The translations under genes were made by a program, and so were the position numbers. DNA of 64,000 bases from positions 992,001 through 1,056,000 of the forward strand of contig NZ_JAMQON010000001.1 in assembly GCF_031624395.1 (NCBI RefSeq), written 5' to 3'. The notes under the pieces are model-generated. The model worked only from the letters and a program-made list of their open reading frames with translations, searched no databases and was not told where the DNA came from. Each line of letters begins with the position of its first letter. The first letter of the stretch is position 1. Source of the stretch: Halomicroarcula saliterrae. Its GTDB lineage: Archaea; Halobacteriota; Halobacteria; Halobacteriales; Haloarculaceae. Shown piece by piece: positions 1 through 64,000 of this stretch.

Positions 1-212
1 CTGTGAACGCAGTGTAGAGCTCTGAGCCGAATAGCCCAGCGTCGCTGTCGGGTACTATCGGTCGAGCGTCACCGGTGGCGGACGTTCCTGCTGTTGTACC
101 CTGTCTGGAACTCGGTTACGGGATACCGGCCACGTCGTTACCAGTTCGAGCAGTCCACGTGCGACCTGTTACGATGTCTATACTCTTCATACGGCACTTG
201 CAGTTCATTCGC

Positions 213-1256
213 ATGGACCGACGAACCTATCTCGGCGTCGTCGCCTCGGCACTGTTCGCTGGATGCGGTGGCTCCGGAACGGGGCCGACGGCCACGCCGC
301 CTGCGTCAGCGATGGAATCCACCGCTCCGTCCACACCGTCGACGCCGACTGGGAAACGGGGGGAGACTGCACGGCAGACCGAGAGTCAACCACAGCCTAC
401 CGAATCGGAACGACAGACCGATGCGATAGACGAGCCCAATCCGGCGCTCGCGGCCATCGCGGCCGACGTGGCTGCGGCCATCGACAGCTACACCGAGGCC
501 GGGGATGGCGATGTGCCGACGGACGTGATGCCGGACGACCTCGTCAACAGGAGTACCGTGCACGCTAGCCTGTACGGCGCGCGTGAGACCCGCACCGACG
601 TTCGCCGCGAGGCGTTGCCCGCGGCGGAACGGACGAGGTACGACCAGTTAGAGGGCGCGTTCTGGTTCGCCTGGTGGCTCCCGTCGGTACAGCTAGCGCT
701 GTACAACGCCCACAGTCGGCTCCAGAAGGGGTGGGACAGCCTCCTCGCCCAAGACTGGGACAGCGCCCTGTCAGACTGGAGGGCAGTGAGCGGTAAGACG
801 AGCGACGGCGACGACGCCCTCTCGAAGCTCCGAAACGATTCCGAGGCGACAGATATGAACGGTCTCGACCGTCTCGACCCCTCGGACTACCGGGAGACGG
901 TCCACCAGTTGGAGGGGCTCTTGGCCGATAGTGAGGACCTCGGGGCGGCGCTGACGACGATGGCCGATGCGTTTCGGCGCTACGACGCGGGTGGGGAACA
1001 CGACTATCTCCGGGCCGAACAGCAGTTTCAGGACTCGGCGGAACAACTGCAGGCAACCGACTGGCGACCGTTCTACGACAGGCTCGCTGCGGACGCCCTC
1101 TGTGCCTCGAAAGCGATGGCGGAGGGCTGTGCACTGCTCGATGAGGCCCAGCAGACAACCGACACCGAGCGGACGGAAATCCTCCGTGAAGAGGCCCAGG
1201 AGGAGTTCGACCGCTGCAAAGTCGTCGACGACGCGATTTACATCGAGATCGTCTGA
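213..1256 (+). CDS. Secreted lipoprotein of unknown function
   Basis: I do not recognise the family. The ATG at 213 is preferred to upstream in-frame starts because it gives an export signal at once: Arg-Arg at residues 3-4, a short hydrophobic stretch and a lipobox ending at Cys18 (LFAGC). A low-complexity Thr/Ser/Pro linker (about residues 20-80) follows, as in haloarchaeal lipoproteins tethered outside the membrane. The rest (347 aa in all) is mostly helical and rich in Asp, Glu and Ala, with no enzyme motif that I can see. TATA-like bases lie about 30 nt upstream. It probably sits on the outer face of the cytoplasmic membrane. Confidence 0.7.
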   Translation: MDRRTYLGVVASALFAGCGGSGTGPTATPPASAMESTAPSTPSTPTGKRGETARQTESQPQPTESERQTDAIDEPNPALAAIAADVAAAIDSYTEAGDGDVPTDVMPDDLVNRSTVHASLYGARETRTDVRREALPAAERTRYDQLEGAFWFAWWLPSVQLALYNAHSRLQKGWDSLLAQDWDSALSDWRAVSGKTSDGDDALSKLRNDSEATDMNGLDRLDPSDYRETVHQLEGLLADSEDLGAALTTMADAFRRYDAGGEHDYLRAEQQFQDSAEQLQATDWRPFYDRLAADALCASKAMAEGCALLDEAQQTTDTERTEILREEAQEEFDRCKVVDDAIYIEIV

Positions 1257-1460
1257 GTTCGGCCGTGCCGGGACCGATTCCGCAGCTGGGGGTTCGGTTC
1301 AGTCAATCAGGGCTCTTCGGTATCCGGTCTCAGCGTCACCAGAGCGGTTGTCGCCGAAACCAGGAGTGTGAACGCGACCCGAGCCCGTGGAGCCACGTCG
1401 GACGGAACGCGCGAGCACGACGGCGCCACTGTCGCGACCATCGACGGTTCCGGGACGACA

Positions 1461-2722
1461 TCAGCCGTTCTCGAACGGCGTCACGGGTTTCGCCTCGCCG
1501 TGGACCTCGAACCGAGCGCCTCGCTGGACGCTCTCGCCGGCCGTGATATCCCACCCGTGGGCGTCCACGATGCGCTGGACGATGGCGAGCCCGAGGCCGG
1601 TGCCCGCCGTCGAGTGGCCGGACTCGAACACCACCGACTGGTCGGTGTCGGGGATGCCGGGGCCGTCGTCGGCGACGTAGAACCCGTCGCTGTACTCCGC
1701 CGCGGAGACGCGTGTCGAGGTGTGCAGCGATTCGAGCGGGCCGAGCGTATCGTCACGTCGCTGTCGGCGTGTTCGCCGGTGTCCCCGGCTTCCGGCCGGC
1801 CGTTCGTCGGCCCGTGCGTGACGGCGTCGTCGGCGTCCGGCCGAGTGTCCGTCGTCCCGTGCTCGACGCTGTTCCGAAAGAGGTTCTCGAACACCTGAAG
1901 CAGCCGCGACTCGTCGCCGAAGATATCGACCGTCCCGTCGGTCTGCAGCGTCGCGTCCGGCGTGTGGACGTTCGACCAAGCCGTCTCGGCGAGGCTCCGG
2001 AGGTCGAGCCTGGTCCGGCTCTCGACGACGTACCCCTGTTCGGCCAGCGTCAGGAGCTCCTCGATGAGCGTGTCGATTCGGTTCAGCGCGTCTGCGGCGC
2101 TGTCCAGATGGCCGTCGCTATCGGTTTCCCGCGCCAGTTCGAGGTGGCCATCGGCGACCGTCAGCGGGTTCCGGAGGTCGTGTGAGACCATGCCGACGAA
2201 CTCCTCCAGCCGGTCGTTCTGGACTCTGAGCGCGTGTTCCCGCTGGGCTCTTGAGAGGGCCGACTCGATATTGGCCGCCAGAATGCGCGCGACCCGGACC
2301 TGCCGCTGTGTGAACGCGTCGGCCGCCTCAGAGGCGATGTTCAACACGCCGTGGTCGCCCAGTGGCAGGATGAGCTCGCTGTTGATACGGGAGTCGGCGT
2401 TGTATTCGTTCCCGGCGGCGTTCGTGCCCGGGTACTGCCGCATCTCACCGGCCTCGAAGGCCTCCCACGAGATGCTGTTGCCGGGGCGGTACACCACGTC
2501 CCCGTCGAGCAGCCGTTTCGACCCCTCCGTTTCCGCGGTCAACTGGAGTTCGGTCGCCTCCGCGTCGTAGAGCCACAGGCCGCCGAAGACGACGCCGAAG
2601 ACGTCCGGGATTGCGGAGACTGCGACCTCGCATATCTCCCCTTCGGCTTCGGCGTCAACGAGCCGCTGGGTGACCGTATAGAGCGCGTCGAGTTCCGACT
2701 CAGCGTTGTCCGCACTATGCAT
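1461..2722 (-). pseudogene. GAF-domain sensor histidine kinase, broken by a -1 frameshift
   Basis: From the ATG at 2722 the protein has a GAF-like sensor domain (about residues 15-155), a HisKA domain with phospho-acceptor His181 in VSHDLRNPL, and the N-box of the HATPase domain (ENLFRNSVEHG, about 279-289). After about residue 326 (near base 1745) this frame turns into Arg/Ser/Pro-rich nonsense. The other kinase motifs (DDGPGIPDTD and GTGLGLAIV) continue in a neighbouring frame down to a stop at 1461. Restoring one base in the codon after ...SDVTIR would rejoin the halves. It lacks a transmembrane segment, so it would be a cytoplasmic sensor. It is either a recent pseudogene or a sequencing error; no response regulator gene is adjacent. 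Confidence 0.8.
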
Positions 2723-2838
2723 CAGGGATTCTTTCTCGGCTTCAAATATAAACGTGGGGCAGCGCCCTCGCAGGGAGACGACGGCACCGGTCGGTCGTCG
2801 GAGCGGTCTCTCGACGCACTGTCGGTCTCAGCCACTGG

Positions 2839-3282
2839 TCAGCTTCCCCGGGCAGCCGCGAGGGGAACAGTGAGAACCGGGACGTCGGAGAGTCGAACGA
2901 TCTTTTCTGTGACGCTCCCCAGCAGATAGTGGTCGAGGCCTGTGCGACCGTGGGTCCCCATGACGACGAGGTCGATATCTTCCCGCGAAACGTAGTCGAG
3001 AATCGCACGGTGGGGGTCGCCACGGGCCACGACGCCCTCGATGGTCTCCAGGTCGGCGGCTTTGGCCTGGGAGGTCACGTCGTCGATAGCCCGCTGGCCC
3101 TGTTCCTCGAGCTCCTCGAAGACATCCTCGGGCGTCGATTCCCTGGCGAGCCCGATGCGGGCATCGACAACGTACAGCACGTGGAGCGAGGCGTCGTACC
3201 GCGTTGCGAGGTCGATCGCGTGGTCGACAGCGCCGCGCGTGCCTGCGCTGCCGTCGGTCGGAACGAGTACTGCGCCATACAT
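2839..3282 (-). CDS. Universal stress protein, UspA family
   Basis: 147 aa, the usual length of a single-domain universal stress protein. It begins with the first beta strand (AVLVPTDGS) and ends with the ATP-binding signature GTHGRTGLDHYLLGSVTE, that is G-2x-G-9x-G-S/T, followed by VPVLTVP. Such proteins are soluble, dimeric nucleotide-binding proteins linked to stress or energy status; the partner of this one is unknown. It reads away from the cupin gene. The 76-nt spacer is AT-rich next to this start codon (AGAAACTAATATTTCT at about 3286-3301) and probably holds its promoter. Confidence 0.93.
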   Translation of the reverse strand: MYGAVLVPTDGSAGTRGAVDHAIDLATRYDASLHVLYVVDARIGLARESTPEDVFEELEEQGQRAIDDVTSQAKAADLETIEGVVARGDPHRAILDYVSREDIDLVVMGTHGRTGLDHYLLGSVTEKIVRLSDVPVLTVPLAAARGS

Positions 3283-3358
3283 ATAGAGAAACTAATATTT
3301 CTACCGACTAACCGCTTGCGTCCATCACCGATAAGACGGCGCGGCGTGACGGGCTGGT

Positions 3359-3685
3359 ATGGTGTTCGACCTGCTCTCAGAGTTCGAGGCGACGCCCGAA
3401 GCGGGGGCCGTCGAAAGCGGTGAACTGGCCGTCACAGACGACGTGCTGGTGAAAGCGTTCGCGCTCGGCCCGGACGCGAGTATCCCGCCACACGAACACG
3501 GCGACGCGACGAACGTGTTTCACGTGCTCCGCGGGACCGTCGCCGTCGAACGCGACGGGGAGACGGAGACTGTCTCGGCCCCCGGCGTAGTCCTCAACGA
3601 GCGCGGCCAGGTCCACGGCGCGCACAACGAGACCGACGAAGTCGCGGTCCTGACGGCGAGTCTCTGCCCGCTTCCCGGGCAGTGA
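3359..3685 (+). CDS. Small cupin-domain protein
   Basis: A 108-aa single cupin barrel. Motif 1 is PPHEHGDATNVFHVLRG, with His45 and His47 as likely metal ligands; motif 2 ends VHGAHN, with His86. The usual Glu of motif 1 is not in its standard place, so the metal site may be altered. Small mono-cupins serve as isomerases, dioxygenases or sensory domains, and nothing here tells which. The stop codon abuts the stop of the convergent P-type ATPase gene with no base between. Confidence 0.8.
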   Translation: MVFDLLSEFEATPEAGAVESGELAVTDDVLVKAFALGPDASIPPHEHGDATNVFHVLRGTVAVERDGETETVSAPGVVLNERGQVHGAHNETDEVAVLTASLCPLPGQ

Positions 3686-6271
3686 CTACTCCGGCTCTTC
3701 CGTCGAGACGGCGACGGGGCTGACCTTCGAGAGCCGCATCGCGTTCCCGGTGACCGCAGTCGTCATCCCGGCGTCGCCCGCCAACACGGCCAGCCAGATG
3801 GGGACGTAGCCAAACGGTACCGCGACCGCCAGCCCGGCCTTGACCCCGAGGCTCGCCCAGACGTTCTGCCGGATGACGCCGTTTGCCCGGTCGGCCAGGT
3901 CGTAGAGGTACGGGAGCTTCGAGAGGTCGTCGCTCATCAGCGCGATGTCGGCGGTTTCGAGCGCCGTATCGGTGCCGGCCGCACCCATCGCCACGCCGAC
4001 CGTCGCCGTCGCCAGCGCCGGCGCGTCGTTGATGCCGTCCCCGACCATCGCCACGCCGCCGGACTTCGTCCGGCGAGCCCGCGAGTGTGACTCACGGACG
4101 CCGTCGGTGCCAGCGACCAGCGACTCGATGTGGGCCACCTTCTCGTCGGGCAGCAGCTCGGCCTCGTACTCGTCGACGCCGACCCGTTCGGCGATGGCTC
4201 CGGCGGTCCGCTCGTTGTCGCCGGTGAGCATCACGGTCCGCTCGACGCCCAGTGACTTCAGCCGCTGGATAGTCGCGCGGGCCTCCGGCCGGACCTCGTC
4301 GGCCACCGCGATGACGCCCTCCAGTTCGTCTTCGGTGCCGACCAGCACGACCGTCTTCCCCTCCGCCTGAAGCTGTGGCACCGTCCCGTCGAGCAGGTCC
4401 AGACAGTTGTTGCGCTCACACAGCTGCTGGGCGGTCTTCGTGACCAGCCCGCCGTCGGTCGTCGCGTGGACGTGCGTGAGGTCGAAATCGAGCTCCTCGA
4501 ACAGCCCCGGTTTGCCGGCGTAATGCGGAATCCCACCGAGTTCGGCCCGGACGCCCTTGCCGGTGATGCTCTCGAACCCGTCGATGTCCCGGTCGGTCCC
4601 CTCGCCCGCTTCGGCGACGATAGCCTCGCCGATCGGGTGTTCGCTGCGGGCCTCCAGCCCGCGGGCACAGCGGAGCACGTCCGCCTCGCTGTTGCCGTTC
4701 AACGGGATGACATCGGTCACGGTGAGTTCGCCCTTGGTGAGTGTCCCGGTCTTGTCGAAGGCGACCACGTCGACCTGTCCCATCGCTTCGAGGTGGTTGC
4801 CGCCTTTGATGAGCACGCCGTTGTTCGCGGCGCTCGTGATGCCCGAGACGACGGAGACGGGCGTCGAGATGACGAAGGCGCAGGGACAGGCGAGCACCAG
4901 AAGCGTCAGTCCGTAGACGATGGCCGTCGAGACGCTGACCCCCAGCACGAACGGGGTCGCGACCGTGACCAGCACGGCGAAGGCGACGACGACGGGCGTG
5001 TAGTACGCCGAGAACCGCTCGACGAACTGCTCGCGCTCGGTCTTGTTCGACTGGGCGTCCTCCACCATCTCGACGATGCGCGAGAGCGTGTTGTCGTCCG
5101 CCAGGGAGGTGACCTGCAGTTCGAGGTAGCCCTCCTCGTTGATAGTCCCGGCGTACAGCTCGTCGCCGACGGTCTTGTCGACCGGGACGCTCTCGCCGGT
5201 GATAGGTGCCTGATTGACCGCGCTCTCCCCGTCGAGGACGTCGCCGTCGAGCGGAATCTTCTCGCCGGGCCGGACGACCACGACCTCCCCGACGTCGACG
5301 TCCTCGACGGGGACGACCAGCTCTTCGCCGTCCCGTCGGACCGTCGCCTCCGCCGGCGAGAGGTCCATCAGTTCCTCCAGCGAGTTCCGCGCGCGGTCCA
5401 TCGAGTACCGCTCCAGGAGTTCGGCGATGCTGAACAGCACGGCGAGCGTCGCGGCCTCGAAGTACAGCGCCTCACCGAAGGCCAGACTCGCCGTCAGCGC
5501 TCCGAGGATGGCGATGGACATCAGCAGGTCGATGTCCAGACTCAGGTTGCGCGCCGAGTAGTAGCCGTTCCGCAGAATCGCCTGTCCGCCGACGCCGACC
5601 GCCACGAGAAAGAGCAGGTCCGCGACGTAGAGCTCGCTTCCCAAGAGGACACCGACCTGTACGTTCCCGCCGGTGAGGAGGAATTCGAGCACCAGACCGA
5701 CCGCCAGCACGACCCCGCTGGCCCACGTTTTCAGGGCCCGTGGGCTCGTCCAGAGGTCGTCGTCGGTGCCGGCATCGGCCGCACCGTCCCTCGCGTCCGC
5801 GACCGGGTAGCCGGCGCGCTCTATCGCGTCGACGACCGCCTCGTCGGTGGGACCGGTCGCGCCCTTCGTGACGACGACCGTCCCCGTCGTCGGCCGGGTC
5901 TCGTACCCGTCCAGCCCGTCGAGCGTCGAGAGCGCGGACTCGACCTTGCCGGCACAGGACGCACAGTCCATCTCCGGGACCGAGAGCCGCAGCGTCTCGG
6001 CGGTCTCCTCGACGGCGTAGCCCGCGCTCCGTATCCGGTCGGCGATGGCCGCCTCCGTGGTCGCGTCGCTGTCGTAGGTAACCGTCAGCGTCCCGGTGGT
6101 CACCTGCGGGTCGACGCCCTCGATACCGTCGAGCGTGCGGACACTGGACTCGACCTTGCCGGCACACGACGGACAGTCCATCTCCGGGACGGTGAACTGA
6201 CTGACGGCCCGCTCGCCCGCTGTGGGCGTCGCCGAACCGTCGTCGGGCGGGCTCGGGTTCTCGGAACTCAT
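3686..6271 (-). CDS. Heavy-metal translocating P1B-type ATPase, probably Zn2+/Cd2+ exporter
   Basis: 861 aa. Two N-terminal heavy-metal-associated domains carry MDCPSCAGK (about 31-39) and MDCASCAGK (about 110). The membrane part has the metal-site CPC at residues 462-464 followed by AFVISTP, and the phosphorylated Asp506 in DKTGTLTKG. The nucleotide-binding domain has SEHPIGEA and the hinge has GDGINDAP. The CPC context with -VISTP and an Asp in the last helices (AGDAGMTTAVTGNAMRL) resemble ZntA/CadA more than CopA, so Zn/Cd/Co/Pb efflux is the best guess. A loop in the soluble part contains Cys residues (CERNNC), possibly an extra metal site. No regulator gene is adjacent; a large inverted repeat lies about 60-100 nt upstream. 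Confidence 0.93.
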   Translation of the reverse strand: MSSENPSPPDDGSATPTAGERAVSQFTVPEMDCPSCAGKVESSVRTLDGIEGVDPQVTTGTLTVTYDSDATTEAAIADRIRSAGYAVEETAETLRLSVPEMDCASCAGKVESALSTLDGLDGYETRPTTGTVVVTKGATGPTDEAVVDAIERAGYPVADARDGAADAGTDDDLWTSPRALKTWASGVVLAVGLVLEFLLTGGNVQVGVLLGSELYVADLLFLVAVGVGGQAILRNGYYSARNLSLDIDLLMSIAILGALTASLAFGEALYFEAATLAVLFSIAELLERYSMDRARNSLEELMDLSPAEATVRRDGEELVVPVEDVDVGEVVVVRPGEKIPLDGDVLDGESAVNQAPITGESVPVDKTVGDELYAGTINEEGYLELQVTSLADDNTLSRIVEMVEDAQSNKTEREQFVERFSAYYTPVVVAFAVLVTVATPFVLGVSVSTAIVYGLTLLVLACPCAFVISTPVSVVSGITSAANNGVLIKGGNHLEAMGQVDVVAFDKTGTLTKGELTVTDVIPLNGNSEADVLRCARGLEARSEHPIGEAIVAEAGEGTDRDIDGFESITGKGVRAELGGIPHYAGKPGLFEELDFDLTHVHATTDGGLVTKTAQQLCERNNCLDLLDGTVPQLQAEGKTVVLVGTEDELEGVIAVADEVRPEARATIQRLKSLGVERTVMLTGDNERTAGAIAERVGVDEYEAELLPDEKVAHIESLVAGTDGVRESHSRARRTKSGGVAMVGDGINDAPALATATVGVAMGAAGTDTALETADIALMSDDLSKLPYLYDLADRANGVIRQNVWASLGVKAGLAVAVPFGYVPIWLAVLAGDAGMTTAVTGNAMRLSKVSPVAVSTEEPE

Positions 6272-6330
6272 TATCGGCCCTAGCCGGCGACGAGTTATTA
6301 ATTCATCTGTTATAAATACGGGTTCTGATG

Positions 6331-6373
6331 CCGCATGTTAATAAATAACGGCGCCTTATTTATTAACTAGCGG
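6331..6373. promoter_or_regulatory. Large inverted repeat upstream of the metal ATPase gene
   Basis: Perfect 12-bp arms, GTTAATAAATAA at 6337-6348 and its reverse complement at 6356-6367, are separated by 7 bp. After a 2-bp mismatch the symmetry resumes with CCGC (6331-6334) and GCGG (6370-6373). It sits upstream of a TATA-like box for the ATPase (TATTTATA on the minus strand, near 6311-6319). A dimeric regulator could bind here. Its position upstream of the TATA box fits activation, or control of a divergent promoter towards the PEBP gene, as well as repression. Confidence 0.7.
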
Positions 6374-6464
6374 ATGGGTCACCGTCGCTCTCTCGGTTAC
6401 TGCGACGCCGGCCCGCGCGTGCCGATATCAAAGCGGCGAAGTAGTGTCACCCCTGAGAGCGCGT

Positions 6465-7034
6465 ATGCGACGCCGTCAGCTGCTGGGAACGCTGGGAACG
6501 GCCGTGGCCGGCGGGGTGGCCGGCTGTGGCGAGTCGGCACAGAGCACGCCCGGGGCGTTCAGGGTGTCGAGCCCGGCGCTCGAATCCGGTGGGAAACTAC
6601 CTGCTCGGTTCACCTGTGACGGTGCCGGCCGGTCGCCGCCGTTCGTGCTCGACCGGGTCCCCGAGCCGACGGCGGGACTCGCCGTCATCGCCGAGTACGA
6701 CCGCGGAATCATCAACGAACCGGTGTTCTGGACGCTGTGGAACGTCCCCCCGGAGACCGAGCGGATTCCGGCGGGACTCCCCCGAACGGGGACAGTAGAA
6801 TCGCTCGGCGGCGCCCGACAGGGCCGCCCCGAGGGCGGCGAAGTCGGGTACGAACCGCCGTGTCCGCCGACCGGCCAGCCGTACGAACACCGATTCCAGG
6901 TGTACGCGCTCGGCGAGACGGTAGACGTCGCCGGCGGCACTGACCACGACACTGCCGGCGAGGCCATCGGCGACGCGGTGCTCGCCAGCGCGCGCTTTAC
7001 CGTGGACTACGAGCGGACGCCCGCCCCTGCGTGA
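6465..7034 (+). CDS. PEBP (YbhB/YbcL) family lipoprotein
   Basis: 189 aa from the ATG at 6465; a GTG at 6444 is in frame but would push the signal inward. The N-terminus MRRRQLLG, a short hydrophobic run and lipobox Cys21 form a Tat-type lipoprotein signal. The body has the phosphatidylethanolamine-binding-protein layout: FRVSSPALESGGKLPARFTC, then the FWTLWNVPP and GYEPPCPPTGQPYEHRF segments around the anion pocket, then FQVYAL. Bacterial and archaeal members bind small anionic ligands or act as inhibitors; the ligand is unknown. Here it would be anchored outside the cell. Confidence 0.85.
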   Translation: MRRRQLLGTLGTAVAGGVAGCGESAQSTPGAFRVSSPALESGGKLPARFTCDGAGRSPPFVLDRVPEPTAGLAVIAEYDRGIINEPVFWTLWNVPPETERIPAGLPRTGTVESLGGARQGRPEGGEVGYEPPCPPTGQPYEHRFQVYALGETVDVAGGTDHDTAGEAIGDAVLASARFTVDYERTPAPA

Positions 7035-7227
7035 CCCGGCGTGCTCCTCGGAAGATGTGAACGCTGACACGGGGTCCTATCGAGAGACGGCCCGAGTCGC
7101 CGGCAACTCCGCCTCGTCGGCGACGCCGCCGATAGCCCGAACCAGTCGACGGCCCGGATAGTGTGGACGGCCCACTCTGGCGACCGGACGGGCCAGCTCG
7201 GCGAGTGGCGGGGGCCGAACGCCTGAC

Positions 7228-8262
7228 TCACTCCTCGTCGGGCCACCAACGGAGGGTCACCGCGACCGAGTCGTCCAGTCCGAAGACGCTGCTCTCGCGG
7301 TCCACGGTCGCTGACTGTGGCGCGGCGAGCCTGATTTCGCGGTCACCCACGGTCACGGTCAGCTCCTCGGCCCCGTCGAGTGCCGCCGAGAGCCCGTCGA
7401 GCCCCCCGAGAACGGCCTGCCGGCTGACGCTGCGCTGTCCGGGCCGGCCACGTCGTTCGACGCCGTCGAGGACCGGTGCGATGTCGACGTCCGCCGACCG
7501 GTTCGAGAGCACCGCGTTGAGCACCGCGCCCAGCAGAATCACGAGCCCGATGATGTAGAGCCACGTGAGCAAGAGGAGGACGCTCGCGACGAGGTTCGTC
7601 CCCGCGCTACCGGCGTTGAACGCGGTGAAGACGACCTGTGCGACGGTGAGACCGAGCGCGGCGAAGGCGGTCCCCGGCACCACTTCGACCGGCGTGACGT
7701 CCGTGTCCGGGAAGACGTAGTACATCGGGTAGAAGACGACGAAGAGACCGACTGTCGTCGCCGTCGCCCGCAGCAGCTGTCCGAGCGTCCCGCCGACCGA
7801 CACCGAGACGGCGTTGCCGAAAGCGCTGACACCCAGCAGCGCCACGGCGACGGTCACGAGCATCAGGAGTCCGTCGCCGAGCTGGTCGGCAAATGAGTTG
7901 TTCGCCCCGGTCTCGTAGATGTCCGAGAAGGCCGTATCGAGTCCGCGGAAGATGCGCAGCGCACCCCAGACGAGGAAGACAGCGCCGAGGAGGGAGACGG
8001 AGGCGTCGGCGTCGGTCAGCCCCTGCTGGATGAGCACGCCCGCCTGCTCGGTCAACACCGACTCGATGATGCCGACGACGGACTCGCGGACCGCGTCGTT
8101 CCGGGTTCGCTGGAGGACGGTAAGCACCAGCAGTAACAGCGGCAGAATCGAGAGGAACGCGTGGTAGGCGATCGACCCCGCCATGAACGTTATCTGCTCG
8201 GTTCGCGCCTCGTGGACCACGGCGCGTCCCACCTCCTCGACCCGACCAAATCTCTCGCGCAT
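7228..8262 (-). CDS. YihY/virulence factor BrkB family membrane protein
   Basis: 344 aa with about six hydrophobic segments. The family hallmark is near the start: TFMAGSIAYHAFLSILPLLLLVL (first membrane helix with Ala-Tyr-His), followed by a Gly-rich mid region and a long helix-rich membrane domain to about residue 250. The last 90 residues form a charged cytoplasmic tail. YihY-type proteins were once called ribonuclease BN by mistake; a transport role is suspected but not shown. It is divergent from msrB, with about 120 bp between the start codons. Confidence 0.87.
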   Translation of the reverse strand: MRERFGRVEEVGRAVVHEARTEQITFMAGSIAYHAFLSILPLLLLVLTVLQRTRNDAVRESVVGIIESVLTEQAGVLIQQGLTDADASVSLLGAVFLVWGALRIFRGLDTAFSDIYETGANNSFADQLGDGLLMLVTVAVALLGVSAFGNAVSVSVGGTLGQLLRATATTVGLFVVFYPMYYVFPDTDVTPVEVVPGTAFAALGLTVAQVVFTAFNAGSAGTNLVASVLLLLTWLYIIGLVILLGAVLNAVLSNRSADVDIAPVLDGVERRGRPGQRSVSRQAVLGGLDGLSAALDGAEELTVTVGDREIRLAAPQSATVDRESSVFGLDDSVAVTLRWWPDEE

Positions 8263-8381
8263 ACCCGGGGTTGTCGAGCACCCCTGAAATAGGCAGCGTC
8301 ACCGCCGGGCCACCCGTCCGACGTGGCCGTCACGCCACACGCTCGACGTGGGCTTATCATCCTCCAGCACGTAAGCGGGGT

Positions 8382-8789
8382 ATGAGCGAACAAGCCGATA
8401 GTCTGCCGGAGAACGACGAGGAATGGCGCGAACTACTCACCGACGAGGAGTACCGTATCCTCCGCGAGGCGGGGACCGAGCCGCGCTTCAGCAGCGACCT
8501 GCTGGATGTCAAAGACGACGGCGTGTTCACCTGTGCCGCCTGCGGAACGGCGCTGTTCGACAGCGAGGAGAAGTTCGAGTCGGGGACCGGCTGGCCCAGT
8601 TTCTGGGACGTCCTCGACGAGGGCACCGTCGAGACCCGTGTCGACGAGAGCCACGGCATGCGCCGGACGGAGGTCGTCTGTGCCAACTGCGAGGGCCACC
8701 TGGGCCACGTCTTCGACGACGGTCCCGAACCGACTGGCAAGCGCTACTGTATCAACGGTGCGGCCTTAGAGTTCGAGAGCGGCGAGTAA
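8382..8789 (+). CDS. msrB: Peptide-methionine (R)-S-oxide reductase MsrB
   Basis: 135 aa. The ATG at 8382 starts the conserved region (EEWRELLTDEEYRILREAGTE). Zinc-binding Cys pairs are at 51/54 (CAAC) and 100/103 (CANC). The GTGWPSFW substrate motif and the catalytic Cys123 in RYCING are present. The enzyme reduces the R epimer of methionine sulfoxide in the cytoplasm, using thioredoxin-like donors. It is convergent with a glutaredoxin-like gene 9 bp away, which fits a role in oxidative repair, though they are on opposite strands. Confidence 0.96.
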   Translation: MSEQADSLPENDEEWRELLTDEEYRILREAGTEPRFSSDLLDVKDDGVFTCAACGTALFDSEEKFESGTGWPSFWDVLDEGTVETRVDESHGMRRTEVVCANCEGHLGHVFDDGPEPTGKRYCINGAALEFESGE

Positions 8790-8798
8790 CACTGCCCG

Positions 8799-9038
8799 TC
8801 AGGCGTAGGAGCGTTCGACGAACTCCAGAATGCGGTCGGACTCGGCCATCGTGACCCCGTGGTCCTCGTCGACGAGCACCGGGACCGCTCGCTGGCCGGA
8901 GACCTCCTTGACTTCGTTGCGCTCCGAGTGCAGGGCCTCGACCCAGATCGTCTCGTAGTCGACCCCGAGTTCGTCCAGCCTGTCTGCCACCTTCTCGCAG
9001 TACGGACAGCCGTCGAGCTGGTAGAGTGTGCGACTCAT
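8799..9038 (-). CDS. Glutaredoxin-like protein
   Basis: 79 aa from the ATG at 9038. A dithiol CPYC site is at residues 11-14 after the first strand, followed by the cis-Pro region AVPVLVDEDHG and a final helix, which is a complete minimal glutaredoxin fold. Haloarchaea use gamma-glutamylcysteine rather than glutathione, so the physiological reductant may differ. It is the last gene of the minus-strand run that begins with rpl7ae, 47 bp after ndk, so it may be read from the ribosomal promoter. Confidence 0.88.
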   Translation of the reverse strand: MSRTLYQLDGCPYCEKVADRLDELGVDYETIWVEALHSERNEVKEVSGQRAVPVLVDEDHGVTMAESDRILEFVERSYA

Positions 9039-9085
9039 ATCCCGACGTAGGGACGCCCGCCCCAAAATCGGTTCGGCTTCCCGGA

Positions 9086-9550
9086 CTACTCGTACAGCCA
9101 GGAGCCGTCTATCTTGTCCCAGTCGACGAGCTCGTCGTCGTCGAAGAAGAGCTCGATTTCGCGGGCGTTCGCGCCCTCGTCCTCGTGGTCGGAGCCGTGG
9201 ATGACGTTCCGCCCGAGGTCCAGCCCGAAGTCGCCGCGGATAGTGCCGGGCTCGGCCTCGGCGGGGTCGGTCGCGCCCATCATCCGCCGGACCTGTCGGG
9301 TCGCGTCCTGCCCGTCGAGCACCATCGCGAACACCGGGCCCGAGGTGATGAAGTCGACGAGGCCCTCGAAGAACTCCTTGTCCTCGTGTTCGGCGTAGTG
9401 GGCCTCCGCCAGCTCGCGGTCGAGCCGCATGAACTTCGCGCCGACGATTTTCAGCCCGCGGTTCTCGAACCGGTCGAGGATGTCACTGACGAGCCCGCGC
9501 TGGACACCGTCGGGTTTGACCATCACGAATGTACGTTCGGTTTCCGTCAT
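9086..9550 (-). CDS. ndk: Nucleoside diphosphate kinase
   Basis: 154 aa, the standard length. It begins [14 protein letters not shown] and has the active-site motif NVIHGSD, with the phosphorylated His118. It transfers phosphate from ATP to other nucleoside diphosphates. In many archaea ndk lies in the same cluster as L7ae, S28e and L24e, and that order is kept here; it begins 29 bp after the stop of rpl24e. Confidence 0.97.
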
Positions 9551-9579
9551 CTAGAAAAACGCTCGGACGCCGAGGGCTT

Positions 9580-9957
9580 TTACGCTTCGGCTTCTTCCGC
9601 TTCTTCGTCCTCGGTGTCGTCGGCTTCAGCGTCGTCGGCGTCCGCCGTGTCCTCGTCGTCGGCGTCGCCCGCCTCTTCGTCGTCAGCGTCCGCAGTGTCG
9701 TCTGCTTTGGCTTCTTCCGCTTCTTCGGCAGCCTCGGCGGCTTCGGCCTGCTCTTTTGCTTCCTGCTGCTGGGCGGCTGTGGTCGTGCGACCGGCGTCGG
9801 TCCAGCCGAGGTTCCGGGCTTCCCGGCCCAGGTCGGCGTTGTTCTCGCACTTCGAGGAACAGAAGTGCGTGGTCGAGCCGTCGTTGTGGACGAGCATCGT
9901 GCCCGTGCCGGGCTCGATGTCAGCGCCACAGTAGTCACATTCTCGGGTTCGGGGCAT
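9580..9957 (-). CDS. rpl24e: 50S ribosomal protein L24e with long acidic tail
   Basis: The N-terminal 60 residues are a normal L24e zinc domain with Cys7/Cys10 and Cys33/Cys37 (ECDYCG ... HFCSSKCENN). They are followed by about 65 residues made almost only of Ala, Asp, Glu, Lys and Gln. The Haloarcula marismortui protein in the 50S structure is about 66 residues, so the tail roughly doubles the length. The start at 9957 is preferred over the longer reading frame because the stop of rps28e lies only 2 bp upstream. L24e belongs to the large subunit near the subunit interface; the tail must hang off the ribosome surface. Confidence 0.93.
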   Translation of the reverse strand: MPRTRECDYCGADIEPGTGTMLVHNDGSTTHFCSSKCENNADLGREARNLGWTDAGRTTTAAQQQEAKEQAEAAEAAEEAEEAKADDTADADDEEAGDADDEDTADADDAEADDTEDEEAEEAEA

Positions 9958-9959
9958 CG

Positions 9960-10187
9960 TTACTGTCCTCCGATGGAGTCGGCTTCGCGGGCCGTCTCGC
10001 GGAGCTGCAGGATATCGCCCTCGCGGACGGGACCGAGGACGTTCCGGGTGATGATACGGCCCTGGTTCTCGCCCTCGCGGATTCGGCACTTGACCTGCAT
10101 GGCCTCGCCGTGCATTCCAGTCTTGCCGACGATCTCGATGACCTCGGCCGACGTGGAGCCGCTACTTTCGGATTCCTCAGCGCTCAT
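9960..10187 (-). CDS. rps28e: 30S ribosomal protein S28e
   Basis: 75 aa. An OB-fold small-subunit protein with the conserved run [20 protein letters not shown] and [18 protein letters not shown], ending in the basic/acidic tail [12 protein letters not shown]. The first 12 residues are a Ser/Glu-rich extension. It lies between rpl7ae (11 bp upstream) and rpl24e (2 bp downstream), the usual archaeal order. Confidence 0.96.
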
Positions 10188-10198
10188 CCGTAATCACC

Positions 10199-10561
10199 TC
10201 AGCGGAGCTCCTCGACTTTGTCGGCGATATCCTCGACGTCGGCCTCGGCCTCGCCGGCATCGGTGATGGCGGCGGCGGCGGAGCCGACTTCGAGCCCGGC
10301 CGCGTGGCCGAGGTCGTCCTGCTGCTCGACGAAGATGAAGGGGACGCCCTTCTCGTCGGCCAGCTCGGGGATGTGCATGACGATCTCCTCGGGCTGGACG
10401 TCCTCGGCGACGAAGACGAGCTCGGCGGAGCCGCGCTCGACGGCCTTGGTCGTCTCGTTGGTTCCTTTCTTCACTGTCCCTGTGTCTCGTGCGACTTCCA
10501 GCGCTTCGAGGGCGTCGTCCTCGAGGTCGGCCGGAACGTCGAAATCTACGTATACTGGCAT
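10199..10561 (-). CDS. rpl7ae: 50S ribosomal protein L7Ae
   Basis: 120 aa. The start is the ATG at 10561, not the in-frame GTG at 10582, because a strong Shine-Dalgarno sequence (GGAGGTGA, about 10570-10577) lies just upstream and the known haloarchaeal protein begins (M)[19 protein letters not shown]. The conserved RNA-binding part [19 protein letters not shown] is present. L7Ae binds kink-turns in 23S rRNA, in box C/D and H/ACA sRNAs and in RNase P RNA. It is the first gene of the run with rps28e, rpl24e and ndk, and its own leader can form a kink-turn-like fold. Confidence 0.97.
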
Positions 10562-10577
10562 TTGGATGTTCACCTCC

Positions 10578-10681
10578 TGCACGCGGGCTCAGGCTCCCCC
10601 GCCGTTCGCGGGAAATCCCGCGGCACACCCCGTCGGTGCGCGTAGTCCTGAGAAGGCTGGGAGCATCATCAACCCGGTGCA
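10578..10681 (-). promoter_or_regulatory. Structured leader of rpl7ae with box C/D-like kink-turn
   Basis: In the minus-strand transcript TGCAC (10681-10677) pairs with GTGCA (10582-10578), and CGGGT (10676-10672) with GCCCG (10588-10584), leaving one bulged C. Inside this stem lie AUGAUG (10669-10664), as in box C, and CUGA (10592-10589), as in box D. Beyond them GCTCCC (10664-10659) pairs with GGGAGC (10598-10593). Two stems flanking the G-A pairs of box C/D form the kink-turn that L7Ae binds. The Shine-Dalgarno follows directly at 10577. Spacing is not perfectly canonical: a four-base bulge and one extra C. Confidence 0.6.
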
Positions 10682-10707
10682 GGCTGTAATCGTCTGTGTG
10701 CTACGGG

Positions 10708-10716
10708 CCCTAAAAG
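10708..10716 (-). promoter_or_regulatory. Probable TATA box of the rpl7ae operon
   Basis: Minus-strand CTTTTAGGG, with TTTTA at 10715-10711. About 25 nt downstream the predicted transcript start falls near 10687, just before the outer stem of the kink-turn-like leader at 10681. Confidence 0.45.
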
Positions 10717-10833
10717 CGCTTTCGAAGCCTCAAGCGCATGCCAGCGCGCCACACAGGCGCTTCAGGGTCGGCCGGTGACACCGCGGCTACACCGGTCCCA
10801 CACGCTTTACCCCGTGGCTCACCACACGCCTGT

Positions 10834-11073
10834 ATGCACGAACGCACTGGTCCGGAGGGCGAGACCCTCTACGTCGACCGGGAGGACGGAGACATCGGCA
10901 CGAAAGGCCCCTTTTACGTCGTCTATCTCGACACCGACAGGGAGCGCCGCTGGGGCTACTTCTGTGGCAACTGCGAGACGTTCAACAACGCGATGGACTC
11001 GATGGGCCGAATCCGCTGTAACGACTGTAGCAACCTCAGGAAGGCCGAGGAGTGGGACGCGGCCCACGAGTAA
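10834..11073 (+). CDS. Small zinc-ribbon-like protein, conserved type
   Basis: 79 aa from the ATG at 10834, about 25-30 nt after the TATA-like CTTTAC. The C-terminal half has two Cys pairs (CGNC and CNDC, about residues 48-67) spaced as in a zinc ribbon. The N-terminal half is a beta-rich stretch (ETLYVDREDG, FYVVYLD). No enzymatic motif. Probably a nucleic-acid- or protein-binding accessory factor, but the function is unknown. It is divergent from the rpl7ae operon. Confidence 0.7.
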   Translation: MHERTGPEGETLYVDREDGDIGTKGPFYVVYLDTDRERRWGYFCGNCETFNNAMDSMGRIRCNDCSNLRKAEEWDAAHE

Positions 11074-11145
11074 CGGCCCCTGACACCTGTTGTTCGTCTG
11101 TCTAGTAGGAACGTTTATCACCCACCCACTGGTATGGATTGACAG

Positions 11146-11439
11146 ATGGGTGCCGTTAGCACATCACTCGACGAGCAGGCTCGGTCGATATTCGACGACA
11201 TCGGGTACACCGTGTCGCGCACTGACAACGGACTACGGGCGGCACACAAGTGGCGCGAGGTCGGCGTCACGGTCCTCGACGAGGACACACCGATTCCCGA
11301 ATCGGGCGAGATGCACTGTTTCGTCACTCGCGCGCCGGAGGCCGAGGACCTCGGTGACCGCCTCTCGCGGATGAACGTCGCCTACGACTGGGCGGTCATC
11401 GGTGTCCGCGAGGACGGCGGCTACGACGTCGTCAGATAG
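11146..11439 (+). CDS. Small acidic haloarchaeal protein of unknown function
   Basis: 97 aa, soluble, no Cys cluster and no signal. The N-terminal SLDEQARSIFDDIGYTV and C-terminal YDWAVIGVREDGGYDVVR suggest a small alpha/beta fold. AT-rich bases (AACGTTTATCACC) lie about 30 nt upstream and could be the promoter. I do not recognise a function. Confidence 0.65.
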   Translation: MGAVSTSLDEQARSIFDDIGYTVSRTDNGLRAAHKWREVGVTVLDEDTPIPESGEMHCFVTRAPEAEDLGDRLSRMNVAYDWAVIGVREDGGYDVVR

Positions 11440-11605
11440 CGCCGGAACACGGAGACACTGGGTTCCCCTCTTTTCGCACTGCCGGCTCTCGGAGTTCGCC
11501 TCTCGAACAGTGTTTCGTCGACTCCTCATGAGACCCAGCGGCCCTGAATTAGTGTTACAGCCGTTGTCACGGGGAATTTATAGCTGTCGAGGGCGAAGAC
11601 GGGCT

Positions 11606-12520
11606 ATGTTCATCGGTCACGCACTGCTGGCGTTCGCTCTCGCCGTGCGCGGGGCCGAGCGTCTCTCGGTCCCACGCGAGCGTGCGCTGCGATTCGGCGT
11701 CCTCGCGGCTCTGTTCGCCGCGATACCGGACGTCGACGTCGTGTACGCCCCCGTCGGGCTCCTCATGCAGTCGGCCGAGACGGTCGGACCGGACGTGTTC
11801 TGGGAGACGGCAAACGTCATTCATCGGGGCCCGACGCACTCGCTGGTGATGGCCGGCACACTCGCACTGGCCGTCTTCCTGTGGGCCGTCGGGACGCGCG
11901 GAGCGCGAGCGCTCTCGCTCTCACTCGCCGCGGCACTGGTCGCCGTCGGGGCGCTGTTCAGCGGTGCCGTCGGCGGGGTCGTCGTGCTGGTGTTCGTCGG
12001 CTCGGGCTTTGCGGTCGGCGAACTGGCCGCCCGCGAGGGCCTCGCGCCGCGACCGCTGCTTGCCGCCGCGCTCGTCGGCCTCTGGTCGCACCCCTTTGGC
12101 GACCTCTTTACCGGGTCGCCACCGCCGTTCCTGTACCCGTTCGACGTAGTGCTGGTCGCAGAGCGCGTGGCGCTACACCCCGACCCGACGGGGCAGTTGC
12201 TCGCGGCCTTCGCGGTCGAACTCGGCGCGATATGGCTGGCCGTCTGGACGTACGCCCATCTGACGGACCGGCGGCTCACGGACCTCGTCAGTCCCCGGGC
12301 CTCGCTGGGCGCGGGCTACGCCGCGGCCGCCCTGCTGTTGCCGGCGCCGACGATGGAACGGTCCGCCCACTTCGTCTTCAGCGTCCTCGCCATCGGTGTC
12401 GTCGGTGCGCCGGTCCGCCCGTTCAGCAGCGGTGTCGACCCGCTCCGGGTCGTCGTGACCGGGCTGGCCGCCGTCACCGTCGCGGCCGTCGCTTACGCCA
12501 CGACCTACGGCGTCCTGTAG
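11606..12520 (+). CDS. YdjM-like membrane-bound metal-dependent hydrolase (DUF457-type)
   Basis: 304 aa from the ATG at 11606 (the open frame extends upstream but lacks a start with family similarity). It has family motifs IPDVDVV, HRGPTHSLV and SHPFGDLFTGS, where His and Asp residues are thought to bind metal, embedded in about seven hydrophobic segments. YdjM-type proteins are inner-membrane proteins sometimes under SOS control in bacteria; the substrate is unknown. A TATA-like AATTTATAG lies about 30 nt upstream. Confidence 0.8.
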   Translation: MFIGHALLAFALAVRGAERLSVPRERALRFGVLAALFAAIPDVDVVYAPVGLLMQSAETVGPDVFWETANVIHRGPTHSLVMAGTLALAVFLWAVGTRGARALSLSLAAALVAVGALFSGAVGGVVVLVFVGSGFAVGELAAREGLAPRPLLAAALVGLWSHPFGDLFTGSPPPFLYPFDVVLVAERVALHPDPTGQLLAAFAVELGAIWLAVWTYAHLTDRRLTDLVSPRASLGAGYAAAALLLPAPTMERSAHFVFSVLAIGVVGAPVRPFSSGVDPLRVVVTGLAAVTVAAVAYATTYGVL

Positions 12521-12562
12521 CGGGGCGACAGTGTTTTGCACGGGCGACCAGTCGTGGGTGGC

Positions 12563-13177
12563 ATGAGCGGTGACGTGACAGACCTGTTGCGCGACCGGCG
12601 AGTCAACGCCGTGCTCGCGTGGCTTGTCGTCGCACTGATACTGGCAGTCGCCGCCGGAAGCGTCGTTCAGGGAGAACTCCTGTGGGCCGGATTCACGGGC
12701 GCGCTCGCGTGCATCGTCCTCTTCCCGCCGCTCGCGTACCGGAACAGCCAGGCGATGCTCCCCTGGGAAATCGTCCTGCTGGCGGCGCTGCCTGTCGTCG
12801 GTCGGCTCTTCACGACGGTGCCAGTCACCGGCAATCTCGCGACGTACCTCTCGGTCGCCGCCGTCGCGCTCATCGTCTCGGTCGAACTGCAACTGTTCAC
12901 GGCGGTGAAGATGACCCCGCGCTTTGCGGTCGTCTTCGTCGGCGTGACGACGATGGCGGCCGCCGGCATCTGGGCCGTCGCCCGCTGGGCGGTCGACCGG
13001 ACGCTCGGAACGACGTTCATCCTCGACCCCGCGCTCTCCGAACACGCCATCGAGGAGGCGCTGATGTGGCAGTTCGTCGCCTCGACGGTGGCGGGTATCG
13101 GTGCCGGCGTCTTCTTCGCGTGGTACGTCGGCCGGCAGGTGGCAGTGGCGCGGCTCCCGGAGGAGGTCGGCCAGTGA
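12563..13177 (+). CDS. Membrane protein, unknown function
   Basis: 204 aa with about five hydrophobic segments and a short charged N-terminus (MSGDVTDLLRDRR). No family motif that I recognise. It overlaps the next membrane-protein gene by four bases (GTGA), so the two are almost certainly translated from one mRNA and may form a complex. A Shine-Dalgarno for the partner (GGAGGT at about 13161) lies within its last codons. Confidence 0.72.
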   Translation: MSGDVTDLLRDRRVNAVLAWLVVALILAVAAGSVVQGELLWAGFTGALACIVLFPPLAYRNSQAMLPWEIVLLAALPVVGRLFTTVPVTGNLATYLSVAAVALIVSVELQLFTAVKMTPRFAVVFVGVTTMAAAGIWAVARWAVDRTLGTTFILDPALSEHAIEEALMWQFVASTVAGIGAGVFFAWYVGRQVAVARLPEEVGQ

Positions 13178-13833
13178 GAGTCCGTGACTACGTCGGCATC
13201 GGCGACCGCCGGCAGCGACAGGCGACCTACGTGATGGAACTGCTGCTGGTCGGTATCCTCGCCATCGGTCTCGCCACGGGGAGCACCGGCGTCATCGTCA
13301 ACACCGGTGTCGGGTTGCTGGTCACACAGCTCCCGGCGCTCCTCGAACGGGACTACGGCATCGCGCTCGACCCGGCGCTGACGCTGTGGATAACCACGGC
13401 GGTGTTTCTCCACGCCGTCGGCGTCATCGGGCTCCCGTGGTCGGACGTGAACTTCTACAAGAGCATCTGGTGGTGGGACCACCTCACCCACGCGCTCTCC
13501 TCCTCTATCGTCGCCGCCATCGGCTACACCACCGTCCGGGCACTCGACCGTCACTCCGAGGACATCTACGTCCCGCCGCGGTTCATGTTCGTGTTCATCC
13601 TCCTGTTCGTGCTGGCCTTCGGCGTCGCGTGGGAGGTCTTGGAGTTCAGTATCACGCTCGCGGCGGAAGCGACGGGCAACGACACCGTCCTCACGCAGTT
13701 CGGACTCGGCGACACGATGCTCGACCTCGTCTTCGACACCATCGGCGCCGTCGTAGTGGCCGTCTGGGGGACGGCCCATCTGACCGACATCGTCGGTCTC
13801 GTCGAGGGGTGGCTGGACGGGCGAGCCGGGTGA
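13174..13833 (+). CDS. Membrane protein, tentatively YjdF/DUF2238-like
   Basis: 219 aa starting with GTG at 13174, inside the stop of the previous gene; a GGAGGT ribosome site 8 nt upstream supports this start over the much longer open frame. About six membrane helices. The motifs WWWDHLTHALSSS and FGVAWEVLEF recall the His-His and Trp-Glu motifs of the YjdF/DUF2238 family, but this is tentative. Co-translated with the gene at 12563. Function unknown. Confidence 0.7.
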   Translation: MRVRDYVGIGDRRQRQATYVMELLLVGILAIGLATGSTGVIVNTGVGLLVTQLPALLERDYGIALDPALTLWITTAVFLHAVGVIGLPWSDVNFYKSIWWWDHLTHALSSSIVAAIGYTTVRALDRHSEDIYVPPRFMFVFILLFVLAFGVAWEVLEFSITLAAEATGNDTVLTQFGLGDTMLDLVFDTIGAVVVAVWGTAHLTDIVGLVEGWLDGRAG

Positions 13834-13876
13834 CACACGGCTTGCTTATCGGCGGAGCCCCCCTCCCTGTACAGCT

Positions 13877-15037
13877 TCAGGACTCGCGGAGCGCCTCGAT
13901 AGTGCCGGAGTTCGTCGCCACGTATACGACGCCCTCGGCGAGGGCCGGCGTCTGTCTGGTCTGGCGCTCGGTGTCGTACGTCCAGCGCACGCCTCCGTTC
14001 GACTGGTCGAGCGCGACGACGGCTCCCGAGAGTTCCCTCACGTAGACGGTCTCCTCGGCCACCACCGGTATCGGCGGGTTGCTCGCGTTGCTGCTCCGAC
14101 TCCACTGCTGTGAGCCGTCTTCGCTGGAGAAGGCGTACGTGCCGTCGTCCCCACCGACGTAGATAGTCCCGTCAGAGACGGCGATGTGCCTGAAGTTGCC
14201 GCGCCCGCCGTCGGTGTCCAGCAACGTCTCGCCGGTGTCCGGATCCATCGCGAGCACTTCCTGTTCGACGCCCGCGTACACCGTGCCGTCGGCGACCGCC
14301 GGAGCGGACGTGACCTGTCCGAGGAACCTCTCCGCCCAGCGCTCCTCGCCGGAATCCGCCGCGTACGCATACAGCGTATCGCCGGCGCCGACGTACACCG
14401 TCCCGCCGGCGATAGCTGCGGCGGTCATATTCCCACCGGGGTCCGCCGACCAGCGGACGCTCTCGTTCTCGGTGTCGATAGCTGTGAGACCGGCCCCGTC
14501 TGCGTCCGGGAGCACGAGGAGCCCGTTCGCCACCGTCGCATCGCCCTCCACTAGCCGCCCGGCGTCCACCGTCCACAGCTCCTCGCCGGTTTCGGCGTCG
14601 AAGGCGTACGCCGTCTCTTCGTCGCCGATGTAGACGACGCCACCGGTCACCGCGGGGGTCTGTGGGTTTATCTGTTCGAGGTCGGTGCGCCACAGCTCGT
14701 CGCCGTTCTCCGCGTCGAAGGCGGCGAGCGTGCCCGTCCGCTCATCGGAGTCCCCGCCGACGACGAAGAGCCGGCCATCGGCGACCACGGGACTCCCAGT
14801 GAAGTCGCCCACGGTCGCCGTCCAGTCCTCGGTGGCGTTCCCGCGTGGCCCGCTGACGGACAGCGACCGCGTGCCGGTCGGCCCGGCACCGACCATTCGC
14901 CACGCATCTGGCCCCGCAGCGTCCGCCGCTGTCGGCGTCCCAGCGTTGCCCCCGTCGAGCACGCCCAGACAGCCCGCAAGTCCGATCGAACACGCGGCCC
15001 CACCGATTCGAAGCAGTTCTCGCCGAGTTCGTGTCAT
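13877..15037 (-). CDS. PQQ-like beta-propeller lipoprotein
   Basis: 386 aa from the ATG at 15037. Tat-type signal (RRELLRIGG) and lipobox Cys23. Seven or eight repeats of about 40 residues follow the pattern ..GTVYVG..D.YAFDAETGEELW..., typical of PQQ/BamB-like eight-bladed propellers. The residues needed for PQQ catalysis are not obvious, so a scaffold or ligand-binding role on the outer face of the membrane is more likely than dehydrogenase activity. It is similar in plan to the gene at 21094-22383. Confidence 0.85.
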   Translation of the reverse strand: MTRTRRELLRIGGAACSIGLAGCLGVLDGGNAGTPTAADAAGPDAWRMVGAGPTGTRSLSVSGPRGNATEDWTATVGDFTGSPVVADGRLFVVGGDSDERTGTLAAFDAENGDELWRTDLEQINPQTPAVTGGVVYIGDEETAYAFDAETGEELWTVDAGRLVEGDATVANGLLVLPDADGAGLTAIDTENESVRWSADPGGNMTAAAIAGGTVYVGAGDTLYAYAADSGEERWAERFLGQVTSAPAVADGTVYAGVEQEVLAMDPDTGETLLDTDGGRGNFRHIAVSDGTIYVGGDDGTYAFSSEDGSQQWSRSSNASNPPIPVVAEETVYVRELSGAVVALDQSNGGVRWTYDTERQTRQTPALAEGVVYVATNSGTIEALRES

Positions 15038-15230
15038 AAGTATGCCGTTCCCCACATGATAATACAAGTTTCGGTCGCGCGGAAAAATATCTCACGGCAG
15101 TTCCGGGGCGGGCCACACCGGTGACAGGGAGCCGCCCGCCGCTCTCGGCAGCAGTTCACAGCCCCGCGGGACGGAACTGCCCCAGAGGACCGTAGTTTTA
15201 TACTTCAACCGAGCGACAGTTCAAAACGCT

Positions 15231-15431
15231 ATGGTGTTCAAGAAGATCACGCTCATCGGCACGAGTCCCGAGAGCTTCGACGACGCGGCCGACGACGCGA
15301 TCGAGCGCGCCGAGCGCACGCTGGACAATCTGATGTGGGTCGAAGTCGACGAACTGGGCGTCGAAATCGCCAGCGTCGAGAACCGCGAGTATCAGGCTGA
15401 GGTGACAGTCGCGTTCGAGCTCGAAGAGTAG
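15231..15431 (+). CDS. Dodecin, flavin-binding protein
   Basis: 66 aa, the full length of the family. It has [20 protein letters not shown], the flavin-stacking Trp in [13 protein letters not shown] and the closing strands [12 protein letters not shown]. Twelve copies form a hollow shell; haloarchaeal dodecin stores riboflavin or lumichrome in dark conditions. TTTTATAC about 30 nt before the ATG is a good TATA box. An inverted repeat follows the stop codon at once. Confidence 0.95.
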
Positions 15432-15432
15432 C

Positions 15433-15459
15433 GAGGTATCTCGCATCGCGAGACACCTC
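15433..15459 (+). terminator. Hairpin directly after the dodecin gene
   Basis: Arms GAGGTATCTCGC and GCGAGACACCTC pair over 12 positions with one mismatch around a 3-base loop. It starts 2 bases after the dodecin stop. No T-run follows, so it may be an mRNA 3'-end stabiliser or a weak terminator between dodecin and the convergent IscA-type gene. Confidence 0.45.
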
Positions 15460-15500
15460 AATCTGGAGGCGGGAGCGACGGCGACCCGCGTAGGAGTCGT

Positions 15501-15872
15501 TTACGTCCGGAACGACTCGCCACAGCCGCACTCGCTGACCACGTTGGGGTTCTCGACGTGGAACCCCGCGCCCTGCAGTCCCCCCTCGTAGGCCAGGACG
15601 GAGCCTTCGATGTAGTCGATGCTCGCGCCGTCGACGAACACGCGTAGACCGTTGCGCTCGTAGACGGTGTCCCCGTCTTCCGGTTCGTGCTCGAAGCGCA
15701 TCCCGTAGGAGAGCCCGGCACAGCCGCCCTGCTGGACGAACAGGCGAAGGCCGGCGATGTCAGTGTCCATTCCCTCTCCTTCCAGGAGGGCCAGTGCTTC
15801 TTCGGCGGCGTCCTCGGTGACCCCGACGTCCTCCCCGCCGAGTTGGGGTTCGCCGTCTACGGTGCTGCTCAT
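15501..15872 (-). CDS. HesB/IscA-type iron-sulfur cluster assembly protein
   Basis: 123 aa. The three conserved cysteines are present: Cys51 in QQGGCAGLSYG, and Cys115 and Cys117 in SECGCGESF. The fold and length match A-type carriers (IscA/ErpA/SufA), which hold or pass on Fe-S clusters in the cytoplasm. The N-terminal 15 residues are an acidic extension. It stands alone here, without suf or isc genes. Confidence 0.93.
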   Translation of the reverse strand: MSSTVDGEPQLGGEDVGVTEDAAEEALALLEGEGMDTDIAGLRLFVQQGGCAGLSYGMRFEHEPEDGDTVYERNGLRVFVDGASIDYIEGSVLAYEGGLQGAGFHVENPNVVSECGCGESFRT

Positions 15873-15944
15873 ACAGGTAGGTGCGGCCCCGGTCGTGTTA
15901 ACCCTGACGCTGGTCCGAACGGTCGAGCGCGAGCGGGGCCGCCT

Positions 15945-18170
15945 TCAGTTGACCTCGCTGTACAGCGTCACGATGTCGTCGTAGTCGAGCTGGCCGTTCT
16001 CGTTGAAGTCGTAGGCGGTCTTGTTGAGCCGGACGCTGTCGTCCTCGAAGCTGTCGAACAGCGTCTCGATGTCGGCGTAGTCCAGCCGCCCGTTGCCGTT
16101 GACGTCCTCGAACAGTCCGTCGCCGTCCGGGTCGGTCGGCTCGTCGCCGCCGGTGGCCGGCGGCGGGCCGACGATGACGAGCCCCATCTCGGTCGTCGCT
16201 TCCAGACTGGTCCCGCTGTCGTCGTCCAGCCGGTCGACGGTGACCTCGATATCGGTCGTCCCCGTGCCCGTCCCGCGGATGTCGAGTGTGGCGAGGGTGG
16301 TGTCGGTGCCGGGCACCGCGCCCTGTGCGTTCTCCTCGATGTCGGCAAAGCGGACGGTGGCGGCGGCGCCGTCGCTGGCCACCTCGGTCTCGGCGATGCC
16401 GAAGGCGTCGTCGACGGTCGCTCCGGTGATGGTCGCGACCTCGGGGTCCGCGAGCGAGACTGAGATGGTTCCGCCCGAGAGCCCCTCGTCCAGCCAGCGA
16501 CCGGTCAGTTCGGCCGTGGCCGTCTTGCCGTTGCCGACGGCGACGGCGTCGGCGAGCACGAGCGGCCGCTCGGCCGGGATGCCGGGCTGGCCCGCCGTGA
16601 GCTCGACGGTCGCGTCGGTCTCTATTCGCGAGCCGGGTTCGTCCACGTAGTCGAGGACACGGAACTCCGTGGTCCACGTCTCCGGCGTGACCGTACAGCG
16701 GACGTAGCCCCGCTGGTTGTTGTAGTACTCCACGTTGTCGTTCTCGGAGACGACCTGCCGACCGAACTCGTCCATGTCGGTCCCGTTCCCGCCCGAGGAG
16801 ATGGAGGTGCCCACGAACTCGGCACCCACGGGCTCGCTGGACCCGTCCTTGGCGCTGACGAGGGTGTTCGCCCAGTGGGAGTGAAAGTCGCCGGTGATGA
16901 CCACGGGGTTGTTAGCGTCCTCCTCGAACGCGGTCTTGACGAGGCGCTGCTCCGGGACGTAGCCGTCCCACTGCTCGGTTCGGAACCCTTCCTGCTCACC
17001 CGCTTTGAAGTCCATCTTCGCGAAGGGGAGCTGGTTCGCCAGCACGTTCCACGTCGTCTCCGTGGCTTCGAGGTTGTCCAGCAGCCACTGCTCCTGACTG
17101 TCCCCGAGGATGGTGCGGTCCGCCTCGAAGCGCTCCTCGCAGTCGACCTTGTCGAACACGTCGTCACAGGCCTGGTCGGAGCGGTAGAGGCGGGTGTCGA
17201 GGACGTTGAAGTCGAGCAGGTCGCCGAAGGCGTAGTAGCGGTAGAGCTTCTGGCTGGCGTCGTCGGGCTTCTGGGCCATGCGGAAGGGCATGTGCTCGTA
17301 GTAGGCCTTGAGCGCCGCTGCACGGCGCTCGATAAACGCCTCGGTGGACTGTTCGTCCGGGTCCTGTGGCACGTCGCCGGCCCAGTTGTTGTCGACCTCG
17401 TGGTCGTCCCGCGTGACGAGCCACGGCGCGCTGGCGTGGGCGGCTCGCATGTCCGGGTCGGACTTGTACAACCCGTAGCGCAGCCGGTACGTGTCGAGGT
17501 CGGTCGTCTCCTGCTTGTACGCCTGTGGGAGCGACTGCTCGCGGGGCGACTCCGACACGTCGATGCCGTACTCGTAGATGTAGTCGCCGAGGTGGACGAC
17601 GAGGTCGAGTTCGTCCTCGGCCATGTGCTCGAACGCCGTGTAGTAGCCGTCGACCCACCGGTTACAGGAGGCGAAGCCGAACTGGAACTCCTCGACGGAG
17701 GCGCCGGCCGCCGGTGCGGTCTTGGTCCGGCCCACTGGGCTCGTCTCGCCGCGACACTCGAACCGGTAGTAGTACGCCGAGTCGGGCGCCAGCCCGTCGG
17801 CGTCGACGTGGACGGTGTGGGCGTGGTCGGGTTCGGCGGTCGCGGTCCCGGAGGTCACCACGTCGGTCATCGCTTCGTCGGTCGCGACGGTCCACTCGAT
17901 ATCGAACTCCTCGTCGGGCATCCCGCCGCCGGCGTCGAGCGGGTTCGGTGCCAGCCGGGTCCAGAGGATGACCGAGTCGGGGAGCGGGTCACCCGAGGCG
18001 ACCCCGAGCGTGTAGGGGTCCGACTCGAAGTTGCCGTCGTCGTCCACCATCGCGGCCGCGCCGCCGGAGGCGCCGAGTATCGCCGCCAACGAGACGCCGC
18101 CGGTCCGCTGCAGAAACGTCCGTCTGTCCTGTGCCGTCGTGTCGATGTCGGGGAGGTCAGTGGGCCTCAC
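15945..18170 (-). CDS. Secreted PhoD-type phosphatase with cohesin-like and dockerin-like tail
   Basis: 741 aa. A Tat signal (DRRTFLQRTGG, about 16-26) begins an N-terminal PhoD domain (Fn3-like segment, then metallophosphatase). Visible motifs are FGFASCNRW, HLGDYIYEYG, TRDDHEVDNNW and ITGDFHSHWAN, which supply metal ligands. After about residue 520 comes a beta-rich segment (about 525-670) resembling a cohesin domain. The last 60 residues have two Ca-loop repeats, DVNGNGRLDYADIETLF and DFNENGQLDYDDIVTLY, typical of type I dockerins. The enzyme probably cleaves phosphodi- or monoesters outside the cell, and the tail may mediate assembly or surface attachment. The upstream 60 nt are AT-rich, with ATTATAAAA as likely TATA box. 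Confidence 0.9.
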   Translation of the reverse strand: MRPTDLPDIDTTAQDRRTFLQRTGGVSLAAILGASGGAAAMVDDDGNFESDPYTLGVASGDPLPDSVILWTRLAPNPLDAGGGMPDEEFDIEWTVATDEAMTDVVTSGTATAEPDHAHTVHVDADGLAPDSAYYYRFECRGETSPVGRTKTAPAAGASVEEFQFGFASCNRWVDGYYTAFEHMAEDELDLVVHLGDYIYEYGIDVSESPREQSLPQAYKQETTDLDTYRLRYGLYKSDPDMRAAHASAPWLVTRDDHEVDNNWAGDVPQDPDEQSTEAFIERRAAALKAYYEHMPFRMAQKPDDASQKLYRYYAFGDLLDFNVLDTRLYRSDQACDDVFDKVDCEERFEADRTILGDSQEQWLLDNLEATETTWNVLANQLPFAKMDFKAGEQEGFRTEQWDGYVPEQRLVKTAFEEDANNPVVITGDFHSHWANTLVSAKDGSSEPVGAEFVGTSISSGGNGTDMDEFGRQVVSENDNVEYYNNQRGYVRCTVTPETWTTEFRVLDYVDEPGSRIETDATVELTAGQPGIPAERPLVLADAVAVGNGKTATAELTGRWLDEGLSGGTISVSLADPEVATITGATVDDAFGIAETEVASDGAAATVRFADIEENAQGAVPGTDTTLATLDIRGTGTGTTDIEVTVDRLDDDSGTSLEATTEMGLVIVGPPPATGGDEPTDPDGDGLFEDVNGNGRLDYADIETLFDSFEDDSVRLNKTAYDFNENGQLDYDDIVTLYSEVN

Positions 18171-18397
18171 GGGCGGGAGTTCCGTCAGTCCGGTGTAGTA
18201 GTTTTATAATATTGATACGTTATATTAGGGTCGTATCGAGTGAAACTACCGGGAGCAGGGATGGGAATTGCCCGCACATCCGCCTCCATAGGGATGGATA
18301 CCTGTCATCTAAGGCACCTGAATGAGAAGGGTGGCACGATGGCGGGCGCCGCGTCTGCAAGCCCTACTGGCAAGACCAGCCGTCGGCAAGTGGACGT

Positions 18398-18880
18398 ATG
18401 ACCGCACCGGACGAGGGGCCCGGACGGGTATCCGGGCGGGCGCTGTTCGCTACCGGGGTGTTCGGCTTCGGTTTCAGCGGCCTCGTCGACGTGTTGCTCC
18501 TCCACCACGTACTGCAGTGGCACCACCTCCTCTCGGGTATCTATCCGATGGACACCCTCGCCGGCCTCCGGCGGAACCTCCTCGCGGACGGGCTGTTCTC
18601 ACTGGGGATGCTCCTCGTCATGGCCGCCGGGGCCGGTCTCCTCTGGCGGGCAGAGCGGCGAACGGACGCACCACTGGCGCTCCGACCGCTGGCCGGCACG
18701 GCCATCATCGGACTGGGCGTCTTCGACGTCTTCGACGCGGTCGTCGACCACATGCTGCTTGGCCTCCACCAGCCGCTGTCCCGGGGCGGCCGATTCAACC
18801 CGCACTGGCTCGTCGTGAGCCTGCTGTTCGTCGCCGCCGGCTACTACGTCTACCGTACGGCGGACACGGGGACCGAGTGA
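18398..18880 (+). CDS. DUF2243 family membrane protein
   Basis: 160 aa with four hydrophobic segments. The DUF2243 hallmark GFSGLVDVLLLHHVLQWHHLL is near the N-terminus, and a second paired His region (VVDHMLLGLHQ) occurs later. The many His residues within the membrane suggest metal or haem binding, but no function is established. Its stop codon overlaps the start of a 55-aa membrane protein by one base. Confidence 0.85.
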   Translation: MTAPDEGPGRVSGRALFATGVFGFGFSGLVDVLLLHHVLQWHHLLSGIYPMDTLAGLRRNLLADGLFSLGMLLVMAAGAGLLWRAERRTDAPLALRPLAGTAIIGLGVFDVFDAVVDHMLLGLHQPLSRGGRFNPHWLVVSLLFVAAGYYVYRTADTGTE

Positions 18881-19047
18881 TGGTTCTGTGGACGACCCCG
18901 GTCTTCGGTGCGGTGATTCACAGCGCGCCCGCCTCGCCACTGGTCCCCCACTGGGCCGTGCTGGTCGTCGCGGTGCCCCTGCTGTGGCTTGTCATCGGCG
19001 GGGTCGTGATAGCGCTCGACCGACTCCTGTGGTCGATTGCTCGCTAG
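18880..19047 (+). CDS. Small membrane protein, 55 aa
   Basis: The ATG at 18880 shares one base with the stop of the DUF2243 gene (TGATG), pointing to translational coupling. The product has one strong hydrophobic helix (VLVVAVPLLWLVIGGVVIALDRLL) after a short N-terminal part with two His residues. It ends 4 bases into the convergent hisD gene. It may be a partner subunit of the DUF2243 protein; the function is unknown. Confidence 0.6.
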   Translation: MVLWTTPVFGAVIHSAPASPLVPHWAVLVVAVPLLWLVIGGVVIALDRLLWSIAR

Positions 19048-20309
19048 AACCGCCTGTCCACGCTCTCGGCGTGGGCTTCCAGCCCTTCGGCCTCGGCCAG
19101 CGTGGTAATCGTCTCGCGAAGCTCGCCCAGCGCCTCCTCGGAGAGGCGCTGGACCGTCGTCGAGCGGACGAACGTATCTACCGAGAGGCCGCCGGTGACT
19201 CGCGCCGCGCCCCCCGTCGGGAGCACGTGGTTGGTCCCCGTGGCGTAGTCACCGGCCGCGACGGGGCTGTACGGGCCGAGGAAGACCGAGCCGGCCGACG
19301 GAATCCTGTCGAGCAGCGCCTCGTCGTCGTCGGCCTGAATCGAGAGGTGTTCGGCGGCGTACTCCTCGGCGAAGAGGACGGCCTCGCTCATCGACCGGGC
19401 GTGGAAGACGCCGGAGGCGTCGTTGTCCAGCGCCGCGCGGATGACTGCCTCGCGCTCGCGCTCGCCGGCTTGCGCCTCGACGGCGTCGGCGATGGCCCCG
19501 GCCAGCTCCTCGTCGTCGGTGACCGCGACGACGGAGGCGTTCTCGTCGTGTTCGGCCTGGGCGACCACGTCCGCCGCGACGAGTTCGGGGTCGGCCTCGC
19601 CGTCGGCGACCACCATGATCTCCGACGGTCCCGCGAGGAAGTCGATGGCTACGTCGCCCCGAACCTCGGCTTTCGCCGCGGTGACCCAGCGGTTGCCGGG
19701 ACCGACGACGATGTCGGTACTCGTCACCGTCTCGGTGCCGTAAGCCAGCGCGGCGATGGCCTGTGCGCCACCGACCTGATACACCGCGTCGGCGCCGGCC
19801 GCGTGGATGGCCGCGAGCGTGACCGGGTTGACCTTCTCGGCCGGCGGGGTGGCGACAGCGACGTGCTCGACGCCGGCCACCTTCGCGGGGATGACGCCCA
19901 TCAGGGCGCTGGAGGGGTAGGCGGCGGTGCCGCCGGGGGTGTAGACGCCGGCGCTCGCGAGCGGGCGGAAGCGCCGGCCCAGCTCGCGGCCCTCGAACGC
20001 TTCGCGCCAGTCCTCGGGCCGCTGGCGCTCGTGGAACGCGCGGATGTTGTCGGCGGCGTCCTCAATGGCCGCCCGGACGTGGTCGTCGATCTCTTCGTAG
20101 GCGCGCTCGGCGGCGTCTGTGATGTCGATGTTGCCCACCTCGACGTCGTCGAACTCGCTGGCGAAGCGCCGCAGCGCCACGTCGCCCTCCTCGTCCACCT
20201 GCGATACGATGTCGGCCACGTCGTCTCTGACCGCCTCGACGCCCGAATCCCGGTCGAACAGCGCCGCCCGCTCGTCCGGTCCGAGGTCGGCGACAGTGCG
20301 TACGTTCAT
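19044..20309 (-). CDS. hisD: Histidinol dehydrogenase
   Basis: 421 aa, full length. Signature regions include GVYTPGGTAAYPSS, VAGVEHVAVATPP, VYQVGGAQAIAALAYGT, VGPGNRWVTAAK, DFLAGPSEIMVVAD and EHLSIQ, with zinc-ligand and catalytic His/Glu residues. It oxidises histidinol to histidine with NAD+ in the last two steps of histidine synthesis. No other his gene is next to it; hisC lies 41 kb away in this window. Its 3' end overlaps the convergent small membrane-protein gene by four bases. Confidence 0.97.
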   Translation of the reverse strand: MNVRTVADLGPDERAALFDRDSGVEAVRDDVADIVSQVDEEGDVALRRFASEFDDVEVGNIDITDAAERAYEEIDDHVRAAIEDAADNIRAFHERQRPEDWREAFEGRELGRRFRPLASAGVYTPGGTAAYPSSALMGVIPAKVAGVEHVAVATPPAEKVNPVTLAAIHAAGADAVYQVGGAQAIAALAYGTETVTSTDIVVGPGNRWVTAAKAEVRGDVAIDFLAGPSEIMVVADGEADPELVAADVVAQAEHDENASVVAVTDDEELAGAIADAVEAQAGEREREAVIRAALDNDASGVFHARSMSEAVLFAEEYAAEHLSIQADDDEALLDRIPSAGSVFLGPYSPVAAGDYATGTNHVLPTGGAARVTGGLSVDTFVRSTTVQRLSEEALGELRETITTLAEAEGLEAHAESVDRRF

Positions 20310-20354
20310 GGGTCGGCTTCGAGACGGGCGGAAAAACGGGTTTCCCTTCGTCGG

Positions 20355-21023
20355 TCAGCGATAGACGGTCGAGGTGAGGTGGAGTATCGAAACGCCCGCG
20401 GTCACGCCGACCATCGTCGCGGCCACGAAGATGCTGGTGACCGGCGGGAGCCCGCCCGTACTGGTGCCCGTCAGCAACACCGTCGCAACCGTGACCGCAG
20501 CCCCGAGCAGGAGGAAATGGGCAAGGAGCCACGGAAGCACGTCGCTGAGAGCGTCGAGGGTCCGTCCGAACCCGCTCCGGGACTCGACGCCGACGCGCTG
20601 GCCCGGCCGGTAGTACTCCGCCGCGGTCCCGTAGCCGTCGCTCCCGTCCGCCCGCTGGGTGGTTCGGGGCTCCGTGGTCGTCCGGGCCGTTCGGTCCGCC
20701 ATCCGCTGGGCGGCCTCGCTGACGGTCTCCCCGTCCGGTGCTCTGGAACCGTTCGCGGTCCCTCCGCCGGCCGTTGCGGTCCACTCCCCGCCGTCGAGGT
20801 GGCGCCGCACGTACCGCTCGTGACCGAGTCGGTCGTAGCGACGCCGCTCGGTCTCGTCCGTGAGCACCTCCCTGGCCGTGGTGAGCCGTCTGAACTGCGT
20901 CCGGGCGTCGGGCGCGTCGGTGACGTCCGGGTGGTGGGTCTTCACCCGCTCCCGATACGCGCTGACGATTCGCTGCTCGTCAGCGGTGGGTTCGACGCCG
21001 AGCACGCCGTAGAGCGTTTGCAT
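20355..21023 (-). CDS. J-domain membrane protein
   Basis: 222 aa. The N-terminal 65 residues form a J domain with the HPD motif at residues 31-33 and YDRLGHERY at its end. A Gly/Thr/Arg-rich linker follows, then two membrane helices near the C-terminus. There is no Cys-rich domain, so it is not DnaJ itself. It probably recruits DnaK to the inner face of the membrane. A TATA-like TAACTTTATC lies about 20 nt before the start on its own strand. Confidence 0.85.
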   Translation of the reverse strand: MQTLYGVLGVEPTADEQRIVSAYRERVKTHHPDVTDAPDARTQFRRLTTAREVLTDETERRRYDRLGHERYVRRHLDGGEWTATAGGGTANGSRAPDGETVSEAAQRMADRTARTTTEPRTTQRADGSDGYGTAAEYYRPGQRVGVESRSGFGRTLDALSDVLPWLLAHFLLLGAAVTVATVLLTGTSTGGLPPVTSIFVAATMVGVTAGVSILHLTSTVYR

Positions 21024-21093
21024 TTTGGAGGTTCTTGATAAAGTTATTGGCCGATACCCTACATGAAACTACCGACGGTTACGCGCGCCGAGT

Positions 21094-22383
21094 TCAGGGG
21101 TCGAACGCGACCACGCGCTCCCCGTCGCCGGCGGACGCGACTGCGTCCGCGACGGCGAACTGCGTGAGGTCGGACTCGCCGTCGACTGTCCACGCCGGGT
21201 CCCCGCTGGCCGCGTCGAGCGCGAGCGCCTGATACCGCCGGTCGTCCTCGCCGACCGAGCGCCGGAGCAGCAGGCGGTCGCCCAGCAGGCCGGCCGGGCT
21301 GGCCGTGATTTCGGTCCCGTCGGACGCCTCCTCCAGCGACACGTCGACGGCTGTTCGCCACTCGACGGTGCCGTCGGCGAGCGAGACGGCGGCCACCTCG
21401 TCGCCGGCGACGTACACCGTCCCGTCAGCGTGTGGCGGGTCGTTCAGAGGGGCACTCACGTCGGCGTCCCACTGTGGCTCGCCCGTCGCCGGGTCGAGGC
21501 TGGCGACCGACTCGCCGCCCACCAGCAACTGGCCGTCGACGGCGGCCGTCGTGGTGGGGTCGAGTTCGCCGACGGTCCACGACACGCCGCCGGTCGCGGC
21601 GTCCAGCCCCCGAACCACGTCCCGACCCGACGCGTCGACCGTGACGAACGCGAGGGCGTCGCCGACCGCCGAGAGGGACCGGAGTTCGTACGACTCCGGT
21701 CGGTAGCGCCACGCCCGCCTGCCGTCGCGGTCGATAGCGTACACCGCGGCGGGTGCCCTGACGAAGAGCCGCTCCGCGGTGCGGAGACTCTCGGAGGGAT
21801 CGCCTATCTCGGCCGACCACCGCTGGGTGCCGTCGGACAGCGCGAGCGCGTACAGCGTCTCGCCGGTGGGACCGAGCGCGTCGTCGTTCGTGGCGACGTA
21901 GGCGGTGTCGCCGTCGATACCGACGACGTCCAGCCACCAGTTCGTCGAGGGGAACTCCCATCGGGGCGTCCCGCTGGCGGCTTCGAAGGCGTACAGCGTC
22001 TCGGTCCCGAACGGCTCGTCGGCCCTACCGATAGCCAGAACGGTGCCGTTCCCGGCGACCGGGGAGCCGGCTATCCGCTCGTCCGGCGTCCGGGTCCAGT
22101 CGAGGTCGCCGGCCGCCGACGACAGTGACGCGACCGTCCCCATCTCGGTGCCGACGAACAGCCGGTCACCGTCGACGGTCGGCGGGAACGTCACCACGCC
22201 CGGAACGGACTGGCGCCACGCGACGTGTTCGGGGGTGTCGCCCGTGCTCGGCCGGTCGGTCCCGGTTGCAGTCGCTGTCCCCTGTTCGGTCGCCGTCCCG
22301 CTTGGCTCCCCGTCTCGTTCCCCCTGACAGCCCGCGACGGCGGCGGTCGCCGCGGCGGCGAGAAACGCCCGTCGAGTTCGCAT
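21094..22383 (-). CDS. PQQ-like beta-propeller lipoprotein (second copy type)
   Basis: 429 aa from the ATG at 22383; a start three codons upstream is in frame but the Tat motif MRTRRAFL fits the later one. Lipobox Cys19 (AVAGC). Then repeated propeller blades (..LFVGTEMGTVASLSSAAGDLDW.., ..GTVYVAGDEVAAVSLADGTVEW..). Same overall plan as 13877-15037 but clearly divergent, so an old paralog rather than a recent duplication. Probably on the outer face of the membrane. Confidence 0.83.
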   Translation of the reverse strand: MRTRRAFLAAAATAAVAGCQGERDGEPSGTATEQGTATATGTDRPSTGDTPEHVAWRQSVPGVVTFPPTVDGDRLFVGTEMGTVASLSSAAGDLDWTRTPDERIAGSPVAGNGTVLAIGRADEPFGTETLYAFEAASGTPRWEFPSTNWWLDVVGIDGDTAYVATNDDALGPTGETLYALALSDGTQRWSAEIGDPSESLRTAERLFVRAPAAVYAIDRDGRRAWRYRPESYELRSLSAVGDALAFVTVDASGRDVVRGLDAATGGVSWTVGELDPTTTAAVDGQLLVGGESVASLDPATGEPQWDADVSAPLNDPPHADGTVYVAGDEVAAVSLADGTVEWRTAVDVSLEEASDGTEITASPAGLLGDRLLLRRSVGEDDRRYQALALDAASGDPAWTVDGESDLTQFAVADAVASAGDGERVVAFDP

Positions 22384-22461
22384 ACTGACCACTCCCCGGG
22401 GGAGCGGTACAGCCCTTCTGGTCGGTACAACGGCCGTTTGAGCGACGGGGAGAAGCGCCGC

Positions 22462-24495
22462 TCAGGCCAGCCACTCGTCGGGCTTGGTGTTGTAGTCGAT
22501 GTCCGTCGCGGCGAGATGCTCGACCTCGGTCCAGGGGACGTCCTCGACGGTCACCTCCTCGCCGTCGTAGCGCAGCCGCTTGCCGACCTCCTCGGGTTCG
22601 GGCTCGCGGTCGCGTCGCTTCGCCACCTCGATGTCGTGGTCGTCGAACTCCTTGACGATGGTCAGGAGGTTCACCGGGCGACCCCACAGCTCGAACACCC
22701 GTTTCATGACTTCGGTGGCCTGCTTCCGGTCCAGCATGATGCCGTTGTACTGGTGGGCGAGCAGGAGCTCGTTGCGGTTGTCGTAGTTCCCGTCCTGCAC
22801 GACGACCGTGGGCTTGCCGAAGTTGGTGAACTGCAACATCAGCTTCTTCTTGACGTCCTCGTGGTCGGTGGAGGTGACCCGGTAGTCGCCCGAGGCGTGG
22901 GTGTACTCGTAGGTGAAGTAGTCGTTGTCGTCGACGAACTCCTGAGTGAGGAACTCGTCGAGGAAGGTCACGTCGTTGTGGCTCTCCCGTATCTCGCGCA
23001 TCCGGTCCCAGCCGCGGGCGTACGCCACGTCGTCCAGCGCCGCCTCGACGCTGTCGTAGCGCGCGTCGTCGAACATGTACCGCGAGACCCGCTCCAGTTC
23101 GGCCTGCCCGACCCGGGAGACGAAGCCGCGGTACTGGGGCTTGAGCAGCGAGTAGTGGCGCTGGGCCAGCCCCTCGTAGGTCAGCACCTTCCAGGGGTAC
23201 TTGTCGACGTCGAACTCGCCGGCACGGGCCCGTTCGAGCGCGTCGGCGTCGACGCGCGGGTCCTCGGGGTCGAGTTCGGCCAGACGGCCCGGCACGTCGG
23301 TCAGCCACGCCGGCGGTTCGAGGTGGTCCTGGACCGCCTCGAAATCGACCACGTCGTGGAACGTCCGCCAGGTGATATCGTCGACGCGGAGGAGCCGCTC
23401 GACGACCTCCCGGCGGTTCTCCGTGTTCTCGACGTACTCCCATATCTCCATGCCGAGCGAGTACGGGTTCAGCCCCGGCGAGCCCAGGACCTGTGCCATG
23501 TGGTCCGAGTAGAGGATGAACTCGTCGTCACCGGCGAAGCGCTCGCCGGTCATCATCGTGGACTCCCAGTAGGCGGCCCACCCCTCGTTCATCACCTTCG
23601 TCATCTTCTGCGGGGCGAAGTAGTACGCCTCCCGCCGCAGGAGCTCCAGCACCTCCTTTTGCCAGTCCGCCATCTCGACCGCCTTCTCGGCGTCCTCGTC
23701 GTAGGCCATGCCGTGCTTGCGGATGAACCCCAGCACGTCCTTCTCCGGCTGGGCCGGGAAGGTGGCGCCGTTGTCCTCGTCTGATTGGGCGTCGAGCCAC
23801 TCCTCGTCGAACACCTGTCGCTTGACCTCGTCGGAGAGGTCCAGTTCGTCCAGCTGCTCGCTCACGTCGACGCCGTCTATCTCCTCCAGCCGGTCCCGGG
23901 CGGTCTCGACGGGCCGGTAGGGCTGGTGCTGGTCGATGTTGTCCTCCAGACAGAGCACGTGATCGATAAAGCGCTCGACCTCGCTGCGGTCGATGTCGGG
24001 GTCCTGCATGTGCTCCCGAATCGTGTCGGCGTGGCGCGCGAGCATGCCGGCGGCGTCCGGGCCGCGACCGTCGTCCTCGCCGCCCGCCGCCCGGGGCGGC
24101 GCGCCGTCGCTGAACAGCCCGAACCACTCGTTGTTCGCGAAGAAATCCGCGTGGGCCTCGACGTGCGTGATGACCGCCTTCTGGTCGGCCAGCGTGTTAG
24201 ACTCCTGCAGGAACGCGTGGGAGGGATCGTCGTTGTTGACTATCTCGAAGGCCTTCCCGCCGAGGAACTGCCCCTGTTTCTGCTGGCGGTCGTACTGCAT
24301 CCCCCAGCGCCAGTGCGGGTACCGCTGCTGGAACCCGCCGTAGGCAATGAGCTCGTTCATCTCGTCGTAGTCGACGACCCAGTAGTTCACCGGGTACGGG
24401 GTCAGTCCCAGTCGCTCGGCGAGGTTGCTCGCCTCCCTGACCGGCTCGGACAGTCCCTCTGCGATGCGCTGTTTCTCGAATCTGTCGTCGTTCAT
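22462..24495 (-). CDS. SpoVR family protein
   Basis: 677 aa from the ATG at 24495; the longer open frame runs into the upstream gene. Family features are [31 protein letters not shown], the WAAYWES segment and NPYSLG with EIWEY. SpoVR was named for Bacillus spore cortex formation; E. coli YcgB is expressed with YeaG and YeaH in stationary phase. It is the last gene of a four-gene operon with two PrkA-type kinases and a DUF444 protein. It overlaps the DUF444 gene by four bases (ATGA). The biochemical activity is unknown. Confidence 0.93.
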
Positions 24496-25811
24496 TCTTC
24501 GGCCTCCGTGCTGAGGATTTCGTAGATGGCGTCGACGACGTCCTCCGGCGAGGTGACGTAGGCCACGGCCACGTTGTCCGACTCGCGGAAGCTGCGTTCG
24601 ACCTCCTCGGCGTGGGTCGCGTTGATGGCGTTGCCCGAGGGCTGGGTCTCGACGTAGGCGTGGAGGTTCGCCGGAATCTCCTCCATCATCGGGATGACCC
24701 GCTCCTCGGTGTCGTTCGAGGAGTTCTCGCTGTCGCCGGCCGCGAAGACGTAGCGGTTCCACTCACTCCAGGGGTACTCCTCTTCCAGCACGGCAGCCGC
24801 CAGTTCGTACGCGCTGGAGATGCGGGTCCCACCACCGGAGCGGATGCCGAAGAACTCCTGGCGGTCGACCTCCCAGGCGTCGGCGTCGTGGGCGATGTAG
24901 ACGAACTCGGCGTTATCGTACTTGCCCTGGAGATACCAGTCCAGCGGCGTGAAGGTGCGCTCGACGAGCTCGCGTTTCTTCTGGCGCATCGAGCCCGACA
25001 CGTCGCGGATGTTGACCACGACGACGTTCTTCTCGCGCTCCTCGACGATTTCGGGGTAGCGGTAGCGCTCGTCCTCCCGGCGGAAGGGGATCTGGTCGAC
25101 GCCCTCCCGGCGGATTCGCGTCGAGGTGTCGACCTGGTCGACCTCGGCCTCCATCTCCTCGATTGTGCTCCAGGTCGACTTCTCCTCGGCCGTCATGTCG
25201 TCGTAGGCGTCCTCTATCCAGGCCTTCGAGACGGGCACGTTCTGTTCTCGCGCCCACTCGAACACCGAGGCCGGTCCCCAGCCGTCGACTCGCAGCGCCT
25301 CGCGGACGTACTCCTCGTCGAAGTCCATCGCGAGCTTGCGCTTGAGCCCCTTCTTGAACAGCCGCTCGAAGTCGAGCGTCGAGGAGGGGCCGGTCCGGGT
25401 GATGTCGGTGAAATCGCCCTCCTTCTCCTCGATGACCTTCTTCCCCTTGGGGTCGAGGTCGAGGCCGAGCTGCTCGTCGAGCTCCGCGGCGAACTCCTCG
25501 GGGTCCATCTCGTAGTACTCGTGCTCGCCGCCCTCCTCGCCGGGCTCGCCGTCTTCGCCGTCCTCGCCGTCGCCGGGCTGGGGCTGTGGCTGGCCGACGG
25601 GGTCGCCCTCCTCGGCGCCCTCGCCCTGCCCGACGCCGCCCTTGTCCCGCTGGTCGTAGGCGAACTCGGGTAAGTTGACGATCTTGATGGGTATCTGGAC
25701 CTCGTCGCCGCGGGACTGGCCCAGGTCGCCGTACTGGATGAACTCCGCCAGGTCCTGTCGGCGCTCCTCGCCCACTTCGCGGTACCGTTCGAGGTCGTCT
25801 TTCAGTCCCAT
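24492..25811 (-). CDS. YeaH/YhbH-type DUF444 protein (VWA-like)
   Basis: 439 aa from the ATG at 25811. The N-terminus ([18 protein letters not shown]) and basic helix match the family. A Gly/Glu-rich acidic loop lies at about 75-115. The C-terminal half has a VWA-like fold with [12 protein letters not shown] (a MIDAS-like Asp-x-Ser-x-Ser) and [14 protein letters not shown]. It overlaps the second PrkA gene by 10 bases upstream and spoVR by 4 bases downstream. In E. coli YeaH works with the kinase YeaG in nutrient stress responses; here it is likely to be a partner of the two PrkA proteins. Confidence 0.93.
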
Positions 25812-28084
25812 CGGTAGCTCACCTGGTTCATCACGTGTCGGCTGGTCAGCTCCGCGGCGGCCTCGCTGTAGCCGTGCAGTTCCATCATGTTCTGAATAGT
25901 CGTCTCCTTGAGCGTGGCCGTCTCCGTGCCCGACGGCGGGTTGTCCCACTGCTGTGGCTCGAAGTCCTCGTAGGTCCGCCTGACGTCGTCCCAGTCGTGG
26001 CTGCCGAGCACGGTCTTGATGACCGGAATCTCCTTCGGTGAGACGTCACCGACGCGGAACTCCTCGTCGCGTCGCTGCCACGCGTGGCGGTTCAGGGCCG
26101 TGATTATCTTGTCGGTCCTGAACTTCTGGACCGCGTGGTCGGGCTCGTCGCCGTCGTAGTTCTTCTCGTCGAAGCGGCCCAGATGCTCTATCTCGAACAC
26201 CTTCATCTTCAGCGGGTCCGGGTCGACGTACTCCCCGCGCTCGTTCTCTATCTGGTCGTCGGAGGCCCAGGCGTACACCTGCTCGATGTACTCCTCGACG
26301 GTGGCCTCGTCGACGCGTTTGTCCCGCATCATGGCCGCCAGCACGTCCCGTTCCTGTTCCCCGAAGACGTAGTTTTTCACTGGCACCACCCGCTCCTCGT
26401 ACTCGGTCGCCTCGCCGGGCGAGAACACCGGCGCGTCGTGGAGCCCCTCCGCGATGGCGTTGAGGACGTCTCGGGGCATGATGACGTGTTCGACCGGCAG
26501 GTCCGGGTGGTGGCGGTCCTGCGCCTCGTGGAGCAGGTCGGCAACGATGTCCCGGACGTAGGTGACGGGGATACCGTGGTCGCCGTCCCGGTCCGTGGTC
26601 TCGACGTCGTAGTCGTCGATGTCGACCCGCTCGTCGCCCTCCATCAGGTAGCCGCGGTCGAACAGCAGCGCCTTCTCGACCAGATCCAGCCCGGCCGGGA
26701 CGTTCGAGCTGTCCAGCCGGGAGACCACGGCGTAGAGCGCCGCCGCCTCGACGGTGTGGGGCGCGATGTCCTTCTCGGTCGCGCTGTCGAGGTCGTCCCT
26801 GACATCGACGGTGACGGGCTCCTGAATCCACGTCTCCAGCTCCTCCCAGGAGTCGGGGTCCCAGACGGTGGTCTCGTTCGTGAGCTCGCGGCGCAGCAGC
26901 TGTGACTCCAGCGAGAGGTTCGTCAGGTAGGTAAACTCGTGTTTGTCCAGCCGCCGCTTGAGCGCCTTCAGCGGGTCCTGTCCCTCCCGGTCGGCGTGCT
27001 GATTGAGCTGCGCTTCGAGGTCGGGGTTCGAGATGATGACCAGCTGGGTGTCGACGTCCATCCCGATGCCCTTGTCCAGCTTGACGCGGCTCTCGTCGGG
27101 GACGTTCAGCAGCTTCTGCAGTAGGTCGGCGTGCTGGGCGGCGTCCTCGACCACCGTCAGCAGCCCGTTGCCCTGCGAGAGCACGCCGTCGTAGGAGAAC
27201 GCCTGCGGGTTCTTCCGGCCCCGCGAGTCGAGCTCGCGGAGCATCCCGTGCATCCACGAGCCGACCAGCCGCTCTTTCGGCGTTCCTTCGTCCTCCGAAT
27301 GGAGGATGCCGATGCCCCGACCCACGTCGACGACGAAGTTCTTCACCCGGAGGTGGCCGGGGTCGGTGACCGCCGAGAACAGCTGTTCCTCCCCGTTGCG
27401 GCGGTACTGTTCCTCCAGATAGTTGTACGCCTCCCGGGAGAACGGGTCCAGTTCGCCCTCGATGCGGATATCGATGTGGTCGTCCAGCCGGTCGTTCACT
27501 TCGGCCAGCAGGTCCTCGCGCACGTCCTTCGGGAACACTGTCAGCGGGTGGACCTGCACCGGGCTCTCGTACCAGTCGTCCTCGTCCTCGATGGGCGTAT
27601 CGCCGTAGGTCAGGGCGCTGTCGCTGCCGCCAGCGCCGGCGACGTTCCACTCGACGGTGTAGCGCCGGCCCTCGGGGGTCCGGGAGTACTCCCTGAGCCC
27701 GTTGATGAGACAGCGCTTGAGCTCCGACTTGCCCGTCGCGGTCGGGCCTTCGAGCCAGACGATCTTCTCGTCTTTGCCCCGCCCCGCCGCGATCGACCGG
27801 AGGTCGTCGACGAACGCGTTCAGTACCTCGGTGTTGCCCAAGATGGCGTGCTCGCCGTCGTTGTGCGGGTCGTCGAAGAAGCGGTAGCGCTCCTTCTCGT
27901 CGCCCTCCTCGATGACGGTCCGGGTGCCCGCGGCCTCGATGGCCGCCAGCAAGTATTTCGAGGCGTGGGCGGCGATTTCGGGCGTCTCCAGAACGGTATC
28001 GACGTACTCCCCGAGGGCCATCGGCTCCTCGTAGGTGGCGTCGAGCGAGTCGTCGGCGCGGTCGATGTACTCCTCGCCGCTCAT
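25802..28084 (-). CDS. PrkA-type serine kinase / AAA protein, second paralog
   Basis: 760 aa. A PrkA-AAA domain with Walker A GPTATGKS at 113-120, a Walker B-like region around [10 protein letters not shown], and a C-terminal PrkA kinase-like domain. It is about 70 residues longer than the neighbour and diverges strongly from it: its P-loop has Ala-Thr in place of Gly-Ser, and it carries a long C-terminal extension ([19 protein letters not shown]). It starts directly after the stop of the first paralog, with no spacing. It may form mixed complexes with it or have lost one activity. Confidence 0.9.
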
Positions 28085-30157
28085 CTACTCCTCCATCTCG
28101 CTTTTGGCGACCTCCGCGCCGGCGAACTCGAGCACTTCACGTGCGCCCTCTTCGGAGTAGCCCTGCTCGATGAGGGCGTCTATCCACTGGTTGCGCTCGT
28201 CGTCGTCCATCTCCCCCGACGAGACCAGCGCGGAGAAGTTGATGTTGTGTTTCTTGTCCTCCCAGAGCTTGCGTTCCAGCGCGCGGCGCAGGCGGTCGTT
28301 GTCCTGTGGGTTGAACGTATCGCCTTCGCGTGCACGACGGGAGACCCAGTTGCTGACCTCTTGACGGAAGTCGTCCTTGCGGTCCTCGGGGAGATTTAGC
28401 TTCTCCTCGACCGAACGGAGGAACTGCTCGTCGGGCTCCTGCTCCCGGCCGGTCAGCTCGTCCTCGACGGTGTCGTCGTCGATGTAGGCCATCACGTGGT
28501 CCATGTACTTCTCGCCCTGGCGCTGTATCTCGTCCATGTCGTAGGCCAGCGCGTGGCGCACGTCCTCGATGGCCCGCTCCTTGTACTCCTCGCGGACGAG
28601 TTCGAGGAACCGGTAGTACTCGTCGAAGGACTCGGAGTCGATGGAGCCGTGGTTCTCCAGGTTCCCCTCCAGGTGGTTGAACGTCGTCAGCGGCGAGAGG
28701 AAGGTCCGCGAGCGGTGCATCGAGTCCATGATGGCCTCGGCTATCTCGTCGCCGATGAAGCGTGGCGAGACGCCGTCCATCCCCTCGCGGATGTCGGCGG
28801 CCTTCTCGGCCTCCTCGCGGAGCTTCTTGACGTCGATATCGTCGGCCTCGTCGATTTCGCCGTTGTACGCTTTCGCCTTCTGGACGAGCTCGACGGACTC
28901 GGTGTCGGGCTCCTCGATTCGCGTCAGAACGCCGAAGAGGCCGGCCATCTCCAGCGTGTGGGGCTCGACCTGGATGTCCGGGAGGTCGGCGTTCCGGAGC
29001 ATCTTCCGGTATATCTTGGACTCTTCCTCGTACTGGAGGACGTACGGGAAGTCGATGCGTTTCGTCCGGTCGTTGAACGCCTCCATCTTCTCGTCGCCTT
29101 TCTTGTCCCGGTACTCGGGCATGTTCGTCCGGCCGACGATGACCTGGTCGATGTCGATACGGGGGTTGTTCTTCGGTTTGATGGTCTGTTCCTGACTGGC
29201 GTGGAGGAAGTCATAGAGGAACTCCCGCTGGAGTTTCAGTAGCTCCTCGCCGGAGAAGATGCCGCGGTTGGCGTTACAGAACGCGCCCGAGTAGTCGAAG
29301 GCTCGGGGGTCGCTCTCCCCGTAGATAGCGATCTTCGAGTAGTTGACGTCGCCCGTGAGTTCGGTCTCGTCCTGGTTTTTCTTGTCTTTCGGCTCGAAGG
29401 TCTCGATACCCTGGCGCTGGTTCTCGTCGGCGACGAAGCGGACGATTTCGACGTGGTTCTCCAGCACTTCCTGGAGGTTGTCGTCGTAGTACGCCAGCAG
29501 CCGGTCCATGTAGAACTCCGAGGCCGGGTCGAGGTCCTGTTCGTTGCGGATGGTGTAGGGGGCGTCGAGCTCCTCGTTGATGTCCTCGATGACCCGGGCG
29601 CGCTGGTCTTGGGGAAGCAAGACGAGCGGGTCCTGGTTCATCGGCGAGCGGACCACGTCGTCGGCCGGGTCCTGGTCGTGGACCACGTCACAGAGGTTCG
29701 TCCAGCGGAAGGTGTACATCCGTCCCTCGTCGCCGCGCGTGTAGTCCTCGTAATACCGTCGGACCTGCCGGTCGAAGTCGGATTTCCCCGACCCGACGGG
29801 ACCGAGCAGTAGCTTGATGCGTTTCTCGGGACCGAGCCCGCGGGCGCCGGACTTGACCTTGTTGACGAACTCGTGAATCGCCTCGTGGACCTCGCGGCCG
29901 TAGAACGTGTTCTCGCCGTCGTGGATGGGGTCCTCGCTCGCTATCTTGTACTCTACGACCCCGGCGTCTTCGTCGTACTCCGTCCCGTAATAGTCGAACA
30001 TGTCCGCCACGCGCTGGTGGGCGTTGCGGGCGATTCGCGGGTCGGCGTACAGTTTGTCGAGATACCAGTCGAACGTCCGCGTGGTCCGCAGGTCCGCTGG
30101 TATCGTGTCTTGATACTCCTGACTCAGTGCTTCGAGTGTCTCTTTGTTCTGGCTCAT
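28085..30157 (-). CDS. prkA: PrkA-type serine protein kinase (YeaG family)
   Basis: 690 aa, close to the length of bacterial PrkA/YeaG. It has Walker A GPVGSGKS at 119-126, the segment YTFRWTNLCDV, DQVIVGRTNMPEYRDKKGDEKMEAF typical of the AAA part, and a C-terminal kinase-like helical region. It is the first gene of the operon prkA-prkA2-DUF444-spoVR; all intergenic gaps are zero or negative. The product is a cytoplasmic ATPase/kinase implicated in starvation signalling. Its promoter must lie in the 439-bp spacer upstream. Confidence 0.93.
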   Translation of the reverse strand: MSQNKETLEALSQEYQDTIPADLRTTRTFDWYLDKLYADPRIARNAHQRVADMFDYYGTEYDEDAGVVEYKIASEDPIHDGENTFYGREVHEAIHEFVNKVKSGARGLGPEKRIKLLLGPVGSGKSDFDRQVRRYYEDYTRGDEGRMYTFRWTNLCDVVHDQDPADDVVRSPMNQDPLVLLPQDQRARVIEDINEELDAPYTIRNEQDLDPASEFYMDRLLAYYDDNLQEVLENHVEIVRFVADENQRQGIETFEPKDKKNQDETELTGDVNYSKIAIYGESDPRAFDYSGAFCNANRGIFSGEELLKLQREFLYDFLHASQEQTIKPKNNPRIDIDQVIVGRTNMPEYRDKKGDEKMEAFNDRTKRIDFPYVLQYEEESKIYRKMLRNADLPDIQVEPHTLEMAGLFGVLTRIEEPDTESVELVQKAKAYNGEIDEADDIDVKKLREEAEKAADIREGMDGVSPRFIGDEIAEAIMDSMHRSRTFLSPLTTFNHLEGNLENHGSIDSESFDEYYRFLELVREEYKERAIEDVRHALAYDMDEIQRQGEKYMDHVMAYIDDDTVEDELTGREQEPDEQFLRSVEEKLNLPEDRKDDFRQEVSNWVSRRAREGDTFNPQDNDRLRRALERKLWEDKKHNINFSALVSSGEMDDDERNQWIDALIEQGYSEEGAREVLEFAGAEVAKSEMEE

Positions 30158-30596
30158 GCTATCTCGGGTAGTGCTGCACGCGACGGTGTCGGCGACTCGA
30201 TACCACCGTCTCCGGTACAGTTCGACTGTAACAACTGCCGCTCCGTGTGTTGGTCACCGGTGGCCGCGGCAGGACCCGTCCGTTCGGGTCGGTCGATATA
30301 CCATACCATGGGTAGTGTTGGTAGGGTGGGTGCGGGGACCGCTCCACCCATTCGGTAACGGGTGACAGCCTTCGACTGTATTCCGATACTATTTATTACA
30401 TGAGTGCTTCAACAATAAGAGCCTTGTGCCAGAGTACATAAACCACCGGGTCTTTCACCCCGATATTTATAGGAGAACCCGGAGACAGCAACGCGTCGGT
30501 ATGGTATACCACGGCAGTATTCTGGTATGTAATTTATAAGTAAACGGAGTCACAGCCAGCCGACAGCGTATTGCCCGCCGAGCCACAGCCGTCGGT
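30158..30596. other. 439-bp intergenic region with divergent promoters
   Basis: No gene is supported here. The part nearest 30597 is AT-rich (TATTTATTACATG at about 30389, ATATTTATAGG at about 30463, AATTTATAAG at about 30531) and probably holds the promoter of the 125-aa gene. TATACCATACC at 30297-30307 recurs inverted as GGTATGGTATA at 30498-30508. TTCGACTGTA occurs at 30221-30230 and again at 30371-30380. These may be regulator sites for the prkA operon or the divergent gene. Confidence 0.5.
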
Positions 30597-30974
30597 ATGG
30601 ACCTCGATGCGCTGGCCGAGGACTGGACGGTGTGGAACCAGACCGAGGCGAAGCTCATCCTCGCGTACCGCCCCGACGTCTTCGACAGCGAGAACTTCCC
30701 CGCCCCCTGCCTGCCGACAATCTATCTCACGCAGGGCAAGCGAACGCGCCGACCGGGGGCCGACCGAACCGGTGAGGGCTGGTACGTGACGCTGTATCTG
30801 GAACCGGAGGTCGACCACCGGGCCGACTCAGTCCCGGACCGGGACGCGGCCGTCGCGGCCGCCGTCGACCTCGCCAACGAGTTCGCGGCCGGCGAGTTCG
30901 ACTTCCGCGCCATGTATCAGGTCCCGCGCGACGACTATCTGGACGAACTCGACGAGCTGACCGGCCGGGCCTGA
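30597..30974 (+). CDS. Small acidic haloarchaeal protein, unknown function
   Basis: 125 aa, soluble, acidic, with MDLDALAEDWTVWNQTEAKLILAYRPDVF at the start split by one Trp-rich strand and GWYVTLYLEPEV in the middle. No catalytic motif. AATTTATAAG about 60 nt upstream is a likely TATA box. It is divergent from the prkA operon. Its function is unknown. Confidence 0.72.
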   Translation: MDLDALAEDWTVWNQTEAKLILAYRPDVFDSENFPAPCLPTIYLTQGKRTRRPGADRTGEGWYVTLYLEPEVDHRADSVPDRDAAVAAAVDLANEFAAGEFDFRAMYQVPRDDYLDELDELTGRA

Positions 30975-31006
30975 CACTTACGTTCGCCCCCCGTCTAGGG
31001 ACGGGT

Positions 31007-31459
31007 ATGACTACCGTTACGCTCGTCGGCACTCGGCTCGCCGAAGCCGGCGAGGAGTTCGTCTACCACGGCGAAGCGGGGGGGTGTGCCGGCTGTCCCT
31101 ACCGGGACCAGTGTCTCAATCTCACGCCCGGTCGCCGGTACCGCATCACCGAGGTCCGGGAGAGCGGCCAGACGCTCGACTGCGCCGTCCACGACAGCGG
31201 CGTCCGGGCCGTCGAGGTCGAACCGGCCTCGATACGCGTCAACGTCCCCACCAAAGGCGCCTTCGCCGGCAGCAAGGCCTCACTGGCCGGTCCCTGCCCG
31301 CACACGGAGTGTCCGAGCCACCCCTACTGCGAGCCACACGGCGCCGACTTCGACAGAGAGTACCGCGTTACGGAAGTCCTCGGCGACCCGCCACACGACT
31401 ACTGTATGCTCGACCGCGACCTCACGATGGTGGAGTTCGAGGCGCCGGACGACGCCTGA
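31007..31459 (+). CDS. UPF0179 family Cys-rich protein
   Basis: 150 aa. Cys-rich in two clusters: CAGCPYRDQC (about 27-36), then CPHTECPSHPYC (about 99-110) and a final Cys before the C-terminus (DYCMLDRD). Spacing suggests metal or Fe-S binding. The N-terminal VTLVGTRLAEAGEEF and C-terminal YRVTEV strands match the archaeal UPF0179 family as I know it. No function is established. It lies 32 bp after the 125-aa gene and may be co-transcribed with it. Confidence 0.83.
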   Translation: MTTVTLVGTRLAEAGEEFVYHGEAGGCAGCPYRDQCLNLTPGRRYRITEVRESGQTLDCAVHDSGVRAVEVEPASIRVNVPTKGAFAGSKASLAGPCPHTECPSHPYCEPHGADFDREYRVTEVLGDPPHDYCMLDRDLTMVEFEAPDDA

Positions 31460-31522
31460 GCGCCGCACGGACCACTTTGCCCCGGTCAGTCGACTCGCCG
31501 GCTATCCGAGCACCGCCCGTAG

Positions 31523-32311
31523 CTACTCCAGCGTCCCGACGTGGGTGCCCATGTAGCCGAACACGTCCTCGTACCCCTCCGCGGAGAGCAACACGGGATG
31601 GAACGCCTCCTCGGCGTACACCGTCTCGTCGTCGGCCGCGGCGACAGGGTCGCCCGCGGCCACCGGCTCGAAGTTCCGCACGAACACCTCGTACTCCGTG
31701 GCGGGGTCTTTCGGAATCGGACCGCCGAGCTGGAACACCGGGAGCGACTCGTTCCTGACGGGGGCCGCCTCGTCGGTGACGCCGAGGGCCGCGAGGAACT
31801 CGCGGATGACCCGCTCGGCGTTGGCCGCGGCTTCCGGTGAGCCCTGATAGCCACACTCGATTTCTATCGTCGAGGGGGCGACCGAGAACAGGCGCCCCTC
31901 GTTTGCGCCCTTTGTCCTGACCACGGCGTCGACGGAGAGTTTCGGACAGACGTCGCGGGCCAGCTGTGTCACGTCGTCGACCAGCGCGAACATGCCGTCG
32001 TAGGACTGCGTGGAGTGCAGCGAGAGGACCGTACAGCCACGCAGCTCCTCGGTCAGCGCCGCGGCCAGCCGCATCTCGTGGACGTCGCTCTCGGCGTCGC
32101 CCGGGAACACCCGATTCAGGTCGGTTTCGAGGTACCGCTCGCCCTCGGCGAGGGCCGCCTCGTTGACGACGATGAACTTCACGGGCTGACTCAGCGCCGG
32201 CGGGTCAGACAGCACCGCTTCGATGCCGTCGCGGCCACACGGTTCGTCGCCGTGGATACTGCCGACGACGGCTATCGAGGGCTCCCCGTCACCCAGTTGG
32301 ACCACTCGCAT
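31523..32311 (-). CDS. Succinylglutamate desuccinylase/aspartoacylase family protein
   Basis: 262 aa from the ATG at 32311. Zinc-site motifs of the AstE/AspA (M14-like) family are visible: GSIHGDEPCGRDG with His and Glu, and a later His in VLSLHSTQSYDG. ETDLNRVFPGD carries the Asn-Arg substrate motif, and Glu in IEIECGYQGSP is the likely general base. The C-terminal part (about 200-262) is a beta domain. It hydrolyses an N-acyl amino acid or a related amide; the substrate is not clear. TATA-like bases (TATAT) lie about 30 nt upstream. Confidence 0.85.
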   Translation of the reverse strand: MRVVQLGDGEPSIAVVGSIHGDEPCGRDGIEAVLSDPPALSQPVKFIVVNEAALAEGERYLETDLNRVFPGDAESDVHEMRLAAALTEELRGCTVLSLHSTQSYDGMFALVDDVTQLARDVCPKLSVDAVVRTKGANEGRLFSVAPSTIEIECGYQGSPEAAANAERVIREFLAALGVTDEAAPVRNESLPVFQLGGPIPKDPATEYEVFVRNFEPVAAGDPVAAADDETVYAEEAFHPVLLSAEGYEDVFGYMGTHVGTLE

Positions 32312-32440
32312 CTGTTTGTAGGTCACTAGCCGGGTCGTAGTATATGTGTGGGTTTGATGTCGGGGTAGGGGTAGGCTCGTCCTCACGGCAAATCGCTTTG
32401 GTAGTCAGGCTTTTATTCTATCCCGGACCAATCGAACGGT

Positions 32441-33232
32441 ATGCGACGACGCCACTTGCTGGGACTGACAGGCACCGCGCTCACGACCGCGGTCGCCGGC
32501 TGTCTGGACTCCGGCGGCGGGGAGCCGGGGACGGAGACTGGGGAGTCGAGCACCCCGACCGAGTCCCCGACAGGGACGCCAGAACCCGACGCGGCGGTGA
32601 CGGACCCGATTTACGAGCTCTGGAGCGCCTACAACGACGAGGACGCCGCGGCCCTCGTCACGACGTACCACCCCGACTCACCGAGCGCCCCGGGGGAATC
32701 GGACGTCGTCTTCCAGGGAACGGTGACTGTCGAGAGCACGACAGTCGTCTCGCGGTCCGGGGACAGCGCTACAGCCGAGGCCGAAGCCAGCATTTCCGGG
32801 GAACTCAACGAGTCCGCGACGCAGATATTCGAGTTGCGCCGCCACGAGGGGGAGTGGAAGGTGTGGTCGTACGAGTCGGAGAGCGACGGCTCCTCGGAGC
32901 CGGTGGCACCGCAGGCGGCGTTCACCTTCGAGTTCGACGAGGCGGCGACGGACGACACCGAAACGGCCGTCCTGGGTATCACGCATTCGGGCGGCGACAC
33001 TATCGACGCCGACCGGCTCTACGTCCGCGGGACGGGCATCGTGGAGACCGCCGGCGCGTCCCCCGATATCACGGCCCCGGACACCGACTGGGGCGGCGCG
33101 ACCGGCGTCAGCGATATCACCGCCGGCACGGAGATAACCGTGGGCGTGACGGTCGACTGTGCGGTCCGACTCGTCTGGGAGGCCGAGGGGTCGACTGCGA
33201 CGCTCGCGACCTACGACGGTCCCGGCGCCTGA
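32441..33232 (+). CDS. Lipoprotein with SnoaL/NTF2-like and pilin-like domains
   Basis: 263 aa. MRRRHLLGL and lipobox Cys21 form the signal; a Thr/Pro/Glu linker (about 25-50) follows. The middle (about 52-140) looks like an NTF2-like fold (DPIYELWSAYNDEDAAALV ... IFELRRHEGEWKVWSY), as in DUF4878/SnoaL proteins. The C-terminal part (about 155-263; FTFEF... LGITHSGGDTIDADRLYVRG) resembles the beta domain found in haloarchaeal pilin-like proteins. The combination suggests a surface-binding protein. A TATA-like TTTTATTC lies about 30 nt upstream. Confidence 0.78.
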   Translation: MRRRHLLGLTGTALTTAVAGCLDSGGGEPGTETGESSTPTESPTGTPEPDAAVTDPIYELWSAYNDEDAAALVTTYHPDSPSAPGESDVVFQGTVTVESTTVVSRSGDSATAEAEASISGELNESATQIFELRRHEGEWKVWSYESESDGSSEPVAPQAAFTFEFDEAATDDTETAVLGITHSGGDTIDADRLYVRGTGIVETAGASPDITAPDTDWGGATGVSDITAGTEITVGVTVDCAVRLVWEAEGSTATLATYDGPGA

Positions 33233-33242
33233 CCCTCTCAAC

Positions 33243-33719
33243 TTATAGCTTCGCTGCGTACGCGTAATCAGTCTCGTCGGCGACCGGGTAGCCGTCGTCG
33301 AGGCGGATCTTCCAGCCGTGTAACACCGTCGGGTCGTCGAGCGCGTTCGTGACCACCGTTCGCACGTCGAGCACGTCTACTCCGTAATAATCGTTTGGTA
33401 CGCCCCGGAAGTATTGCAGCGACGTCCGAAACAGCGACCGCATCCCGTCGTCGTTCTCGAAGTCGAAGTGCTTGTACGCGCCGGCGGCCACCTGCACCAT
33501 CCCGTGGAGGAACTTGCTCTCGGTGCTGCCGCGGCCGTAGTTGTACCACTCGTCCTCGAAGCAGTCGTGCGATTCGTGGAAGTCGCCGTCGTTGTACAGG
33601 CGGATCCCGTGGACGACGGCCCGCCTGAGCGTGGCGTGCTCCCACTGCCCGTCCGCTCGCCACCCCGTCGGGCTCCCCGCCGGCGGGCCGACGCTGTCGT
33701 CGCGCGTGTGGTCGTCCAT
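33243..33719 (-). CDS. DUF309 domain protein
   Basis: 158 aa from the ATG at 33719; the open frame extends upstream but the region is not conserved. Helical DUF309 core: [19 protein letters not shown], then [14 protein letters not shown] and [11 protein letters not shown]. His-Glu-Ser-His in the first helix and the Gln/His later resemble a metal or ligand site. Function unknown. It is convergent with the lipoprotein gene (10 bp between stops) and divergent from tRNA-Leu. Confidence 0.85.
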
Positions 33720-33784
33720 ACAGTGACTGTCGGTCGCCCGAAGGGTCAATCTAGCGGTCCGGCCGTTCCGGCATCCGTACGACA

Positions 33785-33790
33785 TTTATA
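33785..33790 (+). promoter_or_regulatory. Probable TATA box for tRNA-Leu
   Basis: TTTATA, 36 nt before the first base of the tRNA. The predicted transcript start near 33814 gives a leader of about 12 nt. Confidence 0.5.
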
Positions 33791-33825
33791 CCCCTGCGTG
33801 TTTGTGAGACATGCAAAGACCGCGT

Positions 33826-33909
33826 GCGAGGGTAGCCAAGCCAGGAAACGGCGGCGGACTCAAGATCCGCTCCTGTAGAGGTCCAAGGGTTCAAATCCCT
33901 TCCCTCGCA
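33826..33909 (+). tRNA. tRNA-Leu (CAA anticodon)
   Basis: 84 nt. Acceptor stem GCGAGGG (33826-33832) pairs with CCCTCGC (33902-33908), discriminator A at 33909. Anticodon stem GCGGA/TCCGC encloses the loop CTCAAGA, giving anticodon CAA, which reads the UUG codon. The long variable arm and T stem AAGGG/CCCTT with loop TTCAAAT are those of a class II leucine tRNA. CCA is not encoded. The 3' end is copied twice downstream. Confidence 0.95.
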
Positions 33910-34003
33910 CTGCAGCGAGGCGCAGACGCGCCGAGCAAAGTGCAACGGAAGGGCTTTGAACGAGGCCAGTCGCAGTCCGGACCCCCCGGACCGTCTGGAC
34001 GTT

Positions 34004-34024
34004 GTTCAAATCCCTTCCCTCGCA
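34004..34024 (+). repeat. 21-bp copy of the tRNA-Leu 3' end, probable att remnant
   Basis: Identical to bases 33889-33909 of tRNA-Leu (last stem base, T loop, 3' T stem, acceptor strand and discriminator A), 115 bp downstream of the original. Flanks on both sides differ from those of the tRNA. Such copies are left by tyrosine-recombinase elements that insert at tRNA 3' ends. Confidence 0.7.
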
Positions 34025-34079
34025 TCGCACAGGCGCCATAGACCGGTGCCGAACGATGCGGAAGTCCGCGTGGAGCGGT

Positions 34080-34090
34080 CTTCCCTCGCA
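34080..34090 (+). repeat. 11-bp third copy of the tRNA-Leu 3' end
   Basis: CTTCCCTCGCA, identical to bases 33899-33909 of the tRNA, 76 bp after the 21-bp copy and in the same orientation. A shorter, probably older remnant. Confidence 0.5.
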
Positions 34091-34284
34091 AACTTCTGGA
34101 ACGGTGTTCGGCCAGCGCCCGCTGTAACCGCGGTTCGCTGTCCGACCCCGGTGGTGGTCTGTGTCGGACGGATGCAAGTTCCGGGAGCCACACGTCGCTC
34201 GGACCTCTCTGTGTGGTGTCCCTGTCCGGTGAGGGCCAAGCGGAGGGGATGCTGGCCAGTAACAAGTGGTAATATCCAACGAAT

Positions 34285-34317
34285 AATAACTAGCTTTATA
34301 CGTTCTCGGTAGTTATT
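34285..34317. promoter_or_regulatory. Inverted repeat around the TATA box of the 63-aa gene
   Basis: AATAACTA (34285-34292) and TAGTTATT (34310-34317) flank TTTATA (34295-34300). The TATA box lies about 25 nt before the ATG at 34325, so the mRNA should be leaderless. A repressor bound here would cover the TATA box. Confidence 0.5.
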
Positions 34318-34324
34318 CACAGCC

Positions 34325-34516
34325 ATGGCTACTGAACAGTCCGATAGTTCCGGTATTCCGGTCCCTGAGCTGGAGAACACGGCCTTTTTCGCCATCGAAG
34401 CGGACGACGACTACGTTCGAATCGAGCAGTCGCTGGGCAACCAGGTGCGCTACACGCCGTCCGAGGCGCGCGACATCGCCGACGCCATCCTGCGGGCCGC
34501 CGACGACGCCCAGTAA
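34325..34516 (+). CDS. Small acidic protein, 63 aa, unknown function
   Basis: 63 aa, acidic, no Cys, no membrane segment. The middle VPELENTAFFAIEADDDYVRIEQ suggests a small beta sheet followed by a helix (SEARDIADAILRAADDA). Well-placed TATA box gives a leaderless transcript. It lies between the tRNA-Leu integration scar and the IMPase-like gene. No function is recognised. Confidence 0.65.
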   Translation: MATEQSDSSGIPVPELENTAFFAIEADDDYVRIEQSLGNQVRYTPSEARDIADAILRAADDAQ

Positions 34517-34575
34517 CCACACCGTCGTTTGCGGGATACCGAGGTCCTAAAGCCGACCCGCTGCCAGTGGCACCC

Positions 34576-35412
34576 ATGCCTGATGCACACCACCGTGCCG
34601 CAGTCGCAGAGCGGGCCGCCAGAGCCGGGGGCGTCGTCGCTCGCCAACAGTTCCGTGGCGACGTCGCGGTCGAGACCAAAACGAGCAAGAACGACTTCGT
34701 GACCGAGACCGACCGCGACGCCCAGGCACAGGTCGTCGCGACCGTGCGAGAGGAGTTCCCCGGCGACCGGTTTCTCTGTGAGGAGGAACTGGTCACGCGG
34801 TCCGGTCCCGAGACGGCCGAGACGCCGCCGACGGGCGTCGATTCGGTGCCCGAGACCGGCGCCGCGTGGGTCGTCGACCCCATCGACGGGACCACGAACT
34901 TCGTGCGGGGGCTCCGGACGTGGGCGACGAGCGTGGCCGCGCTCTCCGACGGGGAGACGGTCGGGGCCGCGACGTACATGCCGTCGATGGGCGACCTCTA
35001 CGCGGTGGGTCCGGAGAGCGCGACCCGGGACGGCGCGACGCTGTCGGTGAGCGAGCGCACCGACCCGGAGACGTTCGTCGTCACCCCCGTCGGCTGGTGG
35101 GAGATGGACGACCGCGCCGAGTTCGGCCGGCTGTGTACGGCCGTCGCCGAGCGCTTTGGCGACATGCGACGCATCGGCAGCTTCCAGGCGACCCTCGCGT
35201 TCATCGCCGACGGCGCACTCGACGGGGCCGTCTGTCCGACGCGGACGAACCCGTGGGACACCTTGGCCGGTGTCTACATGGTCCGACAGGCCGGCGGCAC
35301 CGTCACCGACCTGGAGGGCGAGCGCTGGCGCCACGACAGCGTCGGGCTGGTCGCCTCGAACGGCCAGGCCCACGACGAACTGGTCGCAGCGGCCAACGCC
35401 GCGCTGGACTGA
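34576..35412 (+). CDS. Inositol monophosphatase family phosphatase
   Basis: 278 aa from the ATG at 34576. Metal-site motifs are the FLCEEE region, DPIDGTTNFVRG and WDTLAGVYMVRQAGG with the third metal Asp. KNDFVTETDRDAQ starts the family fold. Archaeal IMPase-like enzymes often also act on fructose-1,6-bisphosphate, or on inositol phosphate for archaeal lipids; the substrate cannot be fixed from sequence. A CDP-alcohol phosphotransferase gene occurs elsewhere in the window (62514). Confidence 0.92.
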   Translation: MPDAHHRAAVAERAARAGGVVARQQFRGDVAVETKTSKNDFVTETDRDAQAQVVATVREEFPGDRFLCEEELVTRSGPETAETPPTGVDSVPETGAAWVVDPIDGTTNFVRGLRTWATSVAALSDGETVGAATYMPSMGDLYAVGPESATRDGATLSVSERTDPETFVVTPVGWWEMDDRAEFGRLCTAVAERFGDMRRIGSFQATLAFIADGALDGAVCPTRTNPWDTLAGVYMVRQAGGTVTDLEGERWRHDSVGLVASNGQAHDELVAAANAALD

Positions 35413-35499
35413 CGCGGGACAGCAGTGCACCGGCGGGGTTCGGCGGACCGCGCACACGCGACCGGAAGCCTGAAATCGACGCCCGCCGGTCACACGGCC

Positions 35500-36648
35500 A
35501 TGAACACGTACGAGCGACTCAGCGAGGAGTACGGGCCCGCCCGGCTCTGGGTCGCCTCCTTCGTCGCCATCGTGGTCGGCACCGCGGCCGCGGCGGTCGC
35601 GATGCCGACACGCGTCTGGGACCGCTTCCTCTGGCACTTCTTCTGGGGCCCGGTGTACGCCGACGCGAAGTCAGCGGGCTGTGCGGTGATGACCGACAGC
35701 GGCCCCGAGCCGCTCTACCAGGGGTGTGAGGCCGCCGCCGCGGGCGGTCGTGTCGTCGCCGAACCCGGCTACACCATCGTCTCCGAGGTGGGGTACATGC
35801 TCATCCTGGTGTACATGCTCGTCGGCGTCTACCTCCTGCTCGAACGCCTCGACGTCGCCGAGGACCCAAACCTCTACTTCGCGTTCGTCCCGTTCATGCT
35901 GCTCGGTGGCGCGCTACGCGTCGTCGAGGACGGCACTGACCGCGCCGTGGAAGTCGGCATGGAGCCCCTCGTCCAGTACCCCCTGAGCTCGCTCATCATC
36001 AGCCCGGTCATCTACGGCACCGTCTTCCTCGTGACGCTGATGTCGTTGCTGGCCTGTCTGGAACTCGACCGCCGCGGCGTCGTCGACAGCTACTACCGAG
36101 CCACCGCCGGCGTGGGCGTCGCACTGGTCGTGTTCACGCTCGCCTACCTCACCGCGGGCGCGCTGACGACGGGGTACTCGACGCTGTACCCGTCCGTGCT
36201 CGTCTCGACGGTGGCTATCGCGTCGGGGCTCTCCTACGGGCTCTACTGGCTGTTCGCGAACTACGCCCCCGAGGTCAACAGCGGCACCGGCTACATCGGC
36301 CTGCTGGTCATCTGGGGCCACGCCATCGACGGCGTCGCCAACGTCCTGCTGGCCGACTGGCTCGACCTCCTGAACGTCCCGCTGACCTACTACCCGAAAC
36401 ACCCCGCCAACGCGTTCATCATCTCGACGACTGAAGCGCTCCAGCCGGCCGGCCTCACCGCCGCCATCGGCACCTCCTGGCCCTTCCTCGTCGTGAAACT
36501 CGCCGTCGCCTCGCTGGTCGTCTGGCTGTTCAACGAGGAGTTCCTCGACGAGAGTCCGCGCTACGCGCTACTCCTGCTCATCGCCGTCACCGCCGTCGGA
36601 CTCGGCCCCGGCACGAGGGACATGCTGCGGGCCACGTTCGGTATCTGA
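35500..36648 (+). CDS. DUF63 family membrane protein
   Basis: 382 aa from the ATG at 35500, about 8-9 hydrophobic segments. The region PGYTIVSEVGYMLILVYMLV and the LLGGALRVVEDG loop are typical of archaeal DUF63 proteins. Function unknown; presumed integral membrane. It ends 7 bp before the stop of the convergent YcaO gene. Confidence 0.88.
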   Translation: MNTYERLSEEYGPARLWVASFVAIVVGTAAAAVAMPTRVWDRFLWHFFWGPVYADAKSAGCAVMTDSGPEPLYQGCEAAAAGGRVVAEPGYTIVSEVGYMLILVYMLVGVYLLLERLDVAEDPNLYFAFVPFMLLGGALRVVEDGTDRAVEVGMEPLVQYPLSSLIISPVIYGTVFLVTLMSLLACLELDRRGVVDSYYRATAGVGVALVVFTLAYLTAGALTTGYSTLYPSVLVSTVAIASGLSYGLYWLFANYAPEVNSGTGYIGLLVIWGHAIDGVANVLLADWLDLLNVPLTYYPKHPANAFIISTTEALQPAGLTAAIGTSWPFLVVKLAVASLVVWLFNEEFLDESPRYALLLLIAVTAVGLGPGTRDMLRATFGI

Positions 36649-36655
36649 GGGCCGG

Positions 36656-38362
36656 CTACGGGAACGGGTGGTGCGCCCGGTCCAGCCGCGGTTCGAAGCC
36701 CAGCTCTTCCGGGACCCGCTCGGCTCGCTCGCCGAAGTACGCGTCCTCGAAGAACAGCGGCTGGGCGCTGGGACACAGCACTCGAACGGCCTCGAACCCC
36801 AGCTGTTCGAGGTCCGGGGTCGTGAGCCGAGTCGCGTACGGGTCGAGTCCGGCCTCGGTCACCCGCTCGACGAGCGTCGACAGCTCGGCCGCTCCCTCCG
36901 GGACGGTGTCCGGACCGATACTGGAGAGCGGAACCGCGGTCGCCGCGTCGGTGAGCGACGACACGGCGTCGGGCCGGCCGGCGTAGTGGCCGATAGCCCC
37001 GGAGGCGTCGCTCGCACCGTCGCGCCCCATCCCGCGTAGTTCGAGCCAGTTCTGTAGCGCCTCCTCCAGCGCGCCGACAGCGGCGGCCTCCGGGTCCAGC
37101 CCCGCCGACGAGCCGATGGCGAACTCGGGCCACGCCTCGCCGTGCAGGGCCACGGCGACGACCGGCACGTCCACGTCCTGTGTCAGCAACAGCGCCGTCG
37201 CGTCCAGCCCCTCCGAGCGGGCGCGACGGCGGAGCGTGTCGAACCCGTCGGCGTTCTCCACGACGATCTCCAGTGGCTCGTACGTCGAGTACCACGACAG
37301 CATCGCGGCGTCGCGCTCGACGACCTCGTACAGCCCCGACAGGAGCGCGTCGGTCTCCGAACCGCCCAGCCCCAGCCCGGTCGTCACCGGAGGCCGGACC
37401 ATCCGGGTCGGCGGCGGATAGAGGACCGTCTCGGCGGGGACGTCGACCTCCCGTGTAGTCCCCAGATGCTCCGCGGGCAGCCAGTGTAGCTCCGCGTCGA
37501 CGGGCCAGTCGTCGGGCCTGACAAAGGCCGACGGTCGGACGGCGTCGGCGACCTGCTCGGCCGCGCCCCGCGGGAGGCCGTCGGCGCGGTAGACGCCCGC
37601 CGCGTAGCGCTCGTAGCTCTCGCCGAGCGCCTTCATGAAGGCCGTGTCCCAGTCGCTTGCCACGCCGGCGGCCTGCTGGGGCGCCGTCACGTCGCTGAAG
37701 CGGTCGGTGTCGGCCACCGTCGCGAGGTAGTACGGCGCCGGAAAGGACTCGGCTTCGCCGACCTCGCTGACGATACCCACGCGCTCGTCCAGCCCGCCCT
37801 CGGCTCTGTCGAGGGCCTCGCGTTCGTACTCGGGGTCCCCGCCGTGCCGGAGCGTCCACGTCCGGGACCCGCCACAGGAACACCCCGGAACGGGGAGGAA
37901 CTGCCGTTCGGTGTGTGGCAGCTCGACGACCGTTCCGGCGAGGGCGCCGGTCCCCGCGAGCGCCTGCTCGATTCGTCGGCCGGCGACCGCGCCCGCGAAC
38001 CGCTGGGTCCCGCTCGCGGGCGCCTCGGCGGGCGGCTGTCGCTGGTCGACGTTCGCGCGTACTCGCTCGGTGAGACAGCGGTAACAGCCGGTCCCCGGGC
38101 CAAAGCCCGCGACGGAGGCGTCGGCGACCGGGACGCCCCCGATACCCCCGAGTTCCACGGCGACCCACGGCGTCGCCAGTTCGCGCGCCCGGTCGCCGGC
38201 GGTCTCGAACCGCTCCGAGGTGACCTGGTCGACCACGACCGCGAGGTCGGCGGGCGTTACGAGCGGGTCGTCCGCCCGGCGAACGGTGGCGGGGCTATCG
38301 CCCAGCGCCGCGACGAGAGACTCGACCGCCGGGCCGCTCCCGACGACTTCGACAGTAGTCAT
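36656..38362 (-). CDS. Fused E1-like/YcaO azoline cyclodehydratase (TOMM type)
   Basis: 568 aa. The N-terminal 170 residues look like the Ocin-ThiF/E1-like partner domain, with zinc-type Cys pairs CYRC (about 93-96) and CSC (about 160-162). The C-terminal part is a YcaO domain with ATP-binding Glu-rich helices: FMKALGESYERYAAG, LYEVVERDAAMLSWY and GALEEALQNWLEL. It ends in HHPFP, a short form of the Pro-rich tail of cyclodehydratases. Such fusions turn Cys/Ser/Thr of peptides into azolines. No dehydrogenase, protease or clear precursor peptide gene is next to it. It follows the TbsP-like gene after 31 bp and is probably in one operon with it. Confidence 0.85.
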   Translation of the reverse strand: MTTVEVVGSGPAVESLVAALGDSPATVRRADDPLVTPADLAVVVDQVTSERFETAGDRARELATPWVAVELGGIGGVPVADASVAGFGPGTGCYRCLTERVRANVDQRQPPAEAPASGTQRFAGAVAGRRIEQALAGTGALAGTVVELPHTERQFLPVPGCSCGGSRTWTLRHGGDPEYEREALDRAEGGLDERVGIVSEVGEAESFPAPYYLATVADTDRFSDVTAPQQAAGVASDWDTAFMKALGESYERYAAGVYRADGLPRGAAEQVADAVRPSAFVRPDDWPVDAELHWLPAEHLGTTREVDVPAETVLYPPPTRMVRPPVTTGLGLGGSETDALLSGLYEVVERDAAMLSWYSTYEPLEIVVENADGFDTLRRRARSEGLDATALLLTQDVDVPVVAVALHGEAWPEFAIGSSAGLDPEAAAVGALEEALQNWLELRGMGRDGASDASGAIGHYAGRPDAVSSLTDAATAVPLSSIGPDTVPEGAAELSTLVERVTEAGLDPYATRLTTPDLEQLGFEAVRVLCPSAQPLFFEDAYFGERAERVPEELGFEPRLDRAHHPFP

Positions 38363-38393
38363 GACCGCAAAAAGACGACAGGGGGAGAAAAAC

Positions 38394-39212
38394 CTAGGCT
38401 GCCAGGATGCTCTGTGCGACCGTCGCCAGCTCGTCGCCGTCGGCGTCTTCGAGGCGCTCGTCGCCCAGCATCAGACGCAGTCGCGGTCGGCCCACGTCGA
38501 TGGGGACTTTCTCGGTGTCGATGAGGCCCATGTCCTCCAGCTTCGTCTTCGTCCGCGAGAAGGTCGCCTTGCTCGCGAGCCCGACGTCCTCGCCCCACTT
38601 GCTGATGTCGTACAGCAGTTCGTTGTTGCGGGCAGCGACGAGCAGGCTGATGGTCACCTCGTCGAGACCGTCGCCGTCGCCGCGGGCGGTCGCCAGCGAG
38701 CCGAGCACGCTGTCGAAGTCCTCGGCGGTCTCCGGGCCGATCTCCGTCTCCAGCGTCGAGCGGACGCGAGAGATGGCGGGGGTCCGGAGCGTGTACTCCG
38801 CCGCGTTCTCCCACGTGCTCTCGTAGTACTCCGCCGCGTCGTCGACGAACTCGTCGTCGTCGGTGCCGAGTCCGCCGACGATGTCGCCGATGGTGACGAG
38901 CGCGTAGACGCCGTCGGCCGTCACGGCGACCGAGTGGTTCGGCACCGTATCGAGCAGTCGCATCGACAGTGTGCCGGCCTCGACGAGGTCGGCCGCCGTA
39001 CTCGCGACGAGGAAGTCGTCCATCACGTCTTTCAGCGTTCGCTCGTCCGCGAGCACGCGGACTTCGGGGGCACCGTCCTGTCGCTCCAGCGTCGACATCA
39101 GCGACGAAATCGTCTCCTGCGAGGGGTTGACCACGTAAATCGGCGTGTCTGTCTCGTCGAACACCGAGGATAGCATCGAACCGATGTCATCTTGCAGTAG
39201 GGTGGTACTCAT
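38394..39212 (-). CDS. tbsP: TbsP-like transcriptional regulator
   Basis: 272 aa from the ATG at 39212; an in-frame start 17 codons upstream is less likely. The N-terminal STTLLQDDIGSMLSSVFDET and the middle sensor-like alpha/beta region precede a winged helix-turn-helix (about 195-250: DISKWGEDVGLASKATFSRT, KLEDMGLIDTEKVP). This is how I remember haloarchaeal TbsP, which in Haloferax helps control gluconeogenic gene expression with TrmB. The identification is from memory. It sits between the CHAT gene and the YcaO gene on the same strand; the 208-bp spacer before it is AT-rich. Confidence 0.7.
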   Translation of the reverse strand: MSTTLLQDDIGSMLSSVFDETDTPIYVVNPSQETISSLMSTLERQDGAPEVRVLADERTLKDVMDDFLVASTAADLVEAGTLSMRLLDTVPNHSVAVTADGVYALVTIGDIVGGLGTDDDEFVDDAAEYYESTWENAAEYTLRTPAISRVRSTLETEIGPETAEDFDSVLGSLATARGDGDGLDEVTISLLVAARNNELLYDISKWGEDVGLASKATFSRTKTKLEDMGLIDTEKVPIDVGRPRLRLMLGDERLEDADGDELATVAQSILAA

Positions 39213-39420
39213 TGACCTATTATGTCTATTGACGCGTGAAACATTTAATTTCATCGGCCGCAACCGATTGAATTCGTCGCTGATTGTGTCATATCGACCA
39301 TCAAATCAGTACAAATATATCTATCAGATACCAATATTATGCAGGTATTCTTGATAATAACAATGGCTGAACACAATAATTTGATACGCAGTAGCTACCG
39401 GCCAGTTGGTACGTAACTTG

Positions 39421-41496
39421 CTAAAAGTTTGGGTCCAATCTCGCAGCGAGGTCCTCGGACCAGTGGAACTCGCCCTCGAAGATGACCGGCAGCGAAGCCG
39501 ACTCCAGCGTCTCGACCAGCGTCTCCGCCGACACCGAGAGTTCGGTTTCGGTCCCGTTGAGCGCCATCTGGCCGTCGAAGGGGAGGTCGTAGCTCTCACC
39601 GGCCCCCTGTGGCGTCATGACCTCGCAGGTGAGGTTGTAGCCGCGGTCGCCGTTGCTGACCTGGACGACAACGGGGTCGGTCGGGCCCGGTAACAGCGCG
39701 TAGGTCCCGTCGCCGACCACCGCGTAGTCCTTGCTCATCATGATGCGACGCCGCGCCAGCTGGAGCGCGCGCTGGATGCTGAACCCGTTCGAGAGCAGCC
39801 GGGCGAAGGCCGTCCCGACCATCGCGGCGTGGCTGTCGAGCACGTCCGCGAAGGTCACGGCCCCCGCGACCGAGCCCTGTTCGATGAGCGCCAACCCCTG
39901 TTCGTAGGAGCCACAGGCGTTCAGGAAGAACGTCCGGGTGCGGGACTCCGAGAGCGACTCCATCGAGAGGTTCCCGTCGGGACAGCGGAGGCCGTCGTCC
40001 TCGCAGTGACCGATGAAGTGGACGAAGTCGTTCTCCGACTCGAACACGTCCGCGAGGGCACCAGTGGTCAACTGGTCGGAGACGGTGACGTCCATCGGGA
40101 GGTCGGCCGCCCGGTATATCTCGGAGACGGCGTGGCGTTCGTCCGACATCTCCATATCGTTCAACACCACGGAGAGCTGGAGGTGGTCGGTCTCCTTTTT
40201 CCGGTAGCGGTACCGGTTCTCGTAGGCCGACGGCGTCGTCTTGAACGCGTCGATAGGCGTGCCCGGCGCCAGCCAGCCGGTGACCCGGCCGACACCGCCC
40301 TGTGGTTCCACCATCGCCGTCGGCTCGGCGGCCCCGCGCGTATAGGTGTCAGAGAGGGTCTTTTCGAGGAGGTCACGCCGGTCCAGCTCCGACCCGTCGG
40401 AGAGACAGATGAGACTCAGTTTGTCGAGCAGGAAGGGGAGACAGCGAGCGCGAGCGAGCGACGGGTCCGTGTGCGTCGAGAGGTGCCACTCCGGGACTGC
40501 CTCGTCGACGGCCGCTGTCGGCGCCTGCATGTACCGTTCGAGGCGGTCGGCCGGCGATAGCGAGCGGACGGTCTCGGGGTCCATCGAACACCGGTCCAGG
40601 AGTTCGGGGTCCGATTCGGGGTTCATCCGCCTGACCAGACAGTCCAGATAGAACTGTCGCTGGAGCATCTCGGCCACCTCGTTCTGGAAATCGGGGAACT
40701 GGCCGAACTCGTGGTGGACGTCTGTCCCCTCGGCCGTGAGCACCACCCGCTTGCGGTCCCCGACTGTCACGTCCGCGCCGAGATAGTACGCGAGCGGCGC
40801 GACGACGAACAGCGACTCCACGCAGGGTGGCGACCTGAGCTCGATTCCCGTCTCGGGCTTCGTGTTGGCGAGCTCAGTCGGAATCGACGTCGACTCGCCG
40901 GTCGTCAACAGGGGCGGGTGACCCCGCTGTCCGGGATGTGAGCGCGAGGGTGTGAGCGTGTGGTGTGCCGCGCTCAGATGCGAGAGCCCGGTCGCGAGTC
41001 CCGCCGGGCTCTCCCGGACCTGAACGTGGGCCGGCCCGATAGACGTGGACTCGCCGACGCCGACGACGACCCGCTGTTGGTCCCACATCGACAGCACGGT
41101 GTCGCTATCGGTCGGCCGCAGCGAGGCGGGCCCGTCGAACCGAATGTGGACGCGCCCCTGTTCCGCGGCGAGGGGACTGCGGGCACCTGCCCCCTCTGTC
41201 GTCTCGACGGTCGTCGAGAGGAGATAGGACCCTTCGGGCAGTTCGGACGCGGTAGTCAGTGTGTACTGGGCGTCACAGTCCAGCGCCGCGACCGTGGGCG
41301 CGGCCCCCGGTACGCGCAGCCGCGCGGTCCGGCCGCTGAAACAGTTGGTCGTGGCCCGTGGCACGGACTCCGGCGAACACTCGCGGCGCTCGTCGAGTTG
41401 CGCGAGCACTGTCGACAGCCCCGAGCGACCCTGCCGTGCAGTTCCGGTCGCGGGTCCCCGGTCCGCGGCCGCGTCTGCCACCCCCCAAGTGACCAT
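39421..41496 (-). CDS. CHAT-domain caspase-like protease
   Basis: 691 aa. The C-terminal third is a CHAT/peptidase C80-C14-like domain with the catalytic pair His497 in DFVHFIGHCEDDG and Cys528 in FFLNACGSYEQG, then the helix AARL-type segment VGTAFARLLSNGFSIQRALQ. The N-terminal 450 residues have no family I can name, with a beta-rich start and many Thr/Pro. No signal peptide or membrane helix, so cytoplasmic. CHAT proteases act in programmed death and defence, but need an activator and a substrate, neither of which is obvious here. The TATA box lies about 26 nt before the ATG, so the mRNA should be leaderless. Confidence 0.85.
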   Translation of the reverse strand: MVTWGVADAAADRGPATGTARQGRSGLSTVLAQLDERRECSPESVPRATTNCFSGRTARLRVPGAAPTVAALDCDAQYTLTTASELPEGSYLLSTTVETTEGAGARSPLAAEQGRVHIRFDGPASLRPTDSDTVLSMWDQQRVVVGVGESTSIGPAHVQVRESPAGLATGLSHLSAAHHTLTPSRSHPGQRGHPPLLTTGESTSIPTELANTKPETGIELRSPPCVESLFVVAPLAYYLGADVTVGDRKRVVLTAEGTDVHHEFGQFPDFQNEVAEMLQRQFYLDCLVRRMNPESDPELLDRCSMDPETVRSLSPADRLERYMQAPTAAVDEAVPEWHLSTHTDPSLARARCLPFLLDKLSLICLSDGSELDRRDLLEKTLSDTYTRGAAEPTAMVEPQGGVGRVTGWLAPGTPIDAFKTTPSAYENRYRYRKKETDHLQLSVVLNDMEMSDERHAVSEIYRAADLPMDVTVSDQLTTGALADVFESENDFVHFIGHCEDDGLRCPDGNLSMESLSESRTRTFFLNACGSYEQGLALIEQGSVAGAVTFADVLDSHAAMVGTAFARLLSNGFSIQRALQLARRRIMMSKDYAVVGDGTYALLPGPTDPVVVQVSNGDRGYNLTCEVMTPQGAGESYDLPFDGQMALNGTETELSVSAETLVETLESASLPVIFEGEFHWSEDLAARLDPNF

Positions 41497-41515
41497 GTGG
41501 TAACAACTGTGGGCT

Positions 41516-41552
41516 TATGCATTATATACGTACTGATAACATAGTATGCATT
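41516..41552. promoter_or_regulatory. Promoter and repeated ATGCAT site before the CHAT gene
   Basis: TATGCATT occurs at 41516-41523 and again at 41545-41552, both containing the palindrome ATGCAT. Between them is the minus-strand TATA box TATATAAT (41529-41522), overlapping the first copy. Two copies around a TATA box suggest an operator for a dimeric repressor of the CHAT gene. Confidence 0.5.
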
Positions 41553-41657
41553 TCTTTCCGACAGGTAACCTCCTCGTAAGTGCCCCGTATCTGCCAGTTG
41601 CTCACACGCCTGCGGGCAAAGGGTAGATTATTGACGGGCGCGTGCTGACCACACCAT

Positions 41658-42905
41658 ATGAGCTACGACACCGTCCGCGAGACGGACCCTGCTGTTGCAG
41701 ACGCGCTCGAAGGTGAGCGGGCTCGCCAGAACGACACGCTGGCGATGATCGCCTCGGAGAACCACGTCTCCGAGGCCGTCATGGAGGCCCAGAGCTCCGA
41801 ACTCACGAACAAGTACGCCGAGGGCTACCCCGGCGAGCGCTACTACGGCGGCTGTGAGTACGCCGACGACGTAGAGCAACTGGCCATCGACCGCGCCAAA
41901 GAGCTGTGGGGCGCCGACCACATCAACGTCCAGCCGCATTCGGGCTCGCAGGCGAACATGGGGGTCTACCTCGGTGTGCTCGAACCCGGTGACAAGATTC
42001 TCTCGCTGGACCTGACCCACGGCGGTCATCTCTCTCACGGTCACCCGGCGAACTTCGCCGGGCAGGTGTACGAGGTCGAGCAGTACGAGGTCGACGAGGA
42101 GACGGGCTACGTCGACTACGAGGGCCTGCACGAACACGCCGAGGAGTACGAGCCGGACATCATCGTCTCGGGCTACTCGGCGTACCCCCGGGAAGTCGAC
42201 TTCGCGCGCATTCAGGAGGCGGCCGACGCCGTCGACGCCTACCACCTCGCCGACATCGCTCACATCACCGGACTCGTCGCCGCCGGCGTCCACGAGTCGC
42301 CGGTCGGCGTCGCCGACTTCGTCACCGGTTCGACGCACAAGACGATCCGCGCCGGCCGCGGTGGCATCATCATGTGCGACGACGAGTACGCCGACGACAT
42401 CGACGCCGCCGTCTTCCCCGGCTCGCAGGGCGGTCCGCTGATGCACAACGTCGCCGGCAAGGCCGTCGGCTTCAAGGAGGCCCTCGAACCCGAGTTCGAG
42501 GCGTACGCCCAGCAGACCGTCGACAACGCCGTCGCGCTCGGCGACCGGCTCAAGGAGCACGGCCTCGACCTGGTCTCCGACGGCACCGACAACCACCTCG
42601 TGCTCGTCGACCTCCGGCCGTCCCATCCCGACACGACCGGCAAGGACGTGGAGGCCGCACTGGAGGACGCGGGCATCGTGCTGAACGCCAACACCGTCCC
42701 CGGCGAGACCCGCTCGGCGTTCAACCCCTCGGGCATCCGCGCGGGCACGCCCGGCCTGACGACGCGTGGCTTCGACGAGGACGACTGCCGCGAGGTCGCG
42801 GACCTCATCTACGACGTCGTCGAGGCGCCCCACGACGACGACGTCGTCGCCGAAGTCGGCGAGCGCGTCGACGAACTCACCGACGAGTACCCGCTGTACG
42901 AGTAG
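41658..42905 (+). CDS. glyA: Serine hydroxymethyltransferase
   Basis: 415 aa, full length. MIASENHVSEAVMEAQ, EGYPGERYYGGCEYADDVEQLA and TGSTHKTIRAGRGG with PLP-binding Lys228 are all present. It converts serine and tetrahydrofolate (or an archaeal pterin) to glycine and 5,10-methylene derivative. folD, 5 kb downstream on the same strand, uses that product, consistent with a folate-type one-carbon pathway in haloarchaea. Confidence 0.97.
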   Translation: MSYDTVRETDPAVADALEGERARQNDTLAMIASENHVSEAVMEAQSSELTNKYAEGYPGERYYGGCEYADDVEQLAIDRAKELWGADHINVQPHSGSQANMGVYLGVLEPGDKILSLDLTHGGHLSHGHPANFAGQVYEVEQYEVDEETGYVDYEGLHEHAEEYEPDIIVSGYSAYPREVDFARIQEAADAVDAYHLADIAHITGLVAAGVHESPVGVADFVTGSTHKTIRAGRGGIIMCDDEYADDIDAAVFPGSQGGPLMHNVAGKAVGFKEALEPEFEAYAQQTVDNAVALGDRLKEHGLDLVSDGTDNHLVLVDLRPSHPDTTGKDVEAALEDAGIVLNANTVPGETRSAFNPSGIRAGTPGLTTRGFDEDDCREVADLIYDVVEAPHDDDVVAEVGERVDELTDEYPLYE

Positions 42906-43052
42906 GGGTTCCCGCGGCTCTCGGTTCTCCTCGACGACTTCGCCGTCTGTCCCGTCGCGACTTCTGTTCGCCGAACGCCTGTTTCGTGCGCCGAGTGGAC
43001 GGTGTCGCGCCACCACCAGTTTCAATAGCTCCTCCGCGCGGGCACTGTACAC

Positions 43053-44285
43053 ATGGTCCTCGATACGACGCTGTTGTTCGCCACGGTCACCCTTCTGGTG
43101 TGGGTCGCGCTCGTCTACGGGTGCTCCGCGCTGTGGTGGCTCCTCGAAGTGTTCGTCATGGGATACGGCTGGGAATCGAGTGACGGAGACGCCTGGGACC
43201 TGCCCGACATCCAGGTTCGCGTCCTCACGGTCGACGCCGCGGGCGTCGTGCAGGGAACGGTCAACGCGATTCCGGACGCGGTCGCGAGCGTCGAAGTGAT
43301 CGCCGAGCGCGATATCGACGTCGACGGCGCGTCCGTACACGTCGTGCCGGAGTCCTTCGAGTGCGAGGCGACCAACAAGGGCCGAGCCGTCGAGTGGGCG
43401 CGCAGAAACGTTCCCTCTGACGTCGAGTACGTGCTCTATCTGGACGAGGACACCATCGTCACTGACCTGACCGGTCTCCCCGACGCCGACTTCGTCCAGT
43501 TCAGCGAGAAACCCATCTACACCGGCTCCCGGTTGGCCTATCTCTGTGAGGTGTTCCGGGTCGGCTACCAGTACGAACAGCGGGCCTTCCACCGGCTGTC
43601 CTATCCGCTGTACGCCTGGGGCGGCGGCTTCGCCATCCGGCAGTCGGTCGAGAACGAACTCACGTGGGACGTGGCGACGATAACGGAGGACACGAACCTC
43701 GTCTGGCGGGCGGCCGACCGGTTCGACCTCGACTACCGGCTCGTCGACGCTCGCTTCCGGAATCAGGCGCCGCCGTCGCTCCGGGCGATGTTCAAGCAGC
43801 GACGGCGCTGGATGTCGGGGACGCTCACGGACAACCACATCCTGCCGCTTGGCTACCAGCCCATCGCCTTTACCCGCGCGGTGACCTGGGGGTTCTCGCC
43901 GGTGATTCCGCTCGTGGTCGTGGGCGCCGGTCTCGTTCCCGGAGCCGGGGTCGGCCTCCGACTCTTCGAGCTCTTCTCGACCGCGTTACTCGGAATCCTC
44001 TTTCTGTACATGACGTACGGGGTCGTCGGCTACCGCAAGCACCCGCTACTGTGGCCCGTCTTCCTCCTGTTGACGCCGGTCGCAGTCGTGTTGCACGCTC
44101 TGGGCGCGGCGTGGGGGCTGCTCAGCCCCATCGCGGAGTTCGAAGTCACCGAGAAGGTCCTGCCGGAGACTATCGAGGCCGTCAACGACGGGTTGGAAGA
44201 CGGTGACCTGGCCGACCACGAGGGGACCGGCCGCCTGGTCCGCAACTCCTCCAGCGCCTACGACTCCTATCTCTTCGACGACTGA
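43053..44285 (+). CDS. Family 2 glycosyltransferase, membrane-bound processive-type
   Basis: 410 aa. An N-terminal membrane helix, a cytoplasmic GT-A domain and three or four C-terminal helices, the plan of hyaluronan/cellulose synthase-like enzymes. Motifs: YLDEDTIV (DxD-like metal site), ITEDTNL (catalytic Asp) and QRRRWMSG (QxxRW). The N-terminal nucleotide-binding loop is somewhat altered. It probably makes a surface or exported glycan. Convergent with a pair of sulfatase-type genes, which could modify such a glycan. Confidence 0.87.
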   Translation: MVLDTTLLFATVTLLVWVALVYGCSALWWLLEVFVMGYGWESSDGDAWDLPDIQVRVLTVDAAGVVQGTVNAIPDAVASVEVIAERDIDVDGASVHVVPESFECEATNKGRAVEWARRNVPSDVEYVLYLDEDTIVTDLTGLPDADFVQFSEKPIYTGSRLAYLCEVFRVGYQYEQRAFHRLSYPLYAWGGGFAIRQSVENELTWDVATITEDTNLVWRAADRFDLDYRLVDARFRNQAPPSLRAMFKQRRRWMSGTLTDNHILPLGYQPIAFTRAVTWGFSPVIPLVVVGAGLVPGAGVGLRLFELFSTALLGILFLYMTYGVVGYRKHPLLWPVFLLLTPVAVVLHALGAAWGLLSPIAEFEVTEKVLPETIEAVNDGLEDGDLADHEGTGRLVRNSSSAYDSYLFDD

Positions 44286-44301
44286 GCTGGCGCTGTCTCG
44301 G

Positions 44302-45744
44302 TCACTCGCCGAGATGCCGCGTCGTGAACTCCGCGATGGGGTCCTCGGTCTCGCGCATCCACTCGGCCAGCCGGTCGCGCAACCGGGCCCGCACGTCGCG
44401 GTAGTCCGGGTGGTCGACGAGGTTCTGCAGCTCGTGGGGGTCCGCGTCGAGGTCGTACAGCTCGTCGACGTCGGGCGCGTTGAAGACGTACTTGTACCGC
44501 TCGGTCCGGATCATCCGCTGAGAGTGAAACCCCATCTCGTCGCCGTGGTACTCGGCGAAGACGGCCTCGCGGGCGTCGGTCTCCTCGCCGCGCAGCGTCG
44601 GCCAGAGACTGCGGGCGTCGATGTCCTCGGGTACCGGCGCGTCGGCGAGTTCGAGGAACGTCGGCATCAGGTCCATGAGCGAGACGAGGTCGTCACAGAG
44701 CCGACCCCGACCGGCGACACCGGGACCGCGCACGACAAGCGGGATGCGGTAGGTGTCGTCGTACATGAACGGGCCCTTGTTCCACTGCCGATGGCCGCCG
44801 GTGAAATCGCCGTGGTCGGAGGCGTGGACGACCACCGTGTCGTCGGCCACGCCGAACTCTTCGAGCGCGTCGAGGATGCGACCGATCTGGTCGTCGATGT
44901 GGTGCATGAACCCCATGTACAACGCGCGGAGCGTCGCCCAGTCCTCCCACGTCAGGTCCTCGACGCCGCGGTAGGACCGGTAGTTCTCCTGCACCTGTGG
45001 CTTCCCGTCGAAAGTCTCCGCGTAGGAGGGCCAGGCCCCCAGCTCCTCGGGGTCGTACATCGAGGCGTAGGGCTCCGGGACCAGATACGGGTGGTGTGGC
45101 CCCTGGAAATCGACCCGGTGGAAAAAGGGGCCGTCGGCGTCGGCCAGTCGCTCCAGCCGCTGAATCGTCAGCTCGGCGTTGTAGTAGCTCCGGGTGGCCG
45201 CCGGGGGAATCGGCAGCGTGGCGCCCAGCAGGTCGCGCGAGTCGGGGAACTCGGCGTAGATCGCGTCCTCCGGTTCGACCGCGTCCGGGTCGACACCGAG
45301 GTCGCGCTGGTGGGCCGCCAGTCCCGATTCGAGGTGGGCGTCGTGGTGCTGGTCGCTCCCGCCGACGTAGTCGAACCCGAAGTCCTCCGGCGTCTTGTGA
45401 CGGCCGACGTGCCACTTGCCGACGTAGGCGTTCTCGTAGCCGGCCTCCCGGAGCGCCGTGCCGAAGGTCGGTACGTCTTCGGGCAGGTCCGCCCGGACCG
45501 CGTCCCGTTCGTGGACGTTGTTGAGCACGCCGTGTCTGTGTGGGTAGCGTCCGGACAGCAGCGACGCCCGGGCGCTGCTACAGATGCTGATAGGCGTGTA
45601 CGCGTTCGTGAACCGGACGCCGTCGGCGGCGAGTCCGTCGATAGCGTCGGTCTCGGCGGGGATGCCGTCCGGTGCGAGCAGGTCGTGGCGCTCCTGGTCG
45701 GTCAACAGGAGGAGCACGTTCGGCCGGTCCGTGTTTCGGGCCAT
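44302..45744 (-). CDS. Sulfatase, formylglycine-type
   Basis: 480 aa from the ATG at 45744. RPNVLLLLTDQERHD is the first metal-binding strand. The active-site motif ICSSARASLLSG carries Cys55 (C-x-x-A-R), expected to become formylglycine. HASDHGDFTGGH supplies further metal ligands and GPFMYDDTYRIPLVVRGPG follows. It cleaves sulfate esters or related substrates. Co-translated with the next gene upstream (TGATG, one-base overlap). Cytoplasmic as written: no signal peptide. Confidence 0.9.
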   Translation of the reverse strand: MARNTDRPNVLLLLTDQERHDLLAPDGIPAETDAIDGLAADGVRFTNAYTPISICSSARASLLSGRYPHRHGVLNNVHERDAVRADLPEDVPTFGTALREAGYENAYVGKWHVGRHKTPEDFGFDYVGGSDQHHDAHLESGLAAHQRDLGVDPDAVEPEDAIYAEFPDSRDLLGATLPIPPAATRSYYNAELTIQRLERLADADGPFFHRVDFQGPHHPYLVPEPYASMYDPEELGAWPSYAETFDGKPQVQENYRSYRGVEDLTWEDWATLRALYMGFMHHIDDQIGRILDALEEFGVADDTVVVHASDHGDFTGGHRQWNKGPFMYDDTYRIPLVVRGPGVAGRGRLCDDLVSLMDLMPTFLELADAPVPEDIDARSLWPTLRGEETDAREAVFAEYHGDEMGFHSQRMIRTERYKYVFNAPDVDELYDLDADPHELQNLVDHPDYRDVRARLRDRLAEWMRETEDPIAEFTTRHLGE

Positions 45745-47195
45745 CAGAGGTACCCGAGGTCGGCGAGCCTGTCTTCGGTGGCGTCGGAGACAGTGACACT
45801 GCCGGTGGCGTCGGTCTGGTCGAAGCTCCCCAGCCATCTGTCGAGGTCGGCGGCCAGCCCGGCGGTCGTGCGAGGGCTGGACGTCGAGATGTCGTGTTTC
45901 TCACCGGGGTCCGCCCGGAGGTCGTACAGCCACTGGCTGCCGTCGGAGCCGCGGACGAACTTGTAATCGGTCGTCCGGACGGCCCGCAGCGAGCGCTGGT
46001 AGTCGTATATCTCCTGGGGAACGTGGTCGAACTTCGATTCGAGGACCTCGATAGGCGGCCGCGGCTGCATGTACTCGGCGATGACGCGCGAACGCGGCTG
46101 GTCGCCCCTGACTGGATGAAACGAGAGAGCCTGAGACGCCTCGCGGACCGCCGGTGCGTCGATGCCGGCCACGTCCAGCAGCGTCGGCGCCAGGTCCGCC
46201 GTCTGGACCAGCCGCTCGCTCCGCGTGTCCGTCGCCGAGAACGCACCGCCGTTGATGACGAGCGGGACGTGCAAGACCGTGTCGTAGAGGCTGTACTGGT
46301 GACCCAGAAAGCCGTGTTCCCCGATGTTCTCCCCGTGGTCGCTGACCGCCACGAACACGGTGTCGTCCCACTCCCCCGCGCGTTCGAGGGCGTCGCGGAG
46401 CCGACCGAGCTGTTCGTCGAGGTACCGTATCTCCGCCGCGTAGAGCGCCTGCACGACGCTCCACTCCTCGTCGGTGTAGTCGAACTCGCCGACGTCGAAC
46501 TCCCGGGGGTCCTGTCTGAGCGTCATCGCCCGGTCGTAGCTCCACCCCTCGGGCAGGAACTCGCGGGCGTAGGCCGGCGGCGGCCGGTACTCCAGGTGCG
46601 GCTCGATACAGTTGGCAAAGAGAAAGAAGGGCACGTCGCTGTCGCGGCCCCGCAACCAGTCCTCGACCCACTCGACCGTCGCCGCGGCCCCGTCGTCGGT
46701 CGGGCCAGTCAGAAGCCTGCGCAGGCGCTCGAACGCCGTCCCGCCCAGTCCGCTCTCGCGAACGGCGTTGGTGAGCCGGTCACCGAGCGAGCCGGCACCG
46801 CTCCAGGCGTCCGTCCGCTCGCCGTCCTCACGGAAGGTGTCGAACCCGCCGGTGAGGCCGAACTCCTCGGCGATCCAGACGTTGTTCGAGATACCGGCCG
46901 TCTCGTAGCCCGCGTCGGCGAACGCGTCCACGATGGTCGGGAGCTCCCCGTCGAACTTCGTGTGTTCGGCGTGGGCCCCGTGTTTCGACGGATAAGTGCC
47001 GGTAAACAGCGAGACGTGGGCGGGGAGCGTCCACGGCGCCGTGGTGAACGCGTCGGTGTACTCGGTGCCTGATTCGGCCAGCGCCGCGAGATTCGGGGTC
47101 AGCTCCGGGTCGGCCGGGACCGTCTCGACCCCGCGCATCGTGTCCATCACGAACAGAACGATATTGGGGTCGTCCCGATCGGTCTCCCCGGTCAT
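45744..47195 (-). CDS. Sulfatase-superfamily hydrolase with Thr nucleophile
   Basis: 483 aa. PNIVLFVMDTMRG starts the fold. The active-site segment is APWTLPAHVSLFTG, where Thr56 stands where sulfatases have Cys or Ser (T-x-P-x-H versus C-x-P-x-R). Other metal-site motifs (VAVSDHGENIGEHGFLGH) are intact. A Thr nucleophile is used by phosphoglycerol or phosphoethanolamine transferases and other alkaline-phosphatase relatives, so it may act on phosphate, not sulfate, esters. It is upstream of and overlaps the formylglycine-type sulfatase gene. Confidence 0.87.
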   Translation of the reverse strand: MTGETDRDDPNIVLFVMDTMRGVETVPADPELTPNLAALAESGTEYTDAFTTAPWTLPAHVSLFTGTYPSKHGAHAEHTKFDGELPTIVDAFADAGYETAGISNNVWIAEEFGLTGGFDTFREDGERTDAWSGAGSLGDRLTNAVRESGLGGTAFERLRRLLTGPTDDGAAATVEWVEDWLRGRDSDVPFFLFANCIEPHLEYRPPPAYAREFLPEGWSYDRAMTLRQDPREFDVGEFDYTDEEWSVVQALYAAEIRYLDEQLGRLRDALERAGEWDDTVFVAVSDHGENIGEHGFLGHQYSLYDTVLHVPLVINGGAFSATDTRSERLVQTADLAPTLLDVAGIDAPAVREASQALSFHPVRGDQPRSRVIAEYMQPRPPIEVLESKFDHVPQEIYDYQRSLRAVRTTDYKFVRGSDGSQWLYDLRADPGEKHDISTSSPRTTAGLAADLDRWLGSFDQTDATGSVTVSDATEDRLADLGYL

Positions 47196-47380
47196 GGTTC
47201 TAGAGTCGACAACAGCGAGACAGGAGTAGCTATGAATACGATCACAGTGCTGGTGTCGCCGTGGGGGTATACTGTAGTTCGGCTTGCAGGTGTCAGTAGT
47301 TTAATCGATGCGGGTGAGAGCGCACTCCCGGCGGTCCGGTGGTGCCGACTGCTTTTGGGACTGGGCGGTAAAGGCCAGCT

Positions 47381-47887
47381 ATGGATACGCCGACACGACG
47401 GGCCGTCCTCGCTGGCGGCGCCGCCCTCGCGTCGTCGTTCGCTGGGTGCAGCGGGCTCGGCGGAGGGAGCTCGGCTCCAACGGACGGGGCGCCGGTGCCG
47501 ACCGAGGCCTCGGAGCTCGACCTCCGGGAGGCTAACGTCACCGCCGTCACAGTCGAGGACGCCGGCGAACGCGAGTATCGCTTCGACGTGACGCTGTACC
47601 ACGACGACGACGGCGAGGACGGCTACGCGAACTGGTGGCAGGTCGAAACGCTCAGCGGGGAGCCACTGGGTCGACGGGACCTCAGCCACCCACACAGTAC
47701 CGAGCCGGTCACCCGTTCGACGACGGCCGGTGTCCCCGGTGGCGTCTCGTGTGTCGTGGTCCGGGGCCACGACCAGACCCACGGCTACGGCGGGCAGGCG
47801 ATGGCCGTCGCGCTCGGGGACGGAGCGACGGAGCCGCTACAGCAGGGCCCCGACCGGCGGGCGGTCGACGAGAGCGACTGTCCCTGA
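47381..47887 (+). CDS. Small secreted lipoprotein, unknown function
   Basis: 168 aa. RRAVLAGGAALASSFAGC gives a Tat-like signal with lipobox Cys23. A short Ser/Thr/Pro linker precedes a beta-rich domain (AGEREYRFDVTLYHDDDGEDGYANWWQVET) with several His near the end (RDLSHPHS, GHDQTHGYGG). The His pattern might bind a metal. No family recognised. It is divergent from the sulfatase pair. Confidence 0.7.
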   Translation: MDTPTRRAVLAGGAALASSFAGCSGLGGGSSAPTDGAPVPTEASELDLREANVTAVTVEDAGEREYRFDVTLYHDDDGEDGYANWWQVETLSGEPLGRRDLSHPHSTEPVTRSTTAGVPGGVSCVVVRGHDQTHGYGGQAMAVALGDGATEPLQQGPDRRAVDESDCP

Positions 47888-47957
47888 CCGCGCCCCAGGC
47901 TGTCGAGTCCGCTGAAGTATAGTGACGTTTTTGCCCCGCGGGCGTCCCTATTGGAGT

Positions 47958-48851
47958 ATGACAGAGATAATCGACGGCGACGCCGTCGCCCAGTCGGTTC
48001 GGGACGACCTCGCGACGGCTATCGACCAGCTGGCCGACGCGGGCGTCACGCCGACACTGGCGACCGTGCTGATGAGCGACGACCCCGCTAGCGAGACGTA
48101 CGTCTCGATGAAACAGTCCGACTGCGAGGAGGTCGGCATCGAGGCGCTCGACATCGAAATCGACCCCGAGGCCGACGCGAGCGAGCTGTACGACGCCGTT
48201 TCCGACCTCAACGCCGACGACGAGGTCAACGGCATCCTCGTCCAGATGCCGGTCCCGGACCACGTCTCCGACCGGCAGGTACTGCGGGCCATCGACCCGC
48301 GGAAGGACGTCGACGGGTTCCACCCCGAGAACGTCGGCCGACTCGTCGCCGGCGACGCCCGCTACAAGCCCTGCACACCCCACGGCATCCAGAAGCTCGT
48401 CGAGTCCGCCGGCGTCGACACCGAGGGCAAAGACGCCGTCGTCGTCGGCCGCTCCGACATCGTCGGCAAGCCGATGGCGAACCTCCTCATCCAGAAGGCC
48501 CCGGGCGGCAACGCGACGACGACGGTGTGTCACTCCCGGACCGAGAACCTCGGCGAGAAGACCCGCGAGGCCGATATCCTCGTCGCCGCCGCCGGCGTGC
48601 CGGAGATGATAGACGGCGAGATGGTCGGCGAGGGCGCGACGGTCATCGACGTGGGCATCAACCGCGTGGACGCCGACACCGAGAAGGGCTACGAGCTGGT
48701 CGGCGACGTCGACTTCGAGAGCGCGAAAGAGAAAGCCGGCGCCATCACCCCCGTTCCCGGCGGCGTCGGGCCGATGACCCGCGCGATGTTGCTGTACAAC
48801 ACGGTCAAGGCCGCCGGACTCCAGCACGACGTGTCCGTCGACCTCCCCTGA
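47958..48851 (+). CDS. folD: FolD, methylene-THF dehydrogenase/cyclohydrolase
   Basis: 297 aa from the ATG at 47958. Family motifs include YVSMKQSDCEEVGIEA (active-site Tyr and Lys), ILVQMPVPDHV, DVDGFHPENVGRL, VVVGRSDIVGKPMA and TPVPGGVGPMTRAMLL. It oxidises 5,10-methylene-THF to methenyl-THF and hydrolyses it to 10-formyl-THF in the cytoplasm. With glyA it forms a folate-type one-carbon route in the same region. Confidence 0.97.
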   Translation: MTEIIDGDAVAQSVRDDLATAIDQLADAGVTPTLATVLMSDDPASETYVSMKQSDCEEVGIEALDIEIDPEADASELYDAVSDLNADDEVNGILVQMPVPDHVSDRQVLRAIDPRKDVDGFHPENVGRLVAGDARYKPCTPHGIQKLVESAGVDTEGKDAVVVGRSDIVGKPMANLLIQKAPGGNATTTVCHSRTENLGEKTREADILVAAAGVPEMIDGEMVGEGATVIDVGINRVDADTEKGYELVGDVDFESAKEKAGAITPVPGGVGPMTRAMLLYNTVKAAGLQHDVSVDLP

Positions 48852-48916
48852 GGTCGGGTTACACGGCTTGCAGTCGCAGGCCCTAGCGTCTGCAGGTCCG
48901 TCTCCGTAGCCCCGGT

Positions 48917-49294
48917 ATGGACGACCCCGACCACGTCGAAGGCGTCGACTTCACGTCGATTAACCCGCTCCTCGACGACGTCTCCTACCCGATTACGACC
49001 GACGAACTCGTCGACGAGTACGGCGATCGGGAACTGGAGCGGACGAACGCGCCCCCGATTTCTGTCGAGGAGCTGTTCGGGTACATCGACGACACCTTCG
49101 AGTCGGACGAGGCCGTCCGACAGATGCTCCTCTCACAGATGCCCCGGGGGAGCGAAGGCAGAGCCAACTACTCCGACCGCGGCGGCTCCCATCCGGTCGA
49201 GACGGAGGCCGCCGAGGACGCCGCCGAGCAGACGGCCGCGGACCTCGAACAGGGGCCCGCGACGAACGACGACAGGCGAAACCCGGAGGGCTAG
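48917..49294 (+). CDS. DUF5789-type small protein
   Basis: 125 aa, very acidic. The string YPITTDELVDEYGDRELE and the later GRANYSDRGGSHP match haloarchaeal DUF5789 proteins as I remember them. The last 40 residues are Ala/Glu/Asp-rich. No enzyme motif. It overlaps the convergent zinc-ribbon gene by four bases. Function unknown. Confidence 0.68.
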   Translation: MDDPDHVEGVDFTSINPLLDDVSYPITTDELVDEYGDRELERTNAPPISVEELFGYIDDTFESDEAVRQMLLSQMPRGSEGRANYSDRGGSHPVETEAAEDAAEQTAADLEQGPATNDDRRNPEG

Positions 49295-50010
49295 GTTCTG
49301 TCCCGCTCCAGCCCCGAGAGCCAGTTGTCGGCGGTGACCGCGGCGCTCTCGTCCCCGTCGATATACCGTCCGAGGTCGCGCGCGGCGTGCATGAGCCGGT
49401 TCGCGTCGGCGGGGTCGACGTCGCCGTCCAGCGCCTCGACCCGTTTGCGGTGGTCGCGGATACGACCCGAGAGCCGCCGCGCGTGCTCGTCGGGGTTGCT
49501 GTCGAGATAGGTCCGCACGTCGCGCTGGTAGCTGTCGACGGCGTCGGCCATCGCCAGCCCGAACGCCGCCCGCAGCTCGTCGGGCACGGACTCGTGGCCG
49601 GGTCGCTCACCGGCGTCAGCGCCCGCGAGCAGGTCGAGCAGATACAGTTCGGCCGCGTCGCCCGGCCGGGTCCGCCGGGCGAACGCGCCCGCGACGGCGG
49701 CCAGCTCGACGGCGGCGACGTACGTCTCGTCCAGCGGTTTGAGCCGGCCGCTGTCGATGAAGCCGCGCTTTCGCGCGTACTCCCGGCAGGTCCGGGCCAC
49801 GTCTTCGGCCAGCTCGGCGGTCGTCGCCTCGTCGATGCGGTTTCTGAGCGGCGTCAGGTCGAGTTCGACCGGCGAGTCGGTGTGTTCGGTCCGGTCGTCG
49901 ACGCCCACGCTGTGGACGCTCCCACACGACGGACAGGCGACGCTCCCGGTGTCGTAGTACGACCACCGGGTCCCACAGGATTTGCACTCTCGGTCCCCAC
50001 GGATTTTCAT
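49291..50010 (-). CDS. TFIIB-type zinc-ribbon protein, unknown function
   Basis: 239 aa. N-terminal CKSCGTRW and CPSCGSVH (about residues 9-33) form a zinc ribbon, followed by a mostly helical body (about 60-239) rich in Arg and Asp. The zinc ribbon is like that of TFIIB or ribosomal proteins, but the rest does not match TFB cyclin repeats, so it is not a general transcription factor. Perhaps a DNA- or RNA-binding regulator. 22 bp downstream (on the plus coordinate) lies the beta-carbonic anhydrase stop, same strand. Confidence 0.75.
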   Translation of the reverse strand: MKIRGDRECKSCGTRWSYYDTGSVACPSCGSVHSVGVDDRTEHTDSPVELDLTPLRNRIDEATTAELAEDVARTCREYARKRGFIDSGRLKPLDETYVAAVELAAVAGAFARRTRPGDAAELYLLDLLAGADAGERPGHESVPDELRAAFGLAMADAVDSYQRDVRTYLDSNPDEHARRLSGRIRDHRKRVEALDGDVDPADANRLMHAARDLGRYIDGDESAAVTADNWLSGLERDRT

Positions 50011-50032
50011 AGTGGTTCTCGGCGCGCCGGCC

Positions 50033-50740
50033 TCAAGTTTGTTCCGCGGTCAGCGTCCGGCCGTACTCCCAGAGGCGGCCGATGCGGTCGGCGATCTCCG
50101 GATGGTCGCCCCGCAGCGTCGCCACGTCGGTCTCGCCGGCGACGTTGATGACGTGGACCTTTCCGCGCTGGTCGGAGTAGACGTCCTGGAAGTCGTACAC
50201 CACGCCGAGCACGGTCACGTCGTCGGGCACGTCCTCGCTATCGACGAGCCGGCTCACCTGGTGGTCGACGTTGTACTCGACGAGGTGGTTGATGGCCGCC
50301 GCGTCCGAGAGGTCGTCGGGGAGGACGTCGAGCGCTTCCTTGAGGTGGGGTTTCAGCTGTTCCAGACAGTACTTGATGCCGCGGGGCTGGATGACGTCCT
50401 CGGTCAGGTACTGGAACGCGGTCGTGACGGCGCCACAGCCGGTGTGGCCCACGACGATGGCGACCTTGGTGTCGGTGTTCCACAGCGGGAACATCACGTC
50501 CCCGGAGACGAGATGGCCCATGCTGGTCGGCTGGGTGACGCGGTTGCCGATGTTGCTGCAGGTGAATATCTTCCCGGGTTCGTCGTTGCCCCACATGTCG
50601 TCTTGCAGGACCCGCGAGTCCGAACAGCAGATGGTGACAGCGTCCGGGAACTGGGTCTCCTGGAGGTCGTCAAACCGGGCGTTCTCCTTCTCGGCGTGCT
50701 CGACGTTCCGGTCGAGCAGCTCGACGACTGTGGAATCCAT
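50033..50740 (-). CDS. Beta-class carbonic anhydrase
   Basis: 235 aa. Zinc ligands Cys39 with Asp41-Arg43 (CCSDSRV), His99 and Cys102 (VVGHTGCGAV) are all present, so it should be active. It interconverts CO2 and bicarbonate in the cytoplasm. The zinc-ribbon gene follows 22 bp downstream on the same strand and may be co-transcribed. The AT-rich upstream spacer (GATTATATTCC on the plus strand near 50764) likely holds the promoter. Confidence 0.94.
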   Translation of the reverse strand: MDSTVVELLDRNVEHAEKENARFDDLQETQFPDAVTICCSDSRVLQDDMWGNDEPGKIFTCSNIGNRVTQPTSMGHLVSGDVMFPLWNTDTKVAIVVGHTGCGAVTTAFQYLTEDVIQPRGIKYCLEQLKPHLKEALDVLPDDLSDAAAINHLVEYNVDHQVSRLVDSEDVPDDVTVLGVVYDFQDVYSDQRGKVHVINVAGETDVATLRGDHPEIADRIGRLWEYGRTLTAEQT

Positions 50741-50922
50741 ACCACTGTAGTGATTCGCCGTCGATTATATTCCTTCGCCTGTTCTCGGCCCGCGACCACT
50801 TGATACAAGCGCCGAGCCCCCTCGATTCAGCGGTCGCCGGCTCACACTGATGGCTGTAACAAACTGACGTACTTTCCCACCGCGAGGTGGCGAATATCTT
50901 TGCGAACGTACAGCCACCTGTA

Positions 50923-51972
50923 TCAGTCCAGCGCGTGCCAGACGGTGGCCGAGAGATACAGCGAGGAGACCCCTCCGACGGCGACGACGAGCCAGTAGGT
51001 CACCAGCCGGAAGACGATGACGCCGGCGGCCACTACGGCCGGCGACGACGCGAGCACGACGGTGAGCGCCGCTGTCAGCCCGATTTCCGTGCTACCCAGC
51101 CCGCCGGGCGTCGGCAACAGCGTCACCACACCGGCGGCCGGGGTCAGAAACAGAGCGAACCCGAGCGGCATCGGCGCGCCGACGGCCAGCAGGCCGACGG
51201 AGAGCGCGAGCGAGAACGCGAGCCACCCGAGGACGGCGAGGGTCGTCGCGACGACCAGCCGCCGGGTCTCGCCGGTCGCCGTCCCGAACGCGTCGAGGAA
51301 CGACCGCGTCCCGCTACCGACGCGTTCCGGCGCGAGCGAGCGGTGGACACGGACCGAGATACGACCGAGAGTGACCCTGAGCAGCCACGCGACGTGCTCG
51401 ACGAACGTCGCAACCAGATGGATGCGGTACGCGAGGACGGCGCCCCCGACGACCAGGACGAGGACGGTCACTGTCAGGACCGCCAGCACGAGCGCGGTCG
51501 GGAGCCCCGAGTACGGGCTGAGCAGTATCGAGACCAGCCCGGCGACAGCGACGCCGACCGACCCGGCGAACACGAGCAGCTCGCTGGCGGTGACGGCGGC
51601 GAACACGTCCCGGAACCGACGGTCGAGGTCCTCGGCGATGACGTAGGACAGAATCGCCGACCCGCCGACGTTCCCCAGCGGCAACACCTGCTTGCCGAAG
51701 GTGCCCGAGAGGTAGCCAAGTTGGATGCGCCGCCGGGGGAGCGAGCCGTCGACGCCTTCCAGGATGGTCGCCGTCGTCAGGCTCCAGCACAGCTGTGCCG
51801 AAAGCGAGAGCCCGGCCGCGAGCGCCACGAGCCCGGGGTCGGCGTCGGCCAGCGCGCGGCCGATTGCGCGTACGTCCAGCGTCATCGCCAGCCCGCCAAG
51901 GAGCACGACGGCCAGACCGACGCCGAGGAGCAGTCGGCCGTACCCCCGTCGCTCTTTCGAGACCGTGGCCAT
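50923..51972 (-). CDS. Flippase-like membrane protein (UPF0104/LPG synthase TM region)
   Basis: 349 aa with about eight hydrophobic segments. GTFGKQVLPLGNVGGSAILSY is the conserved family loop, and LLPTPGGLGSTEIGLTAAL a second one, both seen in lysylphosphatidylglycerol synthase TM-region/UPF0104 proteins. Likely a lipid-linked substrate flippase or a partner of a transferase. It lies 27 bp downstream of surE on the same strand, probably in one operon. Confidence 0.87.
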   Translation of the reverse strand: MATVSKERRGYGRLLLGVGLAVVLLGGLAMTLDVRAIGRALADADPGLVALAAGLSLSAQLCWSLTTATILEGVDGSLPRRRIQLGYLSGTFGKQVLPLGNVGGSAILSYVIAEDLDRRFRDVFAAVTASELLVFAGSVGVAVAGLVSILLSPYSGLPTALVLAVLTVTVLVLVVGGAVLAYRIHLVATFVEHVAWLLRVTLGRISVRVHRSLAPERVGSGTRSFLDAFGTATGETRRLVVATTLAVLGWLAFSLALSVGLLAVGAPMPLGFALFLTPAAGVVTLLPTPGGLGSTEIGLTAALTVVLASSPAVVAAGVIVFRLVTYWLVVAVGGVSSLYLSATVWHALD

Positions 51973-51999
51973 TTTCTGTTCGTGGTCGACCGAGTCGTA

Positions 52000-52791
52000 T
52001 CAATCCACTGGGTCGTAGCCGGCGGCGAGCGTATCGAGCGCCTCGTGGTGTTCGGTGGTGTGTGGCGCGGTCAGCGGCGAGACGCTGACGGCCCCGTCCA
52101 CGACGGCGCGGCGGTCGGTCCCCTCGGGGTCGGGAATCGACCCCTCGGCCATCCGCTCCCAGATACGGTCGTGGAGGGTGACGGCGTCGCCGTTGCGTTC
52201 GGCCGTCATCTCGTACTCCTTGGAGGGCCGTGTCACCGCGAGCGGGGCCGGCCCCCAGTCGGCGACGGGAGCGTTGACGTTGAGGTAGTCACACTGGTCG
52301 AAGACGCCGGCCTCGACGGCGTGCTCGGCCAGGTACGTCGTCGCACGCACGGCCTCGTCGTAGCGGAGCTCCCCGTCGTCGATGTCGGTGAAGTCGGTGT
52401 TTTCCCGGACCGGGATGTACATCGACACGGCCATCGCCGGCACGTCGAAGAACGTGGCCTCGACGGCGGCGCTGACGGTGCCCGACCGGCCAAGCACGTA
52501 CGCCCCGAGGTTCGCACCGCGGTTGCAGCCCGCCACTACGAGGTCCGTCTCCGGGACGAGCGCCTCCAGCCCCGCGACCACGCAGTCCGCCGGCGTCCCT
52601 TCGACCGCGTACCCCAGTTCGTGGCCCCACACGTCGACCTCGTGGGAGAGTTTGCGCCCGACGGCGCTCTGGTCGGTCGCGGGCGCGACCGTCACCACGT
52701 CGCCGACCTCGGAGAGCCCGTCGTACACCGCCCGGAGACCGGCGGCCTCGATACCGTCGTCGTTCGTCAACAGGATGGTCGGCTCGTCCAT
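52000..52791 (-). CDS. surE: 5'/3'-nucleotidase SurE
   Basis: 263 aa from the ATG at 52791, chosen because ILLTNDDGIEAAGLRAVY (metal-site Asp-Asp) starts at residue 6 as in other SurE proteins; the longer open frame adds an unrelated Arg/Pro-rich stretch. Further motifs are TPADCVVAGL and VVAGCNRGANLG, and VSVSPLT near the end. It dephosphorylates nucleoside monophosphates and is linked to stationary-phase survival. Followed by the flippase-like gene. Confidence 0.95.
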   Translation of the reverse strand: MDEPTILLTNDDGIEAAGLRAVYDGLSEVGDVVTVAPATDQSAVGRKLSHEVDVWGHELGYAVEGTPADCVVAGLEALVPETDLVVAGCNRGANLGAYVLGRSGTVSAAVEATFFDVPAMAVSMYIPVRENTDFTDIDDGELRYDEAVRATTYLAEHAVEAGVFDQCDYLNVNAPVADWGPAPLAVTRPSKEYEMTAERNGDAVTLHDRIWERMAEGSIPDPEGTDRRAVVDGAVSVSPLTAPHTTEHHEALDTLAAGYDPVD

Positions 52792-53373
52792 ACGCCGTCT
52801 GTGGTCCTCCGGGAGAAAAAGCCACTGCCTAGCTGTAGTTCGAGCGGTCGTTGCGGGGGGAAGCTGAACCGAACGCACTGACGGAGTCGGATGAGCAGTC
52901 AGCCGCGTTATCACGTCAGACGGTGTTCGATGCGGGCGCCATCAGCCGAGATATCCGATGGAAATCGCGGGCGTTGCTACCGACGACCCCGGCCGGTCTA
53001 TGCTGGACAGCCAGTGTCCGAGCGGGGCGACTCCGGACGAATTCTCAGCGGCGATACCGCTCTGGTCAGCGAACTGACGGCGTTCAAGGGGCCGCTGTAC
53101 CACGGTAAGCACACGCGAAACGGTTGGCTAAACGCCGCTCACAGAACGACGGCTTCAGCGGAATAGGCGGCTCTACCCGGTGATTAACCGGTTATCAAAA
53201 ACAGAAACCCGATAGCTATGCAACTGAAATCACACGACGATAGTAAGTATTAATAATTAAGTTTATCCTGTGTGCGGTCGCTGTGTTACCATTACGATGC
53301 GGTCTCGAAGGGCGGGTCCGGGGCGGGTCGGTGAACCGCGGCTGCGCGATGGTACGGCAGCAGCACTGAAACT
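52792..53373. other. 582-bp intergenic region without a supported gene
   Basis: Several short open frames exist but none has a ribosome site, family motif or haloarchaeal codon pattern. The part near 53374 is AT-rich (AGTATTAATAATTAAGTTTATCC, within 53245-53268) and probably holds the promoter of the exported-protein gene. A 10-bp perfect palindrome, TAACCGGTTA, is at 53185-53194. Confidence 0.5.
53185..53194. promoter_or_regulatory. Palindrome TAACCGGTTA in the spacer
   Basis: Perfect 10-bp dyad, about 60 bp upstream of the AT-rich promoter-like stretch of the gene at 53374. May be an operator; no second copy was noticed in the window. Confidence 0.3.
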
Positions 53374-54534
53374 ATGGGTCACAAACACGACGAAGAGCAA
53401 ACTACCGACGAATTATCTACGAACACGCGGCTCCCCCTCGACAGGCGCACCGCGCTGCGAGGCGCCGGGGCGGGGCTGGCTGCGCTGGGTCTGGGCAGCT
53501 TCACGGCAAACGTCGCGGCCGACCCGGGAAAGAACGAGAGCGGCGGCGGTAACAGGGACAAGACCAAAGACAGCGGCGGTGTGGGCACGAGCGCCGCGAA
53601 CCAGTTCCGCTTCGCCGGTGAGAGCTGGCATATCATGTCCGCGTCGTCCGACACGGGCCAGAACACTTCGCCGGTCGAGACGCTGATGCGGGTCGACAGC
53701 GTGAAACAGTCCAACAGCTGGCAGGATTCGTTGGTCCTCCAGCCGAGTCTGGAGACCAGCCTCCTGACGGACGTGAGCGTGAGCGGTGGCTCCGGAAGCT
53801 CCATGGCCGTCGCCGGGATTCTCGGCTGGATAGAGATAAAGGACAGCGGGGCCGGCGAGGACGCCTGGCAGATGGTAACGGTCACCGACGACCTCGTCGC
53901 CCCGCCGACGGCGTCGAACATCACCGACGACGGCGGTCTCGACGCGAGCAGCCCCGAGCGTCTGCGCGAACTCGCGCAGGGAATCGTCGCGTTCAACACA
54001 CGGAACCTCGAACTCGAGTGGGACCTCGATGCGCTCATCGAGGCGGCGCTGGACGAGGTCGAGACGGTGCTCTCCGCCATCGAAGCCGAGTATCCCGACT
54101 TCGCGGACTACCGGGCGAAGCTGAACGAGTTCGCCTCGTATACGGCCCACGAGGACTGGCTCGTAACGCTAGGAATCGACCGGACGACCGCCGAGAAGTA
54201 CAGCGCCAGGGCCACGGAGGTCGTCGGTTCCTGGAGCGCGTACGTGGACTTCGTCCAGACTGTGGCGACCTCCTACGACGACGTGAAAGCGGCACTTCTC
54301 GAACTGGACATCTTCTCCGCGATCTACCTGCAGACCAAGAGCGCGAACTCGTTCAACTGGGTCAAGACCGGCACCGGTGGTACCCACGATGTTCGCCTGC
54401 GCGGGGCGCTCCACGTCTTCGTCGACCCCGACGACGACGCGGACGTGACGGCGAAGGCCATCGTCGGCAACCGCACCATGCTGGTCGAGCCGACGAAGAT
54501 CAAGGCCCGGGTCAGCAACCGCGACGAGGTCTGA
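53374..54534 (+). CDS. Tat-exported protein of unknown function
   Basis: 386 aa. DRRTALRGAGAGLAALGLGS (about 23-42) is a Tat signal; no lipobox Cys follows, so the product would be released or retained by another means. A Gly/Lys/Asp-rich linker precedes a domain with alternating beta strands (about 85-170) and a long helical part (about 190-310, ALDEVETVLSAIEAEYPDF...). No family that I recognise. T-run after the stop may be a terminator. Confidence 0.75.
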   Translation: MGHKHDEEQTTDELSTNTRLPLDRRTALRGAGAGLAALGLGSFTANVAADPGKNESGGGNRDKTKDSGGVGTSAANQFRFAGESWHIMSASSDTGQNTSPVETLMRVDSVKQSNSWQDSLVLQPSLETSLLTDVSVSGGSGSSMAVAGILGWIEIKDSGAGEDAWQMVTVTDDLVAPPTASNITDDGGLDASSPERLRELAQGIVAFNTRNLELEWDLDALIEAALDEVETVLSAIEAEYPDFADYRAKLNEFASYTAHEDWLVTLGIDRTTAEKYSARATEVVGSWSAYVDFVQTVATSYDDVKAALLELDIFSAIYLQTKSANSFNWVKTGTGGTHDVRLRGALHVFVDPDDDADVTAKAIVGNRTMLVEPTKIKARVSNRDEV

Positions 54535-54561
54535 CGGAAGCTTCGTCGGGTCGGCGAACAC

Positions 54562-54567
54562 TTTTTT
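54562..54567 (+). terminator. T6 run after the exported-protein gene
   Basis: Six T residues 28 bases after the stop codon in otherwise GC-rich sequence; archaeal transcription commonly ends at such runs. Confidence 0.35.
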
Positions 54568-54612
54568 CGAGCGGCCGCTGCTTCGAGCGGCGCGGAGACA
54601 GCGACGAGATAC

Positions 54613-56034
54613 CTAACGCGCCCGGTCCACCGTCGTCTCGCCGTCGACGACGAGGTTGTACGCCTCCTCGTCGTCGTTCCAGAGCGCCAGCGCGTTCTGA
54701 ATCGAGAGGAGGTCCCCGTACTCCGCAGTCCCGAGGTCGTCGTTCAGCAGCGAGGGGTCGGTGACGACGGCGAAGTGGTCGGTCTTCTGGCTCCCGTCAC
54801 CCAGCAGGAAGAGCGGGTTCGACCCCTCCTCGGAGAGGTCGTGGCTGAGCTTGATAGCCAGCAGGTTCACCCGGTCGGTGACGTAGTTCCCGGCGTCGGC
54901 CATCGGGGCGTGCGTGGAGCGGTCGGGCGTCATCTCGATAGCTCGCTCGCCGTCGGTCCGGAGGACGCTGTAGGCGTACTGCACGTCGACGTTGACGAAC
55001 TCGCGGGTGCCGCCGGCGGGGTCGTCGAGCCGTTTCTGCATCGGCGGGATTTCGAGGTCCGGTTTCTTGTCGAAGGACCACGACTCGCTCTCGGGCGACT
55101 GGTGTGGCCACAGCCGGACGGTGGGCGCGTACACGGTCGCAGGGCCGTCGTCGGCGACGGCGCGCTCGATTTCGCGCAGCCCGGTGGCGGTGTTCCTATC
55201 GGCCGGCTCCAGGGCGACGACGCTGCCGTCCTCGGCCAGCCCGTCGAGGTAGCGGGTGAGGACCGCCGCCGGGTCGTCGAGTTCGTTGAGGACGTTGCTG
55301 AAGAGGACGAGGTCGAACGGCCCGCCCTTCTCGACCTCGCTCGCGAGGTCGAACACCTCCGCAGTCTCGCGGTGGACGGTGACCTCGCGGCTCCCCTCGG
55401 CGGACCCGAGCAGCGTTTCGAGCACGTCCGCCGCGGCGCTGGGTTCGACGGCGTGGTAGTCGAGGAGGGCGTCGCCCTCGGCGGCGAGGTCGGCAAGTGC
55501 CAGCGCCGGGCCGCCGACGCCTGCGCCCACGTCGAGCACCCGGAGTTTCGAGGGGAGCAGTCCGTCGGCGGCGAGCTCGCTCAGTACGTAGGTCGCGACG
55601 GCGTAGTAATCGGGCAGGTGGTAGACGGCGTAGCCGTGGGCCGACAGCTCGTCGTAGTCGACCCGCTCGCGGTGGAGATACCGCTCTTTGATGTCTCTGA
55701 CTCGCTCGCGGAGCCGGTCGCCGCTATCGCCGCGGGCCCAGTCGTCGCCGTAGGCCGCCGCGAGCAGCTCCTCGACGCGGCGCTCGTACTCGCGCGGGAA
55801 GCGCTGGACGCCGTGGACCGACACGGACAGCGGCTCCTCGGGCGCGGGGACGAAGGTGCCGTCCTCCCGCTCGACGAGCGCGAGGTCGACGGCCTCTTCG
55901 CGGAGCACCTGCCGGACGACGGCGGGGTGGGGCTGGCCCTCGACGTACTCGTATATCTCGTCGGGGTCGAGCGGGCGGACCGAGCGGAGGTACTGGGCGT
56001 TCTCGCGTATCTGCTGTCGTGTTTCGGGGTTCAT
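54613..56034 (-). CDS. Rsm22-like methyltransferase
   Basis: 473 aa from the ATG at 56034. HGYAVYHLPDYYAVATYVL and LRVLDVGAGVGGPALALAD (SAM-binding loop, about 165-183) are followed by a class I methyltransferase core (FDLVLFSNVLNELDDPA) and a C-terminal domain. These match the Rsm22/METTL17-type family, thought to help small-ribosomal-subunit assembly. There is no Cys in the protein, so it lacks the Fe-S site described for METTL17. It overlaps tyrA by four bases (ATGA) downstream of it. Confidence 0.72.
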   Translation of the reverse strand: MNPETRQQIRENAQYLRSVRPLDPDEIYEYVEGQPHPAVVRQVLREEAVDLALVEREDGTFVPAPEEPLSVSVHGVQRFPREYERRVEELLAAAYGDDWARGDSGDRLRERVRDIKERYLHRERVDYDELSAHGYAVYHLPDYYAVATYVLSELAADGLLPSKLRVLDVGAGVGGPALALADLAAEGDALLDYHAVEPSAAADVLETLLGSAEGSREVTVHRETAEVFDLASEVEKGGPFDLVLFSNVLNELDDPAAVLTRYLDGLAEDGSVVALEPADRNTATGLREIERAVADDGPATVYAPTVRLWPHQSPESESWSFDKKPDLEIPPMQKRLDDPAGGTREFVNVDVQYAYSVLRTDGERAIEMTPDRSTHAPMADAGNYVTDRVNLLAIKLSHDLSEEGSNPLFLLGDGSQKTDHFAVVTDPSLLNDDLGTAEYGDLLSIQNALALWNDDEEAYNLVVDGETTVDRAR

Positions 56035-56765
56035 GAGAGCTCGTCGTACAGCTCGATAAAGCGGTCGTGGTCGGCAGCGGCCAGTTCGTCGGCGGCGTCG
56101 GCGAGGGCTCGGGCCCCGTCGAAGGTCCGCTGGATGTCGGCGTAGACGTTCGCCTCGCCGCCCAGCACCTGGTCGACGAGGGCGTCGAGGCCGGCAGAGA
56201 CCGGCGTGTGGAACCGCCGGGGCACGTCGTCGGCGGCCATCGCGTAGGCGAGCACCGCCGCGTGGGCAGCGGCCTGTACCGACTCCATCGCGCCGTCGTG
56301 TTCCTCGGCCGTGGTCTCGAAGGGGTCGTTGCCGGCGGCGGCGAGCGCGTCGAGCACCGCCGCGACGGTGTCGCCGCCCGCTGCGGTGACGACGGCGATA
56401 CTGCCCGGCGCGTTCGCGGGGGCGAAGAGCGGGTGGAGACTCGCACGCTGGCGGTCGGGCGCCGCGTCGGCCATCGCCGCGAGCGGGCCGGCCATCTCCC
56501 CGGTCACGTCGACGACGGCCTCGGTGGCGAGCGGGGCGTACTCCTCGATTGCCACGGCGGCGACGGGCATCGGCACGGCGAGACAGACCACGTCGAAGCG
56601 CTCCTCGGTGTCGGTCGGGACGGCCCGGCCGCCGACCGAACCGGCCGTTCGCTGGGCGGTATCGCTGTCGATGTCGGTGACGGCGACGGAGGCGTCGGCG
56701 TGCTCGGCCAGCGTCCGGGCGAACCACTCCCCCATCGACCCGGCACCGACGACGAGGACGTTCAT
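56031..56765 (-). CDS. tyrA: Prephenate dehydrogenase
   Basis: 244 aa. NAD-binding VLVVGAGSMGEWFARTL at the start and SLHPLFAPANAPG (catalytic His region) as in TyrA. Short form without chorismate mutase or ACT domain. It makes 4-hydroxyphenylpyruvate for tyrosine. Followed by, and overlapping, the Rsm22-like gene. Divergent from the FAH-type gene by 172 bp. Confidence 0.9.
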   Translation of the reverse strand: MNVLVVGAGSMGEWFARTLAEHADASVAVTDIDSDTAQRTAGSVGGRAVPTDTEERFDVVCLAVPMPVAAVAIEEYAPLATEAVVDVTGEMAGPLAAMADAAPDRQRASLHPLFAPANAPGSIAVVTAAGGDTVAAVLDALAAAGNDPFETTAEEHDGAMESVQAAAHAAVLAYAMAADDVPRRFHTPVSAGLDALVDQVLGGEANVYADIQRTFDGARALADAADELAAADHDRFIELYDELS

Positions 56766-56937
56766 GCGACGAGCGTAGCCCGCGCCCTCTCAAAAGGCGT
56801 TCGGTCGGCTCAAACCTGCGTGTGCTCCCTGCTGTTGAACAGTCGCCGATTTGCGCCTAGTCTGTTGTCGAATCGCTTGCGGGCTGGTAGCTGGCCGCTC
56901 CTAAACGCTTATCCGTCGCCGCCGAGTCGCCAGAAAC

Positions 56938-57711
56938 ATGAAGCGCGTCCGATTCCGCGACTCCGCCGGGAACGTCCGTGGCGGCCGCTGGGCCATCGAA
57001 GACGGCGAACCCGTGGTCACCGCGGCCGCCGGCCCCTACGGCCGTATCGCCTTCGGGGACGAGAGCTACGACCCCGCGGAGGTGGATATCCTGCCGCCCT
57101 GTGAACCCACGAAGATCGTCTGTCTGGGGCGCAACTACGCCGACCACGCGGAGGAGATGGGGTCGGAGCTACCCGACCGGCCGATGCTGTTTCTCAAGGG
57201 GCCAAACGCCGTCGCCTCTCACGGCAACACGCTCACGCTGCCCGCCGGGAAAGAGCGCATCGACTACGAGGCCGAACTCGGCGTGGTCATCGGCGAGCAG
57301 TGCAGGAACGTCAGCGAGTCGGGCGCGATGGACGTGGTCGCGGGCTACACCTGCCTCAACGACATCTCGAACCGCGACGACCAGAACAGGGAGCAAAACT
57401 GGGTCCGCGGGAAGGCCTTCGACAACGCCTGTCCCATCGGCCCGCTGGTCGCGACGCCCGAGCACGTTCCCGAGGACGCCACTATCGAGTGCCGCGTCAA
57501 CGGGGAGACGAAGCAGTCCTCCTCGCGGGACAACCTCGTCTTCTCCGTCGAGGAACTCGTCGCCGAAATCACGGACTACATGACGCTCGAACCCGGTGAC
57601 GTCATCGCGACCGGCACCCCGGCCGGCGTCGGTCCGCTCGAAGACGGCGACAACGTGGAAGTCGAGATCGAGGGCGTCGGGACGCTCGAACACTCGGTCA
57701 AGATTCCCTGA
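56938..57711 (+). CDS. Fumarylacetoacetate hydrolase family protein
   Basis: 257 aa. VCLGRNYADHAEEMG, LFLKGPNAVASHG, YEAELGVVIG (metal Glu) and the ...VIATGTPAGVGPLEDGD end are all FAH-fold landmarks. Substrates in this family range from fumarylpyruvate to oxaloacetate and 2-hydroxyhepta-2,4-dienedioate; this one cannot be assigned. The ATG at 56938 follows an AT-poor start region; a TATA-like CCTAAACGC is upstream. The 160 bp to the next gene contain an iron-box-like site. Confidence 0.92.
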   Translation: MKRVRFRDSAGNVRGGRWAIEDGEPVVTAAAGPYGRIAFGDESYDPAEVDILPPCEPTKIVCLGRNYADHAEEMGSELPDRPMLFLKGPNAVASHGNTLTLPAGKERIDYEAELGVVIGEQCRNVSESGAMDVVAGYTCLNDISNRDDQNREQNWVRGKAFDNACPIGPLVATPEHVPEDATIECRVNGETKQSSSRDNLVFSVEELVAEITDYMTLEPGDVIATGTPAGVGPLEDGDNVEVEIEGVGTLEHSVKIP

Positions 57712-57846
57712 GTCGGCCCGAACTACGGCTATCGTAGCCATCGAAATCAACGCACACCCGACCGCACGACGACAGTGTGGCCGGTGTGTAAACCGTCACT
57801 ATGGTTCCGTCGCTGACACGGTTATCGCCGATGGCAACGCCTAAGT

Positions 57847-57860
57847 TTAGGTTAGCCTAA
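57847..57860. promoter_or_regulatory. Iron-box-like (DtxR/IdeR-type) palindrome
   Basis: TTAGGTTAGCCTAA, matching the first 14 bases of the bacterial DtxR/IdeR consensus, with arms TTAGG/CCTAA. It ends 12 bp before the start codon of the GMC oxidoreductase gene, just before its Shine-Dalgarno (GGAGG, about 57863). Bound by a DtxR-type repressor it would block the start of transcription or of the mRNA. Confidence 0.6.
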
Positions 57861-57871
57861 TCCGGAGGCAG

Positions 57872-59509
57872 ATGCAGCGAGAGCCACGGTCCCGGGCCGA
57901 CGTCTGTGTCGTCGGGGCCGGCCCGGCGGGCGCACTCGTCGCCAGTCGCCTCGCGAGCGATGGGAACGACGTGGTCGTACTGGAGGCCGGGCGACGGTTC
58001 GCATTCGAGGAACGTCAGGGCCAGATGGAACAGGCCATTCGGCCGGGTGACCGCGGCTCCGTCTGGGAGATGGGCGGCGAGCGAGACGCCTACTCGAACA
58101 CCGGCGAGCGGACGTACCCGCTGAACGTCTCCCGCGTGAAAGGCGTCGGCGGGTCGACGCTCCACTGGCAGGGGATGGTGATGCGGCTCCACCCCGCGGA
58201 TTTCGACGCCGGCCACGACAACGCGGACCCGGCCTGGCCCATCAGCTACGACGACCTGCGGCCCTACTACGCCGACGCCGAGGCGGCCCTGGGCGTCGCC
58301 GGCGATTCGGACAACCCGTTTGCACCGCCGCGCGACGAGCCGACCTATCCGATGCCCGGCTTCAAACCCTCCTACAGCGACTCCCTGTTCGCCGAGGCCT
58401 GCGAGTCGCTCGGAATCACGACGCACTCGGTACCCAACGCCCGCAACTCCGAGTCCTACGACGGCCGCGGGCAGTGCGTGGGGTACGGCACCTGCCAGCC
58501 GGTCTGTCCCTCCGGCGCGAAGTACGACGCCGGCGTCCACGTCGAGGACGCCGAGGAGGCGGGTGCGACAGTCATCGACCGGGTGCCGGTCCAGCGGCTC
58601 GAAACCGACGGCGACGGCCGGATTAGCGCGGCCGTCTACGCGACCCCCGACGGGACCGAACACCGCCAGGAGGCCCGCGAGTTCGTGCTCGCGGCGGGCG
58701 GTGTCGAGATTCCACGGCTCCTCTTGCTGTCGGCGAACGACGACCACCCCGACGGGCTGGCGAACTCCTCGGGGGCCGTGGGCCGGTACTTCATGGACCA
58801 CCTCTTTGCCGGTTCGGGCGGGACGCTGGACGAGCGCACCCGGCAGAACCACGTCGGATTCATCACCAGCGAGTGCCACCAGTTCTACGACGACCCCGGC
58901 AGCGGAGTGCAACACGTCGACACCGGGGAGACGTTGGTCGCCGAGAGCGACGCCCCGTACTCGCCAATCAAGCTGGAGTTCCTGAACTACGCCGGCCCGT
59001 CGCCCGTCGAAATCGCGCTGAACGGCGAGGACTGGGGCGACTCCATGCTGTCACACATCAGGGACGCCTACGGCAACAACATCGCCATGGGCGGGCTGGT
59101 CGGGCAGCCACCGCGGCGGGAGAACCGCGTGACCCTGAACACCTCGCGGACCGACGACCACGGCAACCCGGTCCCCGACATCCAGTGGTCGTGGGGCGAC
59201 CGGGTCCGCCGGTCCGTCTCGCGGGCCAACGCCATCCAGCACGCCGTCCTCTCGGAGCTCGGCGTCGACATCGGCTGGACGGCCAACGTCGACGGCGGCT
59301 CCGGCCCGGCCTACCACCACATGGGAACCACGCGGATGGGGACCGACCCCGAAGAGAGCGTGGTGAACCCCCAGTTACAGAGTCACGACCTCTCGAACCT
59401 CTCTATCGCCTCCTCCTCGGTGTTCGTCACCGCGGGGTCGATGAACCCGACACTCACCATCGCGGCGCTGGCGCTGAAATGCGCCGACCACGTCGGCGAG
59501 CGGCTCTGA
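57872..59509 (+). CDS. GMC family oxidoreductase
   Basis: 545 aa. N-terminal FAD site ADVCVVGAGPAGALVASRLA with GG-rich second motif, GVGGSTLHWQGM, and the C-terminal YHHMGTTRMG and VFVTAGSMNPTLTIAALA. The Cys-containing GQCVGYGTCQPVCPSGAKYD segment is like that in gluconate- or alcohol-dehydrogenase-type FAD subunits. No Tat signal, so cytoplasmic unless exported with a partner. The iron-box-like site at its start suggests iron control. Confidence 0.93.
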   Translation: MQREPRSRADVCVVGAGPAGALVASRLASDGNDVVVLEAGRRFAFEERQGQMEQAIRPGDRGSVWEMGGERDAYSNTGERTYPLNVSRVKGVGGSTLHWQGMVMRLHPADFDAGHDNADPAWPISYDDLRPYYADAEAALGVAGDSDNPFAPPRDEPTYPMPGFKPSYSDSLFAEACESLGITTHSVPNARNSESYDGRGQCVGYGTCQPVCPSGAKYDAGVHVEDAEEAGATVIDRVPVQRLETDGDGRISAAVYATPDGTEHRQEAREFVLAAGGVEIPRLLLLSANDDHPDGLANSSGAVGRYFMDHLFAGSGGTLDERTRQNHVGFITSECHQFYDDPGSGVQHVDTGETLVAESDAPYSPIKLEFLNYAGPSPVEIALNGEDWGDSMLSHIRDAYGNNIAMGGLVGQPPRRENRVTLNTSRTDDHGNPVPDIQWSWGDRVRRSVSRANAIQHAVLSELGVDIGWTANVDGGSGPAYHHMGTTRMGTDPEESVVNPQLQSHDLSNLSIASSSVFVTAGSMNPTLTIAALALKCADHVGERL

Positions 59510-59515
59510 CGCCGT

Positions 59516-59971
59516 TCAGTAGTACAGCCCGAGGATGGCGCCGGCGTCGACGAGCAGGAGGACGGCGACCAGCGAGGCCCCGAGCAGGAACGGGCGGGCG
59601 TCGGCCGCCGGCTGGCGGACCTTCTGCTGTTCGGTGCCGTCGACGAGCTTCGCGGCGCCCACCTCGACGAGGGCAGCGAGGGTGAACCAGAGCGCGACCA
59701 TCGTCAGGACGAGGTGGCCACGGCCCGTCGCGAAGAGGCTCTCGGCAGTGTAGATGGTCGCGGCGAGGTGCCCACCGGTCAGCAGGAGGAGGAGCGCGCT
59801 GGCACGGGAGACGGTCCGGAGCTTGCCGGTCATCGCTTCGAGGGCGCCGGCCCGCAGGTCGCCGTTCAGTGCCGCCGGGAGGACGGCGTAGCTCGTAAAG
59901 AGGACGGTACCGGACCACAGCCCCGCGAAGACGAGGTGTGTGGCGTAGATCGTGGCGTCGACCAGAGACAT
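59516..59971 (-). CDS. CopD-like membrane protein
   Basis: 151 aa with four membrane helices: IYATHLVFAGLWSGTVLF, ALLLLLTGGHLAATIYTAE, HLVLTMVALWFTLAALVEVG and LLGASLVAVLLLVDAGAILG. His residues within helices 1 and 2 resemble the CopD/YchC family, which may transport or bind copper or haem. Convergent with the GMC gene (6 bp apart). Function not established. Confidence 0.75.
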   Translation of the reverse strand: MSLVDATIYATHLVFAGLWSGTVLFTSYAVLPAALNGDLRAGALEAMTGKLRTVSRASALLLLLTGGHLAATIYTAESLFATGRGHLVLTMVALWFTLAALVEVGAAKLVDGTEQQKVRQPAADARPFLLGASLVAVLLLVDAGAILGLYY

Positions 59972-60047
59972 ACTGGGCCGTCGGTCCCCGTTGCCTTGAA
60001 CGTCATGTAATCGCTCGCCGTCGGAGGCATCGTCGGACGCCCGCGGC

Positions 60048-60743
60048 CTACCGGCCCGCGCTGTCCTCGAAGGCCGACACGTCGGCGGACATATCCAGCT
60101 CCTCTACCTCCGTGTCGGCGACGTTCGTGGGTTCGCCGGTCTCGACGTCGCGGTCCAGCTGGTCGATGAGGTGGACGAACGACCCCGGGTCCGGAATCAG
60201 GAAGATGCGAAGCGAAAAGGCCACGTCCGTCTCCTTGATGTCGACCAGTGAATCCAGCACGATGGTCAGTGAGTCACGGCGGACGTGTGACAGGGCCGCG
60301 TCGGCGACGGCCGACGTGTCGGCCACTTCCACGGTCGGCGTCCCCATGTCTATCGTCGTCTCCAGCGTGTCGGCGATGCCGTCGATGAACCCGGACGTGA
60401 GGATGTTACACATCTCCTGGAGCGCCGACTGCTGCATCTGCGTGAACTCGCCCTCGACGGGTGTCCCGGTCATCAGCCGGGCGATTTCGGCCGCGGTCTC
60501 CGTCGAGAAGGTCATCAGGAAGACGCCGTAAGGCGGCTCTGTCAATCGAATCCGGGCGCTGTGTATCTGCCCGGTCCCCATCTCGGTCGGGATGTCGCCC
60601 GGCTGGACGAACGAGAGGCTCTTTATCTCCACGCAGGCCTCGACGCCCGCCAGCGAGGCCAGTGACCCCGCCACCTCCTCGGCCCCGTCCTGGATGAGTT
60701 CGGTGATGAGCGAGAGCTTCCTGACGTCGATGAGCAGTGGCAT
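60048..60743 (-). CDS. cheC: CheC-family chemotaxis phosphatase
   Basis: 231 aa. The second repeat has the phosphatase motif S-x3-E-x2-N (SALQEMCN at about 136-143) with a Pro about 23 residues later. The first repeat has SLITELIQ, where the Asn is replaced by Gln, so one of the two sites may be inactive. CheC dephosphorylates CheY-P and, with CheD, tunes adaptation. No other che gene is nearby. The start at 60743 is the first ATG of the conserved part (MPLLIDVRKLSLITE). Confidence 0.85.
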   Translation of the reverse strand: MPLLIDVRKLSLITELIQDGAEEVAGSLASLAGVEACVEIKSLSFVQPGDIPTEMGTGQIHSARIRLTEPPYGVFLMTFSTETAAEIARLMTGTPVEGEFTQMQQSALQEMCNILTSGFIDGIADTLETTIDMGTPTVEVADTSAVADAALSHVRRDSLTIVLDSLVDIKETDVAFSLRIFLIPDPGSFVHLIDQLDRDVETGEPTNVADTEVEELDMSADVSAFEDSAGR

Positions 60744-60931
60744 TCTCTACCCGATACTCTCACCGCCCTATCTTACACTTTCGGCCAGTGCTATCGTTCC
60801 TGATAACGGCCGCCGCGACACAGGGGCCGTATTCGGCGACGACGGACTGGTCCAGACGGCGCCGAGGGACGGTTCAACTGGGGGCTCTGTATGTGAGCAC
60901 GCTTAAGCCGCCCGGCCCGCTTGCCCCGTGT

Positions 60932-62014
60932 ATGAACCCACGGGACCTCTCCGCGCACACCGCGTATCGGGCGGGCCGCGGTATCGAGGAAGTCGCCCGA
61001 GAGCTCGGGCTGGACCCCGACGCGATGGTGAAGCTATCGTCGAACGAGAACATGTTCGGTCCCAGCCCGAGAGCCGTCGAGGCCATCCGGGAGTCGGCCG
61101 AGCGGATGCACCACTACCCCAAGTCCTCGCACGCCGACCTCGTCGAGCGCCTCGCCGACATGTGGGACGCCGAGACCGAGCAGGTGTGGCTCGGCAACGG
61201 CGGCGACGGGGCGCTCGACTGTATCGCCCGCGCGATGCTCGACCCCGGCGACGAAGTGCTCGTCCCCGACCCCGGTTTCGCCTACTACCAGATGAGCGCC
61301 CGCTACCACCACGGCGAGGTCTCCGAGTACACGCTCTCGAAGGCCGACGACTTCGAACAGACCGCCGACGCGGTGCTGAAAGACTACGACGGCGAGCGCA
61401 TCGTCTATCTCACCAGTCCGCACAACCCCACCGGCAAGGAGTTCGCGCGGGACGCGGTGCGGGAAATCGCCGAGCGAACGGACGCGGAGACGCTCGTCCT
61501 CGTCGACGAGGCCTACGGCGAGTTCACCGACAGCCCGAGCGCCCGCCCGCTGCTCGACGAGCGCGACGACGTGGCGCTGCTCAGAACGTTCTCGAAAGCC
61601 TACGGCCTCGCGGGCGTCCGCCTCGGCTACGCGCTCGTCCCCGAGGCGTGGGCCGACGCCTACGCCCGAATCAACACCCCGTTCTCGGCGAGCGAACTGG
61701 CCTGCCGGGCGGGGCTCGCCGCGCTGTCCGACGAGGAACACGTCGACCGAAGCGTCGAGACGGCCGCGTGGGCCCGCGAGTACATCTACCGGGAACTCGA
61801 CGCCCCCACGTGGGAGAGTGCGGGTAACTTCGTCCTCGCGGCGGTCGGCGACGCCGCGGCGGTCGCCGACGCCGCTCAGGCCGAGGGCGTCATCGTCCGC
61901 GACTGCTCCTCCTTTGGCCTACCCGAGTGCATCCGCATCACCTGCGGAACGGAGGCCGATACGAAACAGGCCGTCTCGGTTCTCAACGACGCTATCGCGG
62001 AGGTCGGGCAGTGA
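60932..62014 (+). CDS. hisC: Histidinol-phosphate aminotransferase
   Basis: 360 aa from the ATG at 60932. VKLSSNENMFGPSP at the start, LTSPHNPTGKE, DEAYGEF and the PLP-binding Lys222 in TFSKAYGLAGVRLGY show a HisC-type class II-like aminotransferase. It makes histidinol phosphate from imidazole acetol phosphate. First gene of a coupled operon: its stop overlaps the GTG start of the AK6-type kinase. Confidence 0.95.
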   Translation: MNPRDLSAHTAYRAGRGIEEVARELGLDPDAMVKLSSNENMFGPSPRAVEAIRESAERMHHYPKSSHADLVERLADMWDAETEQVWLGNGGDGALDCIARAMLDPGDEVLVPDPGFAYYQMSARYHHGEVSEYTLSKADDFEQTADAVLKDYDGERIVYLTSPHNPTGKEFARDAVREIAERTDAETLVLVDEAYGEFTDSPSARPLLDERDDVALLRTFSKAYGLAGVRLGYALVPEAWADAYARINTPFSASELACRAGLAALSDEEHVDRSVETAAWAREYIYRELDAPTWESAGNFVLAAVGDAAAVADAAQAEGVIVRDCSSFGLPECIRITCGTEADTKQAVSVLNDAIAEVGQ

Positions 62015-62517
62015 GAGTCGCCGTCACGGGGACCCCGGGGACGGGCAAGACCACGGCGACCGACCTGCTGGAGACGGACCTCGACGTGATTCACCTCAAC
62101 GACGTCATCAAGTCCGAGGGGCTCTCGACGGGGACCGACGAGGAACGCGGCAGCCTCGTCGCCGACATGGACGCCCTCGCCGAGTGGCTCGACGGCCACG
62201 AGGACGCGATTGTGGAATCGCATCTCGCGCACAACTTCGAGGCCGACCGCGTGGTCGTCCTGCGAGCACACCCCGACACCGTCGTTTCCCGCCTCCGTGA
62301 GCGCGGGGACTCTGACTCGAAGGGCTACGAAAATGCTGAGTCTGAGGCGCTGGACGTGATCCTCTCGGAGGCCGTCCACCACCACGGCACCGAGAACGTC
62401 TACGAGATAGACACGACCGACCGCGACCCCGACGAGGTGGCCGCCGCCATCCGCGCCGTCGTCGACGGGGAGCGCGAACCGAGCGCCGGCACCGTCAGCT
62501 ACGTCGACTGGCTATGA
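62011..62517 (+). CDS. AK6-type adenylate kinase family protein
   Basis: 168 aa starting with GTG at 62011 (GTGA overlap with the hisC stop). Walker A is VTGTPGTGKTT (residues 5-15); DVIHLNDVIKSEG and IVESHLAHNF are AK6/hCINAP-type motifs. Such small kinases work in nucleotide balance and, in eukaryotes, in small-subunit rRNA maturation. Overlaps the next gene by four bases (ATGA). Confidence 0.9.
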   Translation: MRVAVTGTPGTGKTTATDLLETDLDVIHLNDVIKSEGLSTGTDEERGSLVADMDALAEWLDGHEDAIVESHLAHNFEADRVVVLRAHPDTVVSRLRERGDSDSKGYENAESEALDVILSEAVHHHGTENVYEIDTTDRDPDEVAAAIRAVVDGEREPSAGTVSYVDWL

Positions 62518-63122
62518 CTCTCGATAGATTCCGCTGGGTGGCCGACCGCGCGCTCGACCCGTTCGTCGGGCTGGCCCGGACGGTCGGCCTCTCGCCCGAC
62601 GGCGTCAGCGTCATCGCCTTCCTGCTGGCCGCGGCGGCCGGTGGGGTCTACGCCGTCGCGACCGGCCAGCCGCTGCTGTATCTCGCCGGCGCAGTGCTCG
62701 TCTTCCTGAACGGCTGGCTCGACCTCGTCGACGGCGCGCTGGCCCGCGAACTGAACGTCGCGTCCTCGGCCGGCGACCTGCTCGACCACGTCCTCGACAG
62801 ATACGCCGACATCATCATCATCGTCGGGCTGGCAGCGGGCGTCGGCCGGTGGGCGCTCGGCATCGCCGCCGTCACCGGGGTCCTGATGACCTCGTATCTC
62901 GGCACGCAGGCTCAGGCCGTCGGACTGGACCGCGTCTACGGCGGCGCGCTCGGCCGCGCCGACCGACTGGCGCTGGTGGGCGTCGTCACCGGCGTCGCGG
63001 CGTTCGTCCAGCCGACCCTCTACGGACTGACGCTGGTCGGCTTGCTGCTCGTCGTCTTCGCCGTCGTCGGCCACGTCACCGCGCTCCAGCGGTTCTACCA
63101 CGCGATGCGGGCGCTGGATTGA
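62514..63122 (+). CDS. CDP-alcohol phosphatidyltransferase family protein
   Basis: 202 aa with about five membrane helices. The full family motif D-x2-D-G-x2-A-R-x8-G-x3-D-x3-D is at residues 70-95 (DLVDGALAREL... GDLLDHVLDRYAD). It joins a CDP-archaeol-like donor to an alcohol such as inositol phosphate or glycerol phosphate; the alcohol is not clear. Coupled by a four-base overlap to the AK6-type kinase gene. Confidence 0.93.
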   Translation: MTLDRFRWVADRALDPFVGLARTVGLSPDGVSVIAFLLAAAAGGVYAVATGQPLLYLAGAVLVFLNGWLDLVDGALARELNVASSAGDLLDHVLDRYADIIIIVGLAAGVGRWALGIAAVTGVLMTSYLGTQAQAVGLDRVYGGALGRADRLALVGVVTGVAAFVQPTLYGLTLVGLLLVVFAVVGHVTALQRFYHAMRALD

Positions 63123-63192
63123 ACTGGGCTGTTCGTGAGGACACGTCACCGACCGACACAAGACATTTATTTTAGCTGCGATACCGACGCTC

Positions 63193-63801
63193 ATGAAGCC
63201 GTTTCCGGCTGGGCGTGTCTCTTTCCGACTGGCTCTTGTAGCGGTCGTCTTCCCAGTGGCGGGCGCTGTCGCTATCGTCGCTGTCGTCGAGAACGTCATC
63301 GACTGGGGTTTCGCCGTCAGTCTCGTGTTCACCGGCGGGATGGCACTGGCGTTTGCGCTCGGCGCCGCACGGAACCACCGCCAGCAGTTGGCCGTCATCG
63401 GCGCCCTGCTGGTACTCGTGGTGCTGTTCGTGGTTGCGGGAGTCGAGGAGGCGACTACCAGTCAGTTGGGGGAAGGAATCCCGATGCTGCTCGCCATCGG
63501 GTTCGTTCCACTGGCGATGCTGTCCGCGATTCCGCTGTATCGGGCCGGTGAGTTGTACCGGGGAGCGCCCGCCGACGGCAGCCACAGGCTCCTCCTGACA
63601 GCCGCGGCTATCCCCTGGATTGGCGGTGCCTTCGGGTACTTCTTCCTCCAGCAGTTCCTGAGAGCGACCCAGTCGCTGTACGGCCCGAAAGAGCTGTTGA
63701 TAAAGTCCCTGTTCGATATCTGGCCCCCCGTCGTCGTCATGCTCGTTGGCGCGGGGTTCGTCTACGGTGTCCACCGCGCGACGCGGCCCGACCCGAGGTA
63801 G
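63193..63801 (+). CDS. Membrane protein, unknown function
   Basis: 202 aa with about five hydrophobic segments and little charge between them (FRLALVAVVFPVAGAVA, FAVSLVFTGGMALAFALG, LAVIGALLVLVVLFVVAG, MLLAIGFVPLAMLSAIPLY, VVVMLVGAGFVYGV). No known motif. A TATA-like ATTTATTTTAG lies about 25 nt before the ATG, so a leaderless transcript is likely and it is separate from the hisC operon. Confidence 0.7.
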   Translation: MKPFPAGRVSFRLALVAVVFPVAGAVAIVAVVENVIDWGFAVSLVFTGGMALAFALGAARNHRQQLAVIGALLVLVVLFVVAGVEEATTSQLGEGIPMLLAIGFVPLAMLSAIPLYRAGELYRGAPADGSHRLLLTAAAIPWIGGAFGYFFLQQFLRATQSLYGPKELLIKSLFDIWPPVVVMLVGAGFVYGVHRATRPDPR

Positions 63802-64000
63802 CAGTCTCGCTGTCGCATAGCTGAGTCGCTCTGGTTGGGAGAGGGGGACGGCCGGACCGCGGCTTCGCCGACCGACCTTCAGCAAATACGAATCGATGGG
63901 AAATATCCGCCGGGTCGAGCTGTGAACGGCCTTGTTTCGCCCGTGGTTCCTCGTTCGCGTTGCTCACTGCAGGAACCGCGTCGAGCGTCACTCCAGCAGT

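Follow-up and report, generated by a model that had tools for sequence, protein, structure and literature searches.

The window, by which we mean the whole stretch of 64,000 nucleotides that was analysed, carries in its Haloarcula-type host sequence three ORFs that all lie on the minus strand, as the sequence-only reading had described: CHAT (39421..41496; 691 aa, ATG start), tbsP (38394..39212; taken from the ATG at 39212, the mechanical ORF being longer with a TTG start) and ycaO, coding for a fused E1-like/YcaO protein (36656..38362; 568 aa, ATG start). The gap of 31 bp between tbsP and ycaO and the AT-rich spacer of 208 bp between CHAT and tbsP reported in that reading were both confirmed in length, the spacer having 38% GC. 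On the other side of CHAT lies glyA, the serine hydroxymethyltransferase (SHMT) gene (41658..42905, plus strand), which is its conserved divergent neighbour. Among named genomes the closest is that of Haloarcula rara.

The CHAT label had been given without database searches and is backed by a His/Cys dyad and a predicted fold, despite a Pfam CHAT score below the cut-off (18.8 versus 24 bits, E 0.0012); this Pfam model is matched by 16 of 68 homologues at E ≤ 0.01. The candidate catalytic residues are H493/H497 and C528, and the H497/C528 dyad is kept in 66 of the 68 aligned homologues, the two exceptions both being divergent paralogues from genus g17. The protein is laid out as a beta-rich N-terminal region followed by an alpha/beta region and the CHAT domain (about 439–600). 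Foldseek searches with a structure model of pLDDT 86.4 (which replaced a first model built from 13 sequences, pLDDT 66) gave SAVED-CHAT at E 1e-7 and then separase, gingipain R and TPR-CHAT, with low TM-scores (0.20–0.28 by query), so that the similarity rests on the domain; a sequence search of solved structures gave no credible CHAT match. We infer that the window protein is a caspase-fold, cysteine-protease-like protein and a putative protease. It has the His/Cys dyad and caspase-like core in common with the clan CD cysteine proteases (SAVED-CHAT, the TPR-CHAT protein Csx29, separase and gingipain), and its alignments with separase, covering about 490–500 columns, would fit a degenerate domain ahead of the active one. 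It differs from these proteins in having no Pfam-recognised SAVED or TPR domain, in that no CRISPR partner was seen, and in being paired with a TbsP-family regulator.

TbsP reaches 410.5 bits with the NCBIfam TbsP equivalog model, whose cut-off is 300, and carries both TbsP Pfam domains, TbsP_N and HTH_TbsP_C. It belongs to the same equivalog family as TbsP of Haloferax volcanii, which is reportedly a suppressor of trmB lethality and is said, by the title of Hackley 2024, to be a regulator of gapII. The fused YcaO protein matches PF02624, falls just under the cut-off of the SagD-family model (215.8 versus 219.25) and far from that of the methan_mark_1 model for McrA thioamidation (83.5 versus 365); its YcaO part is SagD-like and its N-terminal part has a TruD-like Cys motif. 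CHAT homologues are present in 223 of the 242 genomes sampled from the class, TbsP in 240 and YcaO in 241, and TbsP and YcaO are therefore core haloarchaeal genes.

Control regions at the locus

Footprinting identified a conserved tbsP promoter element, AATTCAA-N10-GGCCGATGAAATTAAATG (39242..39274, minus strand), of which there is one copy in a scan of the genome. In the families examined the region upstream of tbsP has a block ending in AAAATTAAGTA or a near variant, often after GGCC, about 40 bases before the start, and the CHAT-proximal part of the spacer is not conserved. Footprinting also picked out the divergent CHAT/glyA control region (41497..41657), which has a TATA-like GTATATAA on its CHAT side (minus strand) and a conserved block on its glyA side (plus strand) that reads CAATAATCTACC on the CHAT strand. 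As each has its own conserved promoter-like region, CHAT and tbsP appear to be separate units: tbsP and ycaO are likely to form one operon behind the tbsP promoter, and the comparison argues for CHAT as a unit with its own promoter-like region, divergent from glyA.

A candidate shared operator, ATCAGTACNWATATA, was spotted by eye; its only two exact copies in the genome both flank CHAT, one at 39305..39319 (plus strand) and one at the CHAT promoter (41523..41537, minus strand). It was dropped when only 5.3% of 76 loci reached p ≤ 0.05, which is the chance level, and over these 76 loci the control regions of CHAT and tbsP yielded no common DNA element.

Conservation of the gene order

The sequence-only reading would have failed had the three genes never been neighbours in related genomes; the neighbourhood comparison that it proposed was run and found CHAT, tbsP and ycaO to be conserved neighbours. 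Among the 80 closest CHAT homologues tbsP is next on the same strand in 76 and glyA is divergent in 75, while at 43 of the 80 loci ycaO is also within 1.5 kb of tbsP and all three genes stand in order. As the order CHAT–tbsP–ycaO is kept in relatives, it is more than chance. The tbsP–ycaO gap is 31–119 bp in most of the 43 loci (Haloarcula, Halorientalis, Haladaptatus, Halorussus) but exceeds this range in some others; the CHAT–tbsP spacer is about 130–840 bp in nearly all relatives, a single spacer of 39 bp probably reflecting an overextended CHAT frame. The arrangement also comes apart. In Natrialbaceae CHAT and tbsP are together and ycaO is elsewhere; glyA–tbsP–ycaO or tbsP–ycaO without CHAT at the tbsP locus is found in four cases (L137, L139, L141, L144), and a Haloferax-like genome (G078) has ycaO–tbsP–glyA without CHAT. 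CHAT and tbsP are not neighbours in three genomes of family f7; in the one whose loci were read (G033), glyA–CHAT stands apart from tbsP–ycaO (L142, L143). Mean identity to the window over seven other Haloarcula loci is 53% for CHAT, 63% for YcaO, 78% for TbsP and 92% for GlyA; CHAT is thus the fastest evolving of the four neighbours, which fits several explanations.

The conservation of a ycaO neighbourhood linked to SHMT across haloarchaea was described in a 2023 paper (PMC9953058) on the haloarchaeal fused YcaO (the 'haloazolisin' gene), which like the window ycaO is a core fused YcaO near SHMT. CHAT and TbsP are not mentioned there and the gene before ycaO is called unknown; synteny with the loci compared here suggests that it is tbsP. 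No description of a CHAT–TbsP link was found in the literature that could be searched, and this link looks like the new part.

CHAT–TbsP pairs away from glyA

CHAT–TbsP pairs within 2 kb numbered 42 in 41 genomes that carry both genes, against 1.27 expected from gene counts; these genomes were picked for multiple copies and the expectation was computed from the same copy counts. By our assignment 23 of the pairs belong to the glyA locus, and the other 19 are spread over 17 CHAT loci elsewhere, the absence of glyA having been read directly in the fetched loci but not in G209. The 17 loci come from G124 and G174 (five each), genus g34 (three) and G121, G229, G180 and G023 (one each, the two genes being 1.7 kb apart in G023). 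Their flanking genes differ from locus to locus, and CHAT–TbsP pairs occur in tandem, divergent and convergent arrangements; an extra divergent pair lies on a plasmid of Halobaculum salinum. The paired paralogous regulators that were scanned have both TbsP_N and HTH_TbsP_C in all cases except L115 (HTH only). Most non-glyA CHAT paralogues are without a TbsP partner.

In the CHAT tree two deep clades are seen, one of them made up of the glyA-locus proteins together with the g57 expansion (G124, G174), and both clades have paired members. In the TbsP tree (FastTree, rooted at the midpoint so that the root is not fixed) most g57 regulators cluster in parallel with their CHATs, and a deep group includes L123, L131, L132 and L133. 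The many g57 pairs are largely a duplication of one pair and do not count as independent. In L135 and L136, from one genus, a core-like TbsP stands beside a type-2 CHAT. Taken together the trees suggest at least three separate CHAT–TbsP associations, newly formed or retained, some of which could, with the root not fixed, instead reflect losses from an ancestral pair.

Several further arrangements were seen around CHAT relatives. L119 and L120 have TbsP-family genes on both sides of CHAT, and in L120 the promoters of divergent CHAT and TbsP genes share one short region. Three tandem CHAT genes occupy 2318–9309 of L150 (G023), with no TbsP in the fetched stretch. CHAT relatives in L124, L125 and L126 (genus g17) have a TbsP-like gene 2.5 kb off; L124 and L125 no longer have the dyad (L126 was outside that alignment). 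In L124 APH-like and aldo/keto reductase genes lie between the two, and by clustering L125 and L126 have members of both these families in the corresponding places. CHAT in L116 and L129 (one genus) is flanked by the same two gene families in both genomes, which in L116 match lipoyl synthase and dehydrogenase E1.

A proposed protease–regulator pair and the alternatives

We propose that the locus comprises two units, a tbsP–ycaO operon and a separate CHAT, and that CHAT and a TbsP-family regulator form a recurrent functional pair, a reading that we hold to be about evenly poised. The functional link is favoured because the adjacency recurs in several orientations. The two proteins would most likely take part in the same response, be it a stress or a metabolic one. 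Either the TbsP-family factor would set the expression of CHAT, or CHAT might cleave that factor or its partner and so switch transcription, as with Csx29. This CHAT protease of type III-E CRISPR acts through Csx30 on the sigma factor CASP-sigma (PMC10028731), a precedent for tying a CHAT protease to the control of transcription; it differs in that the target is a sigma factor and TbsP is an archaeal HTH regulator, in that a Csx30-like inhibitor or RNA guide was not seen with CHAT–TbsP and in that cleavage is here only postulated. When genomes that have CHAT at the locus were set against those that lack it there, TbsP showed no obvious cleavage-site signature. Against the pairing speak this and the lack of a shared promoter element over 76 loci, the mostly unpaired non-glyA CHAT paralogues, the largely common origin of the g57 pairs, the f7 genomes, the four tbsP loci without CHAT and the low Foldseek TM-scores. 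That CHAT directly processes the TbsP-family regulator, or is itself the regulator's dedicated target, making the pair a caspase-like transcriptional switch of archaea and a candidate source of the unexplained caspase-like activity of haloarchaea, is a speculative extension that we consider unlikely. Measurements in Haloferax have revealed such activity even though archaea were believed to possess no homologues of caspase genes (PMC3615174). A widespread dyad-bearing haloarchaeal CHAT family together with a known transcription factor would supply candidate genes and a testable partner for it; one CHAT homologue was seen in a Haloferax-like genome (L140).

Against a functional pair stands the possibility, which we place on the unlikely side, that glyA, CHAT, tbsP and ycaO are merely inherited neighbours without functional linkage and the paralogous pairs are segmental duplications. 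This would agree with the equal conservation of glyA beside CHAT (75 of 80), with the mirroring of one duplicated pair in much of the g57 expansion and with the separate promoters of CHAT and tbsP; it accounts poorly for pairs that recur without glyA or ycaO, also in divergent and convergent arrangements, or for a type-2 CHAT beside a core-like TbsP. Quite improbable, in our view, is a role for CHAT in defence or cell death, as an effector repressed by TbsP, with its fast evolution coming from conflict with viruses or plasmids. CHAT at 53% identity does contrast with TbsP and GlyA (78% and 92%), SAVED-CHAT is the closest solved fold and CHAT paralogues are present on plasmids, but fast evolution has other causes, in most families CHAT keeps one site next to glyA, which a mobile defence island would not be expected to do, and PADLOC gave no match for CHAT or YcaO and only a weak one for TbsP (Csa3, E 0.015). 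CHAT had no match in a phage collection either, and a phage origin was ruled against on this ground.

The sequence-only reading had raised a module in which the protease and the YcaO enzyme are co-regulated. Its neighbours proved to be conserved, but a single CHAT–YcaO module found no support, given the separate promoter-like regions, tbsP–ycaO without CHAT, ycaO elsewhere in Natrialbaceae and the lack of an element common over the 76 loci. Its fuller form, in which TbsP would control a three-gene module with YcaO as the modifying and CHAT as the cleaving enzyme of a peptide, could draw on the 43 of 80 loci with all three genes in order and on the TruD-like fused N-terminal region of YcaO. It is nevertheless highly improbable, as all but one of the 242 genomes have YcaO and ycaO is parted from CHAT–tbsP in many genomes, and as no credible precursor peptide was found for the haloarchaeal fused YcaO and deletion of ycaO in Haloferax mediterranei did not abolish antimicrobial activity (PMC9953058). 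The comparative data thus support a CHAT–TbsP partnership and leave the putative CHAT–YcaO link weak; ycaO, often annotated as a peptide-antibiotic enzyme gene, is set apart from the protease by these comparisons.

Elsewhere in the window there is a gene for a PrkA-type serine protein kinase (28085–30157, minus strand) with AAA_PrkA and PrkA C-terminal domains, and two adjoining sulfatase-family genes (44302–45837 and 45744–47195, minus strand) have frames that overlap by about 90 bases.
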